DNA from: an uncultured Lachnospiraceae bacterium
Lineage (GTDB): Bacteria > Bacillota > Clostridia > Lachnospirales > Lachnospiraceae
Reading direction: 5' to 3'
DNA length: 64,000 nt
NCBI GenBank assembly: GCA_947589055.1
Contig: CANPZL010000003.1
Span: 1-64,000 of the forward strand
Position numbers and translations under genes: made by a program. Under the pieces are notes generated by a model. The model was not told where the DNA came from and searched no databases. It worked only from the letters and a program-made list of their open reading frames with translations. Position 1 is the stretch's first letter; every line of letters begins with the position of its first letter. Positions 1-64,000 of the stretch are shown piece after piece.

Positions 1-46
1 CTAAGGATACAAAGAATGGAAACTATCAGGAAAGAAGTAATGAAGA

Positions 47-1051
47 ATGAGCGAAGCGAATGAAACTCTGTCGGTTCTCTCACAAAAGAACGAGGAAATC
101 AAAAGAAGAAAACGGATCAATCGGTACAAGTCCATGATCGTCTGGGGCTTTCTGGCGGCAACAATTCTTCCGATTCTATCCGCATTGGTTCTCCTGCATC
201 GGGTTCGGGTCTTAGAAGATGAAGTTATGACGATGGCAGGCGCAGAGGGGAACGATTTGATTACGTTGCTGTCTAGTGGGGAAGCACTGCGTTCAAATCC
301 CAATGTTCATATCGAGCTTTTAGAGGGATATACCCATGCGACTATGCTTGAGCCGCCGGAGGGACTGACTTCGTCTGATTTGCCGGCAGAAGAGGCAACG
401 GAACAAAAACGGGTATATCTGACCTTTGATGATGGGCCCAGCATTTATACAGGGCAGCTGTTGGATATTCTGGCGGCAAATGATGTAAAGGCGACCTTTT
501 TTGTTATTGCCAGAGAGGATGAATCCTACTGGCCCTATTATAATCGGATTTTAGATGAGGGCCATACCTTAGGTATGCATTCCTATTCCCATGATTATAA
601 TAAGGTATATGCATCCTTGGATGCATTTGAAACGGATATTACGGAACTTTCACAGTTTCTCTATGAGCGGACGGGTGTGTATCCGACCATTTATCGGTTT
701 CCCGGCGGGAGCAGCAATACCGTTACACAGGTGCCGATCCAGGAATGTATCGCATATCTGAACGAACAGGGGATTGTCTACTATGACTGGAACGCATTAA
801 ATGGAGACGCAGTATCAAACGAATTATCGACGGACCGGTTGATTGAAAATATCATGACAGATGTAAGGAAAAATAATACCTCTATCGTTTTGATGCATGA
901 TATGCAGTCCCGTAGAAATACCATCGAGAGTTTACAGCAGTTGATTGATATATTAAAGGAAGAAGGCTATGAGCTGCTTCCGATTGATGAGAATACGCCC
1001 TTGATACAGCATATCCCTTATGATGCCGCTTTTCAGACCGCAGCGGATTAG
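47..1051 (+). CDS. Membrane-anchored polysaccharide deacetylase (NodB/CE4 family)
   Basis: A 334-residue protein with a basic N-terminus, one membrane segment at about residues 30-50, and a NodB homology domain facing outside the cell. The metal-binding motif is visible as TFDDGP (T126-P131, with D128/D129) and HSYSH (H178, H182), followed by RFPGGS. The family removes N- or O-acetyl groups from peptidoglycan or other surface sugars using a divalent metal. The start is ATG with a weak AGGAAAG upstream. It precedes the folate genes by 29 bases and may be cotranscribed with them without any functional link. Substrate cannot be told from sequence. Confidence 0.88.
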   Translation: MSEANETLSVLSQKNEEIKRRKRINRYKSMIVWGFLAATILPILSALVLLHRVRVLEDEVMTMAGAEGNDLITLLSSGEALRSNPNVHIELLEGYTHATMLEPPEGLTSSDLPAEEATEQKRVYLTFDDGPSIYTGQLLDILAANDVKATFFVIAREDESYWPYYNRILDEGHTLGMHSYSHDYNKVYASLDAFETDITELSQFLYERTGVYPTIYRFPGGSSNTVTQVPIQECIAYLNEQGIVYYDWNALNGDAVSNELSTDRLIENIMTDVRKNNTSIVLMHDMQSRRNTIESLQQLIDILKEEGYELLPIDENTPLIQHIPYDAAFQTAAD

Positions 1052-1080
1052 AAGATAAAGGGTGACAAAGGAGAAGAGAG

Positions 1081-2349
1081 ATGAATTATGCGGAGGCAAT
1101 GAAAGATATTGCCGGACGAAACCGTCTGGGAAGTGTATGGGGGCTGGAGCGGATCCGGGAGCTGTTGAAACGACTTGGAGACCCGCAGAATGGCTGTCGT
1201 GTGGTTCATATCGCAGGTACGAATGGAAAAGGGTCCATTCTTGCTTGTATGGACGCTGTACTTCAGGAGGCAGGTTATCGGGTAGGAAAGTATATCTCTC
1301 CTACCGTCTTTTGCTATTTGGAACGCTTTCAGGTAAACGGTGCCTATATGGAGGAATCTGTATTTGCCGAATATTATACCCGGCTGCTGCCTCATATAAT
1401 GGCGATGGAAGCGGATGGCAGGAAACGGATTACTTCCTTTGAACTGGAAACAGCACTGGCATTTTTATATTTCAGTGAGTGTGGAGTGGATCTTCTTCTG
1501 CTGGAGACCGGAATGGGAGGACGTCTGGATGCGACGAATGTGGTGGAACGACCCCTTTGTACGATTCTTTCTTCGATCAGTCGGGATCATATGGGGGTTT
1601 TAGGGAATACCGTGGAGGCTATTGCATATGAAAAAGCAGGAATTTTGCGGGATGGAGTTCCCTGTGTGGTATATCCGTGGAATCAGGAAGCGATGCAGGT
1701 GATTGAGGAACAATGTGAAAGGCATCACATTCAGCCCATTATACCGAATGTGAAGGAATTACAGATAGTATGCGAGGACTTAGAATACGAAACGTTTGAT
1801 TATAAAAACGTGAAATATAGACTAAAACTTTTGGGAGAACATCAAATATGGAACGGAATTACTGCGATTGAGGCATTAGAAATACTGAGAAGTCAACAAG
1901 ATATTGATTTGGAAAATGTGGATATTCAAAAAGGATTTGCAAAGGTAAAGTGGAAGGGGCGGTTTGAAATACTGGAACAAAATCCTTATGTGATTCGGGA
2001 CGGAGCTCACAATCTGGATGGAGCCAGACGGTTATATGAACAGCTTACAAAGCATTTTACAAACCGCAGGATTCTTTATATAATAGGTGTATTGGAAGAT
2101 AAAGAACATCAGGCAATGCTGGCGATGCTGGCACCTTTGGCGGAGCGGATTTTTGTTTTGACCGTTCCGGGGCAGGAACGGGCGTTGCCTGCAGAGCGGC
2201 TGGCGGAAGAGGTACGCCCCTTTTGCAGCCGGGTGTCACTTGCAGAGAGTCCGGAACAGGCGCTTAAGATGGCAAAGCAGGAGGCTGGGAAGGAAGATGT
2301 GATCCTTGCCTTTGGGTCGTTATATTACATCGGAAGAATCGGGGAATAA
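1081..2349 (+). CDS. folC: Folylpolyglutamate synthase/dihydrofolate synthase, divergent copy
   Basis: A 422-residue Mur-ligase-like enzyme that adds glutamate to dihydropteroate or to reduced folates using ATP in the cytosol. The P-loop HIAGTNGKGS lies at residues 43-52, and the metal and ligand motif GMGGRLDATNVV follows. The usual TSPH segment after the P-loop is ISPT here, followed by FCYLERF instead of the common NERF/NERI form, so this copy is divergent. The RBS AAAGGAGAAGAG precedes ATG. It heads a folate cluster with the HD gene, folP and folB-folK. A second folC lies at 39183, so this one could be specialised for dihydrofolate synthase; that is inference. Confidence 0.88.
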   Translation: MNYAEAMKDIAGRNRLGSVWGLERIRELLKRLGDPQNGCRVVHIAGTNGKGSILACMDAVLQEAGYRVGKYISPTVFCYLERFQVNGAYMEESVFAEYYTRLLPHIMAMEADGRKRITSFELETALAFLYFSECGVDLLLLETGMGGRLDATNVVERPLCTILSSISRDHMGVLGNTVEAIAYEKAGILRDGVPCVVYPWNQEAMQVIEEQCERHHIQPIIPNVKELQIVCEDLEYETFDYKNVKYRLKLLGEHQIWNGITAIEALEILRSQQDIDLENVDIQKGFAKVKWKGRFEILEQNPYVIRDGAHNLDGARRLYEQLTKHFTNRRILYIIGVLEDKEHQAMLAMLAPLAERIFVLTVPGQERALPAERLAEEVRPFCSRVSLAESPEQALKMAKQEAGKEDVILAFGSLYYIGRIGE

Positions 2350-2350
2350 C

Positions 2351-2830
2351 ATGGAGCGGATCGACAGAATTATGAAACACAGGCTGTTTTTGGACTGCAA
2401 GCAGAAAATCGACCGGAAGGAAGCACAGCGGATGTATTGCAGACATGGCTTAGAGCACTCGCTGGATGTTGCTAGGATTGCATATATTTTGAATTTGGAA
2501 GAAAGCGGCGGATTGCGGCAGGACTTGATCTATGCAATGGCACTGCTCCACGATCTGGGACGAAGCCGGGAATATGAAACGGGAGCTTCCCATCATGCGG
2601 CGGGAGTGGAACTGGCAGAACAGATATTGCCAGAATGCGGATTTACCGCAGAGGAAACGCAAAGGATCGCCTATGCTATCGGTGTACATAAAAATGGAGA
2701 GGAAACCGGTGATTACTGTGCTTCTCTTCTTTTTCGTGCGGATAAATTGTCTAGGAGCTGTTTTGACTGCAAAGTTTCTGAAACCTGCTACTGGACGGAA
2801 GCCTGTAGAAATCATGATATTTCATATTAG
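2351..2830 (+). CDS. HD-domain phosphohydrolase with C-terminal cysteine cluster, in folate cluster
   Basis: A 159-residue soluble HD-superfamily protein. Metal-binding residues are visible as H32/H36, the HD pair H67-D68 (LLHDLGR) and D131 (RADKLSR). The C-terminus carries four cysteines, C137, C140, C146 and C152 (C-x2-C-x5-C-x5-C), which could bind zinc or an iron-sulfur cluster. The ATG lies one base after the folC stop, so translation is probably coupled; an upstream in-frame ATG at 2306 inside folC is less likely. Its place between folC and folP suggests a job in pterin or folate synthesis, such as a nucleotide or pterin triphosphate phosphatase, but the substrate is unknown. Confidence 0.75.
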   Translation: MERIDRIMKHRLFLDCKQKIDRKEAQRMYCRHGLEHSLDVARIAYILNLEESGGLRQDLIYAMALLHDLGRSREYETGASHHAAGVELAEQILPECGFTAEETQRIAYAIGVHKNGEETGDYCASLLFRADKLSRSCFDCKVSETCYWTEACRNHDISY

Positions 2831-2856
2831 CGGGCTGGCAGATGGAGGATACTACG

Positions 2857-3663
2857 ATGGTGATAGGGAGCAGAACCTTTGACACGGAACACGAGATTTA
2901 TATAATGGGGATTTTGAATGTGACGCCGGATTCTTTTTCGGACGGAGGCAGATATAACCGGTTGGACCAGGCGTTGTTTCACGGAGAATCCCTTATGCGG
3001 GCGGGAGCAGATATTTTAGATATAGGCGGAGAATCTACCCGCCCCGGACATCAGACGATTTCGGATGAAGAGGAATTAGAGCGGGTCTGTCCGGTGATCC
3101 AAGCGCTTCGTAAACGACTGGATATTCCGGTTTCACTGGATACCTATAAGGCGTCAGTGGCGAAAGCCGGTATACAGGCAGGAGCGGATATGATAAATGA
3201 TATTTGGGGATTAAAATGGGATCAAAACATGGCAAACGTCGTTGCGGAAGCAGGAGTATCCGTCTGTCTGGTGCATAATCGGAAAAATGCAGAATATGAA
3301 AACTATCTGCAAGATGTAGTCGAGGACTTGCGGGAAAGTCTGGCGTTAGCGGAGCAGGCAGGGATTGATAAGGAAAAGGTGTGTATTGATCCGGGAATTG
3401 GGTTTGCAAAAAATCTCAGGCAAAATCTACAGCTTATGAACCATTTGGATTGCTTACAGGCGTTGAAAATGCCAATCTTATTGGGAACCTCCCGGAAATC
3501 CATGATCGGTCTTACGCTGGATCTGCCGGTGGATCAACGGGAGGAAGGAACCATCGCAACCACCGTCATGGGAATCCTGAAGGGCTGTTCCATTATACGG
3601 GTACACGACGTTACCGGGAATCTTCGGGCGGCAAAGATGACGCTGGCAATGCTGCGGGCATGA
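2857..3663 (+). CDS. folP: Dihydropteroate synthase
   Basis: A 268-residue TIM-barrel enzyme that condenses 6-hydroxymethyl-7,8-dihydropterin pyrophosphate with p-aminobenzoate to give 7,8-dihydropteroate; it is the sulfonamide target. Signatures are MGILNVTPDSFSDGG near the N-terminus and DIGGESTRPGH, then the C-terminal SRKSMIG and RVHDV stretches that bind pterin and phosphate. I place the start at ATG 2857 because GGAGG at 2845-2849 sits seven bases upstream; an in-frame ATG at 2842 has no ribosome site. Length is normal for the family. The folB-folK fusion follows after 33 bases. Confidence 0.95.
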   Translation: MVIGSRTFDTEHEIYIMGILNVTPDSFSDGGRYNRLDQALFHGESLMRAGADILDIGGESTRPGHQTISDEEELERVCPVIQALRKRLDIPVSLDTYKASVAKAGIQAGADMINDIWGLKWDQNMANVVAEAGVSVCLVHNRKNAEYENYLQDVVEDLRESLALAEQAGIDKEKVCIDPGIGFAKNLRQNLQLMNHLDCLQALKMPILLGTSRKSMIGLTLDLPVDQREEGTIATTVMGILKGCSIIRVHDVTGNLRAAKMTLAMLRA

Positions 3664-3696
3664 GATGTACATAAGGGAAAGGCTTGGAAGGAAAAT

Positions 3697-4518
3697 ATGG
3701 ACGAGATAAAAATATCGAATTTAGAGGTATTCGGTCATCATGGCGTATATGCAGAAGAGAATACGCTGGGACAGAAGTTTCTGGTGACAGCCCGTTTATT
3801 TACGGATACCAAAAAAGCAGGAAAAACAGACGCTTTGGAGGATTCTATTGACTATGGCGATGTCTGCCGCATCATAAAACAGGTGATGGAGGAGCAGAAT
3901 TATAAACTGCTGGAAACGGTAGCGGAAAAAGTAGCGCAATGTCTGCTTTGCACGTATCCTTCTCTGGAGGGATTGCAGTTGGAGATTAAGAAGCCATGGG
4001 CCCCGATCATGCTTCCGATAGATACTGTTTCCGTTGTGATCGAACGAAGCTGGCATACGCTCTGCCTTAGCATCGGTTCTAATCTGGGGAATCGAAAGGA
4101 ACATTTAGATTATGGCGTAGAACGTCTTCGTCAGAATCCGATGATTCGGAGACTGCGGGTATCCACATATCTGGAAACAGAGCCTTACGGTTACACGGAG
4201 CAGCCTCGTTTCTTAAATGCCTGCATAGTCTGCCAGACACTGTTATCCCCTATGGAGGTATTGGAGCTGGCGCATGCGATTGAAGGAGAGCGGAACCGTA
4301 CCAGAGAAGTTCATTGGGGACCGAGGACACTGGATCTGGATATTCTGTTTTATGATGATGCAGTCATAGAAGAAGAAACCCTTACGATTCCACATCCGGA
4401 GATGGAATTGCGGCAGTTTGTTCTGGAACCATTGGCAGAATTGGTTCCGGGTTATAGAAATCCGGCGAATGGAAAGACCGTCAGACAGATGTTGACAGAG
4501 CTGGGGAAAAAAGGATAA
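3697..4518 (+). CDS. folB-folK: Bifunctional dihydroneopterin aldolase/HPPK
   Basis: A 273-residue fusion of two consecutive folate enzymes. Residues 1-116 are dihydroneopterin aldolase (FGHHGVYAEE, then KKPWAP near residue 100), which cleaves 7,8-dihydroneopterin to 6-hydroxymethyl-dihydropterin and glycolaldehyde. From about residue 121 comes hydroxymethyldihydropterin pyrophosphokinase (LSIGSNLGNR, then RTLDLDILFYDD with the magnesium-binding aspartates). The product feeds directly into FolP upstream. Start ATG has GGAAGG just upstream. FolE, the first pathway enzyme, is not in the window. Such FolB-FolK fusions are common in Firmicutes. Confidence 0.94.
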   Translation: MDEIKISNLEVFGHHGVYAEENTLGQKFLVTARLFTDTKKAGKTDALEDSIDYGDVCRIIKQVMEEQNYKLLETVAEKVAQCLLCTYPSLEGLQLEIKKPWAPIMLPIDTVSVVIERSWHTLCLSIGSNLGNRKEHLDYGVERLRQNPMIRRLRVSTYLETEPYGYTEQPRFLNACIVCQTLLSPMEVLELAHAIEGERNRTREVHWGPRTLDLDILFYDDAVIEEETLTIPHPEMELRQFVLEPLAELVPGYRNPANGKTVRQMLTELGKKG

Positions 4519-4542
4519 AAACGGAAGGAAAAGGGAAGCAAC

Positions 4543-5694
4543 ATGGATTTAAAAGAGATTCGTGTAGAAATTGATCAGGTAGATCAGCAGATAGTAGAGC
4601 TGTTTCAGCACAGGATGGAGCTGGCAGGCGAGGTGGCGGCGACGAAGCGGGAGTCCGGAAAGGCAATCTATGACCGTCAGAGGGAGCTGGAAAAACTGGA
4701 AAGGCTTGGGAGCCTTGCTGATAATGAGTTTAACCGCCATAGTATAGAAGAATTGTTTATGCAGATCATGTCAATCAGCAGACGGTATCAGTATAAGATT
4801 CTGGGGGACAGAGACCATTTCTTTCAAGATATGTATACGGCTGTTGATACCCTGGAAGTGAATCCGGATACCAGAGTGGTGTATCAGGGAGTGCCGGGGG
4901 CATTTAGCCAGCAGGCTATGCAGAGCTTTTTCGGTGAGGAAATACTTGGCACACATGTGGAGCAGTTTGAAGATGTTATCGGTGCGTTAGAAGAAGGCAG
5001 GGCGGATTATGGAGTGCTGCCGATCGAGAATTCTTCCGCAGGCTTTGTTTCCGGGGTCTATCATCTGTTACAGGAACATGATGTGATGATCGTCGGCGGT
5101 TTGCAGTTGGAGGTAGAACAGGCATTGCTTGGAGTAAAAGGCGCCTGTTTAGAGGATATTCAGACCGTATATTCCCATCCGCAGGCGTTGATGCAGACAA
5201 AACCATATCTGGAGGCACATGGGTGGAAGCAGGTCAGCCTGCCGAACACAGCGGTCAGTGCGAAAAAGATACAAATGGATGGCGACAAGACGCAGGCGGC
5301 GGTTGCCAGTGTACAGGCGGCAAAGCTGTATGGGCTTGAGATCATACAAGCTGGTATAAATACCATGAAAAATAACACGACGAAATTTATTATTGTGTCA
5401 CCAAGAAGGGTATATACGAAAGATGCAGACCGGATCAGTATCAGCTTTTCCCTTCCGCACGAAAGCGGCAGTCTTTATAATATCCTCGGACATTTTATTT
5501 TTAATGGCCTGAATATGACAAGTATTGAATCGGAGCCGCTGCCGGAGAGGCAATGGGAATACCGCTTCTTTATTACCTTTGAAGGGAATCTTAGCGATTC
5601 TTCCGTTCAAAACGCTATCGGAGGAGTAAAAAGCGAATCTATAGATTTTAAGCTGTTGGGGAATTATCGGGAGAAAACGGATACAAGAGCGTAA
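4543..5694 (+). CDS. pheA: Bifunctional chorismate mutase/prephenate dehydratase (P-protein)
   Basis: A 383-residue three-domain enzyme of phenylalanine synthesis. Residues 1-85 form an AroQ chorismate mutase, about 110-285 a prephenate dehydratase (VVYQGVPGAFSQQA at 112-125), and about 297-378 an ACT regulatory domain (HESGSLYNIL). Two motif variants are visible: the dehydratase TRF motif is TKF (NNTTKFIIVS), and the ACT-domain ESRP motif that contacts phenylalanine in E. coli is ESEP. Whether feedback inhibition is altered is unknown. It lies 24 bases after folB-folK, so transcription may continue from the folate genes. Confidence 0.94.
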   Translation: MDLKEIRVEIDQVDQQIVELFQHRMELAGEVAATKRESGKAIYDRQRELEKLERLGSLADNEFNRHSIEELFMQIMSISRRYQYKILGDRDHFFQDMYTAVDTLEVNPDTRVVYQGVPGAFSQQAMQSFFGEEILGTHVEQFEDVIGALEEGRADYGVLPIENSSAGFVSGVYHLLQEHDVMIVGGLQLEVEQALLGVKGACLEDIQTVYSHPQALMQTKPYLEAHGWKQVSLPNTAVSAKKIQMDGDKTQAAVASVQAAKLYGLEIIQAGINTMKNNTTKFIIVSPRRVYTKDADRISISFSLPHESGSLYNILGHFIFNGLNMTSIESEPLPERQWEYRFFITFEGNLSDSSVQNAIGGVKSESIDFKLLGNYREKTDTRA

Positions 5695-5752
5695 AACATT
5701 CGGAAAATAAACTGGTTTCTGATTATCAAAAATATGAAATGGAGGAATAAAT

Positions 5753-7288
5753 ATGGCGTATCAAATGTTTGCTGCGATTGATGTAGGTTCCAATGATATT
5801 TCAATGAAGATCTTTGAGATTACTGCCAAATGGGGCTTCCGGGAGGTGGATTGTGTCAGCCATATTTTGGAATTGGGAAGTGATACATATCGTCTGGGCT
5901 ATGTCAGCAATGAGAAGATTTATGAGTTATGTACCTGTCTGACGGATTTTAAAAGCAAGATGAAGGAATATGACTGCAAGGAATATCGGGCATTCGCTAC
6001 CAGCGCATTACGGGAAGCTTCTAACAGCCTGATGATTATTGAACAGATTCAGCTGCGGACCGGATTTCAGGTACAGATTCTAAGTAATTCCGAGCATCGG
6101 TTTATGATGTTGAAGGGCTGCGCCTCTACCATGAAGGAATTTGATGAGATTACCAGTAAAAATACTGCTCTTTTAGATATGGGTGCCGGAAGTATACAGA
6201 TTTCTCTGTTTGAAAAACAACTGTTGACCGCAACACAGAATATAAAGATCGGTTCTATCCGGGTACGGGATATGATGTCCGGTATTGAATCCCGTATAAC
6301 CAATGGCGATGAGGTAATCGCAGAATATGTGCAAAACGAACTTAATACCTTCCGCACGATGTATTTAGGCGATAAGAACATCAAAAATGTCATTGCTATC
6401 GGCGATGAGATTCAGGCATTGAAAAAGATCGCACCGGAATTACAGATAAAGAATCTGGTAAGCCGGGAGCAGATTGATTATATATATAAGAAGATTTTAA
6501 AGGCTTCACCGCAGGATCTGGCCTTGCATTATGGGATTCCTTTTGAACGGGCAACCTTGATCCGCCCGGCGATCATTGTATATCGTATTTTAGTGGATAC
6601 GACAAAGGCGGACGAGATATTTCTTCATGACATAAATCTATGTGACGGTATCGTGGCGGATTATATGGATACGGTGCGGAAATATACGGCAGGACGCAAA
6701 TACGAAGAAGATATTGTAGCCTCGGCAATGTCTATGGCAAGACGTTATAAAAGCAATAAAACGCATATTGCCTATGTTTCTAATCTGGCATTGGCTATTT
6801 TTGATGCAATGAAAAAGGTACATGGCATGAACCGGACGCAGAGGCTTCAGCTTCAGATTGCCTGTATCCTGCATGACTGTGGGAAGTTTATAAATATGCA
6901 AAATGTGGCAAATAATTCATATAATATCATCATGTCTACGGAAATGATGGGACTTTCCCATAAAGAGCGTGAAGAGGTGGCAAATGCAGTCCGGTATAAT
7001 ACGGTTTTTCTTCCTGCATATCCCATGATAAAGGATTCGCTGGGTGACGCCTCTTATACCACGGTAGCCAAGCTGACTGCTATTTTACGGGTGGCGAATG
7101 CCTTAGACCGTTCCCATAAGCAGAAGGTAGAAAAATTCAATATGCAGGTGCGGGATAAAAAACTGGTAATCTTAGTCGATACCATAAATAATATTACATT
7201 AGAGACAGCATTGTTTAAGGAAAAAGCGGATTTCTTTGAACAGATATATGGCATCCGCCCTGTTCTAAAGCAAAGGAGGAACGTATAA
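5753..7288 (+). CDS. Ppx/GppA-family exopolyphosphatase with C-terminal HD domain
   Basis: A 511-residue protein. The N-terminal half is an ASKHA-fold Ppx/GppA domain (FAAIDVGSNDISMKI, later LLDMGAGSIQIS), and the C-terminal part is an HD-type domain (LHDCGKFIN). The family releases phosphate from the end of polyphosphate or converts pppGpp to ppGpp. Its ATG has GGAGG eight bases upstream. The stop overlaps the ppk1 start by one base (TAATG), so polyphosphate synthesis and breakdown are translationally linked, which supports a polyphosphate role over a purely ppGpp role. Substrate preference is inference. Confidence 0.88.
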   Translation: MAYQMFAAIDVGSNDISMKIFEITAKWGFREVDCVSHILELGSDTYRLGYVSNEKIYELCTCLTDFKSKMKEYDCKEYRAFATSALREASNSLMIIEQIQLRTGFQVQILSNSEHRFMMLKGCASTMKEFDEITSKNTALLDMGAGSIQISLFEKQLLTATQNIKIGSIRVRDMMSGIESRITNGDEVIAEYVQNELNTFRTMYLGDKNIKNVIAIGDEIQALKKIAPELQIKNLVSREQIDYIYKKILKASPQDLALHYGIPFERATLIRPAIIVYRILVDTTKADEIFLHDINLCDGIVADYMDTVRKYTAGRKYEEDIVASAMSMARRYKSNKTHIAYVSNLALAIFDAMKKVHGMNRTQRLQLQIACILHDCGKFINMQNVANNSYNIIMSTEMMGLSHKEREEVANAVRYNTVFLPAYPMIKDSLGDASYTTVAKLTAILRVANALDRSHKQKVEKFNMQVRDKKLVILVDTINNITLETALFKEKADFFEQIYGIRPVLKQRRNV

Positions 7289-9432
7289 TGGCAGATAAAA
7301 AGTCAAATAAAGAGTTAAAAAAATCGTCAAATTATGTGAATCGGGAATTGTCCTGGCTGAAGTTTAACGACCGGATTTTAGGGGAAGCAAAAGATAAACT
7401 GATTCCTCCCTTTGAGCGAATCAAGTTTCTAGGGATTACTGCGTCCAATCTGGATGAATTCTTTATGGTACGGATCGCCTCTTTAATGGATATGGTACAT
7501 GCCGGTTATGAAAAACCGGACATTGCTGGACTTACCCCGGCAAAACAACTGGAAGCGATCATTCCGGAAACAAAGGCATTTATGAACAGTCAGTATATCA
7601 CCTATAATCGTTCCCTTCTTCCGCTTTTGGAAAAGAACGGTCTGCGTGTGATCACCCATCATGAGGATTTGACGGAAGCGCAGGGGCAGTATGTGGATGA
7701 TTTTTTCAATAAGGATGTGTATCCGGTGCTGACCCCTATGGCAGTAGATGCCTCAAGGCCCTTTCCGTTGATTCGGAATAAGACGTTAAATATTGGGGCT
7801 TTGATCCGGAAAAAGGATTCAGAGGAAACGGAAATCGCAACGGTACAGGTTCCTTCTGTGCTTCCACGAATCGTACACGTTCCGGGAAATCAGGAGGGTG
7901 TGCAGGAAGTGATTTTATTAGAGCAGGTAATCGAAAAAAATATCGCAAAGCTGTTTTTAAACTATGAGGTGATCTGTGTCCATCCCTATCGGATCATGCG
8001 AAATGCGGATTTAACGATTGATGAAGATGATGCGGCGGATTTGTTAAAGGAGATTGAAAAGCAGATTAAACAGCGGCAATGGGGAGAGGTTATACGCTTA
8101 GAGGTAGAGGAAAATATTGATAAAGCGTTATTAAAAGAACTGACGAAGCAGCTCCATGTTGCCAAAGAAAACATATTCTTTATCAATGGGCCGCTGGATC
8201 TTACGTTTTTAAGCAAGCTGAGCGGATTAGAGGGATACGACCATTTAAGGAATCCCCAATATACCCCGCAGCCATTACCGGAATGGAATCAGGAGGAAAG
8301 TATTTTTGACCAGATTAAACGGAAAGATATTTTTCTGCATCATCCGTATGAGACCTTTGAACCGGTGGTGCAACTGATTCGGCAGGCGGCAGTGGATCCG
8401 AATGTACTGGCAATCAAGCAGACCCTGTATCGGGTATCCAGCAATTCGCCGATCATAGCCGCACTGGCATTGGCGGCGGAAAACGGAAAACAGGTTACGG
8501 TATTAGTCGAGCTGAAGGCTCGGTTTGATGAAGAAAACAACATCAACTGGGCAAAGATGCTGGAAAAAACCGGCTGCCACGTGATTTACGGTTTACGGGG
8601 CTTAAAGACCCATTCTAAGATTGCTTTGGTGGTTCGACGGGAAGAAGACGGAATTAAGCGGTATGTACATCTTGGTACTGGTAATTATAATGACGTTACC
8701 GCCCGTTTATATACGGATACGGGAATTCTGACCGCCTCGGATTCCATTGGCGAGGATGCGACCGCAGTGTTCAATATGCTGTCCGGCTATTCGGAACCGG
8801 CCAGCTGGAATAAGCTGGCGGTTGCACCAATTTGGTTGAAAAATACGTTATTGGAATTGATCCGGCGGGAAACGGAAAATGCAAAAGCCGGTAAGCAGGC
8901 ACATATCATTGCGAAAATGAATTCCATCTGTGATCCTAAGATAATGGAAGCCCTATACGAAGCCTCAAATACCGGAGTGGAGATTGATCTGATCGTTCGG
9001 GGAATCTGCTGCCTGCGGGCAGGGGTGCCGGGTCTGAGTGAACATATACGGGTGCGTTCGATCGTTGGAAATTATCTGGAGCATGCAAGAATCCTGTATT
9101 GTTATAATGACGGATTTGAAGAGGTCTATATGGGAAGTGCCGATTGGATGCCACGAAATCTGGATAAGCGGGTGGAGATCATGTTCCCGGTAGAGGACGA
9201 GGAAGCAAAACAGCAGGCAAAACATATTCTGGATGTACAGCTTTCAGATACCTTAAAAGCATATATATTGCAGCCGGACGGTACTTATGTAAAACAGGAT
9301 CTTCGTGGGAAAAAACGGATTTCCGCACAGGATACCTTCTGTAAGGAAGCGGTGGAAGCAGCCAGAAAGGAAAAAGCAGTAGGGGAAGATCGGCGAACCT
9401 TTGAACCGATCACAGCCGATGCGTCTTTCTAA
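7288..9432 (+). CDS. ppk1: Polyphosphate kinase 1
   Basis: A 714-residue enzyme that reversibly polymerises the gamma phosphate of ATP into inorganic polyphosphate. The N-terminal part contains NRELSWLKFNDR and SNLDEFFMVR, typical of PPK1, and the catalytic phospholipase D-like halves carry KTHSKIALV (H442, the likely phosphohistidine) and LEHARI (H599, the second conserved histidine). LGTGNYND is also present. Length matches PPK1. It is coupled to the preceding ppx/gppA-type gene by a TAATG overlap with AAAGGAGG just upstream. No clear terminator is seen immediately after it. Confidence 0.96.
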   Translation: MADKKSNKELKKSSNYVNRELSWLKFNDRILGEAKDKLIPPFERIKFLGITASNLDEFFMVRIASLMDMVHAGYEKPDIAGLTPAKQLEAIIPETKAFMNSQYITYNRSLLPLLEKNGLRVITHHEDLTEAQGQYVDDFFNKDVYPVLTPMAVDASRPFPLIRNKTLNIGALIRKKDSEETEIATVQVPSVLPRIVHVPGNQEGVQEVILLEQVIEKNIAKLFLNYEVICVHPYRIMRNADLTIDEDDAADLLKEIEKQIKQRQWGEVIRLEVEENIDKALLKELTKQLHVAKENIFFINGPLDLTFLSKLSGLEGYDHLRNPQYTPQPLPEWNQEESIFDQIKRKDIFLHHPYETFEPVVQLIRQAAVDPNVLAIKQTLYRVSSNSPIIAALALAAENGKQVTVLVELKARFDEENNINWAKMLEKTGCHVIYGLRGLKTHSKIALVVRREEDGIKRYVHLGTGNYNDVTARLYTDTGILTASDSIGEDATAVFNMLSGYSEPASWNKLAVAPIWLKNTLLELIRRETENAKAGKQAHIIAKMNSICDPKIMEALYEASNTGVEIDLIVRGICCLRAGVPGLSEHIRVRSIVGNYLEHARILYCYNDGFEEVYMGSADWMPRNLDKRVEIMFPVEDEEAKQQAKHILDVQLSDTLKAYILQPDGTYVKQDLRGKKRISAQDTFCKEAVEAARKEKAVGEDRRTFEPITADASF

Positions 9433-9623
9433 TTACATTCGTTTGAGCTTAAAACAGGAAGGGTATCTGTCGGACTGCGAATGAGTGCGGAGGATTAGTT
9501 TGCTAGAAACCCGAATACTGCGTTATACTGGGAAACTATTTATGAACATGTCTGGGGCGGGAAATAGCAGAAATCATACATGAAAAGGGGCTTTGTCTCG
9601 AGGAATATTACGAAAAATATCTC

Positions 9624-9652
9624 TTGCCCTGACTGGAAAAGCTTGTTATAAT
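9624..9652 (+). promoter_or_regulatory. Sigma-A promoter for tRNA-Leu(UAG)
   Basis: TTGCCC and TATAAT are separated by 17 bases, ending 13 bases before the tRNA. The -10 is perfect and the -35 matches in four of six positions. The stretch 9433-9623 between ppk1 and this promoter shows no gene or structure that I can support. Confidence 0.75.
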
Positions 9653-9665
9653 CTAACTTGTGCAA

Positions 9666-9746
9666 GCGGGCATGGCGGAATTGGCAGACGCGCTAGATTT
9701 AGGTTCTAGTGTCCCCGACGTGCAGGTTCAAGTCCTGTTGCCCGCA
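9666..9746 (+). tRNA. tRNA-Leu (anticodon UAG)
   Basis: A class II tRNA with acceptor GCGGGCA paired to TGCCCGC, anticodon stem CTAGA/TCTAG, loop TTTAGGT giving anticodon UAG, a long variable arm, and a T arm containing GGTTCAAGTCC. The discriminator is A and CCA is not encoded. It decodes CUA and possibly other CUN leucine codons. Confidence 0.96.
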
Positions 9747-9752
9747 TGGAAT

Positions 9753-9805
9753 AAATCCCAAAGAATCTAAGAAAATCAAAGGTTCTTTGGGATTTGTTAT
9801 TGTAT
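9753..9805 (+). terminator. Rho-independent terminator after tRNA-Leu(UAG)
   Basis: A 15-base-pair stem (9753-9767 with 9781-9795, one G-U pair) closes a 13-base loop. The U-rich tail is modest (TTTGTTATTG). It begins seven bases after the tRNA. Confidence 0.8.
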
Positions 9806-9952
9806 ATGATTAAAAGTAACAAGAAAAACCGGAACATTTTAGATATATCCTTATATTGCAGGCAATCCGACAGAAGGGATTGCAAACGAAAGATGGGAAA
9901 AAATGGATCTTGAAAAAAATACATTATCAAGCGGGATTGGACATAGAAAAAA

Positions 9953-9981
9953 TTGCACAGATATTCATATAATAGTATAAT
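9953..9981 (+). promoter_or_regulatory. Sigma-A promoter for the aldo/keto reductase gene
   Basis: TTGCAC and TATAAT with a 17-base spacer, 29 bases before the reductase ATG. The preceding 9806-9952 contains no supported gene. Confidence 0.75.
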
Positions 9982-10010
9982 TATTTATATAAAGGAAAGG
10001 AGGTACAAAA

Positions 10011-11138
10011 ATGTCGGATTATTTTGGAAAAGAAGTCCCAAAGCTGGGATTTGGGCTTATGCGTCTGCCGAAAAAGGGACCATTTACGGATATCGAACAG
10101 GTAAAAGAAATGGTGGACCTTTTTTTACAGGCAGGCTGTACGTATTTCGATACGGCATTTGTCTATCTTGGTTCCGAGGCGGCAATAAAAAAAGCGTTGG
10201 TTGACCGGTATCCCAGAGAAGCTTATACACTCGCTACTAAACTGAATGCATTCATGGCAGTCAATGAAAAAGCGGCAAAAAAGCAGTTTTATACCAGTCT
10301 GGAACGAACCGGTGCAGGGTATTTTGATTATTACCTGCTCCATGCTCTGATGGAAAATAATTATAAAAAATATGATACATACCGGATATGGGATTTTGTA
10401 AGAGAACAAAAAGAAAAAGGACTGATTAAATATGCAGGCTTTTCTTTTCATGCTGGACCAGAGCTGTTAGAACAGCTTTTGATACAGCATCCGGAGGTAG
10501 ACTTTATTCAGCTACAGATCAACTATGCGGATTGGGAGAATCCTGCTGTGACTGCCAGAGCGAATTATGAGGTGGCAAGAAAGTATGGAAAATCGATCGT
10601 GGTAATGGAACCGGTGAAGGGCGGAACTCTTGCAAATCCGCCTGCTGCTGTAAAAAAGCTGTTTGAGGAATGTCACCCGGATCGTTCATATGCTTCATGG
10701 GCAATTCGGTTTGCGGCATCGTTAGACGGGATTCTTACTGTGCTTTCCGGCATGTCAAATGTAGAGCAGATGAAAGACAATTTGTCGTATATGAAGAAGT
10801 TTCAGCCATTGAATGAAGAAGAACAGAAAATCATTCAGGAAGCCCAGCGGATTCTTGGAAAGTCTTCGGTGATTCCCTGTACCGCCTGTCACTATTGTAC
10901 GGAGGGCTGTCCAAAGAAAATCCGGATTCCGGAAATCTTTTCTGCAATGAATAAACAGCTTGGAAACGGACAAATGGAAGAAGCTCTTTCTACCTACCAA
11001 CAGGTAACCGGTGATGGGAATCGTGCTTCGGACTGTATACAATGCGGCCAATGCGAGCGAAGCTGTCCGCAGCATATTCCGATTATCGAACATTTAAAAA
11101 TGTGTGCGGAAAAGATGGAAGGACAGATAACAGAATAG
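10011..11138 (+). CDS. Aldo/keto reductase with C-terminal two-cluster ferredoxin domain
   Basis: A 375-residue cytosolic protein. The first 280 or so residues are an aldo/keto reductase barrel (LGFGLMRLPKKG, then FDTAFVY with the likely catalytic tyrosine). The C-terminus carries two 4Fe-4S motifs, CTACHYCTEGCPKKIRIP and CIQCGQCERSCPQHIPI. This architecture is common in anaerobes and suggests electron exchange between an NAD(P)H-dependent carbonyl reduction and ferredoxin-like carriers; the substrate is unknown. It is a single gene: ATG with AAAGGAGG seven bases upstream, its own promoter at 9953, and a hairpin after the stop. Confidence 0.92.
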   Translation: MSDYFGKEVPKLGFGLMRLPKKGPFTDIEQVKEMVDLFLQAGCTYFDTAFVYLGSEAAIKKALVDRYPREAYTLATKLNAFMAVNEKAAKKQFYTSLERTGAGYFDYYLLHALMENNYKKYDTYRIWDFVREQKEKGLIKYAGFSFHAGPELLEQLLIQHPEVDFIQLQINYADWENPAVTARANYEVARKYGKSIVVMEPVKGGTLANPPAAVKKLFEECHPDRSYASWAIRFAASLDGILTVLSGMSNVEQMKDNLSYMKKFQPLNEEEQKIIQEAQRILGKSSVIPCTACHYCTEGCPKKIRIPEIFSAMNKQLGNGQMEEALSTYQQVTGDGNRASDCIQCGQCERSCPQHIPIIEHLKMCAEKMEGQITE

Positions 11139-11145
11139 AACAGCG

Positions 11146-11180
11146 AGGGCAGACAGCTCCTAATGGAGCTGTCTGTCCTT
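11146..11180. terminator. Hairpin between convergent genes, possible bidirectional terminator
   Basis: An 11-base-pair perfect stem (11150-11160 with 11165-11175) with a 4-base loop, extended by AGG/CCT pairs. It lies eight bases after the reductase stop and also covers the last codons and stop of the reverse-strand gene. Neither side has a strong U tract, so termination strength is uncertain. Confidence 0.55.
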
Positions 11181-11327
11181 CGTTACCGGGTATCCGTTTC
11201 CCTGTGCATCCGTAGTGATTTCATTCAGATGTTCTTTTTTTGTTTTTTCCGGTTTCCGGTCTGGACTTGCTTCCCATACACCCGTTGGAGTGGTAGGAAT
11301 GGAATGATGTTTGTCTGTGGCTTTCAT
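11160..11327 (-). CDS. Small hydrophilic protein of unknown function (55 aa)
   Basis: I do not recognise this gene. It encodes 55 residues rich in K, T, P and D, with the segment IPTTPTGVWEASPDRKPEK and no membrane helix or cysteine. I support it because a strong ribosome site (GGAGG, spacing eight) precedes the ATG at 11327 on the reverse strand; an in-frame start at 11342 lies before the ribosome site. Its last codons lie inside the hairpin shared with the convergent reductase gene. It is probably a stand-alone gene. Homologues in related genomes with conserved start and end would confirm it. Confidence 0.55.
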   Translation of the reverse strand: MKATDKHHSIPTTPTGVWEASPDRKPEKTKKEHLNEITTDAQGNGYPVTKDRQLH

Positions 11328-11412
11328 AGTTGATTCCTCCATTTTTTAACTAGTTTTCCTAAAAGATAAAAAAACATACGAAAATCTTACGATCCACATT
11401 TTGTTAATGAAA

Positions 11413-11441
11413 AAGGTCATGGATTGTGATATGATGACCTT
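11413..11441. promoter_or_regulatory. Inverted repeat upstream of the papain-fold-like gene
   Basis: AAGGTCAT at 11413-11420 is repeated inverted as ATGACCTT at 11434-11441, ending about ten bases before the ribosome site. It could be an operator or an mRNA hairpin. There is no U tract, so a terminator is unlikely. Confidence 0.4.
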
Positions 11442-11461
11442 ATTATACAGGAGGTGGCGGC

Positions 11462-12109
11462 ATGGCAAGAGAAGAACAAATGTATTTACATATCGTGATT
11501 TCTCAGACTGCAACAAGATTCGGTTACCTGTTGCGTAAAGTTGGAAAAGTGAAATATAATCATGCGGCCGTGGCGCTGGATTCGAACTTGGACGAAATGT
11601 ATTCTTTTGCAAGAAAGCAGCATTCTGCCGCTTTACTGGGCGGTTTGGTACATAAAAGTGTAGAACGGTATACACTCCGTAAAAAATCAGATGTGCAGGT
11701 AGTGATTTTTCGGATACCCGTTACCGGCAGACAGTATGAAATGGCAAGAAAGATGATTCGGGATATTGAAAATGACAGAGAATATATGTACAATCTATTA
11801 TCTGTTTTAACTTGGCCTCTTACAAAGGGGTTTGGAATCTATAAGGCATACTCTTGCATTGAATTTACTATGACATTGCTGGAGCAAATCGGATATACAT
11901 TGTCCAAGCCGCCATATCAGTATACGCCGGATGATCTGTTGGAGTTATTTTCGGATACGATATGCTTTCAAGGGAATCTTTTGGATTATAAGAAGGATGC
12001 GGAGCAGGATGATAATTATTTTCTTGCGATCAACTTTCAACAGGTGCTTCAGAGCTGTACTACGGTAAAAGAGTTGATGAAACGTACCCTGTTAAGCCGT
12101 ACAGCATAG
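11462..12109 (+). CDS. Putative permuted papain-fold (NlpC/P60-like or YiiX-like) protein
   Basis: A 215-residue soluble protein without signal peptide. The N-terminal block KYNHAAVALD (H34) and the later block KAYSCIEF (C132) have the histidine-before-cysteine order of circularly permuted papain-fold enzymes such as YiiX-type proteins. That family includes amidases, thioesterases and deacylases, so the reaction cannot be named. The central basic stretch and C-terminal NYFLAINFQQVL show no other domain that I recognise. ATG 11462 follows GGAGGTGGC. It stands alone between the small reverse-strand gene and an XRE regulator. The assignment rests on motif order only. Confidence 0.55.
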   Translation: MAREEQMYLHIVISQTATRFGYLLRKVGKVKYNHAAVALDSNLDEMYSFARKQHSAALLGGLVHKSVERYTLRKKSDVQVVIFRIPVTGRQYEMARKMIRDIENDREYMYNLLSVLTWPLTKGFGIYKAYSCIEFTMTLLEQIGYTLSKPPYQYTPDDLLELFSDTICFQGNLLDYKKDAEQDDNYFLAINFQQVLQSCTTVKELMKRTLLSRTA

Positions 12110-12183
12110 AGCCGGCAAAAAAGGATTCTTTAGGTATATGGTTTCTATCCTTGATGTACCGGAAAGCAGAGATGCGTAAAAAG

Positions 12184-12202
12184 GGTATATTGGGAATATA
12201 CC
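12184..12202. promoter_or_regulatory. Palindrome upstream of the XRE regulator
   Basis: GGTATATT and AATATACC flank GGG, a perfect 8-base inverted repeat, about 90 bases before the regulator start and nested in a looser AAGGGT/ACCCTT repeat. It could be an autoregulatory operator. Confidence 0.4.
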
Positions 12203-12292
12203 GTATAACCCTTAAAGGTGTATTTATTATGTTTTTTAATATGATATAATTAAGTGTATATAGAGGGTCAATATAGGTAGGAGATGAGGAAT

Positions 12293-12610
12293 ATGCAGGA
12301 TATATACAAAGAGGCAGGTTATCGTATTTACCTCTTGCGGACGAAACAGGGATATTCAAGAGAAAATCTGGCGGAACTGGCAGGAATTTCATCCAAGTTT
12401 TTGTATGAGATTGAGAGCGGAAAGAAGGGTTTCTCCGGTATAGCGCTTTATCAGATCTGCAAGGCATTGAATGCGGACTGCCATTATATTCTGACGGGAG
12501 AGACAGCAGGGCAGTATGATCGAGAATTAGCTGCGATACTGGAATTGTTCGATCATGAAAAACGAGGGCAGCTGGCTAACATTCTGAAGGAAATATATGC
12601 GATTCTTTAA
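12293..12610 (+). CDS. XRE-family helix-turn-helix transcriptional regulator
   Basis: A 105-residue DNA-binding protein. Residues 9-65 form a Cro/C1-type helix-turn-helix domain (GYRIYLLRTKQGYSRENLAE, then LAGISSKFLYEIESGKKG), and the rest is a short helical tail that may dimerise. I choose ATG 12293 because AGGAG lies nine bases upstream, while the in-frame ATG at 12284 touches the ribosome site. A palindrome at 12184 may be its operator. A convergent terminator separates it from the symporter gene. Target genes are unknown. Confidence 0.85.
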   Translation: MQDIYKEAGYRIYLLRTKQGYSRENLAELAGISSKFLYEIESGKKGFSGIALYQICKALNADCHYILTGETAGQYDRELAAILELFDHEKRGQLANILKEIYAIL

Positions 12611-12613
12611 AGG

Positions 12614-12660
12614 AAAACAGAACCTGTAACCCAAAGTCGGGAACAGGTTCTGTTTTATTC
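12614..12660. terminator. Bidirectional terminator between XRE gene and symporter gene
   Basis: AAAACAGAACCTGT at 12614-12627 pairs perfectly with ACAGGTTCTGTTTT at 12643-12656. The A/U ends give a U tract on either strand, serving both convergent genes. Confidence 0.88.
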
Positions 12661-12690
12661 AGAAAATATTTGCTTTGATATATGAAAGAT

Positions 12691-14229
12691 TTAAACTTCC
12701 GTATTCTGCTTTGCCTGTTCAAATTCATCAAGGATCTCTTGGCTGGGAGCCTTTGTCAACAAGCTGACAACGATGATTACGATAATTCCTACCAGAAACG
12801 CAGGCAGCAGCTCATAGATAGCAAAAACACCGCCGATAGGTGCGATCAGATATTTCCAGATGAATACAGAGATTCCTCCGGCCGCCATTCCGGCGATCGC
12901 ACCGGGTAATGTGGTGCGTTTCCAGAACAGGGAGCAGATCATGATAGGACCGAAGCTTGCGCCAAAACCTGCCCATGCAAAGGAAACGATGCCAAAAATG
13001 GAACTGTCGGGATTCTTGGCGATTATGATTCCAAGAATAGCGATTGCGATAACGGTCAGCCGGGCGGCCAGCATACTTGCCTTTGGCGATAATTTTAAGT
13101 GAAAAGTTTCCTGCAAAATATTTTGCGATACGCTTGACGAAGCGGCTAACAGTTGGGAATCGGCTGTTGACATGGTACTTGCCAGAATGCCGGCAAGGAT
13201 CAGACCTGCCATTAAAGCAGGGAGGATACCAAAGCTGGATAGAAAATCAGCAATACGTACAATAACCGTTTCCGTATCGGAACCGGTAAGCGGAGCGATA
13301 AGGCCGGCGTCGCTTAAGGAACGGCCTACAATGCCGATAAAAACCGCAACAGACATAGCGATTACTACCCATATAGATGCTACCCGCCTGGATAGCTTTA
13401 ATTTGTTTTCGTTTTCGATCGCCATAAAGCGAAGAAGAATGTGGGGCATACCGAAATATCCCAGTCCCCATGCACAGGTTGAAATGATTTTTAATAGTCC
13501 GTAAGGGTCGGCTCCGCCGGTTGCTTCATTATAGGTACTGGTAAAGGATAAGTATCCGGCTAATGCTTTTGCGTTCTCCATTACCACATCAACGCCTCCC
13601 ACAGATGCTGTTGCGAATACCAGAACAAAAAGGATAGCAACTGTCATGATGATGCTTTGTATAAAGTCCGTAGTAGAAGCAGCCAGAAAACCGCCTGCCG
13701 CAGTATAACCCACGATAACAATAGCAGAAATGATCATGGCAATCATATAATTCATTCCGAACAGCGAAGAAAACAACTTACCGCATGCGGCAAAACCGGA
13801 AGCAGTATAGGGAACAAAGAAAATGATAATGATTACCGCTGCGATCAAGGATAAGATATTCTTCTTATCATGAAACCGATTGGAAAAAAATTGCGGAAGT
13901 GTAAAGGAATTAGTAATCTGCGTATAACGACGCAGACGTTTTGCAGTAAACAGCCAGTTTAGATAAGTACCTGCTGCCAGACCGATAACAGTCCAGCCTA
14001 CATCTGCAACACCGGATAAATAAGCAAGTCCGGGCAGGCCCATCAGCAGATAACTTGACATATCCGAAGCCTCAGCGCTCATCGCAGTAACCAGAGGTCC
14101 CAGCTTTCGACCGCCTAGATAAAAATCCGAAGAGGATTCGTTTTTACGGGCAAAGTGAAACCCGACAATCAACACCGCAATCAGATAAACCAGGATTGCG
14201 ATTAGAATACAAATGGATGAAGTGCTCAT
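12691..14229 (-). CDS. putP: Sodium/proline symporter family transporter
   Basis: A 512-residue polytopic membrane protein of the solute:sodium symporter family with about 13 hydrophobic segments. The opening helix, GFHFARKNESSSDFYLGGRK and the EASDMSSYLLMGLPG stretch are characteristic of PutP-type Na+/proline carriers. It would import proline, or a related solute, with sodium. The reverse-strand ATG at 14229 has AAGGAG seven bases upstream. It is transcribed alone, diverging from hsp20. Substrate is assigned by resemblance only; pantothenate and sugar carriers share this fold. Confidence 0.88.
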   Translation of the reverse strand: MSTSSICILIAILVYLIAVLIVGFHFARKNESSSDFYLGGRKLGPLVTAMSAEASDMSSYLLMGLPGLAYLSGVADVGWTVIGLAAGTYLNWLFTAKRLRRYTQITNSFTLPQFFSNRFHDKKNILSLIAAVIIIIFFVPYTASGFAACGKLFSSLFGMNYMIAMIISAIVIVGYTAAGGFLAASTTDFIQSIIMTVAILFVLVFATASVGGVDVVMENAKALAGYLSFTSTYNEATGGADPYGLLKIISTCAWGLGYFGMPHILLRFMAIENENKLKLSRRVASIWVVIAMSVAVFIGIVGRSLSDAGLIAPLTGSDTETVIVRIADFLSSFGILPALMAGLILAGILASTMSTADSQLLAASSSVSQNILQETFHLKLSPKASMLAARLTVIAIAILGIIIAKNPDSSIFGIVSFAWAGFGASFGPIMICSLFWKRTTLPGAIAGMAAGGISVFIWKYLIAPIGGVFAIYELLPAFLVGIIVIIVVSLLTKAPSQEILDEFEQAKQNTEV

Positions 14230-14271
14230 ACGTATCTCCTTTTCATCTTGTTTTTACTGTGAAACGCCCAT

Positions 14272-14299
14272 AGTATACCATATAATCAGAGTTTTGAAA
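14272..14299 (-). promoter_or_regulatory. Possible promoter for the symporter gene
   Basis: On the reverse strand TTTCAA and TATACT are separated by 16 bases, 43 bases before the ATG. The -10 is good and the -35 weak. The divergent interval 14230-14548 otherwise holds the hsp20 control region. Confidence 0.45.
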
Positions 14300-14452
14300 A
14301 GAAAATAAATTGTCGGTTGCCTAGTATTGCATCAAGTTATAAAAATTTTACTTTATTTTAGATAAAAAAGTATAATGATGATGAAAAACTTAATAAGCTG
14401 AAAAAATAATTTCCGTTTCAGTCGAATTAGAAGTATTTATTTTATAAAAAAA

Positions 14453-14479
14453 TTAGCACTCACCTATTGACAGTGCTAA
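14453..14479. promoter_or_regulatory. CIRCE operator (HrcA binding site)
   Basis: TTAGCACTC, a 9-base spacer, and CAGTGCTAA. This matches the CIRCE consensus (TTAGCACTC-N9-GAGTGCTAA) in all but one base. HrcA repression of hsp20 is therefore expected. Confidence 0.93.
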
Positions 14480-14495
14480 CAACATATGTTATATT
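14467..14495 (+). promoter_or_regulatory. Sigma-A promoter for hsp20, overlapping CIRCE
   Basis: TTGACA (14467-14472) and TATATT (14490-14495) with a 17-base spacer. The -35 hexamer lies across the CIRCE spacer and second arm, so bound HrcA would block RNA polymerase directly. Confidence 0.85.
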
Positions 14496-14548
14496 ACGAA
14501 TAGAACAAAGGGAATCCGCAAAGGATAACTATAAAGGAGGTAATGGAT

Positions 14549-14962
14549 ATGATAGTACCAAGTTTATTTCATGATAACTATTTTGATGAGATGTTCAATG
14601 CCATGAGCGGCAGAGAAAGCAGTAAGCCATTGATGCGGACGGATGTAAAGGAAGTTGGCGATGATTATCTGCTGGAGATTGAGATGCCGGGATATGATAA
14701 GGAAGAAATCCATGCAGAGCTGGAGAGCGGCTATTTAACGATCAGTGGCGTCCACACAAATAAGATTGATGAAGAAGACAAGTGCGGACAGTATATCCGT
14801 CGGGAGCGGTATTATGGTAAATGCTCCAGAAGCTTTTATATCGGTGAAAATCTGACGCAGGAAGATGTGAAGGCAAAATATGAAAACGGTATCCTTTCAC
14901 TGGTATTTCCGAAGGATAAAAAGCCGGCGGTAGAGGCAAAGAAACAGATTTCTATTGAGTAA
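14549..14962 (+). CDS. Small heat-shock protein (Hsp20/alpha-crystallin family)
   Basis: A 137-residue ATP-independent chaperone that holds unfolding proteins in oligomers. The alpha-crystallin domain begins near PLMRTDVKEVGDDYLLEIEMPG and ends with KYENGILSLVFPK, which has the family's conserved ALPHA-crystallin G-x-L pattern. I choose ATG 14549 because GGAGG lies eight bases upstream; the in-frame ATG at 14543 is only two bases from it. It is a single gene under CIRCE/HrcA control with its own terminator. Confidence 0.94.
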   Translation: MIVPSLFHDNYFDEMFNAMSGRESSKPLMRTDVKEVGDDYLLEIEMPGYDKEEIHAELESGYLTISGVHTNKIDEEDKCGQYIRRERYYGKCSRSFYIGENLTQEDVKAKYENGILSLVFPKDKKPAVEAKKQISIE

Positions 14963-15015
14963 GGGATTATCTAAAACTATATTATACACATTTACAAAAG
15001 CAAAATGTGGAAAAG

Positions 15016-15055
15016 AGGTCTGACAGGCAGTTTAGGTGCTTGTCAGACCTTTTTA
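15016..15055 (+). terminator. Rho-independent terminator after hsp20
   Basis: AGGTCTGACAGGC at 15016-15028 pairs with GCTTGTCAGACCT at 15038-15050 (one G-U pair), followed by TTTTT. Confidence 0.9.
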
Positions 15056-15128
15056 GATGTAAAGGATGAGTAGACAAAAGAAAACAAAGAGTCAGTATAT
15101 ATAAAAAAGTAGCAATATATGGTGACGA

Positions 15129-15157
15129 TTGACACTTTTGCATTTTGAATATATACT
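15129..15157 (+). promoter_or_regulatory. Sigma-A promoter for the surface-glycan locus
   Basis: TTGACA and TATACT with a 17-base spacer, about 50 bases before the first glycosyltransferase. It is the only strong promoter I found for the genes up to 28021. Confidence 0.85.
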
Positions 15158-15205
15158 ATAAACGTATAAACGTGAAAACGGATGATAAATGGCGTTGAAG
15201 GACGA

Positions 15206-16387
15206 ATGAGAAAAAACAATAAAAAAGTATTGCTGGTAACTACAGTGAGTGGCTTTTTACCGCAATTTGAATTAAACAATGTGAAACTGTTGCAGGAGTT
15301 AGGATATGAAGTGCATTATGCTTCAAATTTTAATCATCCTGCATATAAGAAGTCTTGTAATTTTGATGAGTTGGGTATTCGGACGCATCCGATCACCATT
15401 CGGAAATCACCGTTTTGTTTTTGGGAAAACCTGTGGGCATTCTTACAATTACGAGAGCTGATTTTACGATACGGTTTTTCCTTGATCCATTGTCATACAC
15501 CAATGGGCGGTGCATTAGCCAGATTGGCGGCGCTGACAGTTAAGAAAAAGCCTTGGGTGATATATACGACACACGGATTTCATTTTTATAAAGGTGCACC
15601 AATTTGGAATTGGCTCTTTTATCCGATTGAACGAATACTGGCTTGTTTTACAAATTGTTTGATTACGATCAATCATGAGGATCTGGCATATGCCAGAAGC
15701 TTTCGTTTAGGAAAAAATGGGTTTTCTGCATGGATTCCGGGCGAGGGAATTGATATGGAAACGTTCCATACTGGTACTGGGAAGGTTACAAAGGAACAGC
15801 TTGGTATTCCGGAAGAAGCATTATTTATCCTTTCAGTAGGCGAGCTGAACAAAAATAAAAATCATATTGCCATCTTGAAGGCTATGGAGCAGTTGAAGGA
15901 TCCGTTGATTTATTATGGAATATGTGGAACAGGAAAACATAAGTATAGAAAAAAACTGCTTGCTGCTGCAAAAAAATGTGGATTGGAAAACCGATTCCGT
16001 TTATTTGGTTATCAAGAGCAAGTTGAGAAATATCTGCAGGCAGCCGATGTTTTTGCCTTCCCGTCCCGACGGGAAGGATTGGGAATGGCGGCATTAGAGG
16101 CAATGGCGTCTGGTTGTCCGATTTTGGCAGCAGATAATAGAGGCACTAGAGAATTTATGAAGGACAAGTATACAGGAATTGTAGTACCGCCTGATGATAT
16201 TTCTGGTTTTGCAGATGCTATTTTGCAGTTGAAGAATAAGCAGTATCGCATGAAGCTCAGTCAAAACTGCCCAAAACGGGCAAGGCATTTTTGCAAAGAA
16301 GCCAGTCAAAAAAGGATGAGCAGGATATATCAGGAATGCGAGAAAAGGCTGTTGCTTAACGCTTCAAATCAAAAAAGAAATGGGTGA
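15206..16387 (+). CDS. Glycosyltransferase family 4 protein
   Basis: A 393-residue GT-B fold glycosyltransferase that transfers a sugar from an activated nucleotide donor to a lipid-linked or polymer acceptor at the inner face of the membrane. The C-terminal donor-binding domain shows FPSRREGLGMAALEAMASGC, whose E-x7-E pattern is typical of retaining GT4 enzymes. I prefer ATG 15206 with AAGGA three bases upstream; the in-frame ATG at 15182 has no ribosome site. First gene of the glycan locus; its stop overlaps the next gene by 8 bases. Donor and linkage are unknown. Confidence 0.88.
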   Translation: MRKNNKKVLLVTTVSGFLPQFELNNVKLLQELGYEVHYASNFNHPAYKKSCNFDELGIRTHPITIRKSPFCFWENLWAFLQLRELILRYGFSLIHCHTPMGGALARLAALTVKKKPWVIYTTHGFHFYKGAPIWNWLFYPIERILACFTNCLITINHEDLAYARSFRLGKNGFSAWIPGEGIDMETFHTGTGKVTKEQLGIPEEALFILSVGELNKNKNHIAILKAMEQLKDPLIYYGICGTGKHKYRKKLLAAAKKCGLENRFRLFGYQEQVEKYLQAADVFAFPSRREGLGMAALEAMASGCPILAADNRGTREFMKDKYTGIVVPPDDISGFADAILQLKNKQYRMKLSQNCPKRARHFCKEASQKRMSRIYQECEKRLLLNASNQKRNG

Positions 16388-17210
16388 GACAGTGGATACT
16401 CCATCAATATCAGTCATCATGTGCATACATATAAAAGAGAAAACAGATGAATTAAAATTAGCGATAGATTCCATTATAAACCAGAGTATGCAAGACTTTG
16501 AATTTATTATTTGTGATGATGCTTCAAATGCAGATACTTGGAAGGTGCTGATGGAATATCAGCAAGCGGATCACAGAATTCGCTTGTTGCAAAACAAAGA
16601 GGTAAAAGGTGTCGCCGCTTCCTTAAATCGTTGCATTGAAGCCGCTAAAGGGAAATACATTGCACGAATGGACGGAGATGATTTGTCGGATCCGAAGCGG
16701 TTAGAGATACAGTACGATTTTTTGGAGAAGCATTCCGAATATGCGTTTGTTGGTTGCAATGCAAAGCTATTAGAGGGTCAGGGGATCTGGGGAAGAAGAA
16801 AGGTGCCGGAATATCCGCAGGGAAAAGATTTTTTGGCATATTCTCCCTATATTCATCCGACTATTATGGGGCGTAGAGAGTTGTTTTTGCATGACGGTGG
16901 GTATCGTGCATATAAACATACTCTGCGATGTGAGGATTATGAATTCTTTATGCGGCAATTTTCCCAGGGCTATTATGGGTATAATGTTCAAAAATATTTA
17001 TACTATTACCGGGAAGATATTATTGGCTACCGTCGGCGGCAATACCGATATTGTATATCAGAAGCTTATATTCGATTACAGGGGTATTTAAGAATTGGCA
17101 TGTTCTGGAAAGGTGGATTTCTATATTGGCTAAAGCCATTGGTAGTGGGGTTGATACCTAAAAAATACTATTATCAACTGAAGCATCAAAGGATGGAAAA
17201 GACTACTTAG
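16380..17210 (+). CDS. Glycosyltransferase family 2 protein
   Basis: A 276-residue GT-A fold glycosyltransferase. SISVIMCIHIKEKTDEL opens the nucleotide-binding fold, FIICDDAS gives the uridine-binding acidic residues, and YIARMDGDDLSDP carries the metal-binding DxD-type motif. The family inverts stereochemistry when it transfers a sugar. Its start overlaps the GT4 stop, which suggests translational coupling. The C-terminus is basic and partly hydrophobic and may contact the membrane. Donor and acceptor are unknown. Confidence 0.88.
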   Translation: MGETVDTPSISVIMCIHIKEKTDELKLAIDSIINQSMQDFEFIICDDASNADTWKVLMEYQQADHRIRLLQNKEVKGVAASLNRCIEAAKGKYIARMDGDDLSDPKRLEIQYDFLEKHSEYAFVGCNAKLLEGQGIWGRRKVPEYPQGKDFLAYSPYIHPTIMGRRELFLHDGGYRAYKHTLRCEDYEFFMRQFSQGYYGYNVQKYLYYYREDIIGYRRRQYRYCISEAYIRLQGYLRIGMFWKGGFLYWLKPLVVGLIPKKYYYQLKHQRMEKTT

Positions 17211-17224
17211 AAGGGCAAAGAAAA

Positions 17225-18634
17225 ATGACAAGGCAAAAGCTTTACGATACCAAAATTTCAAAGAATCTTCCAGAGTATGCGCAAGCTGCCCGGAAAACTT
17301 ATTTTTGGGCGGAACAAAAGGGTAAACAGGAAGAAAAGAACGGAAGCTTCGTTCAGGCGTCAACCGTTTATTGCATTGCCACAACGGTATATGCGTATGT
17401 AGAATGGTTATTAGCTGATGCAAAAAATCGTAATCTGAAACGGTTGTATTTTTTGGCAAGAGATGGTTATCAGATGCTTGAAGTCGCACGCATTATTAAG
17501 AAACGACGAAACTATGATTTGGAACTGCGATATTTGTATTGTTCCCGTTATGCGCTTCAACTGCCGATTTTTCATAGTACGGAAGATTACTTGGATTATA
17601 TTTGCGTTGGCGGTAAGGAAGTTTTGCTCCGGCAGGTATTGGAGCGGGGAGGATTGACGCAGTTAGAAGTCGAGACTGTACTAAAAGAACAGGGAAAGAC
17701 AGGGGATATGCATCTGTCATATCAGGAGATACAAAACCTGAAGATGGAGTTAAAGAAAAGTGAATATTTTAAGGAATGTGTGTTTGATCATTCGGAAAAA
17801 GCGTATGATACTTGCATTGCATATTTAAAACAGGAGGGGCTTTTTGATTCTGAACCGTATGGAATTGTGGACAGCGGCTGGATTGGAACCATGCAGGCGG
17901 CATTACAGAGGCTGTTGAGGTTGGCAGGAAGCTCTACGGAATTAGAAGGGTATTACTTTGGCTTGTATGATGTTCCGGTTTATATGGATGAAAAGCGTTA
18001 TCATACGTTTTATTTTTCTGCCAATGGCGGATACAAAAGAAAGATGTGGTTTAACAATAATCTATTTGAAGTGATTTTTTCCGCTCCGGAAGGGACTACG
18101 CTGGGGTATGAAAAGGATGGCATGAAATATAAACCGATACTCGGATGCGAAAAAATGCAGAATGTACCGTGCGGCCAGCAGCTTCCGGTTATTCGGAAAT
18201 TTGCAGAGGAACTCTGTTTGCAGCCGGAAGTTATACAGGATACGGAAGCGTTGCGGCGAAGGCTGAGCCGGGGAATTGCGAAAGTATTAAAGGAATTTAT
18301 GATATACCCTTCCAGGGAAGAGGCGAAACAGTATGGTGATATAGAATTTACAGATCATGTGCTGGATCGTGAGGCTACAGTGCTTGCCGAGTCGTTAACC
18401 ATAAAGGAGTTAAGACGGAATCATTTGTTTTATCGTTATATTCAAAGGCGAAAGGGAAATTATGTGCCGACCAGTTATTGGCTGGCTGGAACCCTGATGC
18501 GGATTGAACTGAGGCCGATACAAGTGTCGTGGCACCGCTTTTGGATCTTGGCATATAAGTATGCTGTTTATATGAAAAAAGATATGATACGGGCAATCAA
18601 TAAAAGAAAAGCCGGAGTGAACGGATATGCGTAA
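17225..18634 (+). CDS. Stand-alone RDG/DxGW-domain protein (COG5610-like, without HAD part)
   Basis: A 469-residue protein without signal peptide or membrane helix. Residues 79-81 form RDG in LYFLARDGYQM, followed by YLYCSRYA, VDSGWIG (V215-G221) and a later NNNLFEVIFSAPEG block. The same ordered motifs occur in the C-terminal half of the HAD-fused protein at 21828 (LFLSRDGD, YVYWSRS, VDIGWAG, NIYWELLLASP). I recognise the architecture as resembling COG5610, whose C-terminal domain has no function known to me. It sits between GT2 and the ABC permease, overlapping the permease start by 8 bases. A role in glycan assembly or modification is inferred from position. Confidence 0.6.
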   Translation: MTRQKLYDTKISKNLPEYAQAARKTYFWAEQKGKQEEKNGSFVQASTVYCIATTVYAYVEWLLADAKNRNLKRLYFLARDGYQMLEVARIIKKRRNYDLELRYLYCSRYALQLPIFHSTEDYLDYICVGGKEVLLRQVLERGGLTQLEVETVLKEQGKTGDMHLSYQEIQNLKMELKKSEYFKECVFDHSEKAYDTCIAYLKQEGLFDSEPYGIVDSGWIGTMQAALQRLLRLAGSSTELEGYYFGLYDVPVYMDEKRYHTFYFSANGGYKRKMWFNNNLFEVIFSAPEGTTLGYEKDGMKYKPILGCEKMQNVPCGQQLPVIRKFAEELCLQPEVIQDTEALRRRLSRGIAKVLKEFMIYPSREEAKQYGDIEFTDHVLDREATVLAESLTIKELRRNHLFYRYIQRRKGNYVPTSYWLAGTLMRIELRPIQVSWHRFWILAYKYAVYMKKDMIRAINKRKAGVNGYA

Positions 18635-19409
18635 GGAAAAGAAATCAAAAAAGAGAAAACAATATATTTTTATTCTTCGTGAATTAACCGGAAGAGAATT
18701 CAAGCGGAAATATGCCAGAAGTTTTCTGGGAATTATATGGAGTGTACTAAATCCATTGTTATATATGACGGTTATGGCAATGGTGTTTACTTATATCTTC
18801 AGTAATTCCATAGAAAAATATCCGGTATATCTTATGTGCGGCCAGATTACCTATTCCCTGTTTTCGGGGATTACTAATACCTCGATGGGAGCATTGGTTG
18901 ATAATAAAAATATGCTGATAAAAGTTAAATTTCCAAAACTGATTTTTCCCCTGTCCAGAGGAATGATTGCGTTAGTAAACTTTTTTTATAGTTTGATCGC
19001 TTTAGTGATTGTTATGATTTTTTTTCAGGTAAAACCAAGCTTTTATATGTTATTGGTGCCTATTGATATATTGTTTTTGTTTTTGTTTAGTATGGGGGTC
19101 GGGTATATATTATCGGTGCTTTATGTATTTTTTGATGATGTGAAATACCTGTATTCCGTTTTTTTGACCCTGTTAATGTATTGTTCGGCAATATTCTATT
19201 CAATTAACCGGTTATCGCCGATGATGCAGACAGTAGTAGCAACAAATCCAATTTATAACTATGTCACTATTTTCCGTAATTGCATGATTTATTCCACAAT
19301 GCCGAGCGGCGTGGAATTCTATCAGATGGCGGCTTGGGGATTGGGAATGTATATAATCGGTACTTATGTATTTTGGAAATCGCAGAATAATATTATGCAA
19401 AAACTGTAA
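18627..19409 (+). CDS. ABC-2 type polysaccharide export permease (Wzm/TagG-like)
   Basis: A 260-residue integral membrane protein with six hydrophobic segments. REFKRKYARSFLGIIWSVLNP is the typical N-terminal interfacial stretch of the polysaccharide/teichoic-acid export permeases. It would dimerise and pair with the ATPase encoded next to move a lipid-linked polymer to the outer face of the membrane. The ATG overlaps the preceding stop. No Wzx flippase or Wzy polymerase is present in the locus, which agrees with an ABC-dependent export route. Confidence 0.9.
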   Translation: MRKEKKSKKRKQYIFILRELTGREFKRKYARSFLGIIWSVLNPLLYMTVMAMVFTYIFSNSIEKYPVYLMCGQITYSLFSGITNTSMGALVDNKNMLIKVKFPKLIFPLSRGMIALVNFFYSLIALVIVMIFFQVKPSFYMLLVPIDILFLFLFSMGVGYILSVLYVFFDDVKYLYSVFLTLLMYCSAIFYSINRLSPMMQTVVATNPIYNYVTIFRNCMIYSTMPSGVEFYQMAAWGLGMYIIGTYVFWKSQNNIMQKL

Positions 19410-19427
19410 GGCGAAAAGGAGTAGAAC

Positions 19428-20489
19428 ATGGATAATTTGAATCTGCCAGAGCAGTTAATGATTATTTTGATCATTCTGTTTTTAATAGATGTATCCGGTA
19501 TCCTGTTATATATCTATCTGACCGGGAAAAAACAAACACGAAGCAAGTCTGAAAAGATGAGCCGTGATATAACCGGTCGACAGAAGGAAGAGTACGAAGA
19601 TACAGAAGATTTTGAAGATCCGAAGGAAGAGACAGCAAGTACAGAAGAACAGCGGTCAGTAGAAAAAGAAGTTTTTACTGGGCAAAGTGATGTGGAGATA
19701 AATTCTTTACTGACAGATATTGAGGAAAGTCTTTGGAAAAGTCCGCAGATCCCGGTGATCCAGGTGAAAAATGTCACAATGGAGTTTAAGGTGGCCACCA
19801 TTCAAACATCCGGAATAAAAGAGTTGTTGATCATGAAATTTAAGAGACAAAATACTTTCCGTAAGTTAAAAGCGCTGGATCAGATCAACTTTACTATTCA
19901 AAGAGGAGAAATTGTAGGAATTATAGGAACGAATGGTTCTGGTAAAAGTACGCTTTTAAAGATTATATCTGGCGCTCTGAAGCCGACTTTGGGTAAGGTG
20001 AAGGTGGATAACAGCAAGGTGCAATTACTTACACTCGGCACTGGTTTTGATATGGAATTGACGGGTCGGGAAAATATTTATTTGAACGGGGCGTTAATCG
20101 GATACAGTAAGGATTATATTGAACGACATTTTGATGAAATTGTTTCTTTCGCAGAGTTAGAAGATTTTATAGATGAAAAATTGAGGAATTATTCGTCAGG
20201 TATGGTGTCCCGTTTGGGTTTTGCGATCGCAACCAGCGGAAAAGCGGCAGAGATTTTAATTTTAGATGAAGTATTGGCAGTTGGAGATATCAATTTTCAA
20301 AAAAAGAGTATGAAACGTATTCAGGAAATGATACATGGCGGCTCAACAGTGATAATTGTATCGCATTCGATCGGCGTTATAACAAAGCATTGTACAAGGG
20401 CAATCTGGATTGAAAAAGGAAAACTAATGGCGGATGGAAATCCGGAAAAAGTATGTGAAAAATACGTAAAAATGCAGAATAACACATGA
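19428..20489 (+). CDS. Membrane-tethered ABC transporter ATPase for polysaccharide export (Wzt/TagH-like)
   Basis: A 353-residue ATPase. Walker A is GTNGSGKST at 167-175, the signature is NYSSGMVSRLGFA and Walker B is ILILDEVLAVGD. Unusually, residues about 10-32 form a hydrophobic helix, followed by a highly acidic linker of about 60 residues, before the ATPase domain begins near residue 110. Wzt-type ATPases usually begin directly with the nucleotide-binding domain and may carry a C-terminal sugar-binding domain, which is absent here. The start is firm: AAGGAG lies seven bases upstream. It pairs with the permease 18 bases upstream. Confidence 0.9.
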   Translation: MDNLNLPEQLMIILIILFLIDVSGILLYIYLTGKKQTRSKSEKMSRDITGRQKEEYEDTEDFEDPKEETASTEEQRSVEKEVFTGQSDVEINSLLTDIEESLWKSPQIPVIQVKNVTMEFKVATIQTSGIKELLIMKFKRQNTFRKLKALDQINFTIQRGEIVGIIGTNGSGKSTLLKIISGALKPTLGKVKVDNSKVQLLTLGTGFDMELTGRENIYLNGALIGYSKDYIERHFDEIVSFAELEDFIDEKLRNYSSGMVSRLGFAIATSGKAAEILILDEVLAVGDINFQKKSMKRIQEMIHGGSTVIIVSHSIGVITKHCTRAIWIEKGKLMADGNPEKVCEKYVKMQNNT

Positions 20490-20596
20490 TAATTAGAATA
20501 AAAAATAAGGATTTTGAACGGATAACGATAAAACAGGGTATTTTAACATAAGAATAGTGAAAATGACTAGTTAAAGGAAATGGAAGGAGAAAAAAG

Positions 20597-21712
20597 ATGG
20601 AATATGATTATCTGATCGTGGGAGCTGGCTTATTTGGAGCTGTATTTGCTTATGAAGCAAAAAAGGCCGGAAAAAAAGTATTCGTAGTGGAGCAGCGGTC
20701 CCATATAGGAGGTAATATTTATACGGAAGAAATACAAGGCATTCAGGTGCATAAATATGGAGCGCATATTTTTCATACGAATAATACAGAGATATGGAAT
20801 TATGTAAATCAATTTGCTGAATTTAATCGGTTTACAAACTCGCCGGTAGCCAATTATAAAGGAGAACTGTATTCGCTTCCGTTTAATATGTGGACATTTA
20901 ATAAAATGTGGGGCTGCTTAACGCCGGAGGAAGCAAAAGCAAAGATTGAAAAGCAGCGTATCGAAGCAGGAATTACCAAACCGCAGAACTTGGAAGAACA
21001 GGCGATCAGTCTGGTAGGGAAGGATATTTATGAAAAACTGGTAAAGGGATATACTGAAAAGCAATGGGGCAGGCCCTGCGATCAGCTGCCATCGTTTATT
21101 ATTAAAAGACTACCCGTGCGGTTTACATTTGATAACAATTACTTTAATGCCCGTTATCAAGGGATTCCCATTGGCGGATATACAAAAATGATTCAAAATA
21201 TGCTGGAAGGAATTGAGGTTCGCTTGAATGTGAATTATTTGGAAGAAAAGGAAACGCTCGATTCCCTTGCAGAGAAAGTGATATATACAGGTCCGATTGA
21301 TGAATATTTTCAATATCGTTTAGGAGCATTGGAATATCGGTCTGTTCGATTCGAAACGGAGATTTTAGATGTGCCTAATTATCAGGGAAATGCTGTTGTC
21401 AATTATACAGACAGTGAGACGCCCTGGACCCGGATTATTGAACATAAATGGTTTGATTTTGGTGAGCAGGAAAAGACGGTTATCAGCAGAGAATATTCCT
21501 CTGAATGGCAGACCGGCGGGGAACCATATTATCCGATTAACAATGAGAAAAATGAAGAACTTTATCAGGAGTATAAAGCATTAGCGCTTTCTGAAACAAA
21601 AGCATTGTTTGGAGGAAGACTAGGAGAATATAAGTATTATGATATGGATCAGGTGATTGAAAAGGCATTAGCACTGGTAAAACAGGAAATCGAGTGCAGG
21701 GATATGAGATAA
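20597..21712 (+). CDS. glf: UDP-galactopyranose mutase
   Basis: A 371-residue FAD enzyme that converts UDP-galactopyranose to UDP-galactofuranose. The N-terminal FAD motif is IVGAGLFGAVFA, followed by GGNIYTEEIQGIQVHKYGAHIFHT, which continues in family-typical form, and RLPVRFTFDNNYF. Length is normal. The ribosome site GGAAGGAG is strong. Together with galE in the same locus it supplies galactofuranose, so the exported glycan probably contains that sugar. It follows the ABC ATPase after 107 bases in which I see no gene or terminator. Confidence 0.95.
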   Translation: MEYDYLIVGAGLFGAVFAYEAKKAGKKVFVVEQRSHIGGNIYTEEIQGIQVHKYGAHIFHTNNTEIWNYVNQFAEFNRFTNSPVANYKGELYSLPFNMWTFNKMWGCLTPEEAKAKIEKQRIEAGITKPQNLEEQAISLVGKDIYEKLVKGYTEKQWGRPCDQLPSFIIKRLPVRFTFDNNYFNARYQGIPIGGYTKMIQNMLEGIEVRLNVNYLEEKETLDSLAEKVIYTGPIDEYFQYRLGALEYRSVRFETEILDVPNYQGNAVVNYTDSETPWTRIIEHKWFDFGEQEKTVISREYSSEWQTGGEPYYPINNEKNEELYQEYKALALSETKALFGGRLGEYKYYDMDQVIEKALALVKQEIECRDMR

Positions 21713-21827
21713 TATTTGAAAGAGGGAAAGTGCTGTAGTCGATTTTAGCTTTATATTTTGATAGACCTATGGTATGCTCTTTATAGTTTCTTTTTATATA
21801 TAGATTATTTTATCAATTAGTGTGAAT

Positions 21828-23912
21828 ATGAGTATGAGTATGAAGGCTGGTAGTGTAAGCGTGAGGACAAAGCTGTATCATTTTTTAGTTAATCGTCATA
21901 ATGGCATTCGCGAACGTTATCATCAGATGCATGATGGAACGTCGGGTATAAAAAAAGTGCTTTCGTGGGTGTATTTATTATGGTTGAATTTTTGTTATTA
22001 TTTTCTGTTCTTACGTTTTTTAGGCAAAACGAGACCGGTTAAATTTTTGGAAGAAAAAAATCTACCTTTAGAAATTAGCGAATCGGAAATGCATACTAAG
22101 AAACTGAAAAGAATTGAGGAATATGTAGAATTACTTTCACGGTACGATGTGATTTCTTTTGATATTTTTGATACGCTTCTTTTCAGACCATTTTCAGAAC
22201 CTGAAGATTTGTTTTACTTTCTTTCCTTGAAACTTGGTATGCTGGACTTTCAACGAATCCGGAAAGAACAAGAAATTTTAGCAAGGCAGGATTGTTATAA
22301 ACAAAAGGGACATTATGAAGTTACCTTTCAGGAAATCTGGAACCGCATCGAACGGGAAACCGGGAAATCAGCGGAAGAAGGTATGCAGATGGAGCAAGAG
22401 TTAGAGCAACAATTTTGTTATGCAAATCCTTTTATGAAAGAAGTATTTCAAGCTTTGCAAAAACAGGGGAAAGAGATAATCATTATTTCAGATATGTATT
22501 TGCCGAAAGCCTTTTTGCAGAAACTTTTAGAACAAAATGGATTTACCTGTATAAAACGGTTATATGTTTCCTGTGAATATGGTGTCAGTAAATATGACGG
22601 TGGACTTTACCGAAAGATCAAAGAAGATTTTGAAAATACAGGTTCGATCGTTCATGTAGGTGATAATGAATATAGTGATGGCAGACAAGCAAAGAATAAT
22701 GGCTTTAATAGTGTCCTTTATCCTAATGTCAATCAAATGGCACTGTCATATAGATCTTATGATCTATCCCCTATGATCGGTGGCGCTTATCGGGGAATTG
22801 TAGATAATCATTTGTATCAAGGACTGCGTTCTTATTCTCTGGAATACGAGTATGGTTTTATTTATGGCGGATTGTTTGTGTTAGGGTATTGTCATTTTAT
22901 TTATGAATACTGTAGAGATAATCAGATTACAAAGATATTGTTTTTATCTAGGGATGGTGATATATTAAAGCAGGTTTACGATAAGCTATATCCGGAAGCA
23001 AATACAGAATATGTATATTGGTCAAGATCTATTGCTACAAAGTTAATGGCAGAGCATGATAGATATGATTATATTCGCAGATTTTTATATCAAAAAGTAA
23101 ATAAAAATATTTCTATCAATAAGATATTATCATCTATGGAACTTGACTTTTTACAGGAAAAACTGATGAATTGGCATGATAACAGCAAAAATTCTTTGTT
23201 ATCAGGAACGGATCTATTAACAGATAAAAATGTAGAGATATTAAAACAATTTTTGTTATCTCATTTTGATGCAATTATTGATGCATATCATGAACAAAAT
23301 GAGGCGGCAAAATGCTATTATTCCAAGATATTAGATGGAGAAAAAAAGGCAGCAGCTGTTGACATTGGCTGGGCAGGTAGTGGTGCGATTTCACTTTCAT
23401 ATCTTGTAGAACGGGTCTGGAAACTGCCTTGTGAAATCACTGGATTGATTGCAGGTACAAATACCATAAATAGTCCGGAACCGTATGCAAGCGAAAGTTT
23501 CTTACAGGCGGGGAAATTAAGTGCATATCTGTTTTCGCAAGCGGACAATCGAGATGTGATGAAAAACCATGATTGCAACATTGATGATAATATTTATTGG
23601 GAACTGCTTTTAGCTTCTCCAACTAAATCGTTTATCGGATTTGCATTTGATAAAGATACATGGGATTCAGGAAAAAAGGAAATTCAATTTCGGTTTGGAA
23701 ACGAGGAACCGAACCAGAAGGGAATGAAAGAAATCCAAAAGGGTATCTTAGATTTTGTAGAAGAATATGAAAATCATTTTAAGGCGTTTCCTTATATGAT
23801 GAATATTAGCGGCAGAGATGCTTATGCGCCTATGCTGGTGGCATTCAGCCATAATCGCAGGTTTTTAAAAGTACTTAGAAAACGTTTTTCTCCTGTGATC
23901 GATATAGGATAA
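21828..23912 (+). CDS. HAD-domain/RDG-DxGW-domain fusion protein (COG5610-like)
   Basis: A 694-residue two-part protein. The N-terminal part has a HAD motif, FDIFDTLLF (D112, D115, T116), with IIISDMYLPK and VGDNEYSDG further on. The C-terminal half carries LFLSRDGD, YVYWSRS, VDIGWAG and NIYWELLLASP, the same order as in the stand-alone protein at 17225. HAD phosphatases release phosphate from sugars or lipids; the second domain is uncharacterised to me. No good ribosome site exists: GTG 21822 and ATGs 21828, 21834 and 21840 are all possible, and I chose 21828 arbitrarily among them. The preceding 109 bases show no gene. Confidence 0.7.
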   Translation: MSMSMKAGSVSVRTKLYHFLVNRHNGIRERYHQMHDGTSGIKKVLSWVYLLWLNFCYYFLFLRFLGKTRPVKFLEEKNLPLEISESEMHTKKLKRIEEYVELLSRYDVISFDIFDTLLFRPFSEPEDLFYFLSLKLGMLDFQRIRKEQEILARQDCYKQKGHYEVTFQEIWNRIERETGKSAEEGMQMEQELEQQFCYANPFMKEVFQALQKQGKEIIIISDMYLPKAFLQKLLEQNGFTCIKRLYVSCEYGVSKYDGGLYRKIKEDFENTGSIVHVGDNEYSDGRQAKNNGFNSVLYPNVNQMALSYRSYDLSPMIGGAYRGIVDNHLYQGLRSYSLEYEYGFIYGGLFVLGYCHFIYEYCRDNQITKILFLSRDGDILKQVYDKLYPEANTEYVYWSRSIATKLMAEHDRYDYIRRFLYQKVNKNISINKILSSMELDFLQEKLMNWHDNSKNSLLSGTDLLTDKNVEILKQFLLSHFDAIIDAYHEQNEAAKCYYSKILDGEKKAAAVDIGWAGSGAISLSYLVERVWKLPCEITGLIAGTNTINSPEPYASESFLQAGKLSAYLFSQADNRDVMKNHDCNIDDNIYWELLLASPTKSFIGFAFDKDTWDSGKKEIQFRFGNEEPNQKGMKEIQKGILDFVEEYENHFKAFPYMMNISGRDAYAPMLVAFSHNRRFLKVLRKRFSPVIDIG

Positions 23913-23939
23913 ATAAATGAAAGAAATGAGGCGGAAACG

Positions 23940-24962
23940 ATGGCAATTTTAGTGACTGGAGGAGCAGGCTATATAGGAAGCCATGCTTGTGTGGAACTGG
24001 TAAAAGCAGGCTATGACGTTGTAATAATGGATAATCTATCGAATGCCAAAATGGAAGTCATAAAGCGGGTCGAAATGCTTACGAAGAAATCCATTCCATT
24101 TTACAAAGTGGATTTATTAGATCAGGAAGGATTAGAAAAGATTTTTACAAAGGAAACCATTACCGCAGTTATGCATTTTGCAGGAGTAAAGGCAGTGGCG
24201 GAATCCGTTCGGAATCCTTTGAAGTATTATCAAAATAATGTGACAGGCACTTTGATATTATGCAACGTCATGCAAAAATTCGGAGTGAAAAATATCATAT
24301 TCAGTTCTTCTGCAACCGTTTATGGAAATCCTGAGTTTGTTCCCATTACAGAGGACTGTCCACTGGGTGAGATTGCCAGCCCTTATGGAAGGACAAAGGC
24401 GATGCTGGAACAGATTTTAATGGACCTGCATACAGCCGATCCCGAATGGAATGTGGTATTACTGCGTTATTTTAATCCCATCGGCGCACATGAAAGTGGT
24501 ATGATAGGGGAAGATCCGAAAGGGATTCCGAATAATCTGATCCCATATATTTCTCAGGTTGCGATCGGCAAACAGGATTATTTGAAAGTATTTGGAAATG
24601 ATTATCCAACGCCAGATGGCACAGGCGTGAGAGATTATATCCACGTTGTAGATTTAGTAAAAGGACATGTTAAGGCATTAAAGAAAATAGAACCGGGTTC
24701 CGGTGTTAGCATTTTCAATCTGGGAACCGGAAAGGGATATAGCGTGCTGGAGGTTTTGCACGCATATGAAAAGGCTTGTGGGAAAACGCTTCCATATGTG
24801 ATAGAATCGAGAAGAGAAGGCGATGTGGCTTCTTATTATTGCAATCCTTTGAAAGCCGAACAGGAATTGGGATGGAAGGCGGAAAAGGACTTGAAGGAAA
24901 TGTGTATAGACTCATGGAAATGGCAATGTATGAATCCAAATGGCTATGAAGAAATGGATTGA
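23940..24962 (+). CDS. galE: UDP-glucose 4-epimerase
   Basis: A 340-residue short-chain dehydrogenase-type enzyme that interconverts UDP-glucose and UDP-galactose with bound NAD. VTGGAGYIGSHACVELVKAG is the Rossmann NAD motif, SSSATVYG supplies the catalytic serine, and the YGRTK catalytic Tyr/Lys pair follows. Length is typical. GAGGCGGA precedes ATG. It supplies UDP-galactose to the galactopyranose mutase encoded upstream. UDP-GlcNAc epimerisation is possible. Confidence 0.95.
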   Translation: MAILVTGGAGYIGSHACVELVKAGYDVVIMDNLSNAKMEVIKRVEMLTKKSIPFYKVDLLDQEGLEKIFTKETITAVMHFAGVKAVAESVRNPLKYYQNNVTGTLILCNVMQKFGVKNIIFSSSATVYGNPEFVPITEDCPLGEIASPYGRTKAMLEQILMDLHTADPEWNVVLLRYFNPIGAHESGMIGEDPKGIPNNLIPYISQVAIGKQDYLKVFGNDYPTPDGTGVRDYIHVVDLVKGHVKALKKIEPGSGVSIFNLGTGKGYSVLEVLHAYEKACGKTLPYVIESRREGDVASYYCNPLKAEQELGWKAEKDLKEMCIDSWKWQCMNPNGYEEMD

Positions 24963-25006
24963 CAGGTATCTGGTTAAGGATTGTTATACGAAAGTAAGGA
25001 CAGAAA

Positions 25007-26317
25007 ATGAAACATAGAGCATTTAGTGTTTGGGAAAGTCTGATAATTTTTATATTGCTTGGGGCGGAATCCTGTTATTTCTTATTGCTTCCATTTACGG
25101 TTGAATATTCAGGATATGGTCTGCTTGGCGGATATTTGTTATTGCTGCTTGTATATCCAATATCCAGGAAGCAAAAAACCAATATTTCAAAACGAGAAAC
25201 GTACCTTACGATTTTTTTTCGTTGGTTAGTGCTTAATCTTGCAACCATAGCTCTCATTTTAAATCAAGAGGAGATTATTTTAAAAAGAGATATACTGTTT
25301 CGTTTTTTATTGTTAGCAGGAATTGGAGGATTCTCTCTTTATTTGCTTTTGTTTATAGAACGTTTATATTTGAAGTTCAAAAGAAAAGGAGAAATCAAAA
25401 GCTTAGTTATTTATGGAAGAGCGGATGAGGCCATTTGTAAGAATATAGATAAGAAATCGGAAAAGGGTTTTAAATTCCATGATTCCGCTTTTTGTTATTT
25501 TATCTCTGCCGAAGAAAGACAGGACAAGCTGGAAAAACTGCTGTTGCAATATGATCGGGCTTATATTTTAGATATTCCTGCACAAAGGCGGAATGAATTG
25601 TTGAAGTTGTGTTTTAAAACCGAAAAGCCGGTATACTGTATATCAAAATTGTCAGATATTATGATCCAGGGAGGGTATACGGTAAAGGATGAAGATAAAG
25701 CCTTTTTTTGCTGTGAAAAATACCGTTTGGATAAAAGCGAGGAATTTGTTAAACGGTGCTTTGATCTGCTGGGTTCTTGTCTTGCATTAGTAATTTTGTC
25801 ACCATTATTTCTTATTATTGCTTTGTGTATAAAACTGGAGGACGGAGGTTCCGTAATCTATAAGCAAATACGGTGTACGAAGGATAATAAGGAATTTTGG
25901 ATTTACAAATTCCGGAGTATGGTCGTAGATGCCGAACCGGAGGGTGCGATGCTTGCGGAAGAAAGTGATAGACGGATAACGAAGGTAGGATCGATTTTGC
26001 GGAATACCAAGTTAGATGAGCTTCCCCAGTTAGTGAATATCCTACGGGGAGATATGAGCTTTGTAGGCCCCAGACCGGAACGTCCGGAATTGATTAGCAG
26101 GATTGTAGATGAGGTTCCGGAATTCTCTTTTCGCACATATGTAAAAGCCGGTTTGACCGGTTATGCGCAAGTACAGGGGAATTATAGTACGCTGCCGTTA
26201 GATAAACTTAAGTGGGATTTGATGTATATCAATCAGTATTCCTTTTTTCTGGATTTGAAGATTATGTTTATGACACCGTTCGTTATTTTTATGAAGAACA
26301 ATCGGGAGGATAAGTAG
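25007..26317 (+). CDS. Polyprenyl-phosphate sugar-1-phosphate transferase (WbaP/WcaJ type)
   Basis: A 436-residue polytopic membrane enzyme. The N-terminal third has about four hydrophobic helices, a degenerate middle domain follows, and from about residue 245 lies the bacterial sugar transferase domain (KRCFDLLGSCLALVILSPLF, IYKFRSMVVDAE, GDMSFVGPRPERPE). It starts glycan assembly by moving a sugar phosphate, often galactose or GlcNAc, from UDP-sugar to undecaprenyl phosphate. In this locus galactose is plausible because glf and galE are present. It ends directly before the next gene's ATG. Confidence 0.9.
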   Translation: MKHRAFSVWESLIIFILLGAESCYFLLLPFTVEYSGYGLLGGYLLLLLVYPISRKQKTNISKRETYLTIFFRWLVLNLATIALILNQEEIILKRDILFRFLLLAGIGGFSLYLLLFIERLYLKFKRKGEIKSLVIYGRADEAICKNIDKKSEKGFKFHDSAFCYFISAEERQDKLEKLLLQYDRAYILDIPAQRRNELLKLCFKTEKPVYCISKLSDIMIQGGYTVKDEDKAFFCCEKYRLDKSEEFVKRCFDLLGSCLALVILSPLFLIIALCIKLEDGGSVIYKQIRCTKDNKEFWIYKFRSMVVDAEPEGAMLAEESDRRITKVGSILRNTKLDELPQLVNILRGDMSFVGPRPERPELISRIVDEVPEFSFRTYVKAGLTGYAQVQGNYSTLPLDKLKWDLMYINQYSFFLDLKIMFMTPFVIFMKNNREDK

Positions 26318-28021
26318 ATGGTGGACAGCAAGGAAGATGGAAAAGACAAACTTATCGTATGGAAAAAAATATTGCTGATAGAAATCATTGTATTTGAAGT
26401 ATTGTATATTGCAGGCGCTATTTTCTTTTCCAATCATTTTTTGCTGAATTCTGAAATCAATGGTGTTGATGTATCCCTTATGACAGCGGATCAGGCGCAG
26501 GAGACACTTGAAACCGCATTGCAGAATTATAGACTGGAAATACAGGAACGGGAAGGGAAAATAGAATATATCACAGGAGCAGATATTGATTTGCAGTTTG
26601 AGTTGACTGGCACATCAGAAGAAGTGATGAATCGTCAGACTATTTTTTTCTGGTTTGTGAATATCTTTCACGAGAAGACATATACGCTTGCTTCAGAAGT
26701 GTCTTTTAATGAAAATAAGCTGAAGAAACAGGTGCAAGAACTAAACGGTATCAATAAAACCACCAGTACAGCTCCCATAGAGCCGCAGATTGTTCGAGGG
26801 GAAGAAGGGTTTGTTGTAAAAGAGGGGATTCCCGGCAATCAGTTATCTCCGGATGAAACGCTGGCAGCGATTCGGATCGGCATCTCTAATTTGATGCTTT
26901 ATGTCAATATGGAAAAAGCAAACTGCTATCGGCAGCTACAGTATCAGGTGGATTCGCCCGCTGTGCAAGCTGCGGTAAGACAGTTGAATCATATCTTAAA
27001 AATGAAAATTACATACCGGCTGGGAAACCAGACGGAAGAATTAGTGGGAGATAAAATCATTGAATGGGTATCGGTTTCAGAGGAATATGTAATTTCTGTC
27101 GATCAGGAAGCTGTAAAAGAGTATGTGGATGAAATAAAAACGATCTATCAGGAAAATGGTAGTCAGATTAAATTCCAAACAGCCACGGGAGAAACAGCCG
27201 GATTGAATTCTTATGTAACCGATTCCGGGGAAGCGTTATTCGATTCCGAATACTTATCAAATCTGATTTTAGATGATGAAAACGGTGATACTACGGATTT
27301 TTTATGGGAACCATCCGGGAATATGGCTGTTGGTGATACGTATATTGAAATCAATGCTTCAGAACAGCATTTATATGGGTATCAAAATGGAAGGCTTGTC
27401 GTGGAGGCAGATATTGATCTCAAGCTTCCAAGAGGGAACCCGGTTCCCGTGGGAATATATACGATTCGGGAGAAAGGGGTTTCTGAAACATTAAACGGCA
27501 AAAATTGGAGGAAAACACCGGTAGAGAACTGGATCGCTTTTGATGGAGGAACCGCCTTGTACAGCGAAGGACAAGCCGCTGCATCAGATCCCGGCAGATA
27601 TACGGCTTGTGGAATAGAACTAGAGACAGCACAAGCAGCTGCCTTATATGAGAATTATGAAATTGGGGATTTGGTTGTCATATATACGGAAGATTCTTTT
27701 GAAACAGATTCAAATGGAAATCCTACAGACAATAATACAAGAAATCCTGCCCCGGATAATCCTGCAAATAATACAGACGCCTCCGAAGATACATCGACGG
27801 AACCGCCTACAGAAAATCCGACGGAACAATCGCCTCAGCAGCCGGTTGAACCGCAACCGCAGCAACCGAGTGAACCGCAGCCACAGCAGCCTACAGAGAC
27901 TCCAGGCGTACAGCCCACGGAGAGCCCAACAGAACCTACTACGCAACAGCCATCTGAGGAACCCACCGATACGCCAACCGAAGGATCGACTGAGGCGTCG
28001 ACCGAGATTCCAACCATATAG
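26318..28021 (+). CDS. Membrane-anchored YkuD-like protein with altered catalytic motif and Pro/Thr/Glu/Gln-rich tail
   Basis: A 567-residue protein with one membrane helix near residues 22-45 and an extracellular body. A PG_binding_4-like region comes first (INGVDVSLMTADQAQETLE), then from about 345 a YkuD-like domain (INASEQHLYGYQNGRLV, TIREKGV). Active L,D-transpeptidases carry HG and SHGC-x-R. Here the positions read FDGG (D409) and YTACGIE (C431): the cysteine remains but the histidines and arginine are missing. The last 90 residues are a PQQP/PTE-repeat tail. GGGAGG precedes the ATG, directly after the sugar transferase stop. It may bind or decorate peptidoglycan without cross-linking it. 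Confidence 0.75.
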   Translation: MVDSKEDGKDKLIVWKKILLIEIIVFEVLYIAGAIFFSNHFLLNSEINGVDVSLMTADQAQETLETALQNYRLEIQEREGKIEYITGADIDLQFELTGTSEEVMNRQTIFFWFVNIFHEKTYTLASEVSFNENKLKKQVQELNGINKTTSTAPIEPQIVRGEEGFVVKEGIPGNQLSPDETLAAIRIGISNLMLYVNMEKANCYRQLQYQVDSPAVQAAVRQLNHILKMKITYRLGNQTEELVGDKIIEWVSVSEEYVISVDQEAVKEYVDEIKTIYQENGSQIKFQTATGETAGLNSYVTDSGEALFDSEYLSNLILDDENGDTTDFLWEPSGNMAVGDTYIEINASEQHLYGYQNGRLVVEADIDLKLPRGNPVPVGIYTIREKGVSETLNGKNWRKTPVENWIAFDGGTALYSEGQAAASDPGRYTACGIELETAQAAALYENYEIGDLVVIYTEDSFETDSNGNPTDNNTRNPAPDNPANNTDASEDTSTEPPTENPTEQSPQQPVEPQPQQPSEPQPQQPTETPGVQPTESPTEPTTQQPSEEPTDTPTEGSTEASTEIPTI

Positions 28022-28098
28022 GAAGCTGGCTTCTTTTCCTTTCCTTACAGGAGATTTTAGTGTATAATCAATATGTCAAAGGAAAGGAATGTGGAACC

Positions 28099-30087
28099 TT
28101 GAAGAATTTATACATAGCGGAAAAACCGAGTGTGGCAAGGGAATTTGCCAAGGCATTAAAAGTAAAAGCCGGAAACCATGATGGATATATGGAAGATGAA
28201 AACAGTATTGTTACTTGGTGTGTCGGCCATTTGATCACGATGAGCTATCCGGAGGCATACGATAAAAGTCTGGCAAAATGGAGCTTGGATACAATTCCTT
28301 TTATCCCAGAGAAGTTTCAATACGAAGTGATTGATGCATCCGCTAAGCAGTTTGGAATCGTAAAAAAACTGTTGAATCGGGAAGATGTGGAGTGCATCTA
28401 TGTTTGTACGGATTCCGGACGGGAGGGAGAATATATCTATCGTCTGGTGGAACAGATGGCGCAGGTAGATAAGAAAAAGAAACGAAAAAGAGTCTGGATT
28501 GATTCCCAAACGGAAGAAGAGATCCTCCGGGGCGTCCGGGAAGCAAAGGATCTTTCAGAATATGATGACTTATGTGCGGCGGCCTACTCAAGAGCAAAGG
28601 AAGACTATCTGATGGGAATTAACTTTTCCCGTGCTTTGACGTTGAAATATGGTCCGGCTGTCAGAGGCTACTTAAAAGAGGAAAAATATGGAGCGATTTC
28701 CGTAGGCAGAGTTATGACCTGTGTACTGGGCATGGTGGTACAGCGGGAACGAAGTATTCGTGAGTTTGTAAAAACCCCTTTTTACCGGGTGCTTGCAGCG
28801 ATCGGAGCTGAGGAAGAGAAATTTGATGCGGAATGGCGGGCAGTGGAAGGAAGCCGCTATTTTCATTCTCCGAAGCTGTACAAGGAAAATGGATTTTTGG
28901 ATCGGAACGATGCGGAAAACCTGATACGGGAAATAACAGAACCTTCTCCCTGGATACTACAGGTAGAGAAGCTTGAAAAGAAAATAGAGAAAAAAAATCC
29001 TCCTATGCTTTATAATCTGGCGGATCTGCAAAATGACTGTTCCCGCATATTTAAGATCAGCCCGGATGAAACCTTGCGTCTGGTACAAGAAATGTATGAA
29101 AAAAAGCTGGTGACATATCCCAGAACCGACGCACGGGTGCTGTCTACGGCAGTCAGTAAGGAAATCCATAAAAATATTAGCGGTTTAAAGAATTATTCTC
29201 CTTTATCGGGATATGCAGAGCAGATATTACAATCAGGGGTATATCAGAAAATTTCCAAAACCAAATATGTAAATGATAAACAGATAACCGACCATTATGC
29301 CATTATTCCGACGGGACAGGGCTTGAATGCACTGAATTCCATATCTGCAACAGCAAACGGAATATATGATATGATTGCCCGTCGGTTTTTGTCTGTCTTT
29401 TATCCGTCCGCTGAATATCAGAAGGCGGCCTTGACCCTGGAACGAATGGGAGAACGATTTTTTGCCAGCTTTAAGGTGTTATACAAACAGGGGTTTTTGG
29501 AAGTGGCAGGAAAGGCGTTTACGAAAAAGAAGGGGGACGAGGAAGAGGAGGAGAAGTTCAGCCCGGAGTTGATTCGCTGGATCGCATCTTTGAAGCGGGG
29601 AAGTCAGGTTGAGGCAGGAGAATTTATGATCAAAGAAGGGGAAACCAAGCCCCCCAGCCGGTACACCTCCGGCAGTCTGGTTATTGCTATGGAAAAGGCA
29701 GGCTCGGATATTGAGGAAGAAGAACTTCGGGATTATATAAAGGGAAGCGGGATTGGTACCAGTGCGACTAGGGCAGAGATCATTAAAAAGCTGATAAATA
29801 TCCGTTATCTGCATTTGAACAAAAAGACGCAAGTAGTGTCTCCGACTTTGAAGGGGGAAATGGTCTATGACATTGTTTATTATTCCATTAACGCACTTCT
29901 GCAGCCGAAGCTAACAGCAAGCTGGGAAAAGGGATTGGGGCAGGTTGAGCGGGGAGAGATTACAGAAGAGGAATATATGAAGATATTAAAAGAGTTTGTA
30001 GTGAAAAAAACGGAACAGATAAAAAGTCTGCAAAATCAAAATGCATTTTTGCCATTATTTGACCGGGCGGCCATATACTATAAATAG
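28099..30087 (+). CDS. topB: DNA topoisomerase III (type IA)
   Basis: A 662-residue type IA topoisomerase that passes single DNA strands to resolve linked or recombining molecules. The TOPRIM domain begins at LYIAEKPSVAREFA with TDSGREGEYIYR carrying the acidic metal site, and the active tyrosine is in LVTYPRTDAR. No C-terminal zinc fingers are present, as is usual for topoisomerase III. I favour the TTG at 28099, since family members start just before LYIAEKPS and AAGGAA lies about ten bases upstream; the GTG at 28060 would add 13 unsupported residues. It follows the glycan locus but is unrelated to it. Confidence 0.92.
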   Translation: MKNLYIAEKPSVAREFAKALKVKAGNHDGYMEDENSIVTWCVGHLITMSYPEAYDKSLAKWSLDTIPFIPEKFQYEVIDASAKQFGIVKKLLNREDVECIYVCTDSGREGEYIYRLVEQMAQVDKKKKRKRVWIDSQTEEEILRGVREAKDLSEYDDLCAAAYSRAKEDYLMGINFSRALTLKYGPAVRGYLKEEKYGAISVGRVMTCVLGMVVQRERSIREFVKTPFYRVLAAIGAEEEKFDAEWRAVEGSRYFHSPKLYKENGFLDRNDAENLIREITEPSPWILQVEKLEKKIEKKNPPMLYNLADLQNDCSRIFKISPDETLRLVQEMYEKKLVTYPRTDARVLSTAVSKEIHKNISGLKNYSPLSGYAEQILQSGVYQKISKTKYVNDKQITDHYAIIPTGQGLNALNSISATANGIYDMIARRFLSVFYPSAEYQKAALTLERMGERFFASFKVLYKQGFLEVAGKAFTKKKGDEEEEEKFSPELIRWIASLKRGSQVEAGEFMIKEGETKPPSRYTSGSLVIAMEKAGSDIEEEELRDYIKGSGIGTSATRAEIIKKLINIRYLHLNKKTQVVSPTLKGEMVYDIVYYSINALLQPKLTASWEKGLGQVERGEITEEEYMKILKEFVVKKTEQIKSLQNQNAFLPLFDRAAIYYK

Positions 30088-30113
30088 CAGGAACAGGAAA
30101 GGAAGTATAGAAG

Positions 30114-30803
30114 ATGGAGCAAGAAGCGATTCGTACTTTATGCAGTACCAGACGGTTATTTTATCAAATGGAGGAAACACTGGCAAAGCCTTTGCTGGAA
30201 CAGTGTGAATTCCCGTGGGAAATATTACCCTACATTCATGATCTGATTCTTCAAATTGGCCCTGAACTGCCCAAAGATTGTTATGAAGAACGGGAGGAAC
30301 ATATCTGGGTTGCGAAAAACGCAACGATTTACCCGACTGCTTATCTTACAGCTCCTGTTATTATCGGAGCAGAGACGGAGGTACGACCGGGAGCTTTTAT
30401 AAGGGGAAATGCTTTGGTTGGGGAAGGATGTGTAATCGGAAATTCAACGGAATTAAAGAATGTTATCCTGTTTAATTCGGTACAGGTGCCTCATTATAAC
30501 TATGTTGGGGATTCCGTATTAGGCTACAAGGCGCATATGGGAGCGGGAAGCATTACCAGTAATGTGAAAGCAGATAAAACACTGGTAGAGGTAAAGAAGG
30601 GGGAAGAACAGATTCCCACCGGATTAAAGAAGTTCGGAGCGATTCTTGGTGACTATGTGGAGGTTGGTTGCAATACCGTATTAAATCCGGGAACTGTAGT
30701 CGGCAGGAACAGTAACATATATCCGCTTTCGATGGTTCGTGGATATGTACCTTCTGATTGCATATATAAAAAACAGGGAGAGATTGCAGAAAAACAGCGA
30801 TAG
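30114..30803 (+). CDS. GlmU-like left-handed beta-helix acyltransferase homologue
   Basis: A 229-residue protein. About residues 1-65 are helical, and then hexapeptide repeats of a left-handed beta helix run to the end (IYPTAYLTAPVIIGAETEV, GEGCVIGNSTELKNVILF, GDSVLGYKAHMGAGS). The order resembles the C-terminal acetyltransferase part of GlmU, but the pyrophosphorylase domain is absent. Acyl transfer to a sugar or to a sugar nucleotide is possible, but substrate and activity cannot be inferred. AGGAAAGGAAG lies upstream of ATG. It follows topB after 26 bases. Confidence 0.75.
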   Translation: MEQEAIRTLCSTRRLFYQMEETLAKPLLEQCEFPWEILPYIHDLILQIGPELPKDCYEEREEHIWVAKNATIYPTAYLTAPVIIGAETEVRPGAFIRGNALVGEGCVIGNSTELKNVILFNSVQVPHYNYVGDSVLGYKAHMGAGSITSNVKADKTLVEVKKGEEQIPTGLKKFGAILGDYVEVGCNTVLNPGTVVGRNSNIYPLSMVRGYVPSDCIYKKQGEIAEKQR

Positions 30804-30861
30804 CCCTTTCTCTCCGAAACCATGACAGATGTTTGTTGTGGGTTGCAGAGAAATAAGGGCT
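30798..30861. terminator. Imperfect hairpin between convergent genes
   Basis: TAGCCCTTTCTCT after the hexapeptide gene can pair with AGAGAAATAAGGGCTA, leaving a 3-base bulge and a large loop. Weak candidate for a shared terminator. Confidence 0.4.
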
Positions 30862-30887
30862 ATTCCTGTTTCCTATGTAGGGCTTCT

Positions 30888-31337
30888 TTATTCCGCTTTT
30901 ACGAGGGCAGGCTCCAGTGCATTTTGGATTGCCTGAGTCAATATGACGGAAGTGTATTGACTGTCAGCTGAACAGGTCAGGTCGTCAAGAGTATCAATAT
31001 CCGGCAGCTGTTCATTGATTTCCTCCAAGGCAGGAGTCAGAAGCGGATACATAGTCGTGACGGTTTCATTCAGATTGACGATTGCCACGTCACAGATGCG
31101 GTCACTGTCTACGGTTACCTGAACTTCCAATGTGGAGTCGCCCAGTTGAACGGTAGAGGAATATACACCGGGAATATAGACAGCTGACTCCGTCACCTCC
31201 GGTATCCCATTTTCCGTATTATCAGGCAGGAACATGAATAGAAGCAGGAGGAGCAGGAGGATACCTAACACCACAAAGATAATGGTATAAATCAGCTCTT
31301 TTGCTTTCAATATCAGGATTTTCGTGTTTGAAGCCAT
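30888..31337 (-). CDS. Membrane-anchored protein with FMN-binding-like domain
   Basis: A 149-residue protein with a long hydrophobic helix near residues 15-37 (rich in Leu/Ile) and an extracellular domain of about 100 residues. The domain's YIPGVYSSTVQLGD, VDSDRICDVAIV and SQYTSVILTQAIQNAL stretches resemble FMN_bind domains, but the flavin-attachment S-G-A-T sequence is not visible (CSADSQYTS instead). Flavin binding is therefore doubtful. ATG 31337 on the reverse strand has GAGGTG upstream. It diverges from addB. I do not know its function. Confidence 0.6.
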   Translation of the reverse strand: MASNTKILILKAKELIYTIIFVVLGILLLLLLLFMFLPDNTENGIPEVTESAVYIPGVYSSTVQLGDSTLEVQVTVDSDRICDVAIVNLNETVTTMYPLLTPALEEINEQLPDIDTLDDLTCSADSQYTSVILTQAIQNALEPALVKAE

Positions 31338-31427
31338 AACTGTCACCTCACGTTTTCTATAGTTATATATATTCGGAGTATGAAAAAATATGACAGCCGG
31401 AGCAGAAAGAGGAAAGGAGCCGGAACG

Positions 31428-34400
31428 ATGCTACAGCTAATTGAGGGAACCAGTGGTTCTGGAAAAAGCCGCTTGATCTATGAGGAAATGATCCAGGCTT
31501 CCATACAGAATCCCAAAGAGAAGTTTTTTTTGATCGTACCGGAGCAGTCTACTATGCAGGCACAGCGGGAAGTGGTTGCGCTCCATCCCAGACACGGCAC
31601 GATGAATATTGATATTGTCAGCTTTAACCGTCTGGCATACCGGGTTTTTGAAGAACAAAACATCCGTTGTGAGAATGTTCTGGAAGATTTTGGGAAAAGC
31701 ATGCTGTTGCAGCGGATTCTCATGGAGCATAGACAGGAGCTGCCTGCGTTTGGCCCTTGTGCGAAAAAGCCCGGCTTTTTGGATGAACTGAAATCTTTAT
31801 TGACAGAGTTATTTCAGTATCGGATCGGGAGAGAGGATATATTGCAGGCATATCAAGAGCTTCCGGAAGGTACTATATTAAAAAACAAACTTCATGATCT
31901 GCTCTTTATCTTTGATGTCTTTCAGGAGGAGATAGAAGGACGCTACATTATTGCAGAGCATATTTTGGAAATGCTGGCAATGCATGTATCGGAATCGGCG
32001 TTGTTAAAAAAAAGCCGAGTTTATCTGGATGGATATACCGGATTTACACCCATTCAGTATGAAGTGCTGGAGGCATTGGCAAAGGTCTGTACTTCCCTTA
32101 CGGTAACGGTTACTATTGATAAAAAAAGTGCCGTGGCTCCTGCCTGTGAGGAACATACCTTATTTTATATGAGTAAGGATACGATACAGCGCTTATATAA
32201 GATGGCGGATCGGATCAGGATTCCGGTTGATGAACGATTTCTGGAGGGGGAAGCTCCCAGGTTCCGAAACCGAAAAGAACTTCTGCATTTGGAAGAAAAT
32301 CTCTTCCGATACCCGTATCAGAGCTGGAAGGGAGAAGCAAAGCAGATACATATTCAGGCAATGAGCAATCCCAGACAGGAGCTGCGAATGATAGCAAGAC
32401 AGATTCGGAGTATGGTACGCAGTAAAAATTACCGGTATCAGGATTTTGCTGTAATACATGGGAATCTGGAAGAACTGGAGCCATTGGTGGAAGAGGTTTT
32501 TTCCGGATTAAATATTCCCTGTTTTATGGATTCCAATCGAAGTATTTATATGAATCCCTGTCTGGAAAGTATACAGGCGCTTCTTGCGATTACCTTACAG
32601 GATTACTCCTATGAAAGTGTTTTTCGGTTTTTAAAGACCGGTGTAACGGGAATGGATACCGATATGCTGGAACAACTGGAAAATTATGTCCTGCGAAGCG
32701 GTATACGTGGCTATAAGCTTTGGCAGAAAATATTTATAGAAAAAGGCAGTAAAGAGAACGTGCCGGAATCCGTTCTGTTTTGCGGGGCCAAAGTGACAAA
32801 GCTGCTGGGATTTTTTACGGAATCTTTGCTTCAGGCGAAAACTGTGCAGGAATATGTAGCAGTACTGAATGAATTTTTAGAACGATTAAAGCTGCAGGAA
32901 CAGTTGGAAGAAGCTGGTATCGCATTTGGAAAAAACGGAAATCTGGTGCAGGAAAAGGCATATCGGCAGATATATGCAAAGATATCGGACATTATGGAAA
33001 AGCTGGTTACTATTCTTGGAGAAGAAGAGATGAGTTTGGATGATTTTCAGGCTATTCTCAAGGCCGGCTTTGATCATATTTCCCTTGGAGTGATCCCCCC
33101 AAGTCTGGATCAGGTAACGATAGGGGACATAGAACGTACCCGTATCGGTCATGTTAAGATTTTATTTATAGCGGGTGTTAATGATGGGATTATTCCGCAT
33201 ATTACAAAGGGAGGAGGGATTCTCAGCGAAGCGGATCGAAGCTGCCTGCGTCAAAGACTGGAGCTGGCGCCGGATTCCAAAAGCAGGGTATTTACCGAGC
33301 AGTTTTATTTGTACCAGAATGTGACAAAGCCATCGGAAGAACTTTATCTGACCTATCACGTGCAGGATGATGATGGGAATGAAACATTACCGGCATATCT
33401 GATCGGACGGCTGCTTAAGCTGTTCCCTGCACTTTCTGTGGAGGAATTGAAAGAGCGGAAGGCGGAATTGGACAGGGTGGAAACACCGGAAGACAGCAAG
33501 GCTGTAATGACTGATTTTCTACAGATACAAATGCAGGCAGATGAAAAACGTGTATGGAAAGGGTTGTATCAATATTATCAGGCAAAGGATCCGCATTTTC
33601 TGGAACAGATTCATCAGGGATTGCTGTATAACAATATTGAACACTATCTATCAAAGGAAACCGCCCGATTATTATATGGCGATTGCCTAAATACCAGCGT
33701 AACCCGGCTGGAAGCATATAGCCGCTGCCCGTATCAGTTTTTTTTGGAATACGGGCTTGGACTGCGGAAACGGGAGCGAAAGGAAATCACCCTTGGCGAT
33801 ATGGGAACGCTTCTTCATCATGTGATGGAACGTGTCTTTTCACAGGTTGAAAATCGGGATCCGGAAACGATCCTGTTATCCGAGGAGGCGGAAAATAACT
33901 GGACGAGTATTAGTGATGAAGAATTATATGAGCTGGTAGTAAATGAGGTTCGGAAAGCGGAAGAACAGGAAGATAGTATTTATCAGTATTCGTATGCAAA
34001 CAGACAGCAGTTAAACCGTATACAAAAAATAGCCGCTTATGCCGTTGTAGACTTGAAACAACAGCTGTTACAGGGGAAGATGATTCCCTACCAGTTTGAA
34101 TTATCCTTTAACCGTAAGGATTCCGATGCTGCCTGTGAAGGTCTGACAGCCGCAGATATTTCACTGGATTCTGGTGAACAGATTCATTTAAGCGGCGTGA
34201 TTGACCGGATTGACATATGTCAGGATGCGGAACGTGTATATGTAAAGGTAATGGATTATAAAAGCAGTAAAAAGGAAATGGAAGCCATTCATATAAGCGC
34301 AGGACTGCAGTTACAGCTTTTGGTATATACGAATGTGGTCATTGAGATTCTGAAGAAACGATTCCCGGATAAGGAAATCGTACCGGCAGGCTCTTTATAC

Positions 34401-34871
34401 TATGGATTTTCCCTTCCGATGGTGGAAAAAACCGGGAAAAAAGAAAGCGCAGGCTTAATGCGGAAAATTCAGCGGCAAACTGCATTGACCGGCCTTGTGA
34501 ATCGGGAAGATCCCTGCCCTTGGCTTTTGGGAAATACAGAGCTGTTACCGATAAAACAGCAGGAGATCGAAGGGATTCCGACGATTCAGGAGAGTGAGAC
34601 TGCATTGACCGGAGAAGAGTATCAGACGTTACTGAATGAGGTAAGAAAAACGGTAGGCGTTATCGGAAAGGAAATGCTGGACGGTCAGATTCCTATCCGG
34701 CCGGTACGGGTGGGGAAAGGACTGCCCTGTGATTATTGCGATTATCAGGAGGTATGCAAGCTGGATTGCAGGGACGGAGGGAATCGTATTTGTACGGTTA
34801 AACAATTAAGAGAGGTTCAGAAGGGAGGCAGAAGCGGTGGAATGGACAAAGGAACAGAAAGCAGCCATTGA
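31428..34871 (+). CDS. addB: ATP-dependent helicase/nuclease subunit B
   Basis: A 1147-residue subunit of the AddAB helicase-nuclease, which resects double-strand DNA ends for RecA in homologous recombination. Residue 12 onward has the Walker A GTSGSGKS, and the C-terminus carries a RecB-like nuclease (VMDYKSSKKE). Cysteines that hold a 4Fe-4S cluster are visible in RCPYQFF and CDYCDYQEVC. I choose ATG 31428 because AAAGGAG lies eight bases upstream; the in-frame ATG at 31380 has none. It overlaps addA by 35 bases, as expected for equimolar expression. Confidence 0.95.
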   Translation: MLQLIEGTSGSGKSRLIYEEMIQASIQNPKEKFFLIVPEQSTMQAQREVVALHPRHGTMNIDIVSFNRLAYRVFEEQNIRCENVLEDFGKSMLLQRILMEHRQELPAFGPCAKKPGFLDELKSLLTELFQYRIGREDILQAYQELPEGTILKNKLHDLLFIFDVFQEEIEGRYIIAEHILEMLAMHVSESALLKKSRVYLDGYTGFTPIQYEVLEALAKVCTSLTVTVTIDKKSAVAPACEEHTLFYMSKDTIQRLYKMADRIRIPVDERFLEGEAPRFRNRKELLHLEENLFRYPYQSWKGEAKQIHIQAMSNPRQELRMIARQIRSMVRSKNYRYQDFAVIHGNLEELEPLVEEVFSGLNIPCFMDSNRSIYMNPCLESIQALLAITLQDYSYESVFRFLKTGVTGMDTDMLEQLENYVLRSGIRGYKLWQKIFIEKGSKENVPESVLFCGAKVTKLLGFFTESLLQAKTVQEYVAVLNEFLERLKLQEQLEEAGIAFGKNGNLVQEKAYRQIYAKISDIMEKLVTILGEEEMSLDDFQAILKAGFDHISLGVIPPSLDQVTIGDIERTRIGHVKILFIAGVNDGIIPHITKGGGILSEADRSCLRQRLELAPDSKSRVFTEQFYLYQNVTKPSEELYLTYHVQDDDGNETLPAYLIGRLLKLFPALSVEELKERKAELDRVETPEDSKAVMTDFLQIQMQADEKRVWKGLYQYYQAKDPHFLEQIHQGLLYNNIEHYLSKETARLLYGDCLNTSVTRLEAYSRCPYQFFLEYGLGLRKRERKEITLGDMGTLLHHVMERVFSQVENRDPETILLSEEAENNWTSISDEELYELVVNEVRKAEEQEDSIYQYSYANRQQLNRIQKIAAYAVVDLKQQLLQGKMIPYQFELSFNRKDSDAACEGLTAADISLDSGEQIHLSGVIDRIDICQDAERVYVKVMDYKSSKKEMEAIHISAGLQLQLLVYTNVVIEILKKRFPDKEIVPAGSLYYGFSLPMVEKTGKKESAGLMRKIQRQTALTGLVNREDPCPWLLGNTELLPIKQQEIEGIPTIQESETALTGEEYQTLLNEVRKTVGVIGKEMLDGQIPIRPVRVGKGLPCDYCDYQEVCKLDCRDGGNRICTVKQLREVQKGGRSGGMDKGTESSH

Positions 34872-37800
34872 TTATCGAAAGGGAACGCTGTTAGTTTCTG
34901 CTGCCGCCGGTTCTGGTAAAACCGCTGTACTGGTGCAGCGAATTCTGGATTGGATCATGAAGGATAATAAAAACATTGATGAGTTTTTAGTGGTAACCTT
35001 TACCAGAGCAGCAGCGGCACAGATGCGGACGAAGCTGCGAAATGCATTAGAGGAACTGCAGGAAAAATGTCCGGGAGATCAGCATCTTGTCCGTCAGTTA
35101 TCTTTGATCCATCGTGCCAGTATTACGACGATTGACAGCTTTTGTAAGGAAATTGTGGATGACCATTTTCAAACACTGGGGCTTGATCCAACGATGCGGA
35201 TCATGGATGAAACAGAAGGAATTCTGTTAAAGGAGGACGTGCTGGAGCGGATTTTAGAGCAGGCGTATGAAAGGAATGCTGAAGCATTGCTGGATCTTCA
35301 TCAATACATGAACGATCTGCGTACAGACGATAATATTCGGAAACTGTTACGAGAGCTTCAAAGGCAGGCGAACAGCTTCCCAGAGCCGGAGAAATGGCTG
35401 GAAAACGCAAGAGAGGATGTACTGGCTTTAGAGCCGGAGAAATTAGAAAAACAACCGTGGGTAAGGCTCTTAGTGAAAGAGGTACAGTCCGCTATGGCAG
35501 AGGTACAGGACTTACCCGGACAGATACGATCAGGATACCAAATGCTGGAGGCAGAATACCGGCCTAAAGCGTATGATAAGTATTGTCAGTATCTTCTGGA
35601 AGAAGAACAGCGGATAGAGCAGATCATGAAAGCGACATCATACAGTCAATTATATGAAGCGTATGATGATTCCCAACGGGTGTATAAGCGGTTTATCTGG
35701 AAGAATTCCGGTGTTCCGGAGGAACATTATCTAACGGAACTGTGGGAGACCTATCGAAGAATGAAAAAAGAAACGGCTGCCCATGTAACATTGTCCCTGT
35801 CAGAGCTTTTGATTCAGCAGCAGGGGGTGGCGCCTGTACTGTTAACGATATTAGATTTGACAGAAGCCTTTATGAAGGAATATCAGAAAGAAAAGCTGGA
35901 AAGAAACTGTATGGATTTTAGTGATGTAGAGCATTATGCTTTCCAAGTGCTTTCGATGGGAATGCAAGAGGGAAGGCCGGTTCCTACGGAAGCCGCCAGA
36001 CAGCTGCAAGCAGCCTATACGGAAATACTGATTGATGAATATCAGGACTCAAATGATTTACAGGAAGCGATTTTAACCAGTGTTGCCAAGCAGGAGCAGG
36101 GAGAATACACAAATCTGTTTATGGTAGGGGATAGTAAGCAGAGCATTTACCGGTTCCGAATGGCAAGACCACAGTTATTTCAGGAAAAATACCGGAGCTT
36201 TTCACCAGACCTAGATGGCCCTGACCGTTCCTGCCGGATAGAGCTAAAGGAAAATTTTAGAAGCAGGGAAACCGTATTAGAAGCGGTGAATCTGTTTTTC
36301 TATCAGCTGATGATGGAAAGTCTGGGGGGAATCCAATATGACCGGCGGGTTGCCTTGATCCCAGGCAGGATTTTTCCAGCCGAGAAGGAGGCAGGAGACT
36401 ACAGAACAGAACTTGTGCTACTGGATAACGATTACCAAAAGCCGGAACAGGAAAAACCGGATGCGGTAGAAGAGATAAAGGAAGCTGACAGCCAGAATGA
36501 AGAGGAGGACGAGCCGGATAGAGAACAAAAAATCGAACAGGAAGCAAGACTGGCAGCAGCCAGAATTCATGAATTATGTGATTCTTTGAATCCGCTTCCG
36601 ATTTGGAATGAAGAACAGGGAACGTATTGTCCATGCAGATATAAGGATATTGTTATTTTATTTCGAACGGCAAAAGGCTGGTCTGAGATATTCAGCCGGG
36701 TATTGGCAGATGAAGGAATACCGGTTTATGCAGATAATGGAAAGGGATATTTTGATTCGGTAGAAGTCAAGAATCTGTTATGTATGCTTTCTGTCATTGA
36801 TAATGCAAGAGACGATATTGCACTTGCCGGCAGCCTGCGAAGTCCCTTCGCATCTGTCAGCAGTGAGGAATTGGCCTGTATACGGGGACTTTGCAGGACT
36901 GGAGATCTGTGGACTGCAATTCAAAATTATGGTATGCAAAAGAACGCTCGTCCTGAACTGAAGGAAAAGCTGGAACGGTTTTGCCATGGGGTGAAACGCT
37001 GGAAAGAATTGAAAACCTACAGTACGATCCGAGAATTGATCTGGGACATCTTAAATACCACGGGATATTATGACTATGTAGGTGCGATGCCGGGAGGAGC
37101 GAGAAGACAGGGGAATCTTGTTCGCTTAATGGAAAAAGCAAGCAGCTATGAAAAAACCAGTTATCATGGGCTTTTTGACTTTCTTCGCTACATCGAGAAA
37201 ATGAAAGTTACCGAGCAGGACTTTGGCGAGACAGCAGTGATAAGCGGAGAAGATGACATGGTACGTATCATGACCATACATAAGAGTAAGGGACTGGAAT
37301 TTCCGGTGGTGCTTCTTTGCGGCTGTGGGAAGATGTTTAATCAGCAGGATACAAAAGATACGGTATTGGTAGATGCAGACGGTTATCTTGGAGTGAATTA
37401 TAAGTATCTGGATAAGCATTATTTTGAAAAGACGGAAAAGAGGAATTGTCTGGCAAGGCATATAAAAGAGGAAAATCTGGCGGAAGAACTTCGGGTGTTA
37501 TATGTTGCCATGACAAGAGCGAAGGAAAAACTGATTTTGATCGGGAGCGTGGATAAATTAACGGCACAAAAGAATCCGGATTATCAATTTTTATACGATT
37601 CTTATATCGAAGGAAACACAAAAGACGACTTGCTATCTGGGAAAGAAGAAGGGATGCCGCTTCCGTTAGAAAGACATCTTGTAGAAACAGGAAAATCTTA
37701 TCTTAGCTGGCTGATTCCTTGCATGGTTCGACTTTTCCATTTACAGCAAACACGGAAATACCTGATTTATCGGATCGTTAAGAAGGAAGAATTAGACGTT

Positions 37801-38634
37801 CATGTGGAGGAAGAATTTGACCGGCTGGCAGAACGGGAAGCACGGTGGGAGGAATACGTTTCCTATGAAGGAGCAAGAGAAGTGGAGGAAGAGATCCGGA
37901 AACGGTTTGAATGGAAGTATGCGTATCCTTTGGCGGCAACCTGTAAAGGAAAGTTGTCGGTTTCGGAAATTAAGAAAATGAGTCAGATGATCGATGAACC
38001 GGATAGAGACGTGGCAGACATAGCCGGACAAATCTTCCCTGCACAAAACGGCAGACCGCAGACCTTTGACGCTAATGAGAAGGTAGAAGGTAAGATGGAC
38101 GGAGCCGCTTATGGTACGCTGCTCCATCTGGTAATGGAAAAGATACCGTTTCATTGTATGGAGACGAAAGCAAAGGTGCAGGAAGCAATCGAAACGATGA
38201 AGCAGCAAAATATTATAACGGAAGAGGAATATCCATATATATCGGTCGACAAGATATTTGATATGATACAATCGGCTTTGGGCAAACGGATGCAGGAGGC
38301 GGAGAAAAAAGGAAGGCTGTATCGAGAACAGCAGTTTGTGATCGGGATTCCTATGAACCGTATTTATCCGGAGGCAGAGGAAACCGATCTGGAGCTGGTA
38401 CAGGGAATCATAGATGCTTATTTTGAGGAGAAGGACGAATTGGTATTATTGGATTATAAAACGGATACCGTAGATGCGGAAACCGGTGAAACAACACTGT
38501 TTCGTCGTTATCATGCCCAGCTGGAATATTACAAATATACGTTAGAACAGTTAACCGGAAAGAATGTAAAGGAAGTTTATCTTTATTCCTTCTGTCTGGG
38601 AAAGACAATCCCGGTTCCGGCAGAAGGGATATAA
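34837..38634 (+). CDS. addA: ATP-dependent helicase/nuclease subunit A
   Basis: A 1265-residue UvrD-like helicase with a C-terminal nuclease, partner of AddB. Walker A is [12 protein letters not shown], Walker B/motif II is [11 protein letters not shown], and [16 protein letters not shown] and [11 protein letters not shown] are helicase motifs V and VI. The nuclease signature is LLDYKTDTV near the C-terminus. The start is GTG at 34837 with GGAGG eight bases upstream, inside the end of addB. Length fits the family. The complex degrades both strands and pauses at recombination hotspot sequences; the site recognised here is unknown. Confidence 0.95.
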
Positions 38635-38677
38635 GGGAATGAAACTGGAAAATACAGAAAGAAAAGGAGTTAGGCAT

Positions 38678-39172
38678 ATGAGCAGAGAAAAAGAAGAAAC
38701 AAAGGACATATCCCTGTTGGGAGATCATAATGTTGCGTATCCGTCGGATTACGCCCCGCAGCTATTGGAAACTTTTATCAATAAGCATCCGGAGCGGGAT
38801 TATTTTGTGAAGTTTAATTGTCCGGAATTTACCAGCCTTTGTCCTATTACGGGACAACCGGATTTTGCTACGCTTACGATTTCCTATGTGCCGGATATGA
38901 AAATGGTAGAAAGCAAATCCTTAAAGCTTTATTTATTCAGTTTTCGTAATCACGGAGATTTTCATGAGGACTGTGTCAATATCATTATGGAGGATTTGAT
39001 TCGGCTGATGGATCCTAAGTATATTGAAGTTTGGGGAAAATTCATGCCCCGTGGCGGCATTTCTATTGATCCTTATTGCAATTACGGTAAATCGAATACT
39101 CGTTGGGAAGCGGTAGCGAGAAACCGTTTAGAGCAGCATGATATGTACCCTGAAAAAATAGATAATCGGTAA
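38678..39172 (+). CDS. queF: NADPH-dependent 7-cyano-7-deazaguanine reductase
   Basis: A 164-residue type I QueF, which reduces preQ0 to preQ1 in queuosine synthesis for tRNA. The family signature [21 protein letters not shown] is complete in substance, and [17 protein letters not shown] carries the cysteine that forms the thioimide. I choose ATG 38678 because AAAGGAG lies nine bases upstream; the in-frame 38639 start has no ribosome site. No queC, queD or queE is present in the window. It follows addA and precedes folC2. Confidence 0.93.
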
Positions 39173-39182
39173 AGGAAACGCT

Positions 39183-40553
39183 ATGAATTATGAAGAAGCA
39201 GTAGTTTATCTGCTGGATATACCAAGATTTGCAGAAAAAAGCGGTTTGGATAACCTGAAAGGATTATTGGAGGAATTAGGGAATCCCCATAAGACGGGGA
39301 TGGCAATCCATGTGGCAGGCACGAACGGGAAGGGATCCGTCTGTGCCTTTTTGGCGTCCATTTTATCTTGTGCCGGGTATCGGGTAGGGATGTTCACATC
39401 GCCTCATCTGGTAAAAATAAATGAACGATTTCGGATTCAGGATACCATGATAGGAAACGAAGAATTTTTACAAAGCTTCCAACGGGTCATGGAGGCAGTG
39501 CGGACAGGGGAAAAAAGGGGGTATCGGCACCCCAGTTTTTTTGAATTCCTTTTTCTGATGGCGGCCTGCTGGTTTGAAAAACAAAAGCCGGATTATATCA
39601 TTTACGAGACCGGCTTGGGAGGACGTCTGGATGCCACGAATGTATTGGAACCCTGCCTGACGGTTTTGACTGCCATCGGCATGGATCATATGGAATATCT
39701 GGGAGAGCATTTGGAAGAAATCGCCGGAGAAAAAGCGGGAATCATGAAAAAGGATACTCCCTGTGTTTATCTTCGGCAGGCAGATGCTTCTTCCAAAGTA
39801 ATTGAGGAGCGGGGAAAGGATTTGGGAATTGATTTGATTCCCGTCGAAAATAAGAAAATAAGAATAGACGAAACAAGGGAGGAATACATTGATTTTTCCT
39901 ATTTAAGCCAGTATGATAGTAAGTATCCGGCTACAGGAAAACCAATTACATACCGGATAAAAACATCGGCCATTTATCAGGTGGAAAATGCGGCGTTAGC
40001 AATAGAAGCAGGAGCATGGCTGCTTGCATATACCTGTCCGAAGAAAGCAGATTGGAAAGTAAATAAGGAATCAGCAGACAAAAGCGCACTGGTATACAAT
40101 GATATATCTGCTTTTATACGAAAGGGTATTTATCAGATGCATTGGCAGGGAAGGATGGAGGAACTGGAACCCGGTATTTATGTGGACGGTGCACATAATG
40201 AGCCGGCAATCCGTGCATTTTGCAGGACACTTACCAGTATTTACCGGGATAAAAAAATCATTTTACTGTTTGCAGTAGCCAGGGATAAGAGGTATAATGA
40301 GATGATACGGATTTTATGTGAAACGGTATCCTATGAAAGAATTATCGTGACGACGATTGAAGGTGACCGAGAAACACCGGTGGAGAAAGTGGCGGAACAG
40401 TTTCGACAATATACGTCGGCTCCCGTCGTAACGGAGCAAAGTGTTGGACAGGCATTGAAGCTTGCACGGAGCTGTTTGAAGGAAAATAGTCGGGTATTTT
40501 GTGTAGGCTCCCTTTATTTGGTGGGCCATTTGAAGAAACTGAAGGAGGAATAA
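39183..40553 (+). CDS. folC: Folylpolyglutamate synthase/dihydrofolate synthase, second copy
   Basis: A 456-residue Mur-ligase-like enzyme adding glutamate to folates. The P-loop HVAGTNGKGS is at residues 43-52, followed by the standard FTSPHLVKINERFR block and GLGGRLDATNVL. This copy matches the usual FolC more closely than the one at 1081, which has ISPT in place of TSPH. It is not in a folate operon; queF is 10 bases upstream and a small gene follows directly. Two FolC enzymes imply either division into dihydrofolate synthase and polyglutamylation or redundancy; I cannot decide from sequence. Confidence 0.92.
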   Translation: MNYEEAVVYLLDIPRFAEKSGLDNLKGLLEELGNPHKTGMAIHVAGTNGKGSVCAFLASILSCAGYRVGMFTSPHLVKINERFRIQDTMIGNEEFLQSFQRVMEAVRTGEKRGYRHPSFFEFLFLMAACWFEKQKPDYIIYETGLGGRLDATNVLEPCLTVLTAIGMDHMEYLGEHLEEIAGEKAGIMKKDTPCVYLRQADASSKVIEERGKDLGIDLIPVENKKIRIDETREEYIDFSYLSQYDSKYPATGKPITYRIKTSAIYQVENAALAIEAGAWLLAYTCPKKADWKVNKESADKSALVYNDISAFIRKGIYQMHWQGRMEELEPGIYVDGAHNEPAIRAFCRTLTSIYRDKKIILLFAVARDKRYNEMIRILCETVSYERIIVTTIEGDRETPVEKVAEQFRQYTSAPVVTEQSVGQALKLARSCLKENSRVFCVGSLYLVGHLKKLKEE

Positions 40554-40556
40554 ACG

Positions 40557-40712
40557 GTGATCAATTTTGATGAAGAAATCAAGAAATTCCAGCCGGCGGT
40601 TGAGATGGAACAGCTGGAGAATAATATATATAAGAATGATTTTAATGATGTTGCAGATGTGTTGATTGAAGTGATGAAGCAGGCACAGCAGCCACCCCAG
40701 AATTATGAATAA
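40557..40712 (+). CDS. Small conserved-looking protein of unknown function (51 aa)
   Basis: A 51-residue acidic, helical protein beginning with GTG, no membrane segment. I do not recognise it. Support comes from a good ribosome site (AAGGAGG, eight bases upstream, within the end of folC2), an uninterrupted frame that fills the gap exactly, and coupling on both sides: it starts 3 bases after the folC stop and its TAA is directly followed by the ATG of the TPR gene. The sequence has hydrophobic positions (EEIKKFQPAVEMEQLENN, then VADVLIEVMKQAQQ) fitting two helices. Function unknown. Confidence 0.6.
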   Translation: MINFDEEIKKFQPAVEMEQLENNIYKNDFNDVADVLIEVMKQAQQPPQNYE

Positions 40713-42191
40713 ATGGATGTGAAAAAGATGAATTGCTTATATTGTGGTGCACCGGTACTCATAAATGATGTGTGCAGTGCGTGTGGATTAAAACAGGAAT
40801 ATTTAATAAAGGCATGGAATACGTCCTTATATTATTATAATACAGGCTTGGAGTATGCCAGAATCCGGAATCTGACAGGAGCGGAGGAAGCATTGAAAGC
40901 GGCGTTGCGCTATAACAAAGCGAATATTGACGCACGTAACCTTTTAGGGCTGGTGTATTATGAAACCGGACAGGTGTTTGAGGCATTGGCAGAGTGGGTT
41001 ATCAGCTCCAATTATCAGCCTGAGGAGAATCTGGCGGCCCGTTATTTAAAGATGGTACAAGGAAACCAGAATAAACTGAGCGCCTTTGATCAGGCCGCCA
41101 AGAAATACAATCTTACCCTGCATTATGCGCAGCAAAAGAATTTTGATCTGGCGTTGATTCAGCTAAAGCGGGTGCTGAATGCAAATCCCAGATTTGTAAA
41201 AGCGTATTTGGTGCTTGCTTTGATTTATATACAGGAAGGGAATCTGGACAAAGCTAAAAAAGCGTTGCAGCGGGTGTTGAAAATTGATAAATATCAACCG
41301 CAGGCACATTACTATTTGGAGGAGCTTTCAAAAAATGAAAAGCATTATACTTCTCGAAGTACGGGTATGGAATATGACGATCGTTTTGACCTGAAAGCAA
41401 CAGATGATGAGGATACAGAGGAAGAAGAGCTTGACGAAGAGGAAAATGCAAAGCGAAAGATACGGGAGATCATAGAGCGGGGAGCCGCTGCCGAGGATAT
41501 TGGCGGCGACCAGAATCTGGAAGTAGGCAGTTATCAGGAGATAAAGTACGGCAAGCATAACGTATTATATTTAGCAGCAGGGTTGCTGATTGGAATTGCC
41601 GCCATGTTTTTTTTAGTAATGCCGGCACGGGTTCGGAAGATCAGTGAAGAGAATATGGATTTAAAAACCTCATACAGCATGGAACTGTCAGATAAGAATA
41701 TCACTATTGCAAATCTTCAGGATAACAATGGAAAACTACAGAGCAATCTGGATACTCTGAAACAGCAGATGGAAATGATGGCTGAAGAAAACAGCGCCGG
41801 AAGTGTAAATGATACAATTATGTCCGGGGTTCAGGCATACATGGAAGGCAAGCATCAAGATGCGATTGCTGCATTAGGCGGTATTGATTTAACTGACGGG
41901 AATCTATCGGAAACAACGAAGAATTGTATACAGACGATTGTCAATGGCTGTAGTGACGAATTGGATACCTGTCGATCTGCCGGAATGACTGCCTATGGTG
42001 CGGAAAATTATCAGGAAGCAATCAATCAGCTTCAGATTTTCTGTAACCTGAAGCCGGAGGATGCAGAAGCCCGCTATAATTTGGCAAAGGCATATGAGAA
42101 TGTAGGAAATGTGGAAGCTGCCAATCGGCTTTATCAGGACATCAATACCCGATTTCCAGATTCCGATTACGTGACTACTATGTATCAGTAG
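40713..42191 (+). CDS. Zinc-ribbon/TPR single-pass membrane protein
   Basis: A 492-residue protein. The N-terminus has a CLYCG and CSACG pair, a likely zinc ribbon; tetratricopeptide repeats follow to about residue 205. An acidic linker leads to a membrane helix near residues 285-305, then a coiled-coil stretch and two more TPR units near the C-terminus. It probably acts as a scaffold with repeats on both sides of the membrane. Start ATG directly follows the preceding stop. It lies before the spoIIA operon but is separated from it by a terminator, so a sporulation role is not shown. Confidence 0.72.
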   Translation: MDVKKMNCLYCGAPVLINDVCSACGLKQEYLIKAWNTSLYYYNTGLEYARIRNLTGAEEALKAALRYNKANIDARNLLGLVYYETGQVFEALAEWVISSNYQPEENLAARYLKMVQGNQNKLSAFDQAAKKYNLTLHYAQQKNFDLALIQLKRVLNANPRFVKAYLVLALIYIQEGNLDKAKKALQRVLKIDKYQPQAHYYLEELSKNEKHYTSRSTGMEYDDRFDLKATDDEDTEEEELDEEENAKRKIREIIERGAAAEDIGGDQNLEVGSYQEIKYGKHNVLYLAAGLLIGIAAMFFLVMPARVRKISEENMDLKTSYSMELSDKNITIANLQDNNGKLQSNLDTLKQQMEMMAEENSAGSVNDTIMSGVQAYMEGKHQDAIAALGGIDLTDGNLSETTKNCIQTIVNGCSDELDTCRSAGMTAYGAENYQEAINQLQIFCNLKPEDAEARYNLAKAYENVGNVEAANRLYQDINTRFPDSDYVTTMYQ

Positions 42192-42233
42192 TACATAGGC
42201 GCTAAAGGTTTGGCCGAGCTGGATAGATATACG

Positions 42234-42268
42234 AAAGAGAAACTCAAATGGAGTTTCTCTTTTTTATT
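42234..42268 (+). terminator. Rho-independent terminator after the TPR gene
   Basis: AAAGAGAAACTC at 42234-42245 pairs perfectly with GAGTTTCTCTTT at 42251-42262, followed by a T run. Confidence 0.92.
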
Positions 42269-42356
42269 TGGACATAGTTTCCTTACTTCCTTTCGGAAAA
42301 GACAAATATAAAAGACATCGTAAAGCCTATGAATAAATAAATTGCAGGAGGTATTT

Positions 42357-42695
42357 ATGGAATATGAATTGAAGCTGGATCAGGAATGGCTGTGGATTGG
42401 ACTGCCAACGGAGCTTGATCATTTTCAGGCGGAGCAGATTCGCAAGGCAGTCAAGGATAAGATGCAGGAACGGTATATTAAATATGTCATATTTGATTTT
42501 GAACGAACCAGCCTGATGGATAGTTCAGGAATCGGGCTGATAGCCGGGCGGTATCGGGAATTGGCTGTTCGAGGCGGACAGGTATACGTCAGTAATGTAC
42601 ATGACCGTATGAAAAAGGTTTTAACCTTGTCCGGGTTATATCGGATCGTTACCCCGTGGGAACAGGTTATGGTATCAGAATCAGAAAATAATTGA
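42357..42695 (+). CDS. spoIIAA: Anti-sigma F factor antagonist
   Basis: A 112-residue STAS-domain protein that frees sigma F in the forespore when it is dephosphorylated by SpoIIE. The phosphorylation region is LMDSSGIG (S56/S57, the second being the equivalent of B. subtilis Ser58). I choose ATG 42357 because AGGAGG lies five bases upstream; an in-frame TTG at 42342 overlaps that site. It heads the classical spoIIA operon. I found no convincing sigma-H promoter in the 90 bases upstream. Confidence 0.95.
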   Translation: MEYELKLDQEWLWIGLPTELDHFQAEQIRKAVKDKMQERYIKYVIFDFERTSLMDSSGIGLIAGRYRELAVRGGQVYVSNVHDRMKKVLTLSGLYRIVTPWEQVMVSESENN

Positions 42696-42727
42696 ATGCA
42701 GAAATGCGGATAAATAAGGAGGATAAG

Positions 42728-43180
42728 ATGAGTAACACCAATGAAATGCAGGTAGAATTCGATGGGATTGGAGAAAATGAAGGATTTGCAAGGGTAGTGG
42801 TCGCCGCCTTCGTCTCACAGCTTAATCCGACGCTGGAAGAGTTAGGAGATATAAAGGTCGCAGTATCCGAAGCGGTAACCAATGCAATCATTCACGGATA
42901 TGAGAAAACCAGAGGGAAAGTACGGATTCATGCAAAATTGCAGGAAAACAGACTTATCATTCAGATCATGGATTCCGGAAAAGGAATTGATGATGTGGAG
43001 AAAGCTATGGAGCCGCTGTTTACCACAAAACCGGAGGAAGAACGTTCCGGGATGGGATTTTCCTTTATGGAAGCGTTTACGGATGAGTTGAAAGTAGAAT
43101 CCAGACCGGGAGAAGGAACAACGGTCACAATGGTAAAGGTGATGGGAGCAGGAAATGGATCGGACGATAGAATTGATTAA
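42728..43180 (+). CDS. spoIIAB: Anti-sigma F factor (serine kinase)
   Basis: A 150-residue GHKL ATPase that binds sigma F and phosphorylates SpoIIAA. The N box is VSEAVTNAIIHGYE, the G1 box is DSGKGIDD, and GMGFSFMEAFTDEL is the family's C-terminal motif. I choose ATG 42728 because AAGGAGG lies five bases upstream; a TTG at 42692 overlapping the spoIIAA stop is less likely. Overlaps sigF by 26 bases. Confidence 0.95.
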   Translation: MSNTNEMQVEFDGIGENEGFARVVVAAFVSQLNPTLEELGDIKVAVSEAVTNAIIHGYEKTRGKVRIHAKLQENRLIIQIMDSGKGIDDVEKAMEPLFTTKPEEERSGMGFSFMEAFTDELKVESRPGEGTTVTMVKVMGAGNGSDDRID

Positions 43181-43886
43181 GCGTGCCAGGCAAGGAGATC
43201 AGGAAGCGAGAAATCAGGTGGCTTCGGAAAATTTAGGTCTGGTTTGGAGCGTGGTGCGGCGGTTTGCCGGCAGAGGACATGATTTAGAAGATTTATATCA
43301 GATTGGCTGTATCGGATTATTAAAATGCATTGACAAATTTGAGTTATCTTATGACGTTAAATTTTCAACTTATGCTGTTCCAATGATCATGGGAGAGGTA
43401 AAGCGTTTTTTGCGTGACGATGGTATGGTGAAAGTAAGCCGCTCACTTAAGGAAACGGCGTATAAGGTGTATATGACCAGGGAAAAGCTGGTAAATGAAA
43501 ACGGAATGGAACCGACCCTGGACGAGCTTGCCATTTGTCTGGATATTGATAAGGAAGATATTGTAGTGGCGTTGGAGGCAAGCTCGGAGGTGGAATCCAT
43601 TTATAAAACCATTTATCAAAATGATGGCAATTCCATTTACCTGATTGATAAACTAGTCAGTGCGGAAGATGAGAGTCAAAAGGCGGTGAATCAGCTGGCT
43701 TTAGAAGAGCTTATGTCAGGCTTGGAGGAAAAGGAACGAAAAATCATTACCATGCGGTATTTTGAAGATAAAACCCAGACAGAAATTGCAAATATCGTAG
43801 GAATCTCTCAGGTTCAGGTCTCTCGAATCGAAAAGCGGGTGCTTTTAAAAATGCGGGAACAAATGAATCATGGAAAAAGTTGTTAA
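43155..43886 (+). CDS. sigF: RNA polymerase sporulation sigma factor SigF
   Basis: A 243-residue sigma-70 family protein, the first forespore-specific sigma factor. Region 2 includes LEDLYQIGCIGLLKCIDKF and FSTYAVPMIMGEVKRFLRDD, and region 4 has TQTEIANIVGISQVQVSRIE, the DNA-binding helix-turn-helix. ATG lies within spoIIAB with GGGAGCAGGAA upstream. It is held by SpoIIAB until SpoIIAA releases it. A SigF-like promoter lies just downstream, ahead of the spoVA genes. Confidence 0.96.
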   Translation: MDRTIELIKRARQGDQEARNQVASENLGLVWSVVRRFAGRGHDLEDLYQIGCIGLLKCIDKFELSYDVKFSTYAVPMIMGEVKRFLRDDGMVKVSRSLKETAYKVYMTREKLVNENGMEPTLDELAICLDIDKEDIVVALEASSEVESIYKTIYQNDGNSIYLIDKLVSAEDESQKAVNQLALEELMSGLEEKERKIITMRYFEDKTQTEIANIVGISQVQVSRIEKRVLLKMREQMNHGKSC

Positions 43887-43895
43887 TGAAATGTT

Positions 43896-43925
43896 TTCAT
43901 AGAATTCAGGCGGTTGGAAATACTA
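43896..43925 (+). promoter_or_regulatory. Candidate SigF/SigG-type promoter for the spoVA block
   Basis: TTCATA, a 14-base spacer, and GGAAATACTA. The latter matches the SigF -10 consensus GGnnAnAMTR at all fixed positions, and the -35 resembles GYATA in four of five. It lies 64 bases before the next gene. Confidence 0.65.
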
Positions 43926-43989
43926 ACATGGAAGCAGATTCCGAATCTGTTCATGAAATGGACAGAAAGAAAAGAAGGAGTGAATGTCT

Positions 43990-44229
43990 ATGGAAGAAAA
44001 GCGTTATCGCTGGCTGTGGTGGGTCATTATCGCATTAGTTGTAGCAGGCATGATCTGGTATGCGATTGTACGGTCTAAGGCTAAGGAATATATAGATGGT
44101 ACCTTAGTATGGAATCCAACTGATGTTTTTTGCATGAGTAATCGAAACTATTGCCATCTGACTACCATTTCCCTGCCTTCGATAGATGGTGAGGAGGGGA
44201 CGCATTCATGTCGGAGACCATATATCTAA
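43990..44229 (+). CDS. Small single-pass membrane protein ahead of spoVAA
   Basis: A 79-residue protein with one membrane helix at about residues 9-28 (WLWWVIIALVVAGMIWYAIV) and a polar tail with three cysteines (FCMSNRNYC, later HSC). I do not recognise it. ATG 43990 lies nine bases after GGAG; the in-frame ATG at 43984 is closer to the site. It overlaps the spoVAA start by 22 bases and shares its presumed forespore promoter, so expression in the forespore is expected. A role in the spore inner membrane is inference from position. Confidence 0.6.
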   Translation: MEEKRYRWLWWVIIALVVAGMIWYAIVRSKAKEYIDGTLVWNPTDVFCMSNRNYCHLTTISLPSIDGEEGTHSCRRPYI

Positions 44230-44834
44230 ATGTACAGCAAAGCTCTGCGATCACTCGTCCTGTAGTACGGATTGACGATGTAGCGGAGGTCTATTGTGAA
44301 AATAAAAGTGTAAAAAATCAGGTACAGAAGCTTGTAATCACGGAATTTAAATCCACGAAGGAATTTAAACAGGTATTTTCAACCTGTCTGCTGATTGAGC
44401 TTATAACAGCTGCTATACCGAATTGTCAGGTGGTCAGTTTAGGGGAAACGGATTTCATCGTTTATTATAAACCTGTAGGAAAGGAAGCACTCTGGAAAAC
44501 TCGGCTAAAATGTCTCTTAGTTGGTTTACTGGCATTTTTTGGCGCCGCCTTTTCTATTATGACCTTTAATACGGATGTCACTACTGCGGATTTGTTTGAT
44601 CAGCTCTATGAGCTGTTTACCGGAATGCCAGCCCAGGGACCGGGAATTTTGCAAGCCACATATGCACTTGGATTATTTTTAGGGATTATTTTGTTCTTTA
44701 ATCATGGAGGCAGATATAAGCTTACCAATGATCCGTCTCCTTTACAGGTTCAGATGCGTCAGTATGAGCAAAGTGTTAATCAGGCATTTATTTTAGACGC
44801 AGAACGGAATCAGGAGAGTAAAGATGTGGATTAA
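44208..44834 (+). CDS. spoVAA: Stage V sporulation protein AA
   Basis: A 208-residue protein with a soluble N-terminal region and two membrane segments near residues 100-122 and 148-166. IYLNVQQSSAITRPVVRIDD and the VSLGETDFIVYYKP stretch resemble SpoVAA. SpoVA proteins move dipicolinic acid across the forespore inner membrane during sporulation and out during germination. GAGGGGA precedes ATG by seven bases. As in Bacillus, it follows sigF, here with one additional small gene between. Confidence 0.88.
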   Translation: MSETIYLNVQQSSAITRPVVRIDDVAEVYCENKSVKNQVQKLVITEFKSTKEFKQVFSTCLLIELITAAIPNCQVVSLGETDFIVYYKPVGKEALWKTRLKCLLVGLLAFFGAAFSIMTFNTDVTTADLFDQLYELFTGMPAQGPGILQATYALGLFLGIILFFNHGGRYKLTNDPSPLQVQMRQYEQSVNQAFILDAERNQESKDVD

Positions 44835-45249
44835 AAATATAGGAATGGCACTGATCGGCTTATCTGCCGGAGGTGCGATAGCAGGTGCATTTGTGGCGTT
44901 TATTGCGTCACTTGGGGTTTATACACGTTTGGATGGCTGGGCAAAATCCGGGCGGAAACTATTACAAACAGAAACCTTGATCCTGCTTGGAACAACCGTG
45001 GGAAATCTGATTACGCTTTATCAGATTCCGGTTCCGGTGGGACAGGTGGGATTGGCTGTCTGCGGTTTGTTTTTTGGTATCTTTACCGGCTGTTTGGCAG
45101 CGGCATTGGCTGATGTAGTGAAACTGTTTCCTATTTTGAGCAGGCGGACAGGACTGCGAAACGGACTGCCTTATGTGATTGCAGCGGTTGGCATTGGTAA
45201 AGCGGTAGGAACATGGCTGCAATTTTTTTGCTTTTCCCGTCCCCAGTAG
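44824..45249 (+). CDS. spoVAB: Stage V sporulation protein AB
   Basis: A 141-residue integral membrane protein with four hydrophobic segments. GLSAGGAIAGAFVAFIASLG and YTRLDGWAKSGRKL fit SpoVAB. It is part of the dipicolinate channel system but its exact role is not settled. The start overlaps spoVAA by 11 bases, indicating coupling. Next gene is spoVAC. Confidence 0.9.
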   Translation: MWIKNIGMALIGLSAGGAIAGAFVAFIASLGVYTRLDGWAKSGRKLLQTETLILLGTTVGNLITLYQIPVPVGQVGLAVCGLFFGIFTGCLAAALADVVKLFPILSRRTGLRNGLPYVIAAVGIGKAVGTWLQFFCFSRPQ

Positions 45250-45300
45250 AAGGAAGCATGTAAGAATCTGAAAAGGAAAACACAGGAGGTTGAATACAAT

Positions 45301-45762
45301 ATGCAGCAGGAACCCAGTAATGAAGAATATAACGAATATGTAAAGCAGGTTACGCCAAAGCATAATTGTGTAATGAACTGCTTGAAGGCATTTTTGATCG
45401 GTGGTATCATCTGTACCATTGGGGAAGGAATCTCTGAGCTGTTACAGAATCAGTTCGGCTTGAAGCTGGAGGATGCAGGGAGTTATGTATCCATGATCTT
45501 AGTAGCATTAAGCGTATTGTTTACTGGACTTAATCTATATGGTTCAATCGCCAAATTTGGCGGCGCCGGTGCATTGGTGCCGATTACCGGATTTGCAAAT
45601 TCCGTAGCGGCTCCCTGTATTGAATATCAGAAGGAAGGGCAGGTATTTGGAATTGGGGTAAAAGTATTTACCATAGCAGGCCCTGTGATCTTATATGGGA
45701 TTGTCACCAGCTTCGTATTAGGGCTGATATATTGGGCAGGCGGTATGTTTGGCTGGTGGTAG
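45301..45762 (+). CDS. spoVAC: Stage V sporulation protein AC
   Basis: A 153-residue membrane protein. KHNCVMNCLKAFLIGGIICT, then GAGALVPITGFANSVAAPCI are close to SpoVAC, which acts as a mechanosensitive channel for dipicolinic acid release. An AGGAGG site lies upstream (45282-45287). In most spore formers spoVAD and spoVAE follow; here a terminator and infC follow instead. Confidence 0.92.
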   Translation: MQQEPSNEEYNEYVKQVTPKHNCVMNCLKAFLIGGIICTIGEGISELLQNQFGLKLEDAGSYVSMILVALSVLFTGLNLYGSIAKFGGAGALVPITGFANSVAAPCIEYQKEGQVFGIGVKVFTIAGPVILYGIVTSFVLGLIYWAGGMFGWW

Positions 45763-45800
45763 CCGAAAACAGGGTTTAATAATGAAATCAGGAAAGGAGC

Positions 45801-45842
45801 AGAGGAATTTTGTCGGGAAACCGGTAAATTCCTCTCTTTTTT
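45801..45842 (+). terminator. Rho-independent terminator after spoVAC
   Basis: AGAGGAATTT at 45801-45810 pairs with AAATTCCTCT at 45826-45835, followed by CTTTTTT. It ends the sporulation block with no room for spoVAD. Confidence 0.9.
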
Positions 45843-45883
45843 AATGTTTGAATCAAATATAAGACAATAAATGAAAAAAGAAG

Positions 45884-45912
45884 TTGACTTTAAGGTGGTA
45901 TTAGGGTATACT
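45884..45912 (+). promoter_or_regulatory. Sigma-A promoter for infC-rpmI-rplT
   Basis: TTGACT and TATACT with a 17-base spacer, followed by a leader of about 150 bases. Confidence 0.85.
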
Positions 45913-45935
45913 TTAGTCGTTGTTTGTGAAAAGAA

Positions 45936-46040
45936 AGCAGAGTATCCACTCTCACCTTAGCGCAGAGGCGACTTGGGTTGATAGCAGTAAGAATGCCAAT
46001 GGGCTTTTTATGGGTGGATAGGATGCTATCCACTTTTCTT
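45936..46040 (+). promoter_or_regulatory. infC leader attenuator (L20-leader-like)
   Basis: The leader contains a terminator hairpin, GTGGATAG at 46014-46021 with CTATCCAC at 46026-46033 plus TTTTCTT. TATCCAC at 45943-45949 can instead pair with GTGGATA of the terminator, a mutually exclusive antiterminator. Arrangement and position match the ribosomal-protein L20 leaders of Firmicutes. I infer feedback by L20 or a similar signal. Confidence 0.8.
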
Positions 46041-46068
46041 GTATTTAAAATAATGGAGGTGTACTACT

Positions 46069-46575
46069 ATTAGCGATTTAATGATTAATGAACAAATCAG
46101 AGACAAAGAGGTTCGTGTGATTGGAGAAGACGGTGAACAGCTTGGCATCATGTCCTCTAAGGAAGCATTAAAGCTGGCAAAGGAAGCCGAACTGGATTTA
46201 ATCAAAATTGCACCTACGGCAAAGCCACCGGTATGCAAGATTGTGGATTACGGGAAGTACCGCTACGAGCAGATGCGGAAGGAAAAGGAAGCGAGGAAAA
46301 AGCAGAAAACCATCGACATTAAGGAAATTCGGTTTTCGCCTAATATTGATACCAATGATCTGAACACGAAAGTCAATCAGGCGAGAAAATTCCTGACGAA
46401 GGGAGATAAGGTTAAGGTTTCGATCCGGTTCCGGGGCAGAGAATTGGCACATACGGAGATCGGTGTTGATATTCTGAACAATTTTGCTGCACAGCTGGAA
46501 GACGTAGCAGTTGTAGAAAAACCGGCAAAGGTAGAAGGAAGAAGTATGGTAATGTTTTTAGCTGAAAAGCGTTAA
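46069..46575 (+). CDS. infC: Translation initiation factor IF-3
   Basis: A 168-residue protein that keeps 30S subunits apart from 50S and checks the start codon. MINEQIRDKEVRVIGEDGEQ and the C-terminal KVKVSIRFRGRE fit IF-3. The real start appears to be ATT at 46069-46071, encoding an N-terminus SDLMINEQ: GGAGGT lies eight bases upstream, while the first ATG at 46081 is 20 bases away. AUU start codons in infC permit repression by IF-3 itself. The rpmI and rplT genes follow. Confidence 0.94.
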   Translation: MSDLMINEQIRDKEVRVIGEDGEQLGIMSSKEALKLAKEAELDLIKIAPTAKPPVCKIVDYGKYRYEQMRKEKEARKKQKTIDIKEIRFSPNIDTNDLNTKVNQARKFLTKGDKVKVSIRFRGRELAHTEIGVDILNNFAAQLEDVAVVEKPAKVEGRSMVMFLAEKR

Positions 46576-46609
46576 AATCATAACGATGATATATTAAGGA
46601 GGAAATGTC

Positions 46610-46807
46610 ATGCCAAAATTAAAAACAAAAAAAGCCGCTGCTAAGCGTTTTAAGAAAACAGGAACCGGTGAACTAAAGAGAATGAAGGCTTATAAGAGCC
46701 ATATTTTAACAAAGAAATCTGCCAAGAGAAAGAGAAATCTTAGAAAAGCAACGATGACAGATGCATCTAATGTTAAGACAATGAAGAAGATTTTACCATA
46801 CATCTAA
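46610..46807 (+). CDS. rpmI: 50S ribosomal protein L35
   Basis: A 65-residue very basic protein of the large subunit. [18 protein letters not shown] is the standard N-terminus and [17 protein letters not shown] follows. AAGGAGG lies upstream. Middle gene of infC-rpmI-rplT, 34 bases after infC. Confidence 0.97.
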
Positions 46808-46824
46808 TAGAGGAGGAATCGACA

Positions 46825-47178
46825 ATGGCAAGAGTAAAAGGCGGTTTAAACGCTAAGAAAAAGCATAATCGGGTATTAAAGCTGGCAAAAGGCTACAAAG
46901 GTGCCAGATCAAAGCAATACAGAGTTGCAAAACAGTCTGTCATGAGAGCTTTGACTAGTTCTTATTCCGGACGGAAACAAAGAAAGAGACAGTTTAGACA
47001 ATTATGGATTGCCCGGATCAATGCGGCAGCAAGAATGAACGGTATTTCTTATAGTAAGTTGATGTATGGCTTAAAAACAGCCGGCGTAGACATTAACAGA
47101 AAAATGCTTTCTGAAATGGCAATCAGCGATGCAGATGGTTTTGCTAAGCTGGTAGATGTTGCAAAGGCAAATATTTAA
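46825..47178 (+). CDS. rplT: 50S ribosomal protein L20
   Basis: A 117-residue large-subunit assembly protein binding 23S r[23 protein letters not shown] and [20 protein letters not shown] are family-typical. AGGAGG lies upstream. Last gene of the operon and the likely regulator of the leader described above. Confidence 0.97.
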
Positions 47179-47196
47179 TAACGAGATGCAAGTATG

Positions 47197-47233
47197 AAAT
47201 TCCTAAAGCAAAGTGCTTTGGGAATTTTTTTCT
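47197..47233 (+). terminator. Rho-independent terminator after rplT
   Basis: AAATTCCTAAAGCA at 47197-47210 pairs with TGCTTTGGGAATTT at 47214-47227 (one G-U), followed by TTTTTCTT. Confidence 0.92.
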
Positions 47234-47348
47234 TTGGGAAATTCAGGTTTTAGTAGTATTATGACATATTATTGCGGTATACTGAATAGAGAATGAAGCA
47301 TATAACCTTCAGTTTGAAAAAGTAAAAAATGGAAAGGAAGGTATGCAT

Positions 47349-48650
47349 ATGAAAAAAGGGATGAATTTGAAAGCAATCAGAATGGCAGGCGTATTATCAT
47401 TGGCATTGATGTTAAGTGGCTGTCAGAATCTGAATACGGACAGTTTCGGCACTAAGGGGACGCCGGCTTCCGGTTCTATCGATACATCGGAAATAGCACA
47501 TTTGCTGACGAATGGCGGTAAAACGCTGGAAACATTGTGTGCAGAAACCAGTATTCTTCGGTTGAACGTAGAGGAAGAAGGAACAATTGAAATACAGGAT
47601 ATAGAGCCGGATACGGTCCTTTATCGACTGCTTTATACTTCTTCAGATGACCGGGTCTGCACGGTGAAACAGAATGGAACCGTACTGGGGATCGGAGAGG
47701 GAAAAGCGACCATTACGGTACAGGATACGATCAGTGGATTATCGGCAAAAGTGGTAGTCTTGGTATCAGAAGTTCCGAAACCGGAGAGCATTTCACTTTC
47801 TCAAACAGAAGCACAGCTTACGGAAGGAGAGAACATTACTCTGCTGGCAACAGTTATACCGGAAGAGTTTCAGGAGACTGCGGTTCTTTGGAGCAGCAGT
47901 GATGACAGCATTGCGACGGTTGATTCTGCCGGTGTGGTGACGGGTGTAAAAGAAGGAAGCTGCGTGATCACCGTATCTGTTCAGGCAGATGACACGATCA
48001 AAGCAGAAGCCCGGATACAGGTAACAGGCGGAGAAGATGAAAATACAGGGGGAAATTCCGGTTCACAGGGAAGCGGAAACACACAGGGAAGCAACGGTGG
48101 AAATAACAACAGTGGAAATAATAATGGAAATAATAGCAATGGAAACAACAGCAGTGGAAATAACAGCAGTGGAAACAATAGCGGTTCTGTAAATAATGGC
48201 GGTACTACAAGCGGCAGCGGCGGAAGCGGATCGGGGACTGCTGGGAGTACGGCATCCCCTTATTATATGGATTCTTATGCGGAACAGGTACTGGGGATCG
48301 TAAATGCCAGACGACAGGAAGCTGGACTTGCCCCTCTTACCATGAACTACACGTTAGTGAATGCGGCGAAGGTTCGTGCAGTGGAGATAACCCAGTCCTT
48401 TTCCCATACCCGGCCGGATGGCAGGAGCTGTTTTACCGCATTTGATGAGGCCGGTGTTGGCTATTCCGGTGCAGGTGAGAATATTGCAGCCGGACAGTGG
48501 TCTCCGGATTCGGTTATGAATTCATGGATGAATTCAGAAGGGCATCGTGCGAATATCATGGATCCGAATTTTACCCAGATCGGGATAGCATGTTACTATT
48601 CTCCCGACTCGGATTATGGTTATTATTGGGTACAATGCTTCATAAACTAA
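47349..48650 (+). CDS. CAP-domain lipoprotein with Ig-like (Big_2) domains
   Basis: A 433-residue secreted lipoprotein: the signal peptide ends in the lipobox LSGC (Cys near residue 26). One or two Big_2-like domains follow (SDDRVCTVKQNGTVLGIGEG, then PESISLSQTEAQLTEGENI through WSSSDDSIATVDSAG), then a Gly/Asn/Ser repeat linker, and from about residue 305 a CAP/SCP domain (IVNARRQEAGLAPLTMN, SHTRPDG, GENIAAG, HRANIMDP). CAP domains bind sterols, lipids or metals; some are proteases, but activity here is unknown. ATG 47349 is seven bases after GGAAGG. Confidence 0.85.
   Translation: MKKGMNLKAIRMAGVLSLALMLSGCQNLNTDSFGTKGTPASGSIDTSEIAHLLTNGGKTLETLCAETSILRLNVEEEGTIEIQDIEPDTVLYRLLYTSSDDRVCTVKQNGTVLGIGEGKATITVQDTISGLSAKVVVLVSEVPKPESISLSQTEAQLTEGENITLLATVIPEEFQETAVLWSSSDDSIATVDSAGVVTGVKEGSCVITVSVQADDTIKAEARIQVTGGEDENTGGNSGSQGSGNTQGSNGGNNNSGNNNGNNSNGNNSSGNNSSGNNSGSVNNGGTTSGSGGSGSGTAGSTASPYYMDSYAEQVLGIVNARRQEAGLAPLTMNYTLVNAAKVRAVEITQSFSHTRPDGRSCFTAFDEAGVGYSGAGENIAAGQWSPDSVMNSWMNSEGHRANIMDPNFTQIGIACYYSPDSDYGYYWVQCFIN
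48090..48186 (+). repeat. Short tandem repeat encoding a Gly/Asn/Ser linker
   Basis: Imperfect 15-18-base units (core AACAGCAGTGGAAATAAC) encode an NSSGN-type linker within the CAP-domain lipoprotein. Slippage could vary its length between strains. Confidence 0.75.
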
Positions 48651-48773
48651 AGAACGGAATGGATGCTTACCGGGAATGGATAATCGGATGACTTCCCCTC
48701 TGATCGGACGTTTTTGGAGCGTAGTGATATTTGATGTATCGTAATATTTGCAGAAGTTCAAGGCATTTAAATA

Positions 48774-48802
48774 TTGACAAACGGGAATTCATTGGTTATA
48801 CT
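48774..48802 (+). promoter_or_regulatory. Sigma-A promoter for tRNA-Leu(AAG)
   Basis: TTGACA and TATACT with a 17-base spacer, 36 bases before the tRNA. The region 48651-48773 shows no gene. Confidence 0.88.
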
Positions 48803-48838
48803 AATTGAGTTGCAATTTATAGTGATATAAGGGCAAAT

Positions 48839-48922
48839 GCGGAAGTGTCGGAACTGGCAGACGAGCAAGACTAAGGATCTTGTGGTAGCAATACCGTGTG
48901 GGTTCAAGTCCCATCTTCCGCA
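48839..48922 (+). tRNA. tRNA-Leu (anticodon AAG)
   Basis: Acceptor GCGGAAG pairs with CTTCCGC; anticodon stem CAAGA/TCTTG closes loop CTAAGGA, giving AAG; a long variable arm and GGTTCAAGTCC T arm are present. The discriminator is A and CCA is not encoded. A34 would probably be modified to inosine or read CUU directly. Confidence 0.94.
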
Positions 48923-48928
48923 GGAACG

Positions 48929-48968
48929 TCTCGAAGGATCTTCAAAGTAGGATCCTCCGAGATTTTTT
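48929..48968 (+). terminator. Rho-independent terminator after tRNA-Leu(AAG)
   Basis: TCTCGAAGGATC at 48929-48940 pairs with GATCCTCCGAGA at 48951-48962 (one internal A-C mismatch), then TTTTTT. From here to 49153 I see no gene. Confidence 0.85.
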
Positions 48969-49153
48969 ATTGTCATATGGTATTTAGAACTTTGGGAGTA
49001 CACGGAATGCCAATATAAAAGAATACAGGAATGGTCGTGTCCAGAAAATATCAGCAAAATAGATTTACACGATTCCGGTAAGATGGTACAATGAGTCCAG
49101 TGACATTTTAGCTTGCCTGAAACGTCCAAATATCCCTATTAAAGGAGAACATA

Positions 49154-50140
49154 ATGGATTGGAGAAAGTTAATCGAAATCTTAAAAGGACATAAGGTCTA
49201 TATCCAGACTCATAATTATCCGGATCCGGATGCGATGGCAAGTGGGCTGGGATTACAGGTTTTTTTGCGTTACCATGGGATAGAATCCATGATTTGTTAT
49301 GACGGAACGATTGAAAAGCTGAGTACCCGACGGATGTTGGAAGTATTTCAGTTTGAGGTATATAATATCCGGGATATTTCAGATATGAAGGAAACGGATT
49401 ATATCGTTACGGTTGATGCACAAAAATTCAATGCCAATATTACGAATTTTATCGGTGATGAAGTGGCTTGCATTGATCACCATCCTACATATGTTCCATG
49501 CGAGTACCGCTATAAGGACATTCGGCTGGTAGGCGCCTGCTCTACATTGATAACCCAGTATTTTGTGGTAAGTGGAACCCCTATGGATCAGAATACGGCG
49601 TCTGCCCTTTTGTTTGGACAGCGGATCGATACCAATAATCTGCTGCGTGGTGTGACGGATTTAGATATTGAAATGCTGGCTTATCTGCACAAACTGGCTG
49701 ATGAAGAAAGAATAACTGCTATGATGAACAGTACTATGGAATTAAAGGATTTGCAGGCCTATGGTGCGGCGATTCAGAATATCCGTATTTATGATTATAT
49801 TGGCTTTGCTGAGATCCCCTTTGATTGTCCGGACGGTCTGATAGCAATGGTGTCTGATTTTATACTGAGCTTAGATGTAGTGGAATTTGCAGTGATTTAT
49901 GCGAAACGGGAAGACGGTTTAAAGTTTTCTGTCAGAAGTGAACGAAGCAATCTGGATGCAGGAAGGATTGTGGCAGAGGCGTTAGAGGGAATTGGAACAG
50001 GCGGTGGACATGCCAGTATGGCGGGAGGATTTGTGCCGATCGATGCGGTGAAAAAAATGGGACATCTCTATGATGAAGCCGTGGAAAACAGATTTATACA
50101 AGTCTGTAAAAAATGGCAGGAGCAAAATGAAAAACATTAG
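49154..50140 (+). CDS. DHH-family phosphoesterase (NrnA-like)
   Basis: A 328-residue cytosolic protein with the DHH metal site: HNYPDPDAMAS near residue 25 and CIDHHPTY near residue 113, and a DHHA1-type C-terminus (GTGGGHASMAGGFVP). The family includes nanoRNases and pAp or c-di-AMP product phosphatases; NrnA-like cleavage of short RNAs or pGpG/pApA is the usual role in Firmicutes. AAAGGAG precedes ATG. The substrate cannot be distinguished. The gene stands alone after the tRNA. Confidence 0.85.
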   Translation: MDWRKLIEILKGHKVYIQTHNYPDPDAMASGLGLQVFLRYHGIESMICYDGTIEKLSTRRMLEVFQFEVYNIRDISDMKETDYIVTVDAQKFNANITNFIGDEVACIDHHPTYVPCEYRYKDIRLVGACSTLITQYFVVSGTPMDQNTASALLFGQRIDTNNLLRGVTDLDIEMLAYLHKLADEERITAMMNSTMELKDLQAYGAAIQNIRIYDYIGFAEIPFDCPDGLIAMVSDFILSLDVVEFAVIYAKREDGLKFSVRSERSNLDAGRIVAEALEGIGTGGGHASMAGGFVPIDAVKKMGHLYDEAVENRFIQVCKKWQEQNEKH

Positions 50141-50176
50141 CACACAAAAAGAATAAGTAGAAAGAAATAGTTACCA

Positions 50177-50809
50177 ATGAAAAAAATAGGCTGGATAAAA
50201 ATGATAACGGCGTTGGCAGTTACGGTTTCCGTTTTGACTGGAACGATTCTGTTTTTAATTCCGAGACAGGAAATATTCCATGCGCTTTATGAACAACAGG
50301 AAATGGAAAAGCAAACAGGAATGTCTGCTTTTGAAGCGGAATTAAATTACGATTGTATGATTCAACAGCTTATGGGAGAGCAGGAAATCATCGGTATGAC
50401 GACGTATCCTTCCAGTGATGATCTCAGGGATAAGCTGTATCGGCTGCACAAGATGTATCAGTGCAGCAAGTGGCTGTGCGGCATCAGTATCCTTTTAGCG
50501 ACAGCAGGAATGCTGGTCTTGCGTAAACAAAAATGGTATGAATGCCTTTGGATTGGCGGAGGGATCAGCATCAGTATAGGAATCGGAACGATTCTTCCTC
50601 TTTGGTTAATAAAGCCGCTTCGATTGGTTTTCTTTTTCAGTCAGTATGAAGAATATCTGGGATATGATCTTAGACTGGTAGAGATCCTGCCGCAGAATTG
50701 GGCAATGGATACTTGGATTTGCGGCGTAGGGTTTATCACCATAATAGGTTTGATTCTTATATTGCTTTCCTTTGGGATCCGAAGGGCATACAAGCCCCAT
50801 AAGTTTTAA
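50177..50809 (+). CDS. Integral membrane protein of unknown function (210 aa)
   Basis: I do not recognise this protein. It has a membrane helix near the N-terminus (residues 6-27), an exterior or interior loop of about 65 residues with LRDKLYRLHKMYQCSKWLCG, then three more helices after about residue 93. A membrane-embedded architecture with the loop between the first and second helices suggests a DUF1461-like family (TIGR01906), but I am not certain. The ribosome site is weak (AGAAAGAAA). It ends 41 bases before purH. Confidence 0.5.
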   Translation: MKKIGWIKMITALAVTVSVLTGTILFLIPRQEIFHALYEQQEMEKQTGMSAFEAELNYDCMIQQLMGEQEIIGMTTYPSSDDLRDKLYRLHKMYQCSKWLCGISILLATAGMLVLRKQKWYECLWIGGGISISIGIGTILPLWLIKPLRLVFFFSQYEEYLGYDLRLVEILPQNWAMDTWICGVGFITIIGLILILLSFGIRRAYKPHKF

Positions 50810-50850
50810 CTGAGGAATGATTGAAATACATATATATGGAGGAAAAAGAA

Positions 50851-52404
50851 ATGAGAGCATTGATCAGTGTATCAGACAAAACCGGTATCGTAGAGCTTGC
50901 GAAGGAATTAACCGGTCTGGGGGTGGAATTGATTTCTACCGGCGGTACTTACAAAAAATTAAAGGAGGAAGGGATTCCAGCCATTGAAATCGCAGAATTG
51001 ACCGGATTTCCGGAATGTCTGGATGGCAGGGTAAAAACACTGCATCCGGCAGTTCACGCAGGGCTGCTTGCCATGAGAAGCAATCCGGAACATATGGCGA
51101 CTTTAAAGGAATTAAATATTCAGCCGATTGATTTGGTTATCGTGAATCTGTATCCCTTTAAGGCTACGATATTGAAGGAAGGAGTAACCAGAGCAGAGGC
51201 AGTGGAAAATATTGATATTGGCGGCCCTACTATGCTGCGGGCAGCGGCAAAGAACTATCAGGATGTGGCGGTTGTGGTGGATCCGGCAGATTACGAGACG
51301 CTGTTAAAGGAATTAAAGGAAAATGGTGCGGTTTCTCTTGATACAAAGTTTTACTTTATGCAGAAGGTTTTCCAGCATACCTCGAATTATGATACCATGA
51401 TTGCTTCCTATCTGAAAAAGGAAAGACAAGATATGAGTTTTCCGGAAACGCTTACTATGACCTTTGAAAAGGTACAGGAGATGCGATACGGAGAAAACAG
51501 CCATCAACAGGCGGCATTTTATAAGGAGATCCGGAATATGAAAGGTTCTCTGACACAGGCGGAGCAGCTAAACGGTAAAGAATTGTCCTATAACAATATT
51601 AACGATACCAATGGTGCATTGGAATTGTTAAAGGAATTCGAGGAACCGACAGTAGTGGCCTGCAAGCATGGCAACCCTTGTGGGGTTGGTTCGGCCGACA
51701 GTATTTATCAGGCATGGAGAAAGGCTTATGAATCCGATAAGACTTCGATTTTCGGCGGAATTGTAGTAGCCAATGGAACGATAGAAGCAGATATGGCGGC
51801 GGATATTTCCGAAATGTTTATGGAAGTGGTGGTTGCACCGGAATATACACCGGATGCACTGGATATTTTATGTAGGAAGAAGAATATCCGGATCCTGAGA
51901 TTGGCGGATATTAAAGAAAAACAGCCTAAGGACGCATTAGATATGAAGAAGGTGAATGGCGGGATTGTTGTACAGACCATTGACAGTGAATTGTATCGGG
52001 AGGAGGACTGGAAGGTTGTGACAAAGCGCAAGCCAACCGAAAAAGAATTGGAGGATCTGAAGTTTGCTTGGAAGGTCGTAAAATATGTCAAGTCCAACGG
52101 AATTGCCTATGCGAAAGATAAGCAGACGGTCGGTATTGGTCCCGGACAGGTGAACCGCATCTGGGCAACAGAACAGGGGATTGAACATTCCAGAACGCAA
52201 ATCGGCCCGGAAGCGATTCAGGGAGCAGTTATGGCATCAGACGCATTTTTCCCGTTTGATGATTGTGTGGAAGCGGCAGCAAAAGCAGGTGTAACTGCGA
52301 TCATTCAACCGGGCGGAGCTATGCGGGATGCAGATTCGATCGCAAAGTGTGACGCATACAACATTGCAATGGTATTTACCGGAATGCGGCATTTCAGACA
52401 TTAG
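50851..52404 (+). CDS. purH: Bifunctional AICAR transformylase/IMP cyclohydrolase
   Basis: A 517-residue enzyme for the last two steps of IMP synthesis. The N-terminal IMP cyclohydrolase has ALISVSDKTGIVELAKEL and the C-terminal AICAR transformylase has YGENSHQQAAFYK and CKHGNPCGVG. Length and domain order are standard. I choose ATG 50851 because GGAGG lies eight bases upstream; an in-frame TTG at 50821 precedes that site. No other purine gene is in the window, and I see no purine riboswitch upstream. Confidence 0.96.
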   Translation: MRALISVSDKTGIVELAKELTGLGVELISTGGTYKKLKEEGIPAIEIAELTGFPECLDGRVKTLHPAVHAGLLAMRSNPEHMATLKELNIQPIDLVIVNLYPFKATILKEGVTRAEAVENIDIGGPTMLRAAAKNYQDVAVVVDPADYETLLKELKENGAVSLDTKFYFMQKVFQHTSNYDTMIASYLKKERQDMSFPETLTMTFEKVQEMRYGENSHQQAAFYKEIRNMKGSLTQAEQLNGKELSYNNINDTNGALELLKEFEEPTVVACKHGNPCGVGSADSIYQAWRKAYESDKTSIFGGIVVANGTIEADMAADISEMFMEVVVAPEYTPDALDILCRKKNIRILRLADIKEKQPKDALDMKKVNGGIVVQTIDSELYREEDWKVVTKRKPTEKELEDLKFAWKVVKYVKSNGIAYAKDKQTVGIGPGQVNRIWATEQGIEHSRTQIGPEAIQGAVMASDAFFPFDDCVEAAAKAGVTAIIQPGGAMRDADSIAKCDAYNIAMVFTGMRHFRH

Positions 52405-52420
52405 TCAGACATAGAAAAAA

Positions 52421-52441
52421 ACGGACATCTTCCGTATTTTT
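52421..52441 (+). terminator. Short terminator after purH
   Basis: ACGGA pairs with TCCGT (5-base loop) with A and T runs on either side. Confidence 0.6.
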
Positions 52442-52462
52442 ACTAAAAGAAAAGATTTCTGC

Positions 52463-52491
52463 TTGTAAATATTTTAGAAAGTGACTATAAT
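52463..52491 (+). promoter_or_regulatory. Sigma-A promoter for the cold-shock gene
   Basis: TTGTAA and TATAAT with a 17-base spacer, giving a leader of about 115 bases. Confidence 0.8.
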
Positions 52492-52507
52492 AGATGTGGA
52501 TTAAACG

Positions 52508-52534
52508 AAGGCGTGCAAGACGATTGTGCGCCTT
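52508..52534 (+). promoter_or_regulatory. Leader hairpin of the cold-shock gene
   Basis: AAGGCGTGCA at 52508-52517 pairs with TGTGCGCCTT at 52525-52534 (two G-U pairs), near the start of the transcript. It may belong to a temperature-sensing 5' UTR as in cspA genes. Confidence 0.55.
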
Positions 52535-52612
52535 TGTCAGCTAGTTTTGAATAGTTGTAAATGAAGCATAATATGATTCATTGATGACTAGTAATGAAGT
52601 GGAGGTATTAAC

Positions 52613-52816
52613 ATGAAAACAGGAACAGTAAAATGGTTTAATGCAAAAAAGGGCTATGGCTTTATCAGCGATGAAGAAGGCAAAGACATTTTTGTACACT
52701 TTTCTGCGTTAGAGATGCCGGGATTTAAAGTTCTGGAGGAAGGCGAAAAGGTTGAGTTTGAGGTGGTAGAGGGAGAAAAGGGACCTCAGGCAGCAAAGGT
52801 TGTAAAAATATCTTAA
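52613..52816 (+). CDS. Cold-shock protein (CspA family)
   Basis: A 67-residue single-stranded nucleic-acid-binding protein. [18 protein letters not shown] with [10 protein letters not shown] carries RNP1 (KGYGFI) and RNP2 (DIFVHF). It melts RNA secondary structure at low temperature. GGAGG lies nine bases upstream. A single gene with a long leader. Confidence 0.96.
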
Positions 52817-52848
52817 GTCTCTGCAATAAATAGAGATGAAAAGAAAAA

Positions 52849-52921
52849 AGCACGAGACGGGACTCGAACCCGCGACCCCGACCTTGGCAAGGTCGTGCTC
52901 CACCAACTGAGCCACTCGTGC
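52849..52921 (-). tRNA. tRNA-Gly (anticodon GCC)
   Basis: On the reverse strand acceptor GCACGAG pairs with CTCGTGC; anticodon stem CGACC/GGTCG closes loop TTGCCAA, giving GCC; the T arm has GGTTCGAGTCCC. CCA is not encoded. Confidence 0.95.
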
Positions 52922-52942
52922 GTATGTCTAACGACAAGTGAT

Positions 52943-52972
52943 AATATAACATAAGGCGGTTGCGATTGTCAA
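52943..52972 (-). promoter_or_regulatory. Sigma-A promoter for tRNA-Gly, overlapping a hairpin
   Basis: On the reverse strand TTGACA and TATATT lie 18 bases apart, 22 bases before the tRNA. The -35 is in the upstream arm of the hairpin at 52953-52979. Confidence 0.75.
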
Positions 52973-52979
52973 CCGCCTT
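52953..52979 (-). terminator. Hairpin after mgtE, candidate terminator
   Basis: AAGGCGGTTG and CAACCGCCTT form a perfect 10-base-pair stem with a 7-base loop, 57 bases after the mgtE stop. The tail on the reverse strand is only moderately U-rich (ATGTTATATT). Confidence 0.6.
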
Positions 52980-53036
52980 TTAAAATTTCCATGTTCGCCC
53001 GAAAGCTCGAAATATCTGGAGTCAAAGCCCTGAAAC

Positions 53037-54383
53037 CTAAATATCAAAGAACTGCAGCGCTATAACAAAATAAATTAAAGTAGCGCAGGTATCTACAATC
53101 GTAGTTACCAGTGGCCCGGCCATGACAGCCGGATCCAGCCGGATTTTTTTGGCTAGGATCGGCAGCAGGCTTCCAATCATTTTTGACAGGATAACCGTTG
53201 CGATAATGGAAATAGTAAGTACCAATGCTAAAGTCGGATTGTGATAAAAGATTAGGATCCGTAATCCGTTAACGGCAGCTAATATAGCGCTGATGATTAT
53301 TGCAATCCGAATTTCCTTCCAAAGCACCCGGAACCAATCTCCGGTTTTGATTTCTCCCAGTGCCAATCCTCGAATGATCAGAGAAGAGCTTTGAGAGCTG
53401 CAATTTCCGCCTGTACCGGTCAACATAGGCATGAAGGATACCAAAATTGGAATTGCTTCAATCGTTGCTTCAAATTGTGCGATGATTGCCCCGGTAACAG
53501 CCGAAGTCAACATCAAAATCAGCAGCCAGAGGATCCGGTTTTTTACCTGACTGAATACGCCGGTTTTAAAATAAGAATCATCAATCGGCACCATAGCAGC
53601 CATTTTACTGAAATCTTCTGTGTTTTCCTCCTGGATTACGTCCATGGCGTCATCAAAGGTAATAATACCGACTAAGCGGCTTTCCCGATCCACCACAGGC
53701 AGTGCCAGAATATCGTATTTCTGGAAATGATGGGCAACAACCTCTTTATCCTCCATGGTATCTACGGAGATTAAATTGGTTTCCATAATATCACTGATGA
53801 GTTGTTCGTCCTTTGCAATCAGTAAATCTTTAACGGAAACGATCCCGATTAGCTTTCTGGCTTCTGTTACATAACAGGTATAGATTGTTTCCTTATCCGG
53901 ACCAACCCTTCGGATTCGGGAAATGGCTTCGCCGACGGTTAAATTCTTGCTCAGGTTGACATACTCAATGGTCATAAGGGAGCCGGCGCTGTCCTCCGGA
54001 TATTTTAAAATCTGATTGATCGTGTTCCGGGATTGGGCGTCACAGTTGCGCAGGATACGACTCACAACATTTGCAGGCATTTCTTCAATCATATCAACAG
54101 TGTCATCAATAAAGGATTGATCCAACACCTCACGAAGCTCTTTATCGGAAAAGCCATTGATCAAATCCTCCTGCATATCGCTTTCCATATAGGAAAACGT
54201 ATCTGCTGCAAGCTCTTTTGGTAACAGACGATAGAGTAACAGAACGTCTTTTTCTTCAAAATCCTTGAATAACAGAGCAAGATCGGCAGGATTTTCATTT
54301 GTCATGATTTCTCGCAGCCGATTAAAATTTTTCTGGCCTAAATATTCGGAAACCTGTTGATATAGAATCGTTTCTTCATCCAT
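53037..54383 (-). CDS. mgtE: Magnesium transporter MgtE
   Basis: A 448-residue Mg2+ channel. About residues 1-125 form the N domain, about 130-255 two CBS domains that sense magnesium, and the rest five membrane helices ending in PAVMAGPLVTTIVDTCATLI, with MLTGTGGNCSSQSSSLIIRG. The start is at reverse-strand ATG 54383 with GGAGG eight bases upstream; in-frame ATGs further upstream (54464, 54404) precede the site. No M-box riboswitch is visible in the upstream 228 bases. Confidence 0.94.
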   Translation of the reverse strand: MDEETILYQQVSEYLGQKNFNRLREIMTNENPADLALLFKDFEEKDVLLLYRLLPKELAADTFSYMESDMQEDLINGFSDKELREVLDQSFIDDTVDMIEEMPANVVSRILRNCDAQSRNTINQILKYPEDSAGSLMTIEYVNLSKNLTVGEAISRIRRVGPDKETIYTCYVTEARKLIGIVSVKDLLIAKDEQLISDIMETNLISVDTMEDKEVVAHHFQKYDILALPVVDRESRLVGIITFDDAMDVIQEENTEDFSKMAAMVPIDDSYFKTGVFSQVKNRILWLLILMLTSAVTGAIIAQFEATIEAIPILVSFMPMLTGTGGNCSSQSSSLIIRGLALGEIKTGDWFRVLWKEIRIAIIISAILAAVNGLRILIFYHNPTLALVLTISIIATVILSKMIGSLLPILAKKIRLDPAVMAGPLVTTIVDTCATLIYFVIALQFFDI

Positions 54384-54490
54384 GCTCTGTTCCTCCTTTG
54401 CCATTCTCTTTTTAAAGTTACACGCTTCCGGCAGGTTTGTCAATCCGGGAAGCCGTACTTTCATATCCTTTGGTAATCAGCAGGAAAAAC

Positions 54491-54519
54491 TTGTTTTTTT
54501 GAGCCGGCCCCTGTATAGT
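54491..54519 (+). promoter_or_regulatory. Possible sigma-A promoter for the tautomerase-pyrC pair
   Basis: TTGTTT and TATAGT with a 17-base spacer, 92 bases before the tautomerase ATG. Confidence 0.55.
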
Positions 54520-54611
54520 AAAATTAGTACTTGTGACGGTCTGTTTTTGAAAAGCTCTTTGCTTCCTATCAAACAGACTCTTCACAAAATAAATAGAAAA
54601 GGAGAAAACGT

Positions 54612-54953
54612 ATGCCATTTATTGATTCAAAAATCACATTACCGGTAACTACGGAGAAAAAGGAGGCGATCAAATCCAGACTGGGGAAGGCAGTCGCAAT
54701 CCTTCATAAGCCGGAATCCTTTCTGATGGTAGGGATGGAAGATAATTATGACCTGTATATGGCGGGGAAAAAGCTGGAGAAAGGCGCATATGTTTCTGTT
54801 AGCCTGTTTGGCAGTGCATCTTCTGATGATTACGAAAAAATGACCGGTGAGATCTGTGCCATCTATGAGGAGGAACTGGGAATTCCGGGAGAGGCGGTAT
54901 ATGTTACCTACCATGGTGTAAAGGACTGGGGTTGGAACGGCAGTAATTTCTAA
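54612..54953 (+). CDS. MIF-family tautomerase
   Basis: A 113-residue protein of the macrophage migration inhibitory factor superfamily. After removal of Met the N-terminal Pro (PFIDSKITLP) would act as catalytic base for phenylpyruvate-type keto-enol tautomerisation. VTYHGVKDWGWNGSNF at the C-terminus is typical. AAAGGAG lies eight bases upstream. It lies 13 bases before pyrC, probably in one transcript; no pathway link is known. Bacterial substrate is unknown. Confidence 0.85.
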   Translation: MPFIDSKITLPVTTEKKEAIKSRLGKAVAILHKPESFLMVGMEDNYDLYMAGKKLEKGAYVSVSLFGSASSDDYEKMTGEICAIYEEELGIPGEAVYVTYHGVKDWGWNGSNF

Positions 54954-54966
54954 GGGAGGAGCCGAA

Positions 54967-56250
54967 TTGAAAACGTATATTAAAAATGGGAGAGTGATCA
55001 ATCCGGCGACTGGTCTGGATGCAGTCTTGGATATTGAATTGGAAGGAGAACGGATCTTGCAGCTTGGCTCCGAACTGGTTCCGGAAGCGGAAAGTCAGGT
55101 AATATCGGCGGCCGGGTGCTTTGTTATGCCGGGCTTTATAGATCTTCATGTCCACTTGCGTGATCCGGGCTTTTCCTATAAGGAAGATATTGAGACAGGT
55201 GCAAAAGCGGCAGCCAGAGGGGGTGTGACTACCGTATGTGCCATGCCAAATACAAGACCGGTAGTCGATAACTTAGAAACCTTGGATTATGTTCAGAAAA
55301 AGGCGGAAAAGTCAGCACCCATTCATGTCGAACAGGTTTCTGCCATTACGGTTGGACAGGATGGTAAGGAACTGGTAGATATGAAAGCAATGGCTGGAAA
55401 AGGAGCGATCGGTTTTTCAGAGGATGGAAAAAGCGTTATGGATGTTGTCCTGTATGCAGAAGCAATGAAAAAAGCGGCAGAATTAAATTCCGTAATTATG
55501 GCGCATTGTGAGGATAAGGCATTGGTTCAGGGCGGCGTACTCAACGAAGGGACAGCATCGAAAAGATTTGGCGTGCCGGGAATTACGAATGCGGTTGAGG
55601 ATATTATTGCTGCAAGAGACATTTTTCTTGCGGGAGAGTATGGTACCCGTTTGCACTTGTGTCATTGTTCAACCGCAGGAAGTGTAGAACTGGTGCGGTT
55701 GGCAAAAAAGATGGGAATTTCCGTAACAGCAGAGGTATGTCCGCATCATTTTACACTGACAGACGCAGATATTGACCAAGAGGACAGTAATTATAAAATG
55801 AATCCGCCTTTAAGGACGGAAGCGGATGTACAGGCGCTGATCCAAGGTCTTAGGGATGGAACGATGGACGTGATTTCTACCGATCATGCTCCGCATAGTC
55901 TGGAGGAAAAACAAAAAGATTTTCTTCATGCCCCATTTGGTATAGTGGGCTTGGAGACCAGTGCTTCTTTGACGTATACTGCATTAGTAGAGACAGGAAT
56001 CCTCTCCCCCATGCAGATGGCGGAGAAGATGAGTTGGAATCCGGCAGGGGTAATCGGAATCCGCAAGGAACGGGGCAGTATTGAACCGGGTAAGCTGGCA
56101 GATATTGTTCTTTTTAACCCGAAATTGGAATATGAGGTAAATGTAAACGAGTTTGCGTCAAAAGGGAAAAACTCGCCTTATAATGGAAAGGTGTTAAAGG
56201 GAAGGGTTGTAACGACTATTTGCAGGGGTAAAATGGTTTTCAGCTTATAG
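54967..56250 (+). CDS. pyrC: Dihydroorotase
   Basis: A 427-residue zinc enzyme that cyclises carbamoyl-aspartate to dihydroorotate. DLHVHLRDPGFSYKEDIETG carries the HxH zinc pair, CAMPNTRPV and MAHCEDK follow, and DVISTDHAPH supplies the active-site Asp. Length is that of type I dihydroorotases (about 427). The start is TTG with GGGAGGAG upstream. The other pyrimidine genes lie 3 kb downstream. Confidence 0.95.
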   Translation: MKTYIKNGRVINPATGLDAVLDIELEGERILQLGSELVPEAESQVISAAGCFVMPGFIDLHVHLRDPGFSYKEDIETGAKAAARGGVTTVCAMPNTRPVVDNLETLDYVQKKAEKSAPIHVEQVSAITVGQDGKELVDMKAMAGKGAIGFSEDGKSVMDVVLYAEAMKKAAELNSVIMAHCEDKALVQGGVLNEGTASKRFGVPGITNAVEDIIAARDIFLAGEYGTRLHLCHCSTAGSVELVRLAKKMGISVTAEVCPHHFTLTDADIDQEDSNYKMNPPLRTEADVQALIQGLRDGTMDVISTDHAPHSLEEKQKDFLHAPFGIVGLETSASLTYTALVETGILSPMQMAEKMSWNPAGVIGIRKERGSIEPGKLADIVLFNPKLEYEVNVNEFASKGKNSPYNGKVLKGRVVTTICRGKMVFSL

Positions 56251-56350
56251 AAATATAATCTTAATTATTATAGAATCTTAACGAAGAGAAAACGGTTACG
56301 GTTTCATTTAAGAACATGGAACATAATTGGTTATCGCAGGAGGAAATAAA

Positions 56351-57250
56351 ATGAGTATTTGGAAAAAGATCGGCTGGACCCTGCTTGGCTGCTGCCCAGT
56401 CATTATTGCATTTTTTTGGCAGATCGTGGCGTCGATAGTTAGCATGGGTATCTATATGATTCAGAAAATGGTAGAGATAGGAGGAAACGGATTAACTCCG
56501 GAAGAGCTTAACCTTTTATCGCAACAGTTAAGCAGTGATTTTCTTAACGACAGCCATGCATATAGTTTGTTAATGTTTATTGTTTATGTTGGCTACCTTG
56601 TGATTTTTAGCTTATGGTATTATTTCATGTTTCTTCGAAAGCATAAGAGTGATGATTGGAAACAGGTATTAAAACCGCATCGGGTGCTTGGAATTGTTGC
56701 CTGCGGATTTTTTCTGCAAATTTCATTGTCCATGCTGTTATCCGTGATTCTGCCAATGCTGCCGAAGCTGTATGATTCCTATATGCAGATCATGGGAATG
56801 CTAGGGGATGAAACGATCTTTATGGTGCTTTGTGTTTGTTTATTGGCACCGATCGGCGAGGAATTGATCTTTCGGGGACTTACCCTGCGGATCATGCGGA
56901 AAGTATTTCCGTGGCAGGTGGCTGTTTTGATACAGGGGATATTGTTTGGCGTTTATCATTTGAATCTGGTTCAGGGAGTTTATGCAACCTTGATGGGATT
57001 GATTCTGGGATACATTGCATATCGTTATGGTTCCGTTCTGCCGGGAATTTTGCTGCATATTTCGATCAATTCCTTAAGTTATGTGACGGAATATCTGTTT
57101 CCAAGCTCTTTGGAAGGACACACCGGGATTATGCTTGGGATCGGTATTGTAACCTTAGTAGTTGCTATTGGCTTTCTGACCTTAATTACGAAACAGGTGG
57201 CGCCTAAAACGCAGCAGATAGTAGAAAACGAAAATATTCAAGCCAATTAA
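56351..57250 (+). CDS. CPBP-family intramembrane glutamic protease
   Basis: A 299-residue membrane protein with about eight hydrophobic segments. The CPBP motifs are GEELIFRGLTLR (E170, E171, R175), YHLNLVQG and the H-x3-N motif HISIN. The family processes prenylated or other proteins inside the membrane, and in bacteria is often linked to bacteriocin self-immunity. I choose ATG 56351 because AGGAGG lies seven bases upstream. Its 3' end overlaps the convergent dipeptidase gene by 47 bases. Confidence 0.85.
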   Translation: MSIWKKIGWTLLGCCPVIIAFFWQIVASIVSMGIYMIQKMVEIGGNGLTPEELNLLSQQLSSDFLNDSHAYSLLMFIVYVGYLVIFSLWYYFMFLRKHKSDDWKQVLKPHRVLGIVACGFFLQISLSMLLSVILPMLPKLYDSYMQIMGMLGDETIFMVLCVCLLAPIGEELIFRGLTLRIMRKVFPWQVAVLIQGILFGVYHLNLVQGVYATLMGLILGYIAYRYGSVLPGILLHISINSLSYVTEYLFPSSLEGHTGIMLGIGIVTLVVAIGFLTLITKQVAPKTQQIVENENIQAN

Positions 57251-58349
57251 GACCGATAATGCGAAGCACTGTCTGCTCGGATACGCCTTGCTCCAGTAAA
57301 TAGGCGGTAAGCAGAAGTGCTTCCCTGTGGTTATTCAGACAGTCTTCTTTATATAGCACTGCTTCCGGGTGCTTTCCTCTTTCATAAGAATCACATAAAT
57401 CGAACCCATATCCTATATGGGTTTCTCCAATTTGACGAAGCATATCGTTTATATGTTCATACATTCGATTCAGATATTCATTTGCATCTTCAGCACCTAC
57501 AAGATATTTGCAGGCGTTCAGCCCCATGATTCCTCCCTGCCCGGCTAAGGCTTTCATTTGGCGTTTTGTCAGATTACGGTAATTTGGAAAAACAGAATAG
57601 GAGTTGGAATGTGTAGCAACATAAGGAATAGGCGGTTTTTTGGCTGTATACCAGGCATTGATCTGTTCCCAGCCTTCATTGTTTAAATGACTGATGTCTA
57701 AAAACATAGAAAGCTTTTGCAAGAGTTCCACCACCTGCCAGCCCAGTGAGGTAATAGGACCGGGAATATCTACTTTTTCAGTTGCCGTACAGCAGCCGGT
57801 CGCCAGCAGATTTTTACGACTCCAGGTAAGACTGGCGCCCCGGACCCCTAATTGATACAGGTGATATAATTTGGATACATCATCTCCAATACAGTCTAAA
57901 CCTTCCATGTAAAGTAAAATTCCGATTTTTTGTTTTGCCATCACTGCTTCCCACTCATGGCAGCCGGTAACCAGACATACCTCTGGCAAAGATTCTATTT
58001 CATTTTTTAATGCCTGAATCTGTGCCAAAGCGTCGGCATACCCGTTGTCCCAGCAAAGTGCCTGCTTTGTCAGATAGTCATTCCAATTCGGTTTAGAAAC
58101 CGCTGGTTTGCCGGTATCAGTAAAAGCATCTGATGGAAAAAAACGAGTGCTTTCTACATAAACGGAAGAGACGATCAAATGAAAACCGGCTTGCTTCCAA
58201 TCAGGGAGATAGAGACGTTTGATTACGTTTGTTTCACCGTTTTGATGGCGGATCAGTAATTCGCCGGCTAGATCGTTGTGAGCATCTACGACTGGGATTT
58301 GTTCATGGAGCCGGCAGGCCCATGCATAATAGTCCGATGAGGCATTCAT
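57204..58349 (-). CDS. Membrane-dipeptidase-type (M19) dipeptidase
   Basis: A 381-residue zinc peptidase. VVDAHNDLAGEL gives the H-x-D pair (H24, D26), YMEGLDC the bridging Glu, and MFLDISHLN and YVATHSNSYSVFPNYRNLT the remaining zinc histidines. No signal peptide is seen, so it is cytosolic. It hydrolyses dipeptides; M19 members also accept D-amino-acid dipeptides. AAGGAGG precedes the reverse-strand ATG. Its stop lies 47 bases inside the convergent CPBP gene. Confidence 0.9.
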   Translation of the reverse strand: MNASSDYYAWACRLHEQIPVVDAHNDLAGELLIRHQNGETNVIKRLYLPDWKQAGFHLIVSSVYVESTRFFPSDAFTDTGKPAVSKPNWNDYLTKQALCWDNGYADALAQIQALKNEIESLPEVCLVTGCHEWEAVMAKQKIGILLYMEGLDCIGDDVSKLYHLYQLGVRGASLTWSRKNLLATGCCTATEKVDIPGPITSLGWQVVELLQKLSMFLDISHLNNEGWEQINAWYTAKKPPIPYVATHSNSYSVFPNYRNLTKRQMKALAGQGGIMGLNACKYLVGAEDANEYLNRMYEHINDMLRQIGETHIGYGFDLCDSYERGKHPEAVLYKEDCLNNHREALLLTAYLLEQGVSEQTVLRIIGLNWLEYFRFLLSAAF

Positions 58350-58394
58350 ACATTATCCTCCTTATTATTGTATCTATAGTTTATAAAATAAGGA

Positions 58395-58424
58395 TTGGAA
58401 ATATGCTTTTATGGATTGTATAGT
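58395..58424 (+). promoter_or_regulatory. Possible sigma-A promoter for the C26 amidotransferase gene
   Basis: TTGGAA and TATAGT with an 18-base spacer, 90 bases before the ATG. Confidence 0.5.
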
Positions 58425-58513
58425 ATGATTTCATGGAAAAGAGGAATACATGTCTGGTTTTAAACATAGGAATAGAAAAGCAGAAATAAGCGGGGGATTG
58501 AAAGAAACATCAA

Positions 58514-59218
58514 ATGGAACGGGAAATCATCATCGCAGGCAAACCGGATCAAATTGAAAACTATGTTATAGCATTCCAAGAGATTGGAATAAGGGCAAAA
58601 AGTAATTTTCAGTGTACATGGGAAAAGGCACTTACCTATCCCGGACTGGTGCTGCCCGGAGGCGGGGATATAGCACCTCACCTTTTTGGTCAGCCGAATC
58701 TCGGTTCCGTGAATATAGACGAGGATTTAGACCGGCTTCAGATGAAGCTGGCAGAGGAGTACATCCGACAGAAAAAGCCGGTGCTAGGGATATGTAAAGG
58801 AATGCAGGTGATCAATGTATGCTTTGGCGGTACAATCTTACAGCAGCTTCCTACTGCATATGCCCATGCGTATCGGAATGGAGATCAGTACCATATGACG
58901 ATTGCGAGGCAGGATTCTTTTTTGTATCCGCTGTACGGGTATCGCTTTTCGGTCAACAGTGCCCATCATCAGGGAATCGATCGATTGGGACGTGGATTAG
59001 AGGCCATTCAATTTGCGCAGGATAATGTGATTGAAGGGATAATGCACAAGGAATTGCCGATTATTGGCGTGCAATGGCATCCGGAGCGTATGAAGGAAAC
59101 GGATGAAAGAGCAGAACCGGGGAACCGTCTGCTGGAATTCTGGATTCAACTCCTTCCAAAAAACCGCTCCGTATGCTATACTGATACCAGTGAAAATCGT
59201 AAGAAGACGGAAGGGTAG
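58514..59218 (+). CDS. Gamma-glutamyl-gamma-aminobutyrate hydrolase family protein (C26)
   Basis: A 234-residue class I glutamine-amidotransferase-like hydrolase. LVLPGGGDIAP, LGICKGMQVIN (nucleophile C94) and GVQWHPERM (His/Glu) form the catalytic triad. The family hydrolyses gamma-glutamyl amides such as gamma-glutamyl-GABA, as PuuD does. No putrescine pathway gene is nearby, so the substrate is unclear. The ribosome site is weak. pyrF follows 12 bases after the stop. Confidence 0.85.
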   Translation: MEREIIIAGKPDQIENYVIAFQEIGIRAKSNFQCTWEKALTYPGLVLPGGGDIAPHLFGQPNLGSVNIDEDLDRLQMKLAEEYIRQKKPVLGICKGMQVINVCFGGTILQQLPTAYAHAYRNGDQYHMTIARQDSFLYPLYGYRFSVNSAHHQGIDRLGRGLEAIQFAQDNVIEGIMHKELPIIGVQWHPERMKETDERAEPGNRLLEFWIQLLPKNRSVCYTDTSENRKKTEG

Positions 59219-59230
59219 GAGGAAATCCAT

Positions 59231-60154
59231 ATGATAAGCAAATTGATAGACAAAATCGAACGCTTGCAGGCACCGGTGGTAGTTGGACTAGATCCGATGC
59301 TGTCTTATGTACCGGAATATTTGCAAAAGCAGGCATATGAAATACATGGTGAAACCTTAAAAGGAGCAGCAGAGGCTGTCTGGCAGTTTAATAAAGCGAT
59401 CATTGATGCTGTCTATGATCTGATTCCGGCAGTAAAACCACAGATTGCGATGTATGAGCAGTTCGGTATAGAGGGGCTTCGGGTTTTTCAGCAGACGGTT
59501 GATTATTGTAAGGAAAAGGGACTGCTTGTGATCGGGGATGTAAAGCGTGGCGATATTGGCTCTACCTCTGAAGCGTATGCGATAGGACATCTTGGCAGGG
59601 TTCAGGTGGGTAGTCAAAGTTATGCCGGTTTTGATGAGGATTTTGCGACCGTGAATCCATATTTTGGTGTTGACGGTATCGCTCCTTTTCTGAAGGTGTG
59701 TAAAGAATGGGATAAAGGAATCTTTATTTTGGTAAAAACTTCAAATCCGTCTTCCGGGGAGTTTCAGGATCAGCTGGTAGATGGGACACCTCTATATGAG
59801 CTTGTAGGTAAAAAGGTTGCAGAATGGGGAGAAACCTGTATGGATGGTGCATACAGTAATGTTGGCTGTGTCATTGGGGCAACGTATCCGGAAATGGGAA
59901 AAGCTTTGCGAAAGCAGATGCCGAAGACCTATATTCTGGTGCCGGGTTATGGAGCGCAGGGAGGAACAGCAGAGGATCTGGTACATTATTTTAATCCGGA
60001 CGGATTGGGAGCGATTATCAATTCTTCCAGAGGAATTATTGCGGCATATAAGCAGGAAGCATATCAAAGCTATGGGGAAAAACACTTTGCAGACGCTTCT
60101 CGAAAAGCGGTTTTGGATATGCTTGCAGATATTCGAAAGGCATTAGGAAAATAG
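59231..60154 (+). CDS. pyrF: Orotidine 5'-phosphate decarboxylase (subfamily 2)
   Basis: A 307-residue enzyme converting OMP to UMP. VVGLDPMLSYVPEY, KPQIAMYEQFGIEGLRVFQQ and GDVKRGDIGSTSEAYA are typical of the longer subfamily 2; the active D-x-K-x2-D is in GDVKRGD. AGGAGG lies upstream. First gene of a pyrF-pyrK-pyrD run with 48 bases to pyrK. Confidence 0.95.
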   Translation: MISKLIDKIERLQAPVVVGLDPMLSYVPEYLQKQAYEIHGETLKGAAEAVWQFNKAIIDAVYDLIPAVKPQIAMYEQFGIEGLRVFQQTVDYCKEKGLLVIGDVKRGDIGSTSEAYAIGHLGRVQVGSQSYAGFDEDFATVNPYFGVDGIAPFLKVCKEWDKGIFILVKTSNPSSGEFQDQLVDGTPLYELVGKKVAEWGETCMDGAYSNVGCVIGATYPEMGKALRKQMPKTYILVPGYGAQGGTAEDLVHYFNPDGLGAIINSSRGIIAAYKQEAYQSYGEKHFADASRKAVLDMLADIRKALGK

Positions 60155-60202
60155 GAACTGTATCCAGATGGATACCGATTGGCGCAAGTGAAGGAGATAC
60201 AA

Positions 60203-60970
60203 ATGGGAATCAGTTATGTACAGGCAATGGTGGTACGGCAGGAAGCCATAGCAACAGATATTTTCAGTATGGAGTTACAGGCACCGGAGCTGGCACAAGA
60301 TGCAAAGGCGGGACAATTCATAAATCTGTATAGTAAAGACGGGTCACGTTTGCTGCCCCGTCCGATTAGCTTGTGCCAAATTGACCGAAATACCGGTCGG
60401 CTGCGGCTGGTATACCGGGTGGTTGGAAAAGGAACTTTTGAATTCTCCGGTTATCAGTCCGGCGATCGAATTCAGGTGGCAGGGCCATTGGGAAATGGAT
60501 TTACTCCATTACCGGGAAAGGCAGTTGTTATTGGCGGTGGTATCGGAATACCACCCATGCTGCAATTAGTACGGGAGCTTCCCGGTGAGGTACAAGTGGT
60601 ACTGGGGTATCGGAATGAGGTGTTTCTGGAAGAAGATTTTTCTTCCCTTGCGAAGGTCTATTATGCAAGTGAGGACGGTAAGCATGGTGTAAAAGGAACG
60701 GTTATGGATGCCATTCGGGAATACGGAATTCAGGGCGATGTTATCTATGCCTGCGGACCCATGCCTATGCTTCGGGCAATCCAAGCCTATGCTTTGGAAC
60801 GGAAGATAAAGGCACAGCTTTCTTTAGAGGAACGAATGGCCTGCGGCGTAGGCGCTTGTCTTGCCTGCGTATGCCGGTCAAAGGAACGGGATGCCCATAC
60901 AAATGTAAACAATAAACGGATCTGCAAAGATGGACCTGTTTTTTATGCAGAGGAGGTTGATCTAACATGA
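60203..60970 (+). CDS. pyrK: Dihydroorotate dehydrogenase electron transfer subunit
   Basis: A 255-residue FAD and 2Fe-2S protein passing electrons from dihydroorotate to NAD. LLPRPISLCQ binds FAD, GGGIGIPPMLQ binds NAD, and CGVGACLACVC with a later Cys (KRICKDG) holds the cluster. I choose ATG 60203 with AAGGAG six bases upstream; an in-frame TTG at 60179 is unlikely. Overlaps pyrD by 4 bases (ATGA). Confidence 0.95.
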   Translation: MGISYVQAMVVRQEAIATDIFSMELQAPELAQDAKAGQFINLYSKDGSRLLPRPISLCQIDRNTGRLRLVYRVVGKGTFEFSGYQSGDRIQVAGPLGNGFTPLPGKAVVIGGGIGIPPMLQLVRELPGEVQVVLGYRNEVFLEEDFSSLAKVYYASEDGKHGVKGTVMDAIREYGIQGDVIYACGPMPMLRAIQAYALERKIKAQLSLEERMACGVGACLACVCRSKERDAHTNVNNKRICKDGPVFYAEEVDLT

Positions 60971-61866
60971 ATATGTCAGTCAGGATTGCCGGTGTCACAT
61001 GGAAAAATCCAGTTACTGTAGCCTCTGGTACCTTTGGCTCCGGAGAAGAATATAGTGGGCTTTTAGACTTGGATCAGCTGGGAGCGGTAACTACAAAAGG
61101 AGTTGCAAATATTCCATGGGCGGGAAATCCCACACCTCGAATTGCAGAAACCTATGGAGGAATGATGAACGCCATAGGGCTTCAGAATTCGGGAATTGAT
61201 GTGTTTGTGAAACGGGATATTCCCTTTTTGAAGCAATATGACACAAAAATCGTTGTTAACGTCTGTGGAAAAACAGTATCCGATTATGTTGAAGTAGTGG
61301 AGCGTCTGGGTGAGGAGCCTGTAGATATGCTGGAAATCAATGTATCCTGCCCTAACGTAAAGGAAGGAGGGATTGCTTTCGGGCAGGATCCGAAGGCATT
61401 GTCTCAGATTACAAAAGAAGTAAAGCGGGTGGCGAAGCAACCGATCATCATGAAACTAAGTCCGAATGTTACAGATATAACGCAGATGGCAAAAGCGGCG
61501 GAAGAAGCAGGAGCAGACGCTTTGTCACTGATCAATACCCTTACCGGCATGAAGATAGACGTTCATAAGAGGATATTTGCTGTGGCAAATAAGACCGGAG
61601 GCTTATCCGGTCCGGCAATAAAGCCGATAGCAGTCCGTATGGTGTATCAGGCGGCAAAAGCAGTGAAAATTCCTATTATTGGTATGGGAGGAATCATGAC
61701 AGGGGAAGATGCTGTTGAATTTATCATGGCAGGCGCCACAGCGGTGGCGGTCGGAACAGCGACCTTCCATGACCCTATGGCGGCAGTCCGGATTGTAAAC
61801 GAGATAAAAGCGTATATGGAGCAGTATGGAATACAGGATATTTCTGAATTAAAAGGTTGCGTATAA
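60967..61866 (+). CDS. pyrD: Dihydroorotate dehydrogenase, catalytic subunit (class 1B)
   Basis: A 299-residue FMN TIM-barrel enzyme oxidising dihydroorotate to orotate. VASGTFGSGEEYSGL, EINVSCPNVKEGGIAFGQDP (active-site Cys) and GMGGIMTGEDAVEF are family-typical. Coupled to pyrK by ATGA, as required for the NAD-linked class 1B heterotetramer. AGGAGG lies upstream. Confidence 0.96.
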   Translation: MNMSVRIAGVTWKNPVTVASGTFGSGEEYSGLLDLDQLGAVTTKGVANIPWAGNPTPRIAETYGGMMNAIGLQNSGIDVFVKRDIPFLKQYDTKIVVNVCGKTVSDYVEVVERLGEEPVDMLEINVSCPNVKEGGIAFGQDPKALSQITKEVKRVAKQPIIMKLSPNVTDITQMAKAAEEAGADALSLINTLTGMKIDVHKRIFAVANKTGGLSGPAIKPIAVRMVYQAAKAVKIPIIGMGGIMTGEDAVEFIMAGATAVAVGTATFHDPMAAVRIVNEIKAYMEQYGIQDISELKGCV

Positions 61867-61897
61867 GAAAAGCGAGAAATTTATCCTTTGATTTTGG

Positions 61898-61926
61898 TTG
61901 AAAGACAACATATGAAATGCTATACT
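61898..61926 (+). promoter_or_regulatory. Sigma-A promoter for pyrE
   Basis: TTGAAA and TATACT with a 17-base spacer, 45 bases before the pyrE start. It gives pyrE a transcript independent of pyrD. Confidence 0.75.
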
Positions 61927-61970
61927 GAATGGCAGGATAGAAAAGCTGCATAAGTAAGGAGGTTCGACGG

Positions 61971-62645
61971 GTGGAGAAGTATAAAGAGGCTTTTATTGAA
62001 TTTATGATCGATTGCAATGTATTAAAATTCGGAGATTTTGTAACGAAAAGCGGCAGAAACACTCCTTTTTTTGTAAATACAGGCTTTTACAGGACAGGTT
62101 CCCAGCTTCGGCGGCTGGGGGCTTATTATGCAGAAGCGATTCACGATGCATATGGGCTTGACTTTGATATTTTGTTCGGTCCGGCCTATAAAGGAATCCC
62201 GTTAAGTGTTGCAGCTGCAATGTCCATTGATGAAAAATATGGGAAAGAAATCAAATACTGTTCCAATCGGAAGGAAAGGAAGGATCATGGCGACACTGGA
62301 ATCCTCCTTGGCAGTCCAATCCAAGACGGAGATAAGCTTGTGATAATTGAGGATGTTACCACTGCTGGCACATCAATACAGGAAACTCTGCCGATCATCC
62401 AGGCACAGGGAAAGGTAGAGATAATCGGAATGGTCGTGTCAGTTGATCGAATGGAACGTGGACAGGGAACAAAAAGTGCTTTAAAGGAAATCGAAGAAAC
62501 GTATGGTATAAAGACAACTGCGATCGTTACAATGGCAGAGGTGGTAGAACATCTGTATAATCGTCCATATCAGGGGAAAATTATCATTGATGACGCCTTA
62601 AAGGCAGAAATCGACCGCTATTATGAGCAATACGGTGTAAAATAG
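61971..62645 (+). CDS. pyrE: Orotate phosphoribosyltransferase
   Basis: A 224-residue enzyme joining orotate and PRPP to OMP. LVIIEDVTTAGTSIQET is the PRPP-binding loop, and the FFVNTGFYRTGSQL stretch and NRKERKDHGDTGILLG loop fit. Start GTG has AAGGAGG nine bases upstream. OMP then goes to PyrF. A promoter lies directly upstream. Confidence 0.95.
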   Translation: MEKYKEAFIEFMIDCNVLKFGDFVTKSGRNTPFFVNTGFYRTGSQLRRLGAYYAEAIHDAYGLDFDILFGPAYKGIPLSVAAAMSIDEKYGKEIKYCSNRKERKDHGDTGILLGSPIQDGDKLVIIEDVTTAGTSIQETLPIIQAQGKVEIIGMVVSVDRMERGQGTKSALKEIEETYGIKTTAIVTMAEVVEHLYNRPYQGKIIIDDALKAEIDRYYEQYGVK

Positions 62646-62657
62646 GAGGGTACGAAT

Positions 62658-62810
62658 ATGAAAGAGCGAATCTATAAGACAATTTCCCATACCGGTGTAT
62701 GGAGCATGGTATTAGGAATTATCGTTATTTGTCTCAGCGTAGCTGGGGGTGTGGTTTTGATCGTCAATGGAGCAAGGTTACTAAAGACAAAGTCGGAAAT
62801 AATGTTTTAG
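62658..62810 (+). CDS. Small single-pass membrane protein (50 aa)
   Basis: A 50-residue protein I do not recognise. One hydrophobic helix spans about residues 16-38 (MVLGIIVICLSVAGGVVLIV), with a basic stretch on each side. Support is AGGAGGG eight bases before ATG, 13 bases after pyrE, and a terminator right after it. It is likely translated from the pyrE transcript. Its function is unknown. Confidence 0.65.
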   Translation: MKERIYKTISHTGVWSMVLGIIVICLSVAGGVVLIVNGARLLKTKSEIMF

Positions 62811-62836
62811 TTCAGAAATCAGATGTTACGGTAGAT

Positions 62837-62863
62837 AAGGGGAGGCATTGACTTCCCCTTTTA
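62837..62863 (+). terminator. Terminator after the pyrE transcript
   Basis: AAGGGGAGG pairs with CTTCCCCTT with one G-U pair and a short loop, then TTAT. U tail is short. Confidence 0.65.
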
Positions 62864-62904
62864 TGTGAATATTTTTTAATAAAAAAAGTTAAACAGGAAG
62901 AAAG

Positions 62905-63390
62905 ATGGATAGCAGAAAAAGATTTCGTGTCATATGTCTGATCATTTTTATAATATATATCATTGGAATCGTGTATTTTCTATTGCTGAGTGATATATAT
63001 GGAAGAAGCAATGGATATACGGATTATCGGTACAATCTGATCCCATTTTTGGAAATTAAACGATTTATGCACAGCTTTTTAAGTGATGGAAGCATAACAT
63101 TTACGGATGTTTTTATAAATTTGGTGGGAAACGTAGTCGCATTCATTCCCTTTGGCGCCTTGATCCGCTGGGTCAGGAATTGTAAAACCGGTTTCCCGAT
63201 CGCTGTTTTATATACATTTCTGTTCAGTCTCGCCATTGAATTGATTCAGTTTTTCACCAGGGTAGGGGTGTTTGATGTTGACGACCTGATCTTGAATACC
63301 TGCGGTGGAGCCATTGGATATATCTGCTATCGTATCCTTCGGTTTCTCGACAGAAGGAGGTATCGGAATGACAAAAAAGAAGAATCATAA
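62905..63390 (+). CDS. VanZ-like family membrane protein
   Basis: A 161-residue membrane protein with four hydrophobic helices. NLIPFLEIKRF, NLVGNVVAFIPFGALI and SLAIELIQFFTRVGVFDVDDLILNTCGG are typical VanZ-like motifs (SLGIELLQ, DVDDLLLN). Some members confer slight teicoplanin resistance, but chromosomal copies like this usually have unknown roles. AGGAAG lies seven bases upstream. It overlaps the next gene. Confidence 0.85.
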   Translation: MDSRKRFRVICLIIFIIYIIGIVYFLLLSDIYGRSNGYTDYRYNLIPFLEIKRFMHSFLSDGSITFTDVFINLVGNVVAFIPFGALIRWVRNCKTGFPIAVLYTFLFSLAIELIQFFTRVGVFDVDDLILNTCGGAIGYICYRILRFLDRRRYRNDKKEES

Positions 63391-63694
63391 ACCATACCGG
63401 TTTAAGGACGTAAAGCATTCGCCGGATGGAATGCTCTCTTGCGGTCTGGCAGTGTTCTCGTTTCTAGGGCTGGCGTTTGCGTTTATTATAACGATTCGGG
63501 CAAGAGGACAAGCCGGCGGCTGGATTGGGCTTTTAGGCTTAGCGGCTTTTCTTTTTTCGATTCTGGGACTGATTTTTGCCATTATAAGCTGGAAGGACGA
63601 AGAAGCCTCAGATATGTCGAAACGGGCTGGAACACTCTCAAATATTGCTTTGATTATTGTGAATGTTATTGTGATAATTCTGGGTTTTATTTGA
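63368..63694 (+). CDS. Small membrane protein of unknown function (108 aa)
   Basis: A 108-residue protein with a basic N-terminus (MTKKKNHKPYRFKDVKHSPD) and three membrane helices. I recognise the layout from Clostridia but no function. ATG 63368 has AAGGAGG seven bases upstream. It overlaps the VanZ-like gene by 23 bases, so translation is probably coupled. Confidence 0.65.
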   Translation: MTKKKNHKPYRFKDVKHSPDGMLSCGLAVFSFLGLAFAFIITIRARGQAGGWIGLLGLAAFLFSILGLIFAIISWKDEEASDMSKRAGTLSNIALIIVNVIVIILGFI

Positions 63695-63731
63695 TTATTA
63701 GCACAAAAAGAAAGGATTGGAAAAAAGTGAT

Positions 63732-64000
63732 ATGACTCGTCTGGAACAACAAATGCAGTTTTTAATGGAAGTGGATAAGTTAAAGAGTGTTCAACGTCAA
63801 ACATATCTGATTCATACCCATCGGCAGGAGAATGATGCAGAGCATTCTTGGCATCTGGCAATTATGTGTATGCTGTTAGAGGAATATTCGAATGCTAAGA
63901 TTGATAAACTAAGGGTAATGGAGATGGTTCTGATACATGATATAGTTGAGATTGATGCAGGCGATACCTATGCTTATGATGTGAAAGGGAATGAAACAAA
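63732..64000 (+). CDS. HD-domain phosphohydrolase, partial (cut by window end)
   Basis: The first 89 residues or so of an HD-superfamily protein; the frame is open to the window edge. NDAEHSWHLAIMCMLLEE gives the first histidine and VLIHDIVEIDAGDTY the HD pair with following Asp, as in the YfbR/HD_3 group (5'-deoxynucleotidases and related proteins). ATG 63732 follows a weak AAAGGATTGG site. The 3' part is outside the window. Confidence 0.8.
   Translation, partial: MTRLEQQMQFLMEVDKLKSVQRQTYLIHTHRQENDAEHSWHLAIMCMLLEEYSNAKIDKLRVMEMVLIHDIVEIDAGDTYAYDVKGNET

Follow-up and report, generated by a model that had tools for sequence, protein, structure and literature searches.

The open reading frame at positions 26318-28021 (+ strand) of the window, by which is meant the whole 64,000-nucleotide stretch of Lachnospiraceae DNA that was analysed, appears from its sequence to encode a selectively degraded YkuD pseudoenzyme, a protein that has lost its catalytic residues from a predicted fold that is otherwise kept. 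The product is probably membrane-anchored and would attach to peptidoglycan without cross-linking it, in a wall-docking or scaffold role. YkuD proteins are usually annotated as cross-linking enzymes, and a Pfam match would mis-annotate this copy, though almost nothing of the active site remains.

The frame opens with ATG and runs without internal stops for 567 amino acids, preceded by the motif GGGAGG (26304-26309, +), a likely ribosome-binding site that lies within the 3' end of the upstream sugar transferase gene. An earlier note, made from the DNA letters, had described a YkuD-like protein with a membrane helix, a peptidoglycan-binding-like region and a Pro/Gln/Thr/Glu tail, and each of these elements was recovered on the + strand: an N-terminal membrane helix in the AlphaFold2 model (residues 9-37; 26342-26428), PG_binding_4 (PF12229; 41.6 bits for the whole protein in two stretches, curated Pfam cut-off 22.1), with its best stretch at residues 123-189 (26684-26884), a YkuD domain at residues 341-455 (27338-27682; PF03734, 31.0 bits against a curated cut-off of 23.4) and a Pro/Thr/Glu/Gln-rich tail, read directly off the translation, at about residues 463-567 (27704-28018). 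The tail-coding part of the gene (27728-28021) has a G+C content of 0.55, compared with 0.41 for the remainder. In the AlphaFold2 model, a structure prediction that the earlier note had called for and that was run on residues 1-470 with 76 sequences (pLDDT 86.3, pTM 0.70), the protein still has the YkuD beta-sandwich, and the former active-site loop (residues 419-429) is modelled with a pLDDT below 50. The top matches among solved structures are entries for Ldtfm of Enterococcus faecium (PDB 6fj1, 1zat, 2hkl), which is also the best PDB sequence match (6fj1: Z 17.2, rmsd 7.5, 230 aligned); these are followed by other L,D-transpeptidases, mostly over the YkuD part and with rmsd values of about 2-3. 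The likeness to Ldtfm extends to the two-domain arrangement over residues 215-459, including the YkuD fold; however, Ldtfm keeps His-Asp and SHGC, both of which are absent from the window copy.

Alignment with YkuD domains, also proposed in the earlier note, upheld its reading of the catalytic motifs in part. Within the former active-site stretch (residues 409-432; 27542-27613, +), the column of the catalytic His, as defined by intact relatives, is residue 415 and holds Tyr, and the His of the HD motif of active L,D-transpeptidases is absent, as had been supposed. In contrast, FDGG, which had been taken for the expected HG site, aligns with the ordinary FNGG of intact relatives, preceding the His site. 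Nor is the catalytic cysteine retained, as had been claimed for C431: in two different MAFFT alignments the SHGC tetrad of relatives falls in a four-residue gap after G432, which is itself the conserved Gly ahead of SHGC, so that the [ST]xGC motif of active L,D-transpeptidases is missing and C431 occupies a variable column. A gap-free count backwards from the YENY helix likewise puts G432, not C431, in the Cys slot (before Ile433); C431 is therefore not the catalytic cysteine, an assignment that the alignment register rules out. The Arg after Cys (SHGCxR) is indeed lacking, as had been noted, but is not to be expected in this branch; because SHGCIN is the reading in Ldtfm of E. faecium as well as in the genome's own intact paralog, this residue has no diagnostic value here, and its loss was discarded as a sign of inactivity.

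The loss is concentrated in the active site. Among 92 columns that are at least 85% conserved in 75 relatives from genome contigs, 16 lie within residues 409-432 and 76 elsewhere; the window copy keeps 2/16 of the former and 51/76 of the latter (Fisher p 1.2e-4), compared with 13-14/16 and 49-56/76, respectively, for the seven intact copies of the genus given the same treatment. Conservation away from the active site thus matches that of intact copies, and at the level of sequence this pattern speaks for a fold maintained without catalysis rather than for simple decay. The non-cross-linking role suggested in the earlier note is thus well supported: the His, the SHGC tetrad and their surroundings have disappeared, and the remainder of the protein is conserved to the same degree as its intact counterparts.

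Such a protein appears to be rare, and its physiological role is putative. Of 196 distinct YkuD ends from all loci surveyed, a count in which one YkuD (L002, SLGC) belongs to a different type and which derives from loci picked by similarity and by profile at E 1e-3, a procedure that heavily decayed copies would escape, 194 keep both the His and [ST]xGC; the exceptions are the window copy and L260. The family search scored at most three candidates per genome and listed part of its matches, and part of those listed were retrieved for the survey. The second exception (L260:3158-5581, G148:C12) is an 807-residue protein with a YkuD domain that lacks the His and the Cys and reads GFYDASW...GSTTGSV. 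It resembles the window copy in the loss of the His (to Tyr) and of SHGC, but differs from it in its position in the tree, in having no adjoining glycan cluster, in a tetrad that is altered rather than deleted and in keeping 12/16 of the active-site columns; its six close homologues, in the other six genomes of its genus, are intact. Because the window copy and L260 are both without an active site, the loss would seem to have occurred at least twice in one bacterial family, on each occasion in a single one of the species searched. The family is probably the Lachnospiraceae, since proteins from genomes G196 and G034 match those of named Lachnospiraceae identically over the part compared. Keyword searches of the literature found no YkuD pseudoenzyme, and one may still be in print.

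The same genome carries an intact paralog on another contig (C56), a protein of 659 amino acids that is 36% identical to the window copy, shares its domains and tail and reads FNGGIGLHDATW...GSHGCINL; unlike the window copy it has an intact active site, and its surroundings, as far as they were read, hold no glycan cluster. A third YkuD protein, on contig C9, is of a different type. In a tree built with the active-site columns removed, the window copy falls within the clade of its genus (8 rows, SH-aLRT 100) but outside the seven intact copies (95; fork drawn open within), and this common ancestry suggests, within the limits of a sequence tree, that the duplication took place in the genus ancestor or earlier. 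The eight genus genomes searched yielded no intact ortholog of the window copy, and a scan of genome contigs with the window protein alone as query returned no match. Outside the genus, the best match of the family search stood at 31% identity in the first row, with 24-32% among the matches listed, and a conserved pseudo-YkuD family was rejected on the grounds of the missing ortholog and of these low identities.

A truncated relic of 98 amino acids in another species of the genus (L071:7962-8258, G003:C93) has the window copy as its best match (score 182, 32/67 identical, versus at most 155 for the nine intact copies compared). This relic is what would be expected if the window copy were a redundant duplicate in decay, having lost catalysis first and being on its way out as in the sister species. 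In agreement with decay, no second full YkuD copy was seen in the other genomes of the genus, several of which are incomplete, and the active-site loss is confined to one species, as it is in G148 for L260; that the eight genus genomes searched lack an intact ortholog and that sister species have lost the window-type copy or hold a relic also count against a pseudoenzyme with a role. However, the frame is intact over all 567 codons and conservation outside the active site (51/76) is within the range of the intact copies, and decay is considered unlikely. It is distinctly improbable that the dead copy is a regulatory decoy, competing or pairing with the C56 protein and so tuning cross-linking: an intact paralog of the same architecture does occur in the same genome, but contact between the two proteins is without support and their genes lie on different contigs. 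The cysteine near the former active site and the poorly modelled loop at residues 419-429 could be read as traces of an enzyme of changed chemistry using Cys431, yet the variable column of C431, the filling of the slot before Ile433 by Gly432 and the loss of both motif His residues make this very hard to sustain, and likewise disfavor the changed substrate that the earlier note had entertained. That the active-site stretch reflects an error of assembly or sequencing is scarcely credible, even for a draft genome in 66 contigs, as 14/16 columns differ by in-frame changes together with a 12-base gap, and no hidden motif was found in the other five frames of 27500-27720, which also rules out a frameshift.

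The preferred explanation, a membrane-anchored pseudoenzyme with a non-catalytic role at the wall, begins with an old paralog of the Ldtfm-type L,D-transpeptidase of the genus, in which the entire catalytic site disappeared, through a His-to-Tyr change and deletion of SHGC, and the anchor, PG_binding_4 region, YkuD beta-sandwich and tail were retained. The anchored protein would then hold peptidoglycan through PG_binding_4, and perhaps through the emptied YkuD face, and be unable to join stems. Judged from its domains, peptidoglycan binding is plausible, and we infer that the protein is made and is located outside the membrane. A precedent for a non-enzymatic YkuD role is LdtJ of Acinetobacter baumannii, the C390S mutant of which did not lose fitness (PMC12548408). 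The activity of LdtJ is reported to be dispensable for fitness or shape, but LdtJ is an active enzyme inactivated by mutation (PMC12548408), and the window copy is naturally without an active site. The LytM domain of SpoIIQ, with a substituted active site, is described as a wall-enzyme fold serving localisation, and is similar in that respect but belongs to another fold and another process (PMC3533761). With a natural pseudo-transpeptidase next to an intact paralog in a single genome, the wall-binding function of this class could be told apart from cross-linking.

The gene directly follows that of an initiating sugar transferase (25007-26317, +; TIGR03025, 311 bits, cut-off 295.55), the stop codon of which (TAG, 26315-26317) abuts the ATG at 26318, a direct coupling that the earlier note had recognized. 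It is the last gene of a glycan cluster spanning 15182-28021, the rest of which (15182-26317, +) matches, by Pfam and other profiles, glycosyltransferases (two in the cluster), an ABC-2 permease and ATPase, UDP-galactopyranose mutase, a HAD-domain protein, GalE and the sugar transferase. By its gene content and distribution this would be a species-restricted glycan cluster of the ABC-transporter/galactofuranose type: upstream of topB it is absent in 6/6 same-genus genomes readable there, and an Hsp20 gene occurs on the same stretch as topB in G002, G006 and G007. The G+C content of the upstream glycan genes (15182-26317) is 0.34-0.42, versus 0.42-0.46 in the flanking genes measured; the tail lifts that of the pseudo-YkuD gene to 0.43. 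Promoter-like sites numbered 36 where 43.3 were expected, and terminator-like sites 13 where 8.3 were expected.

The gene order is real, yet it is not a conserved partnership. A sugar transferase adjoins only 1/140 YkuD loci (L106-L185 and L215-L274, with flanks of up to 4-5 kb), which is about the level of chance, estimated at about 1% given some three sugar transferase genes per 2.5 Mb genome; a conserved YkuD-sugar transferase linkage is ruled out at this frequency, and the recurrent adjacency by which glycan-attachment machinery would be recognized was not found, the YkuD at the one locus being intact. In that locus (L253:287-3177, G128:C64) a full-length sugar transferase gene is directly followed by that of a PG_binding_4-type YkuD, in the gene order of the window.

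As a weaker extension of the preferred explanation, the protein might act on behalf of the glycan made by its putative operon, perhaps by keeping the polymer or a ligase near wall sites, with attachment proper carried out by LCP ligases, two LCP-type genes being present elsewhere in the genome. More specifically, the YkuD fold could be a wall receptor, encoded in the glycan operon, that docks the galactofuranose-type glycan exported by the ABC transporter, or the ligase for that glycan, onto peptidoglycan, a proposal that we regard as doubtful. It is the position in the operon, with an adjacency that is not conserved, that hints at a role in attaching glycan to the wall; the absence of the cluster from the same place in the six readable genomes of the genus and the single adjacency among 140 loci count against it, as they do against the preferred explanation. 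Within the cluster, a 469-residue protein without a Pfam match (17225-18634) contains a stretch, LARDG, that resembles LSRDG of the HAD-domain protein at 21822-23912.
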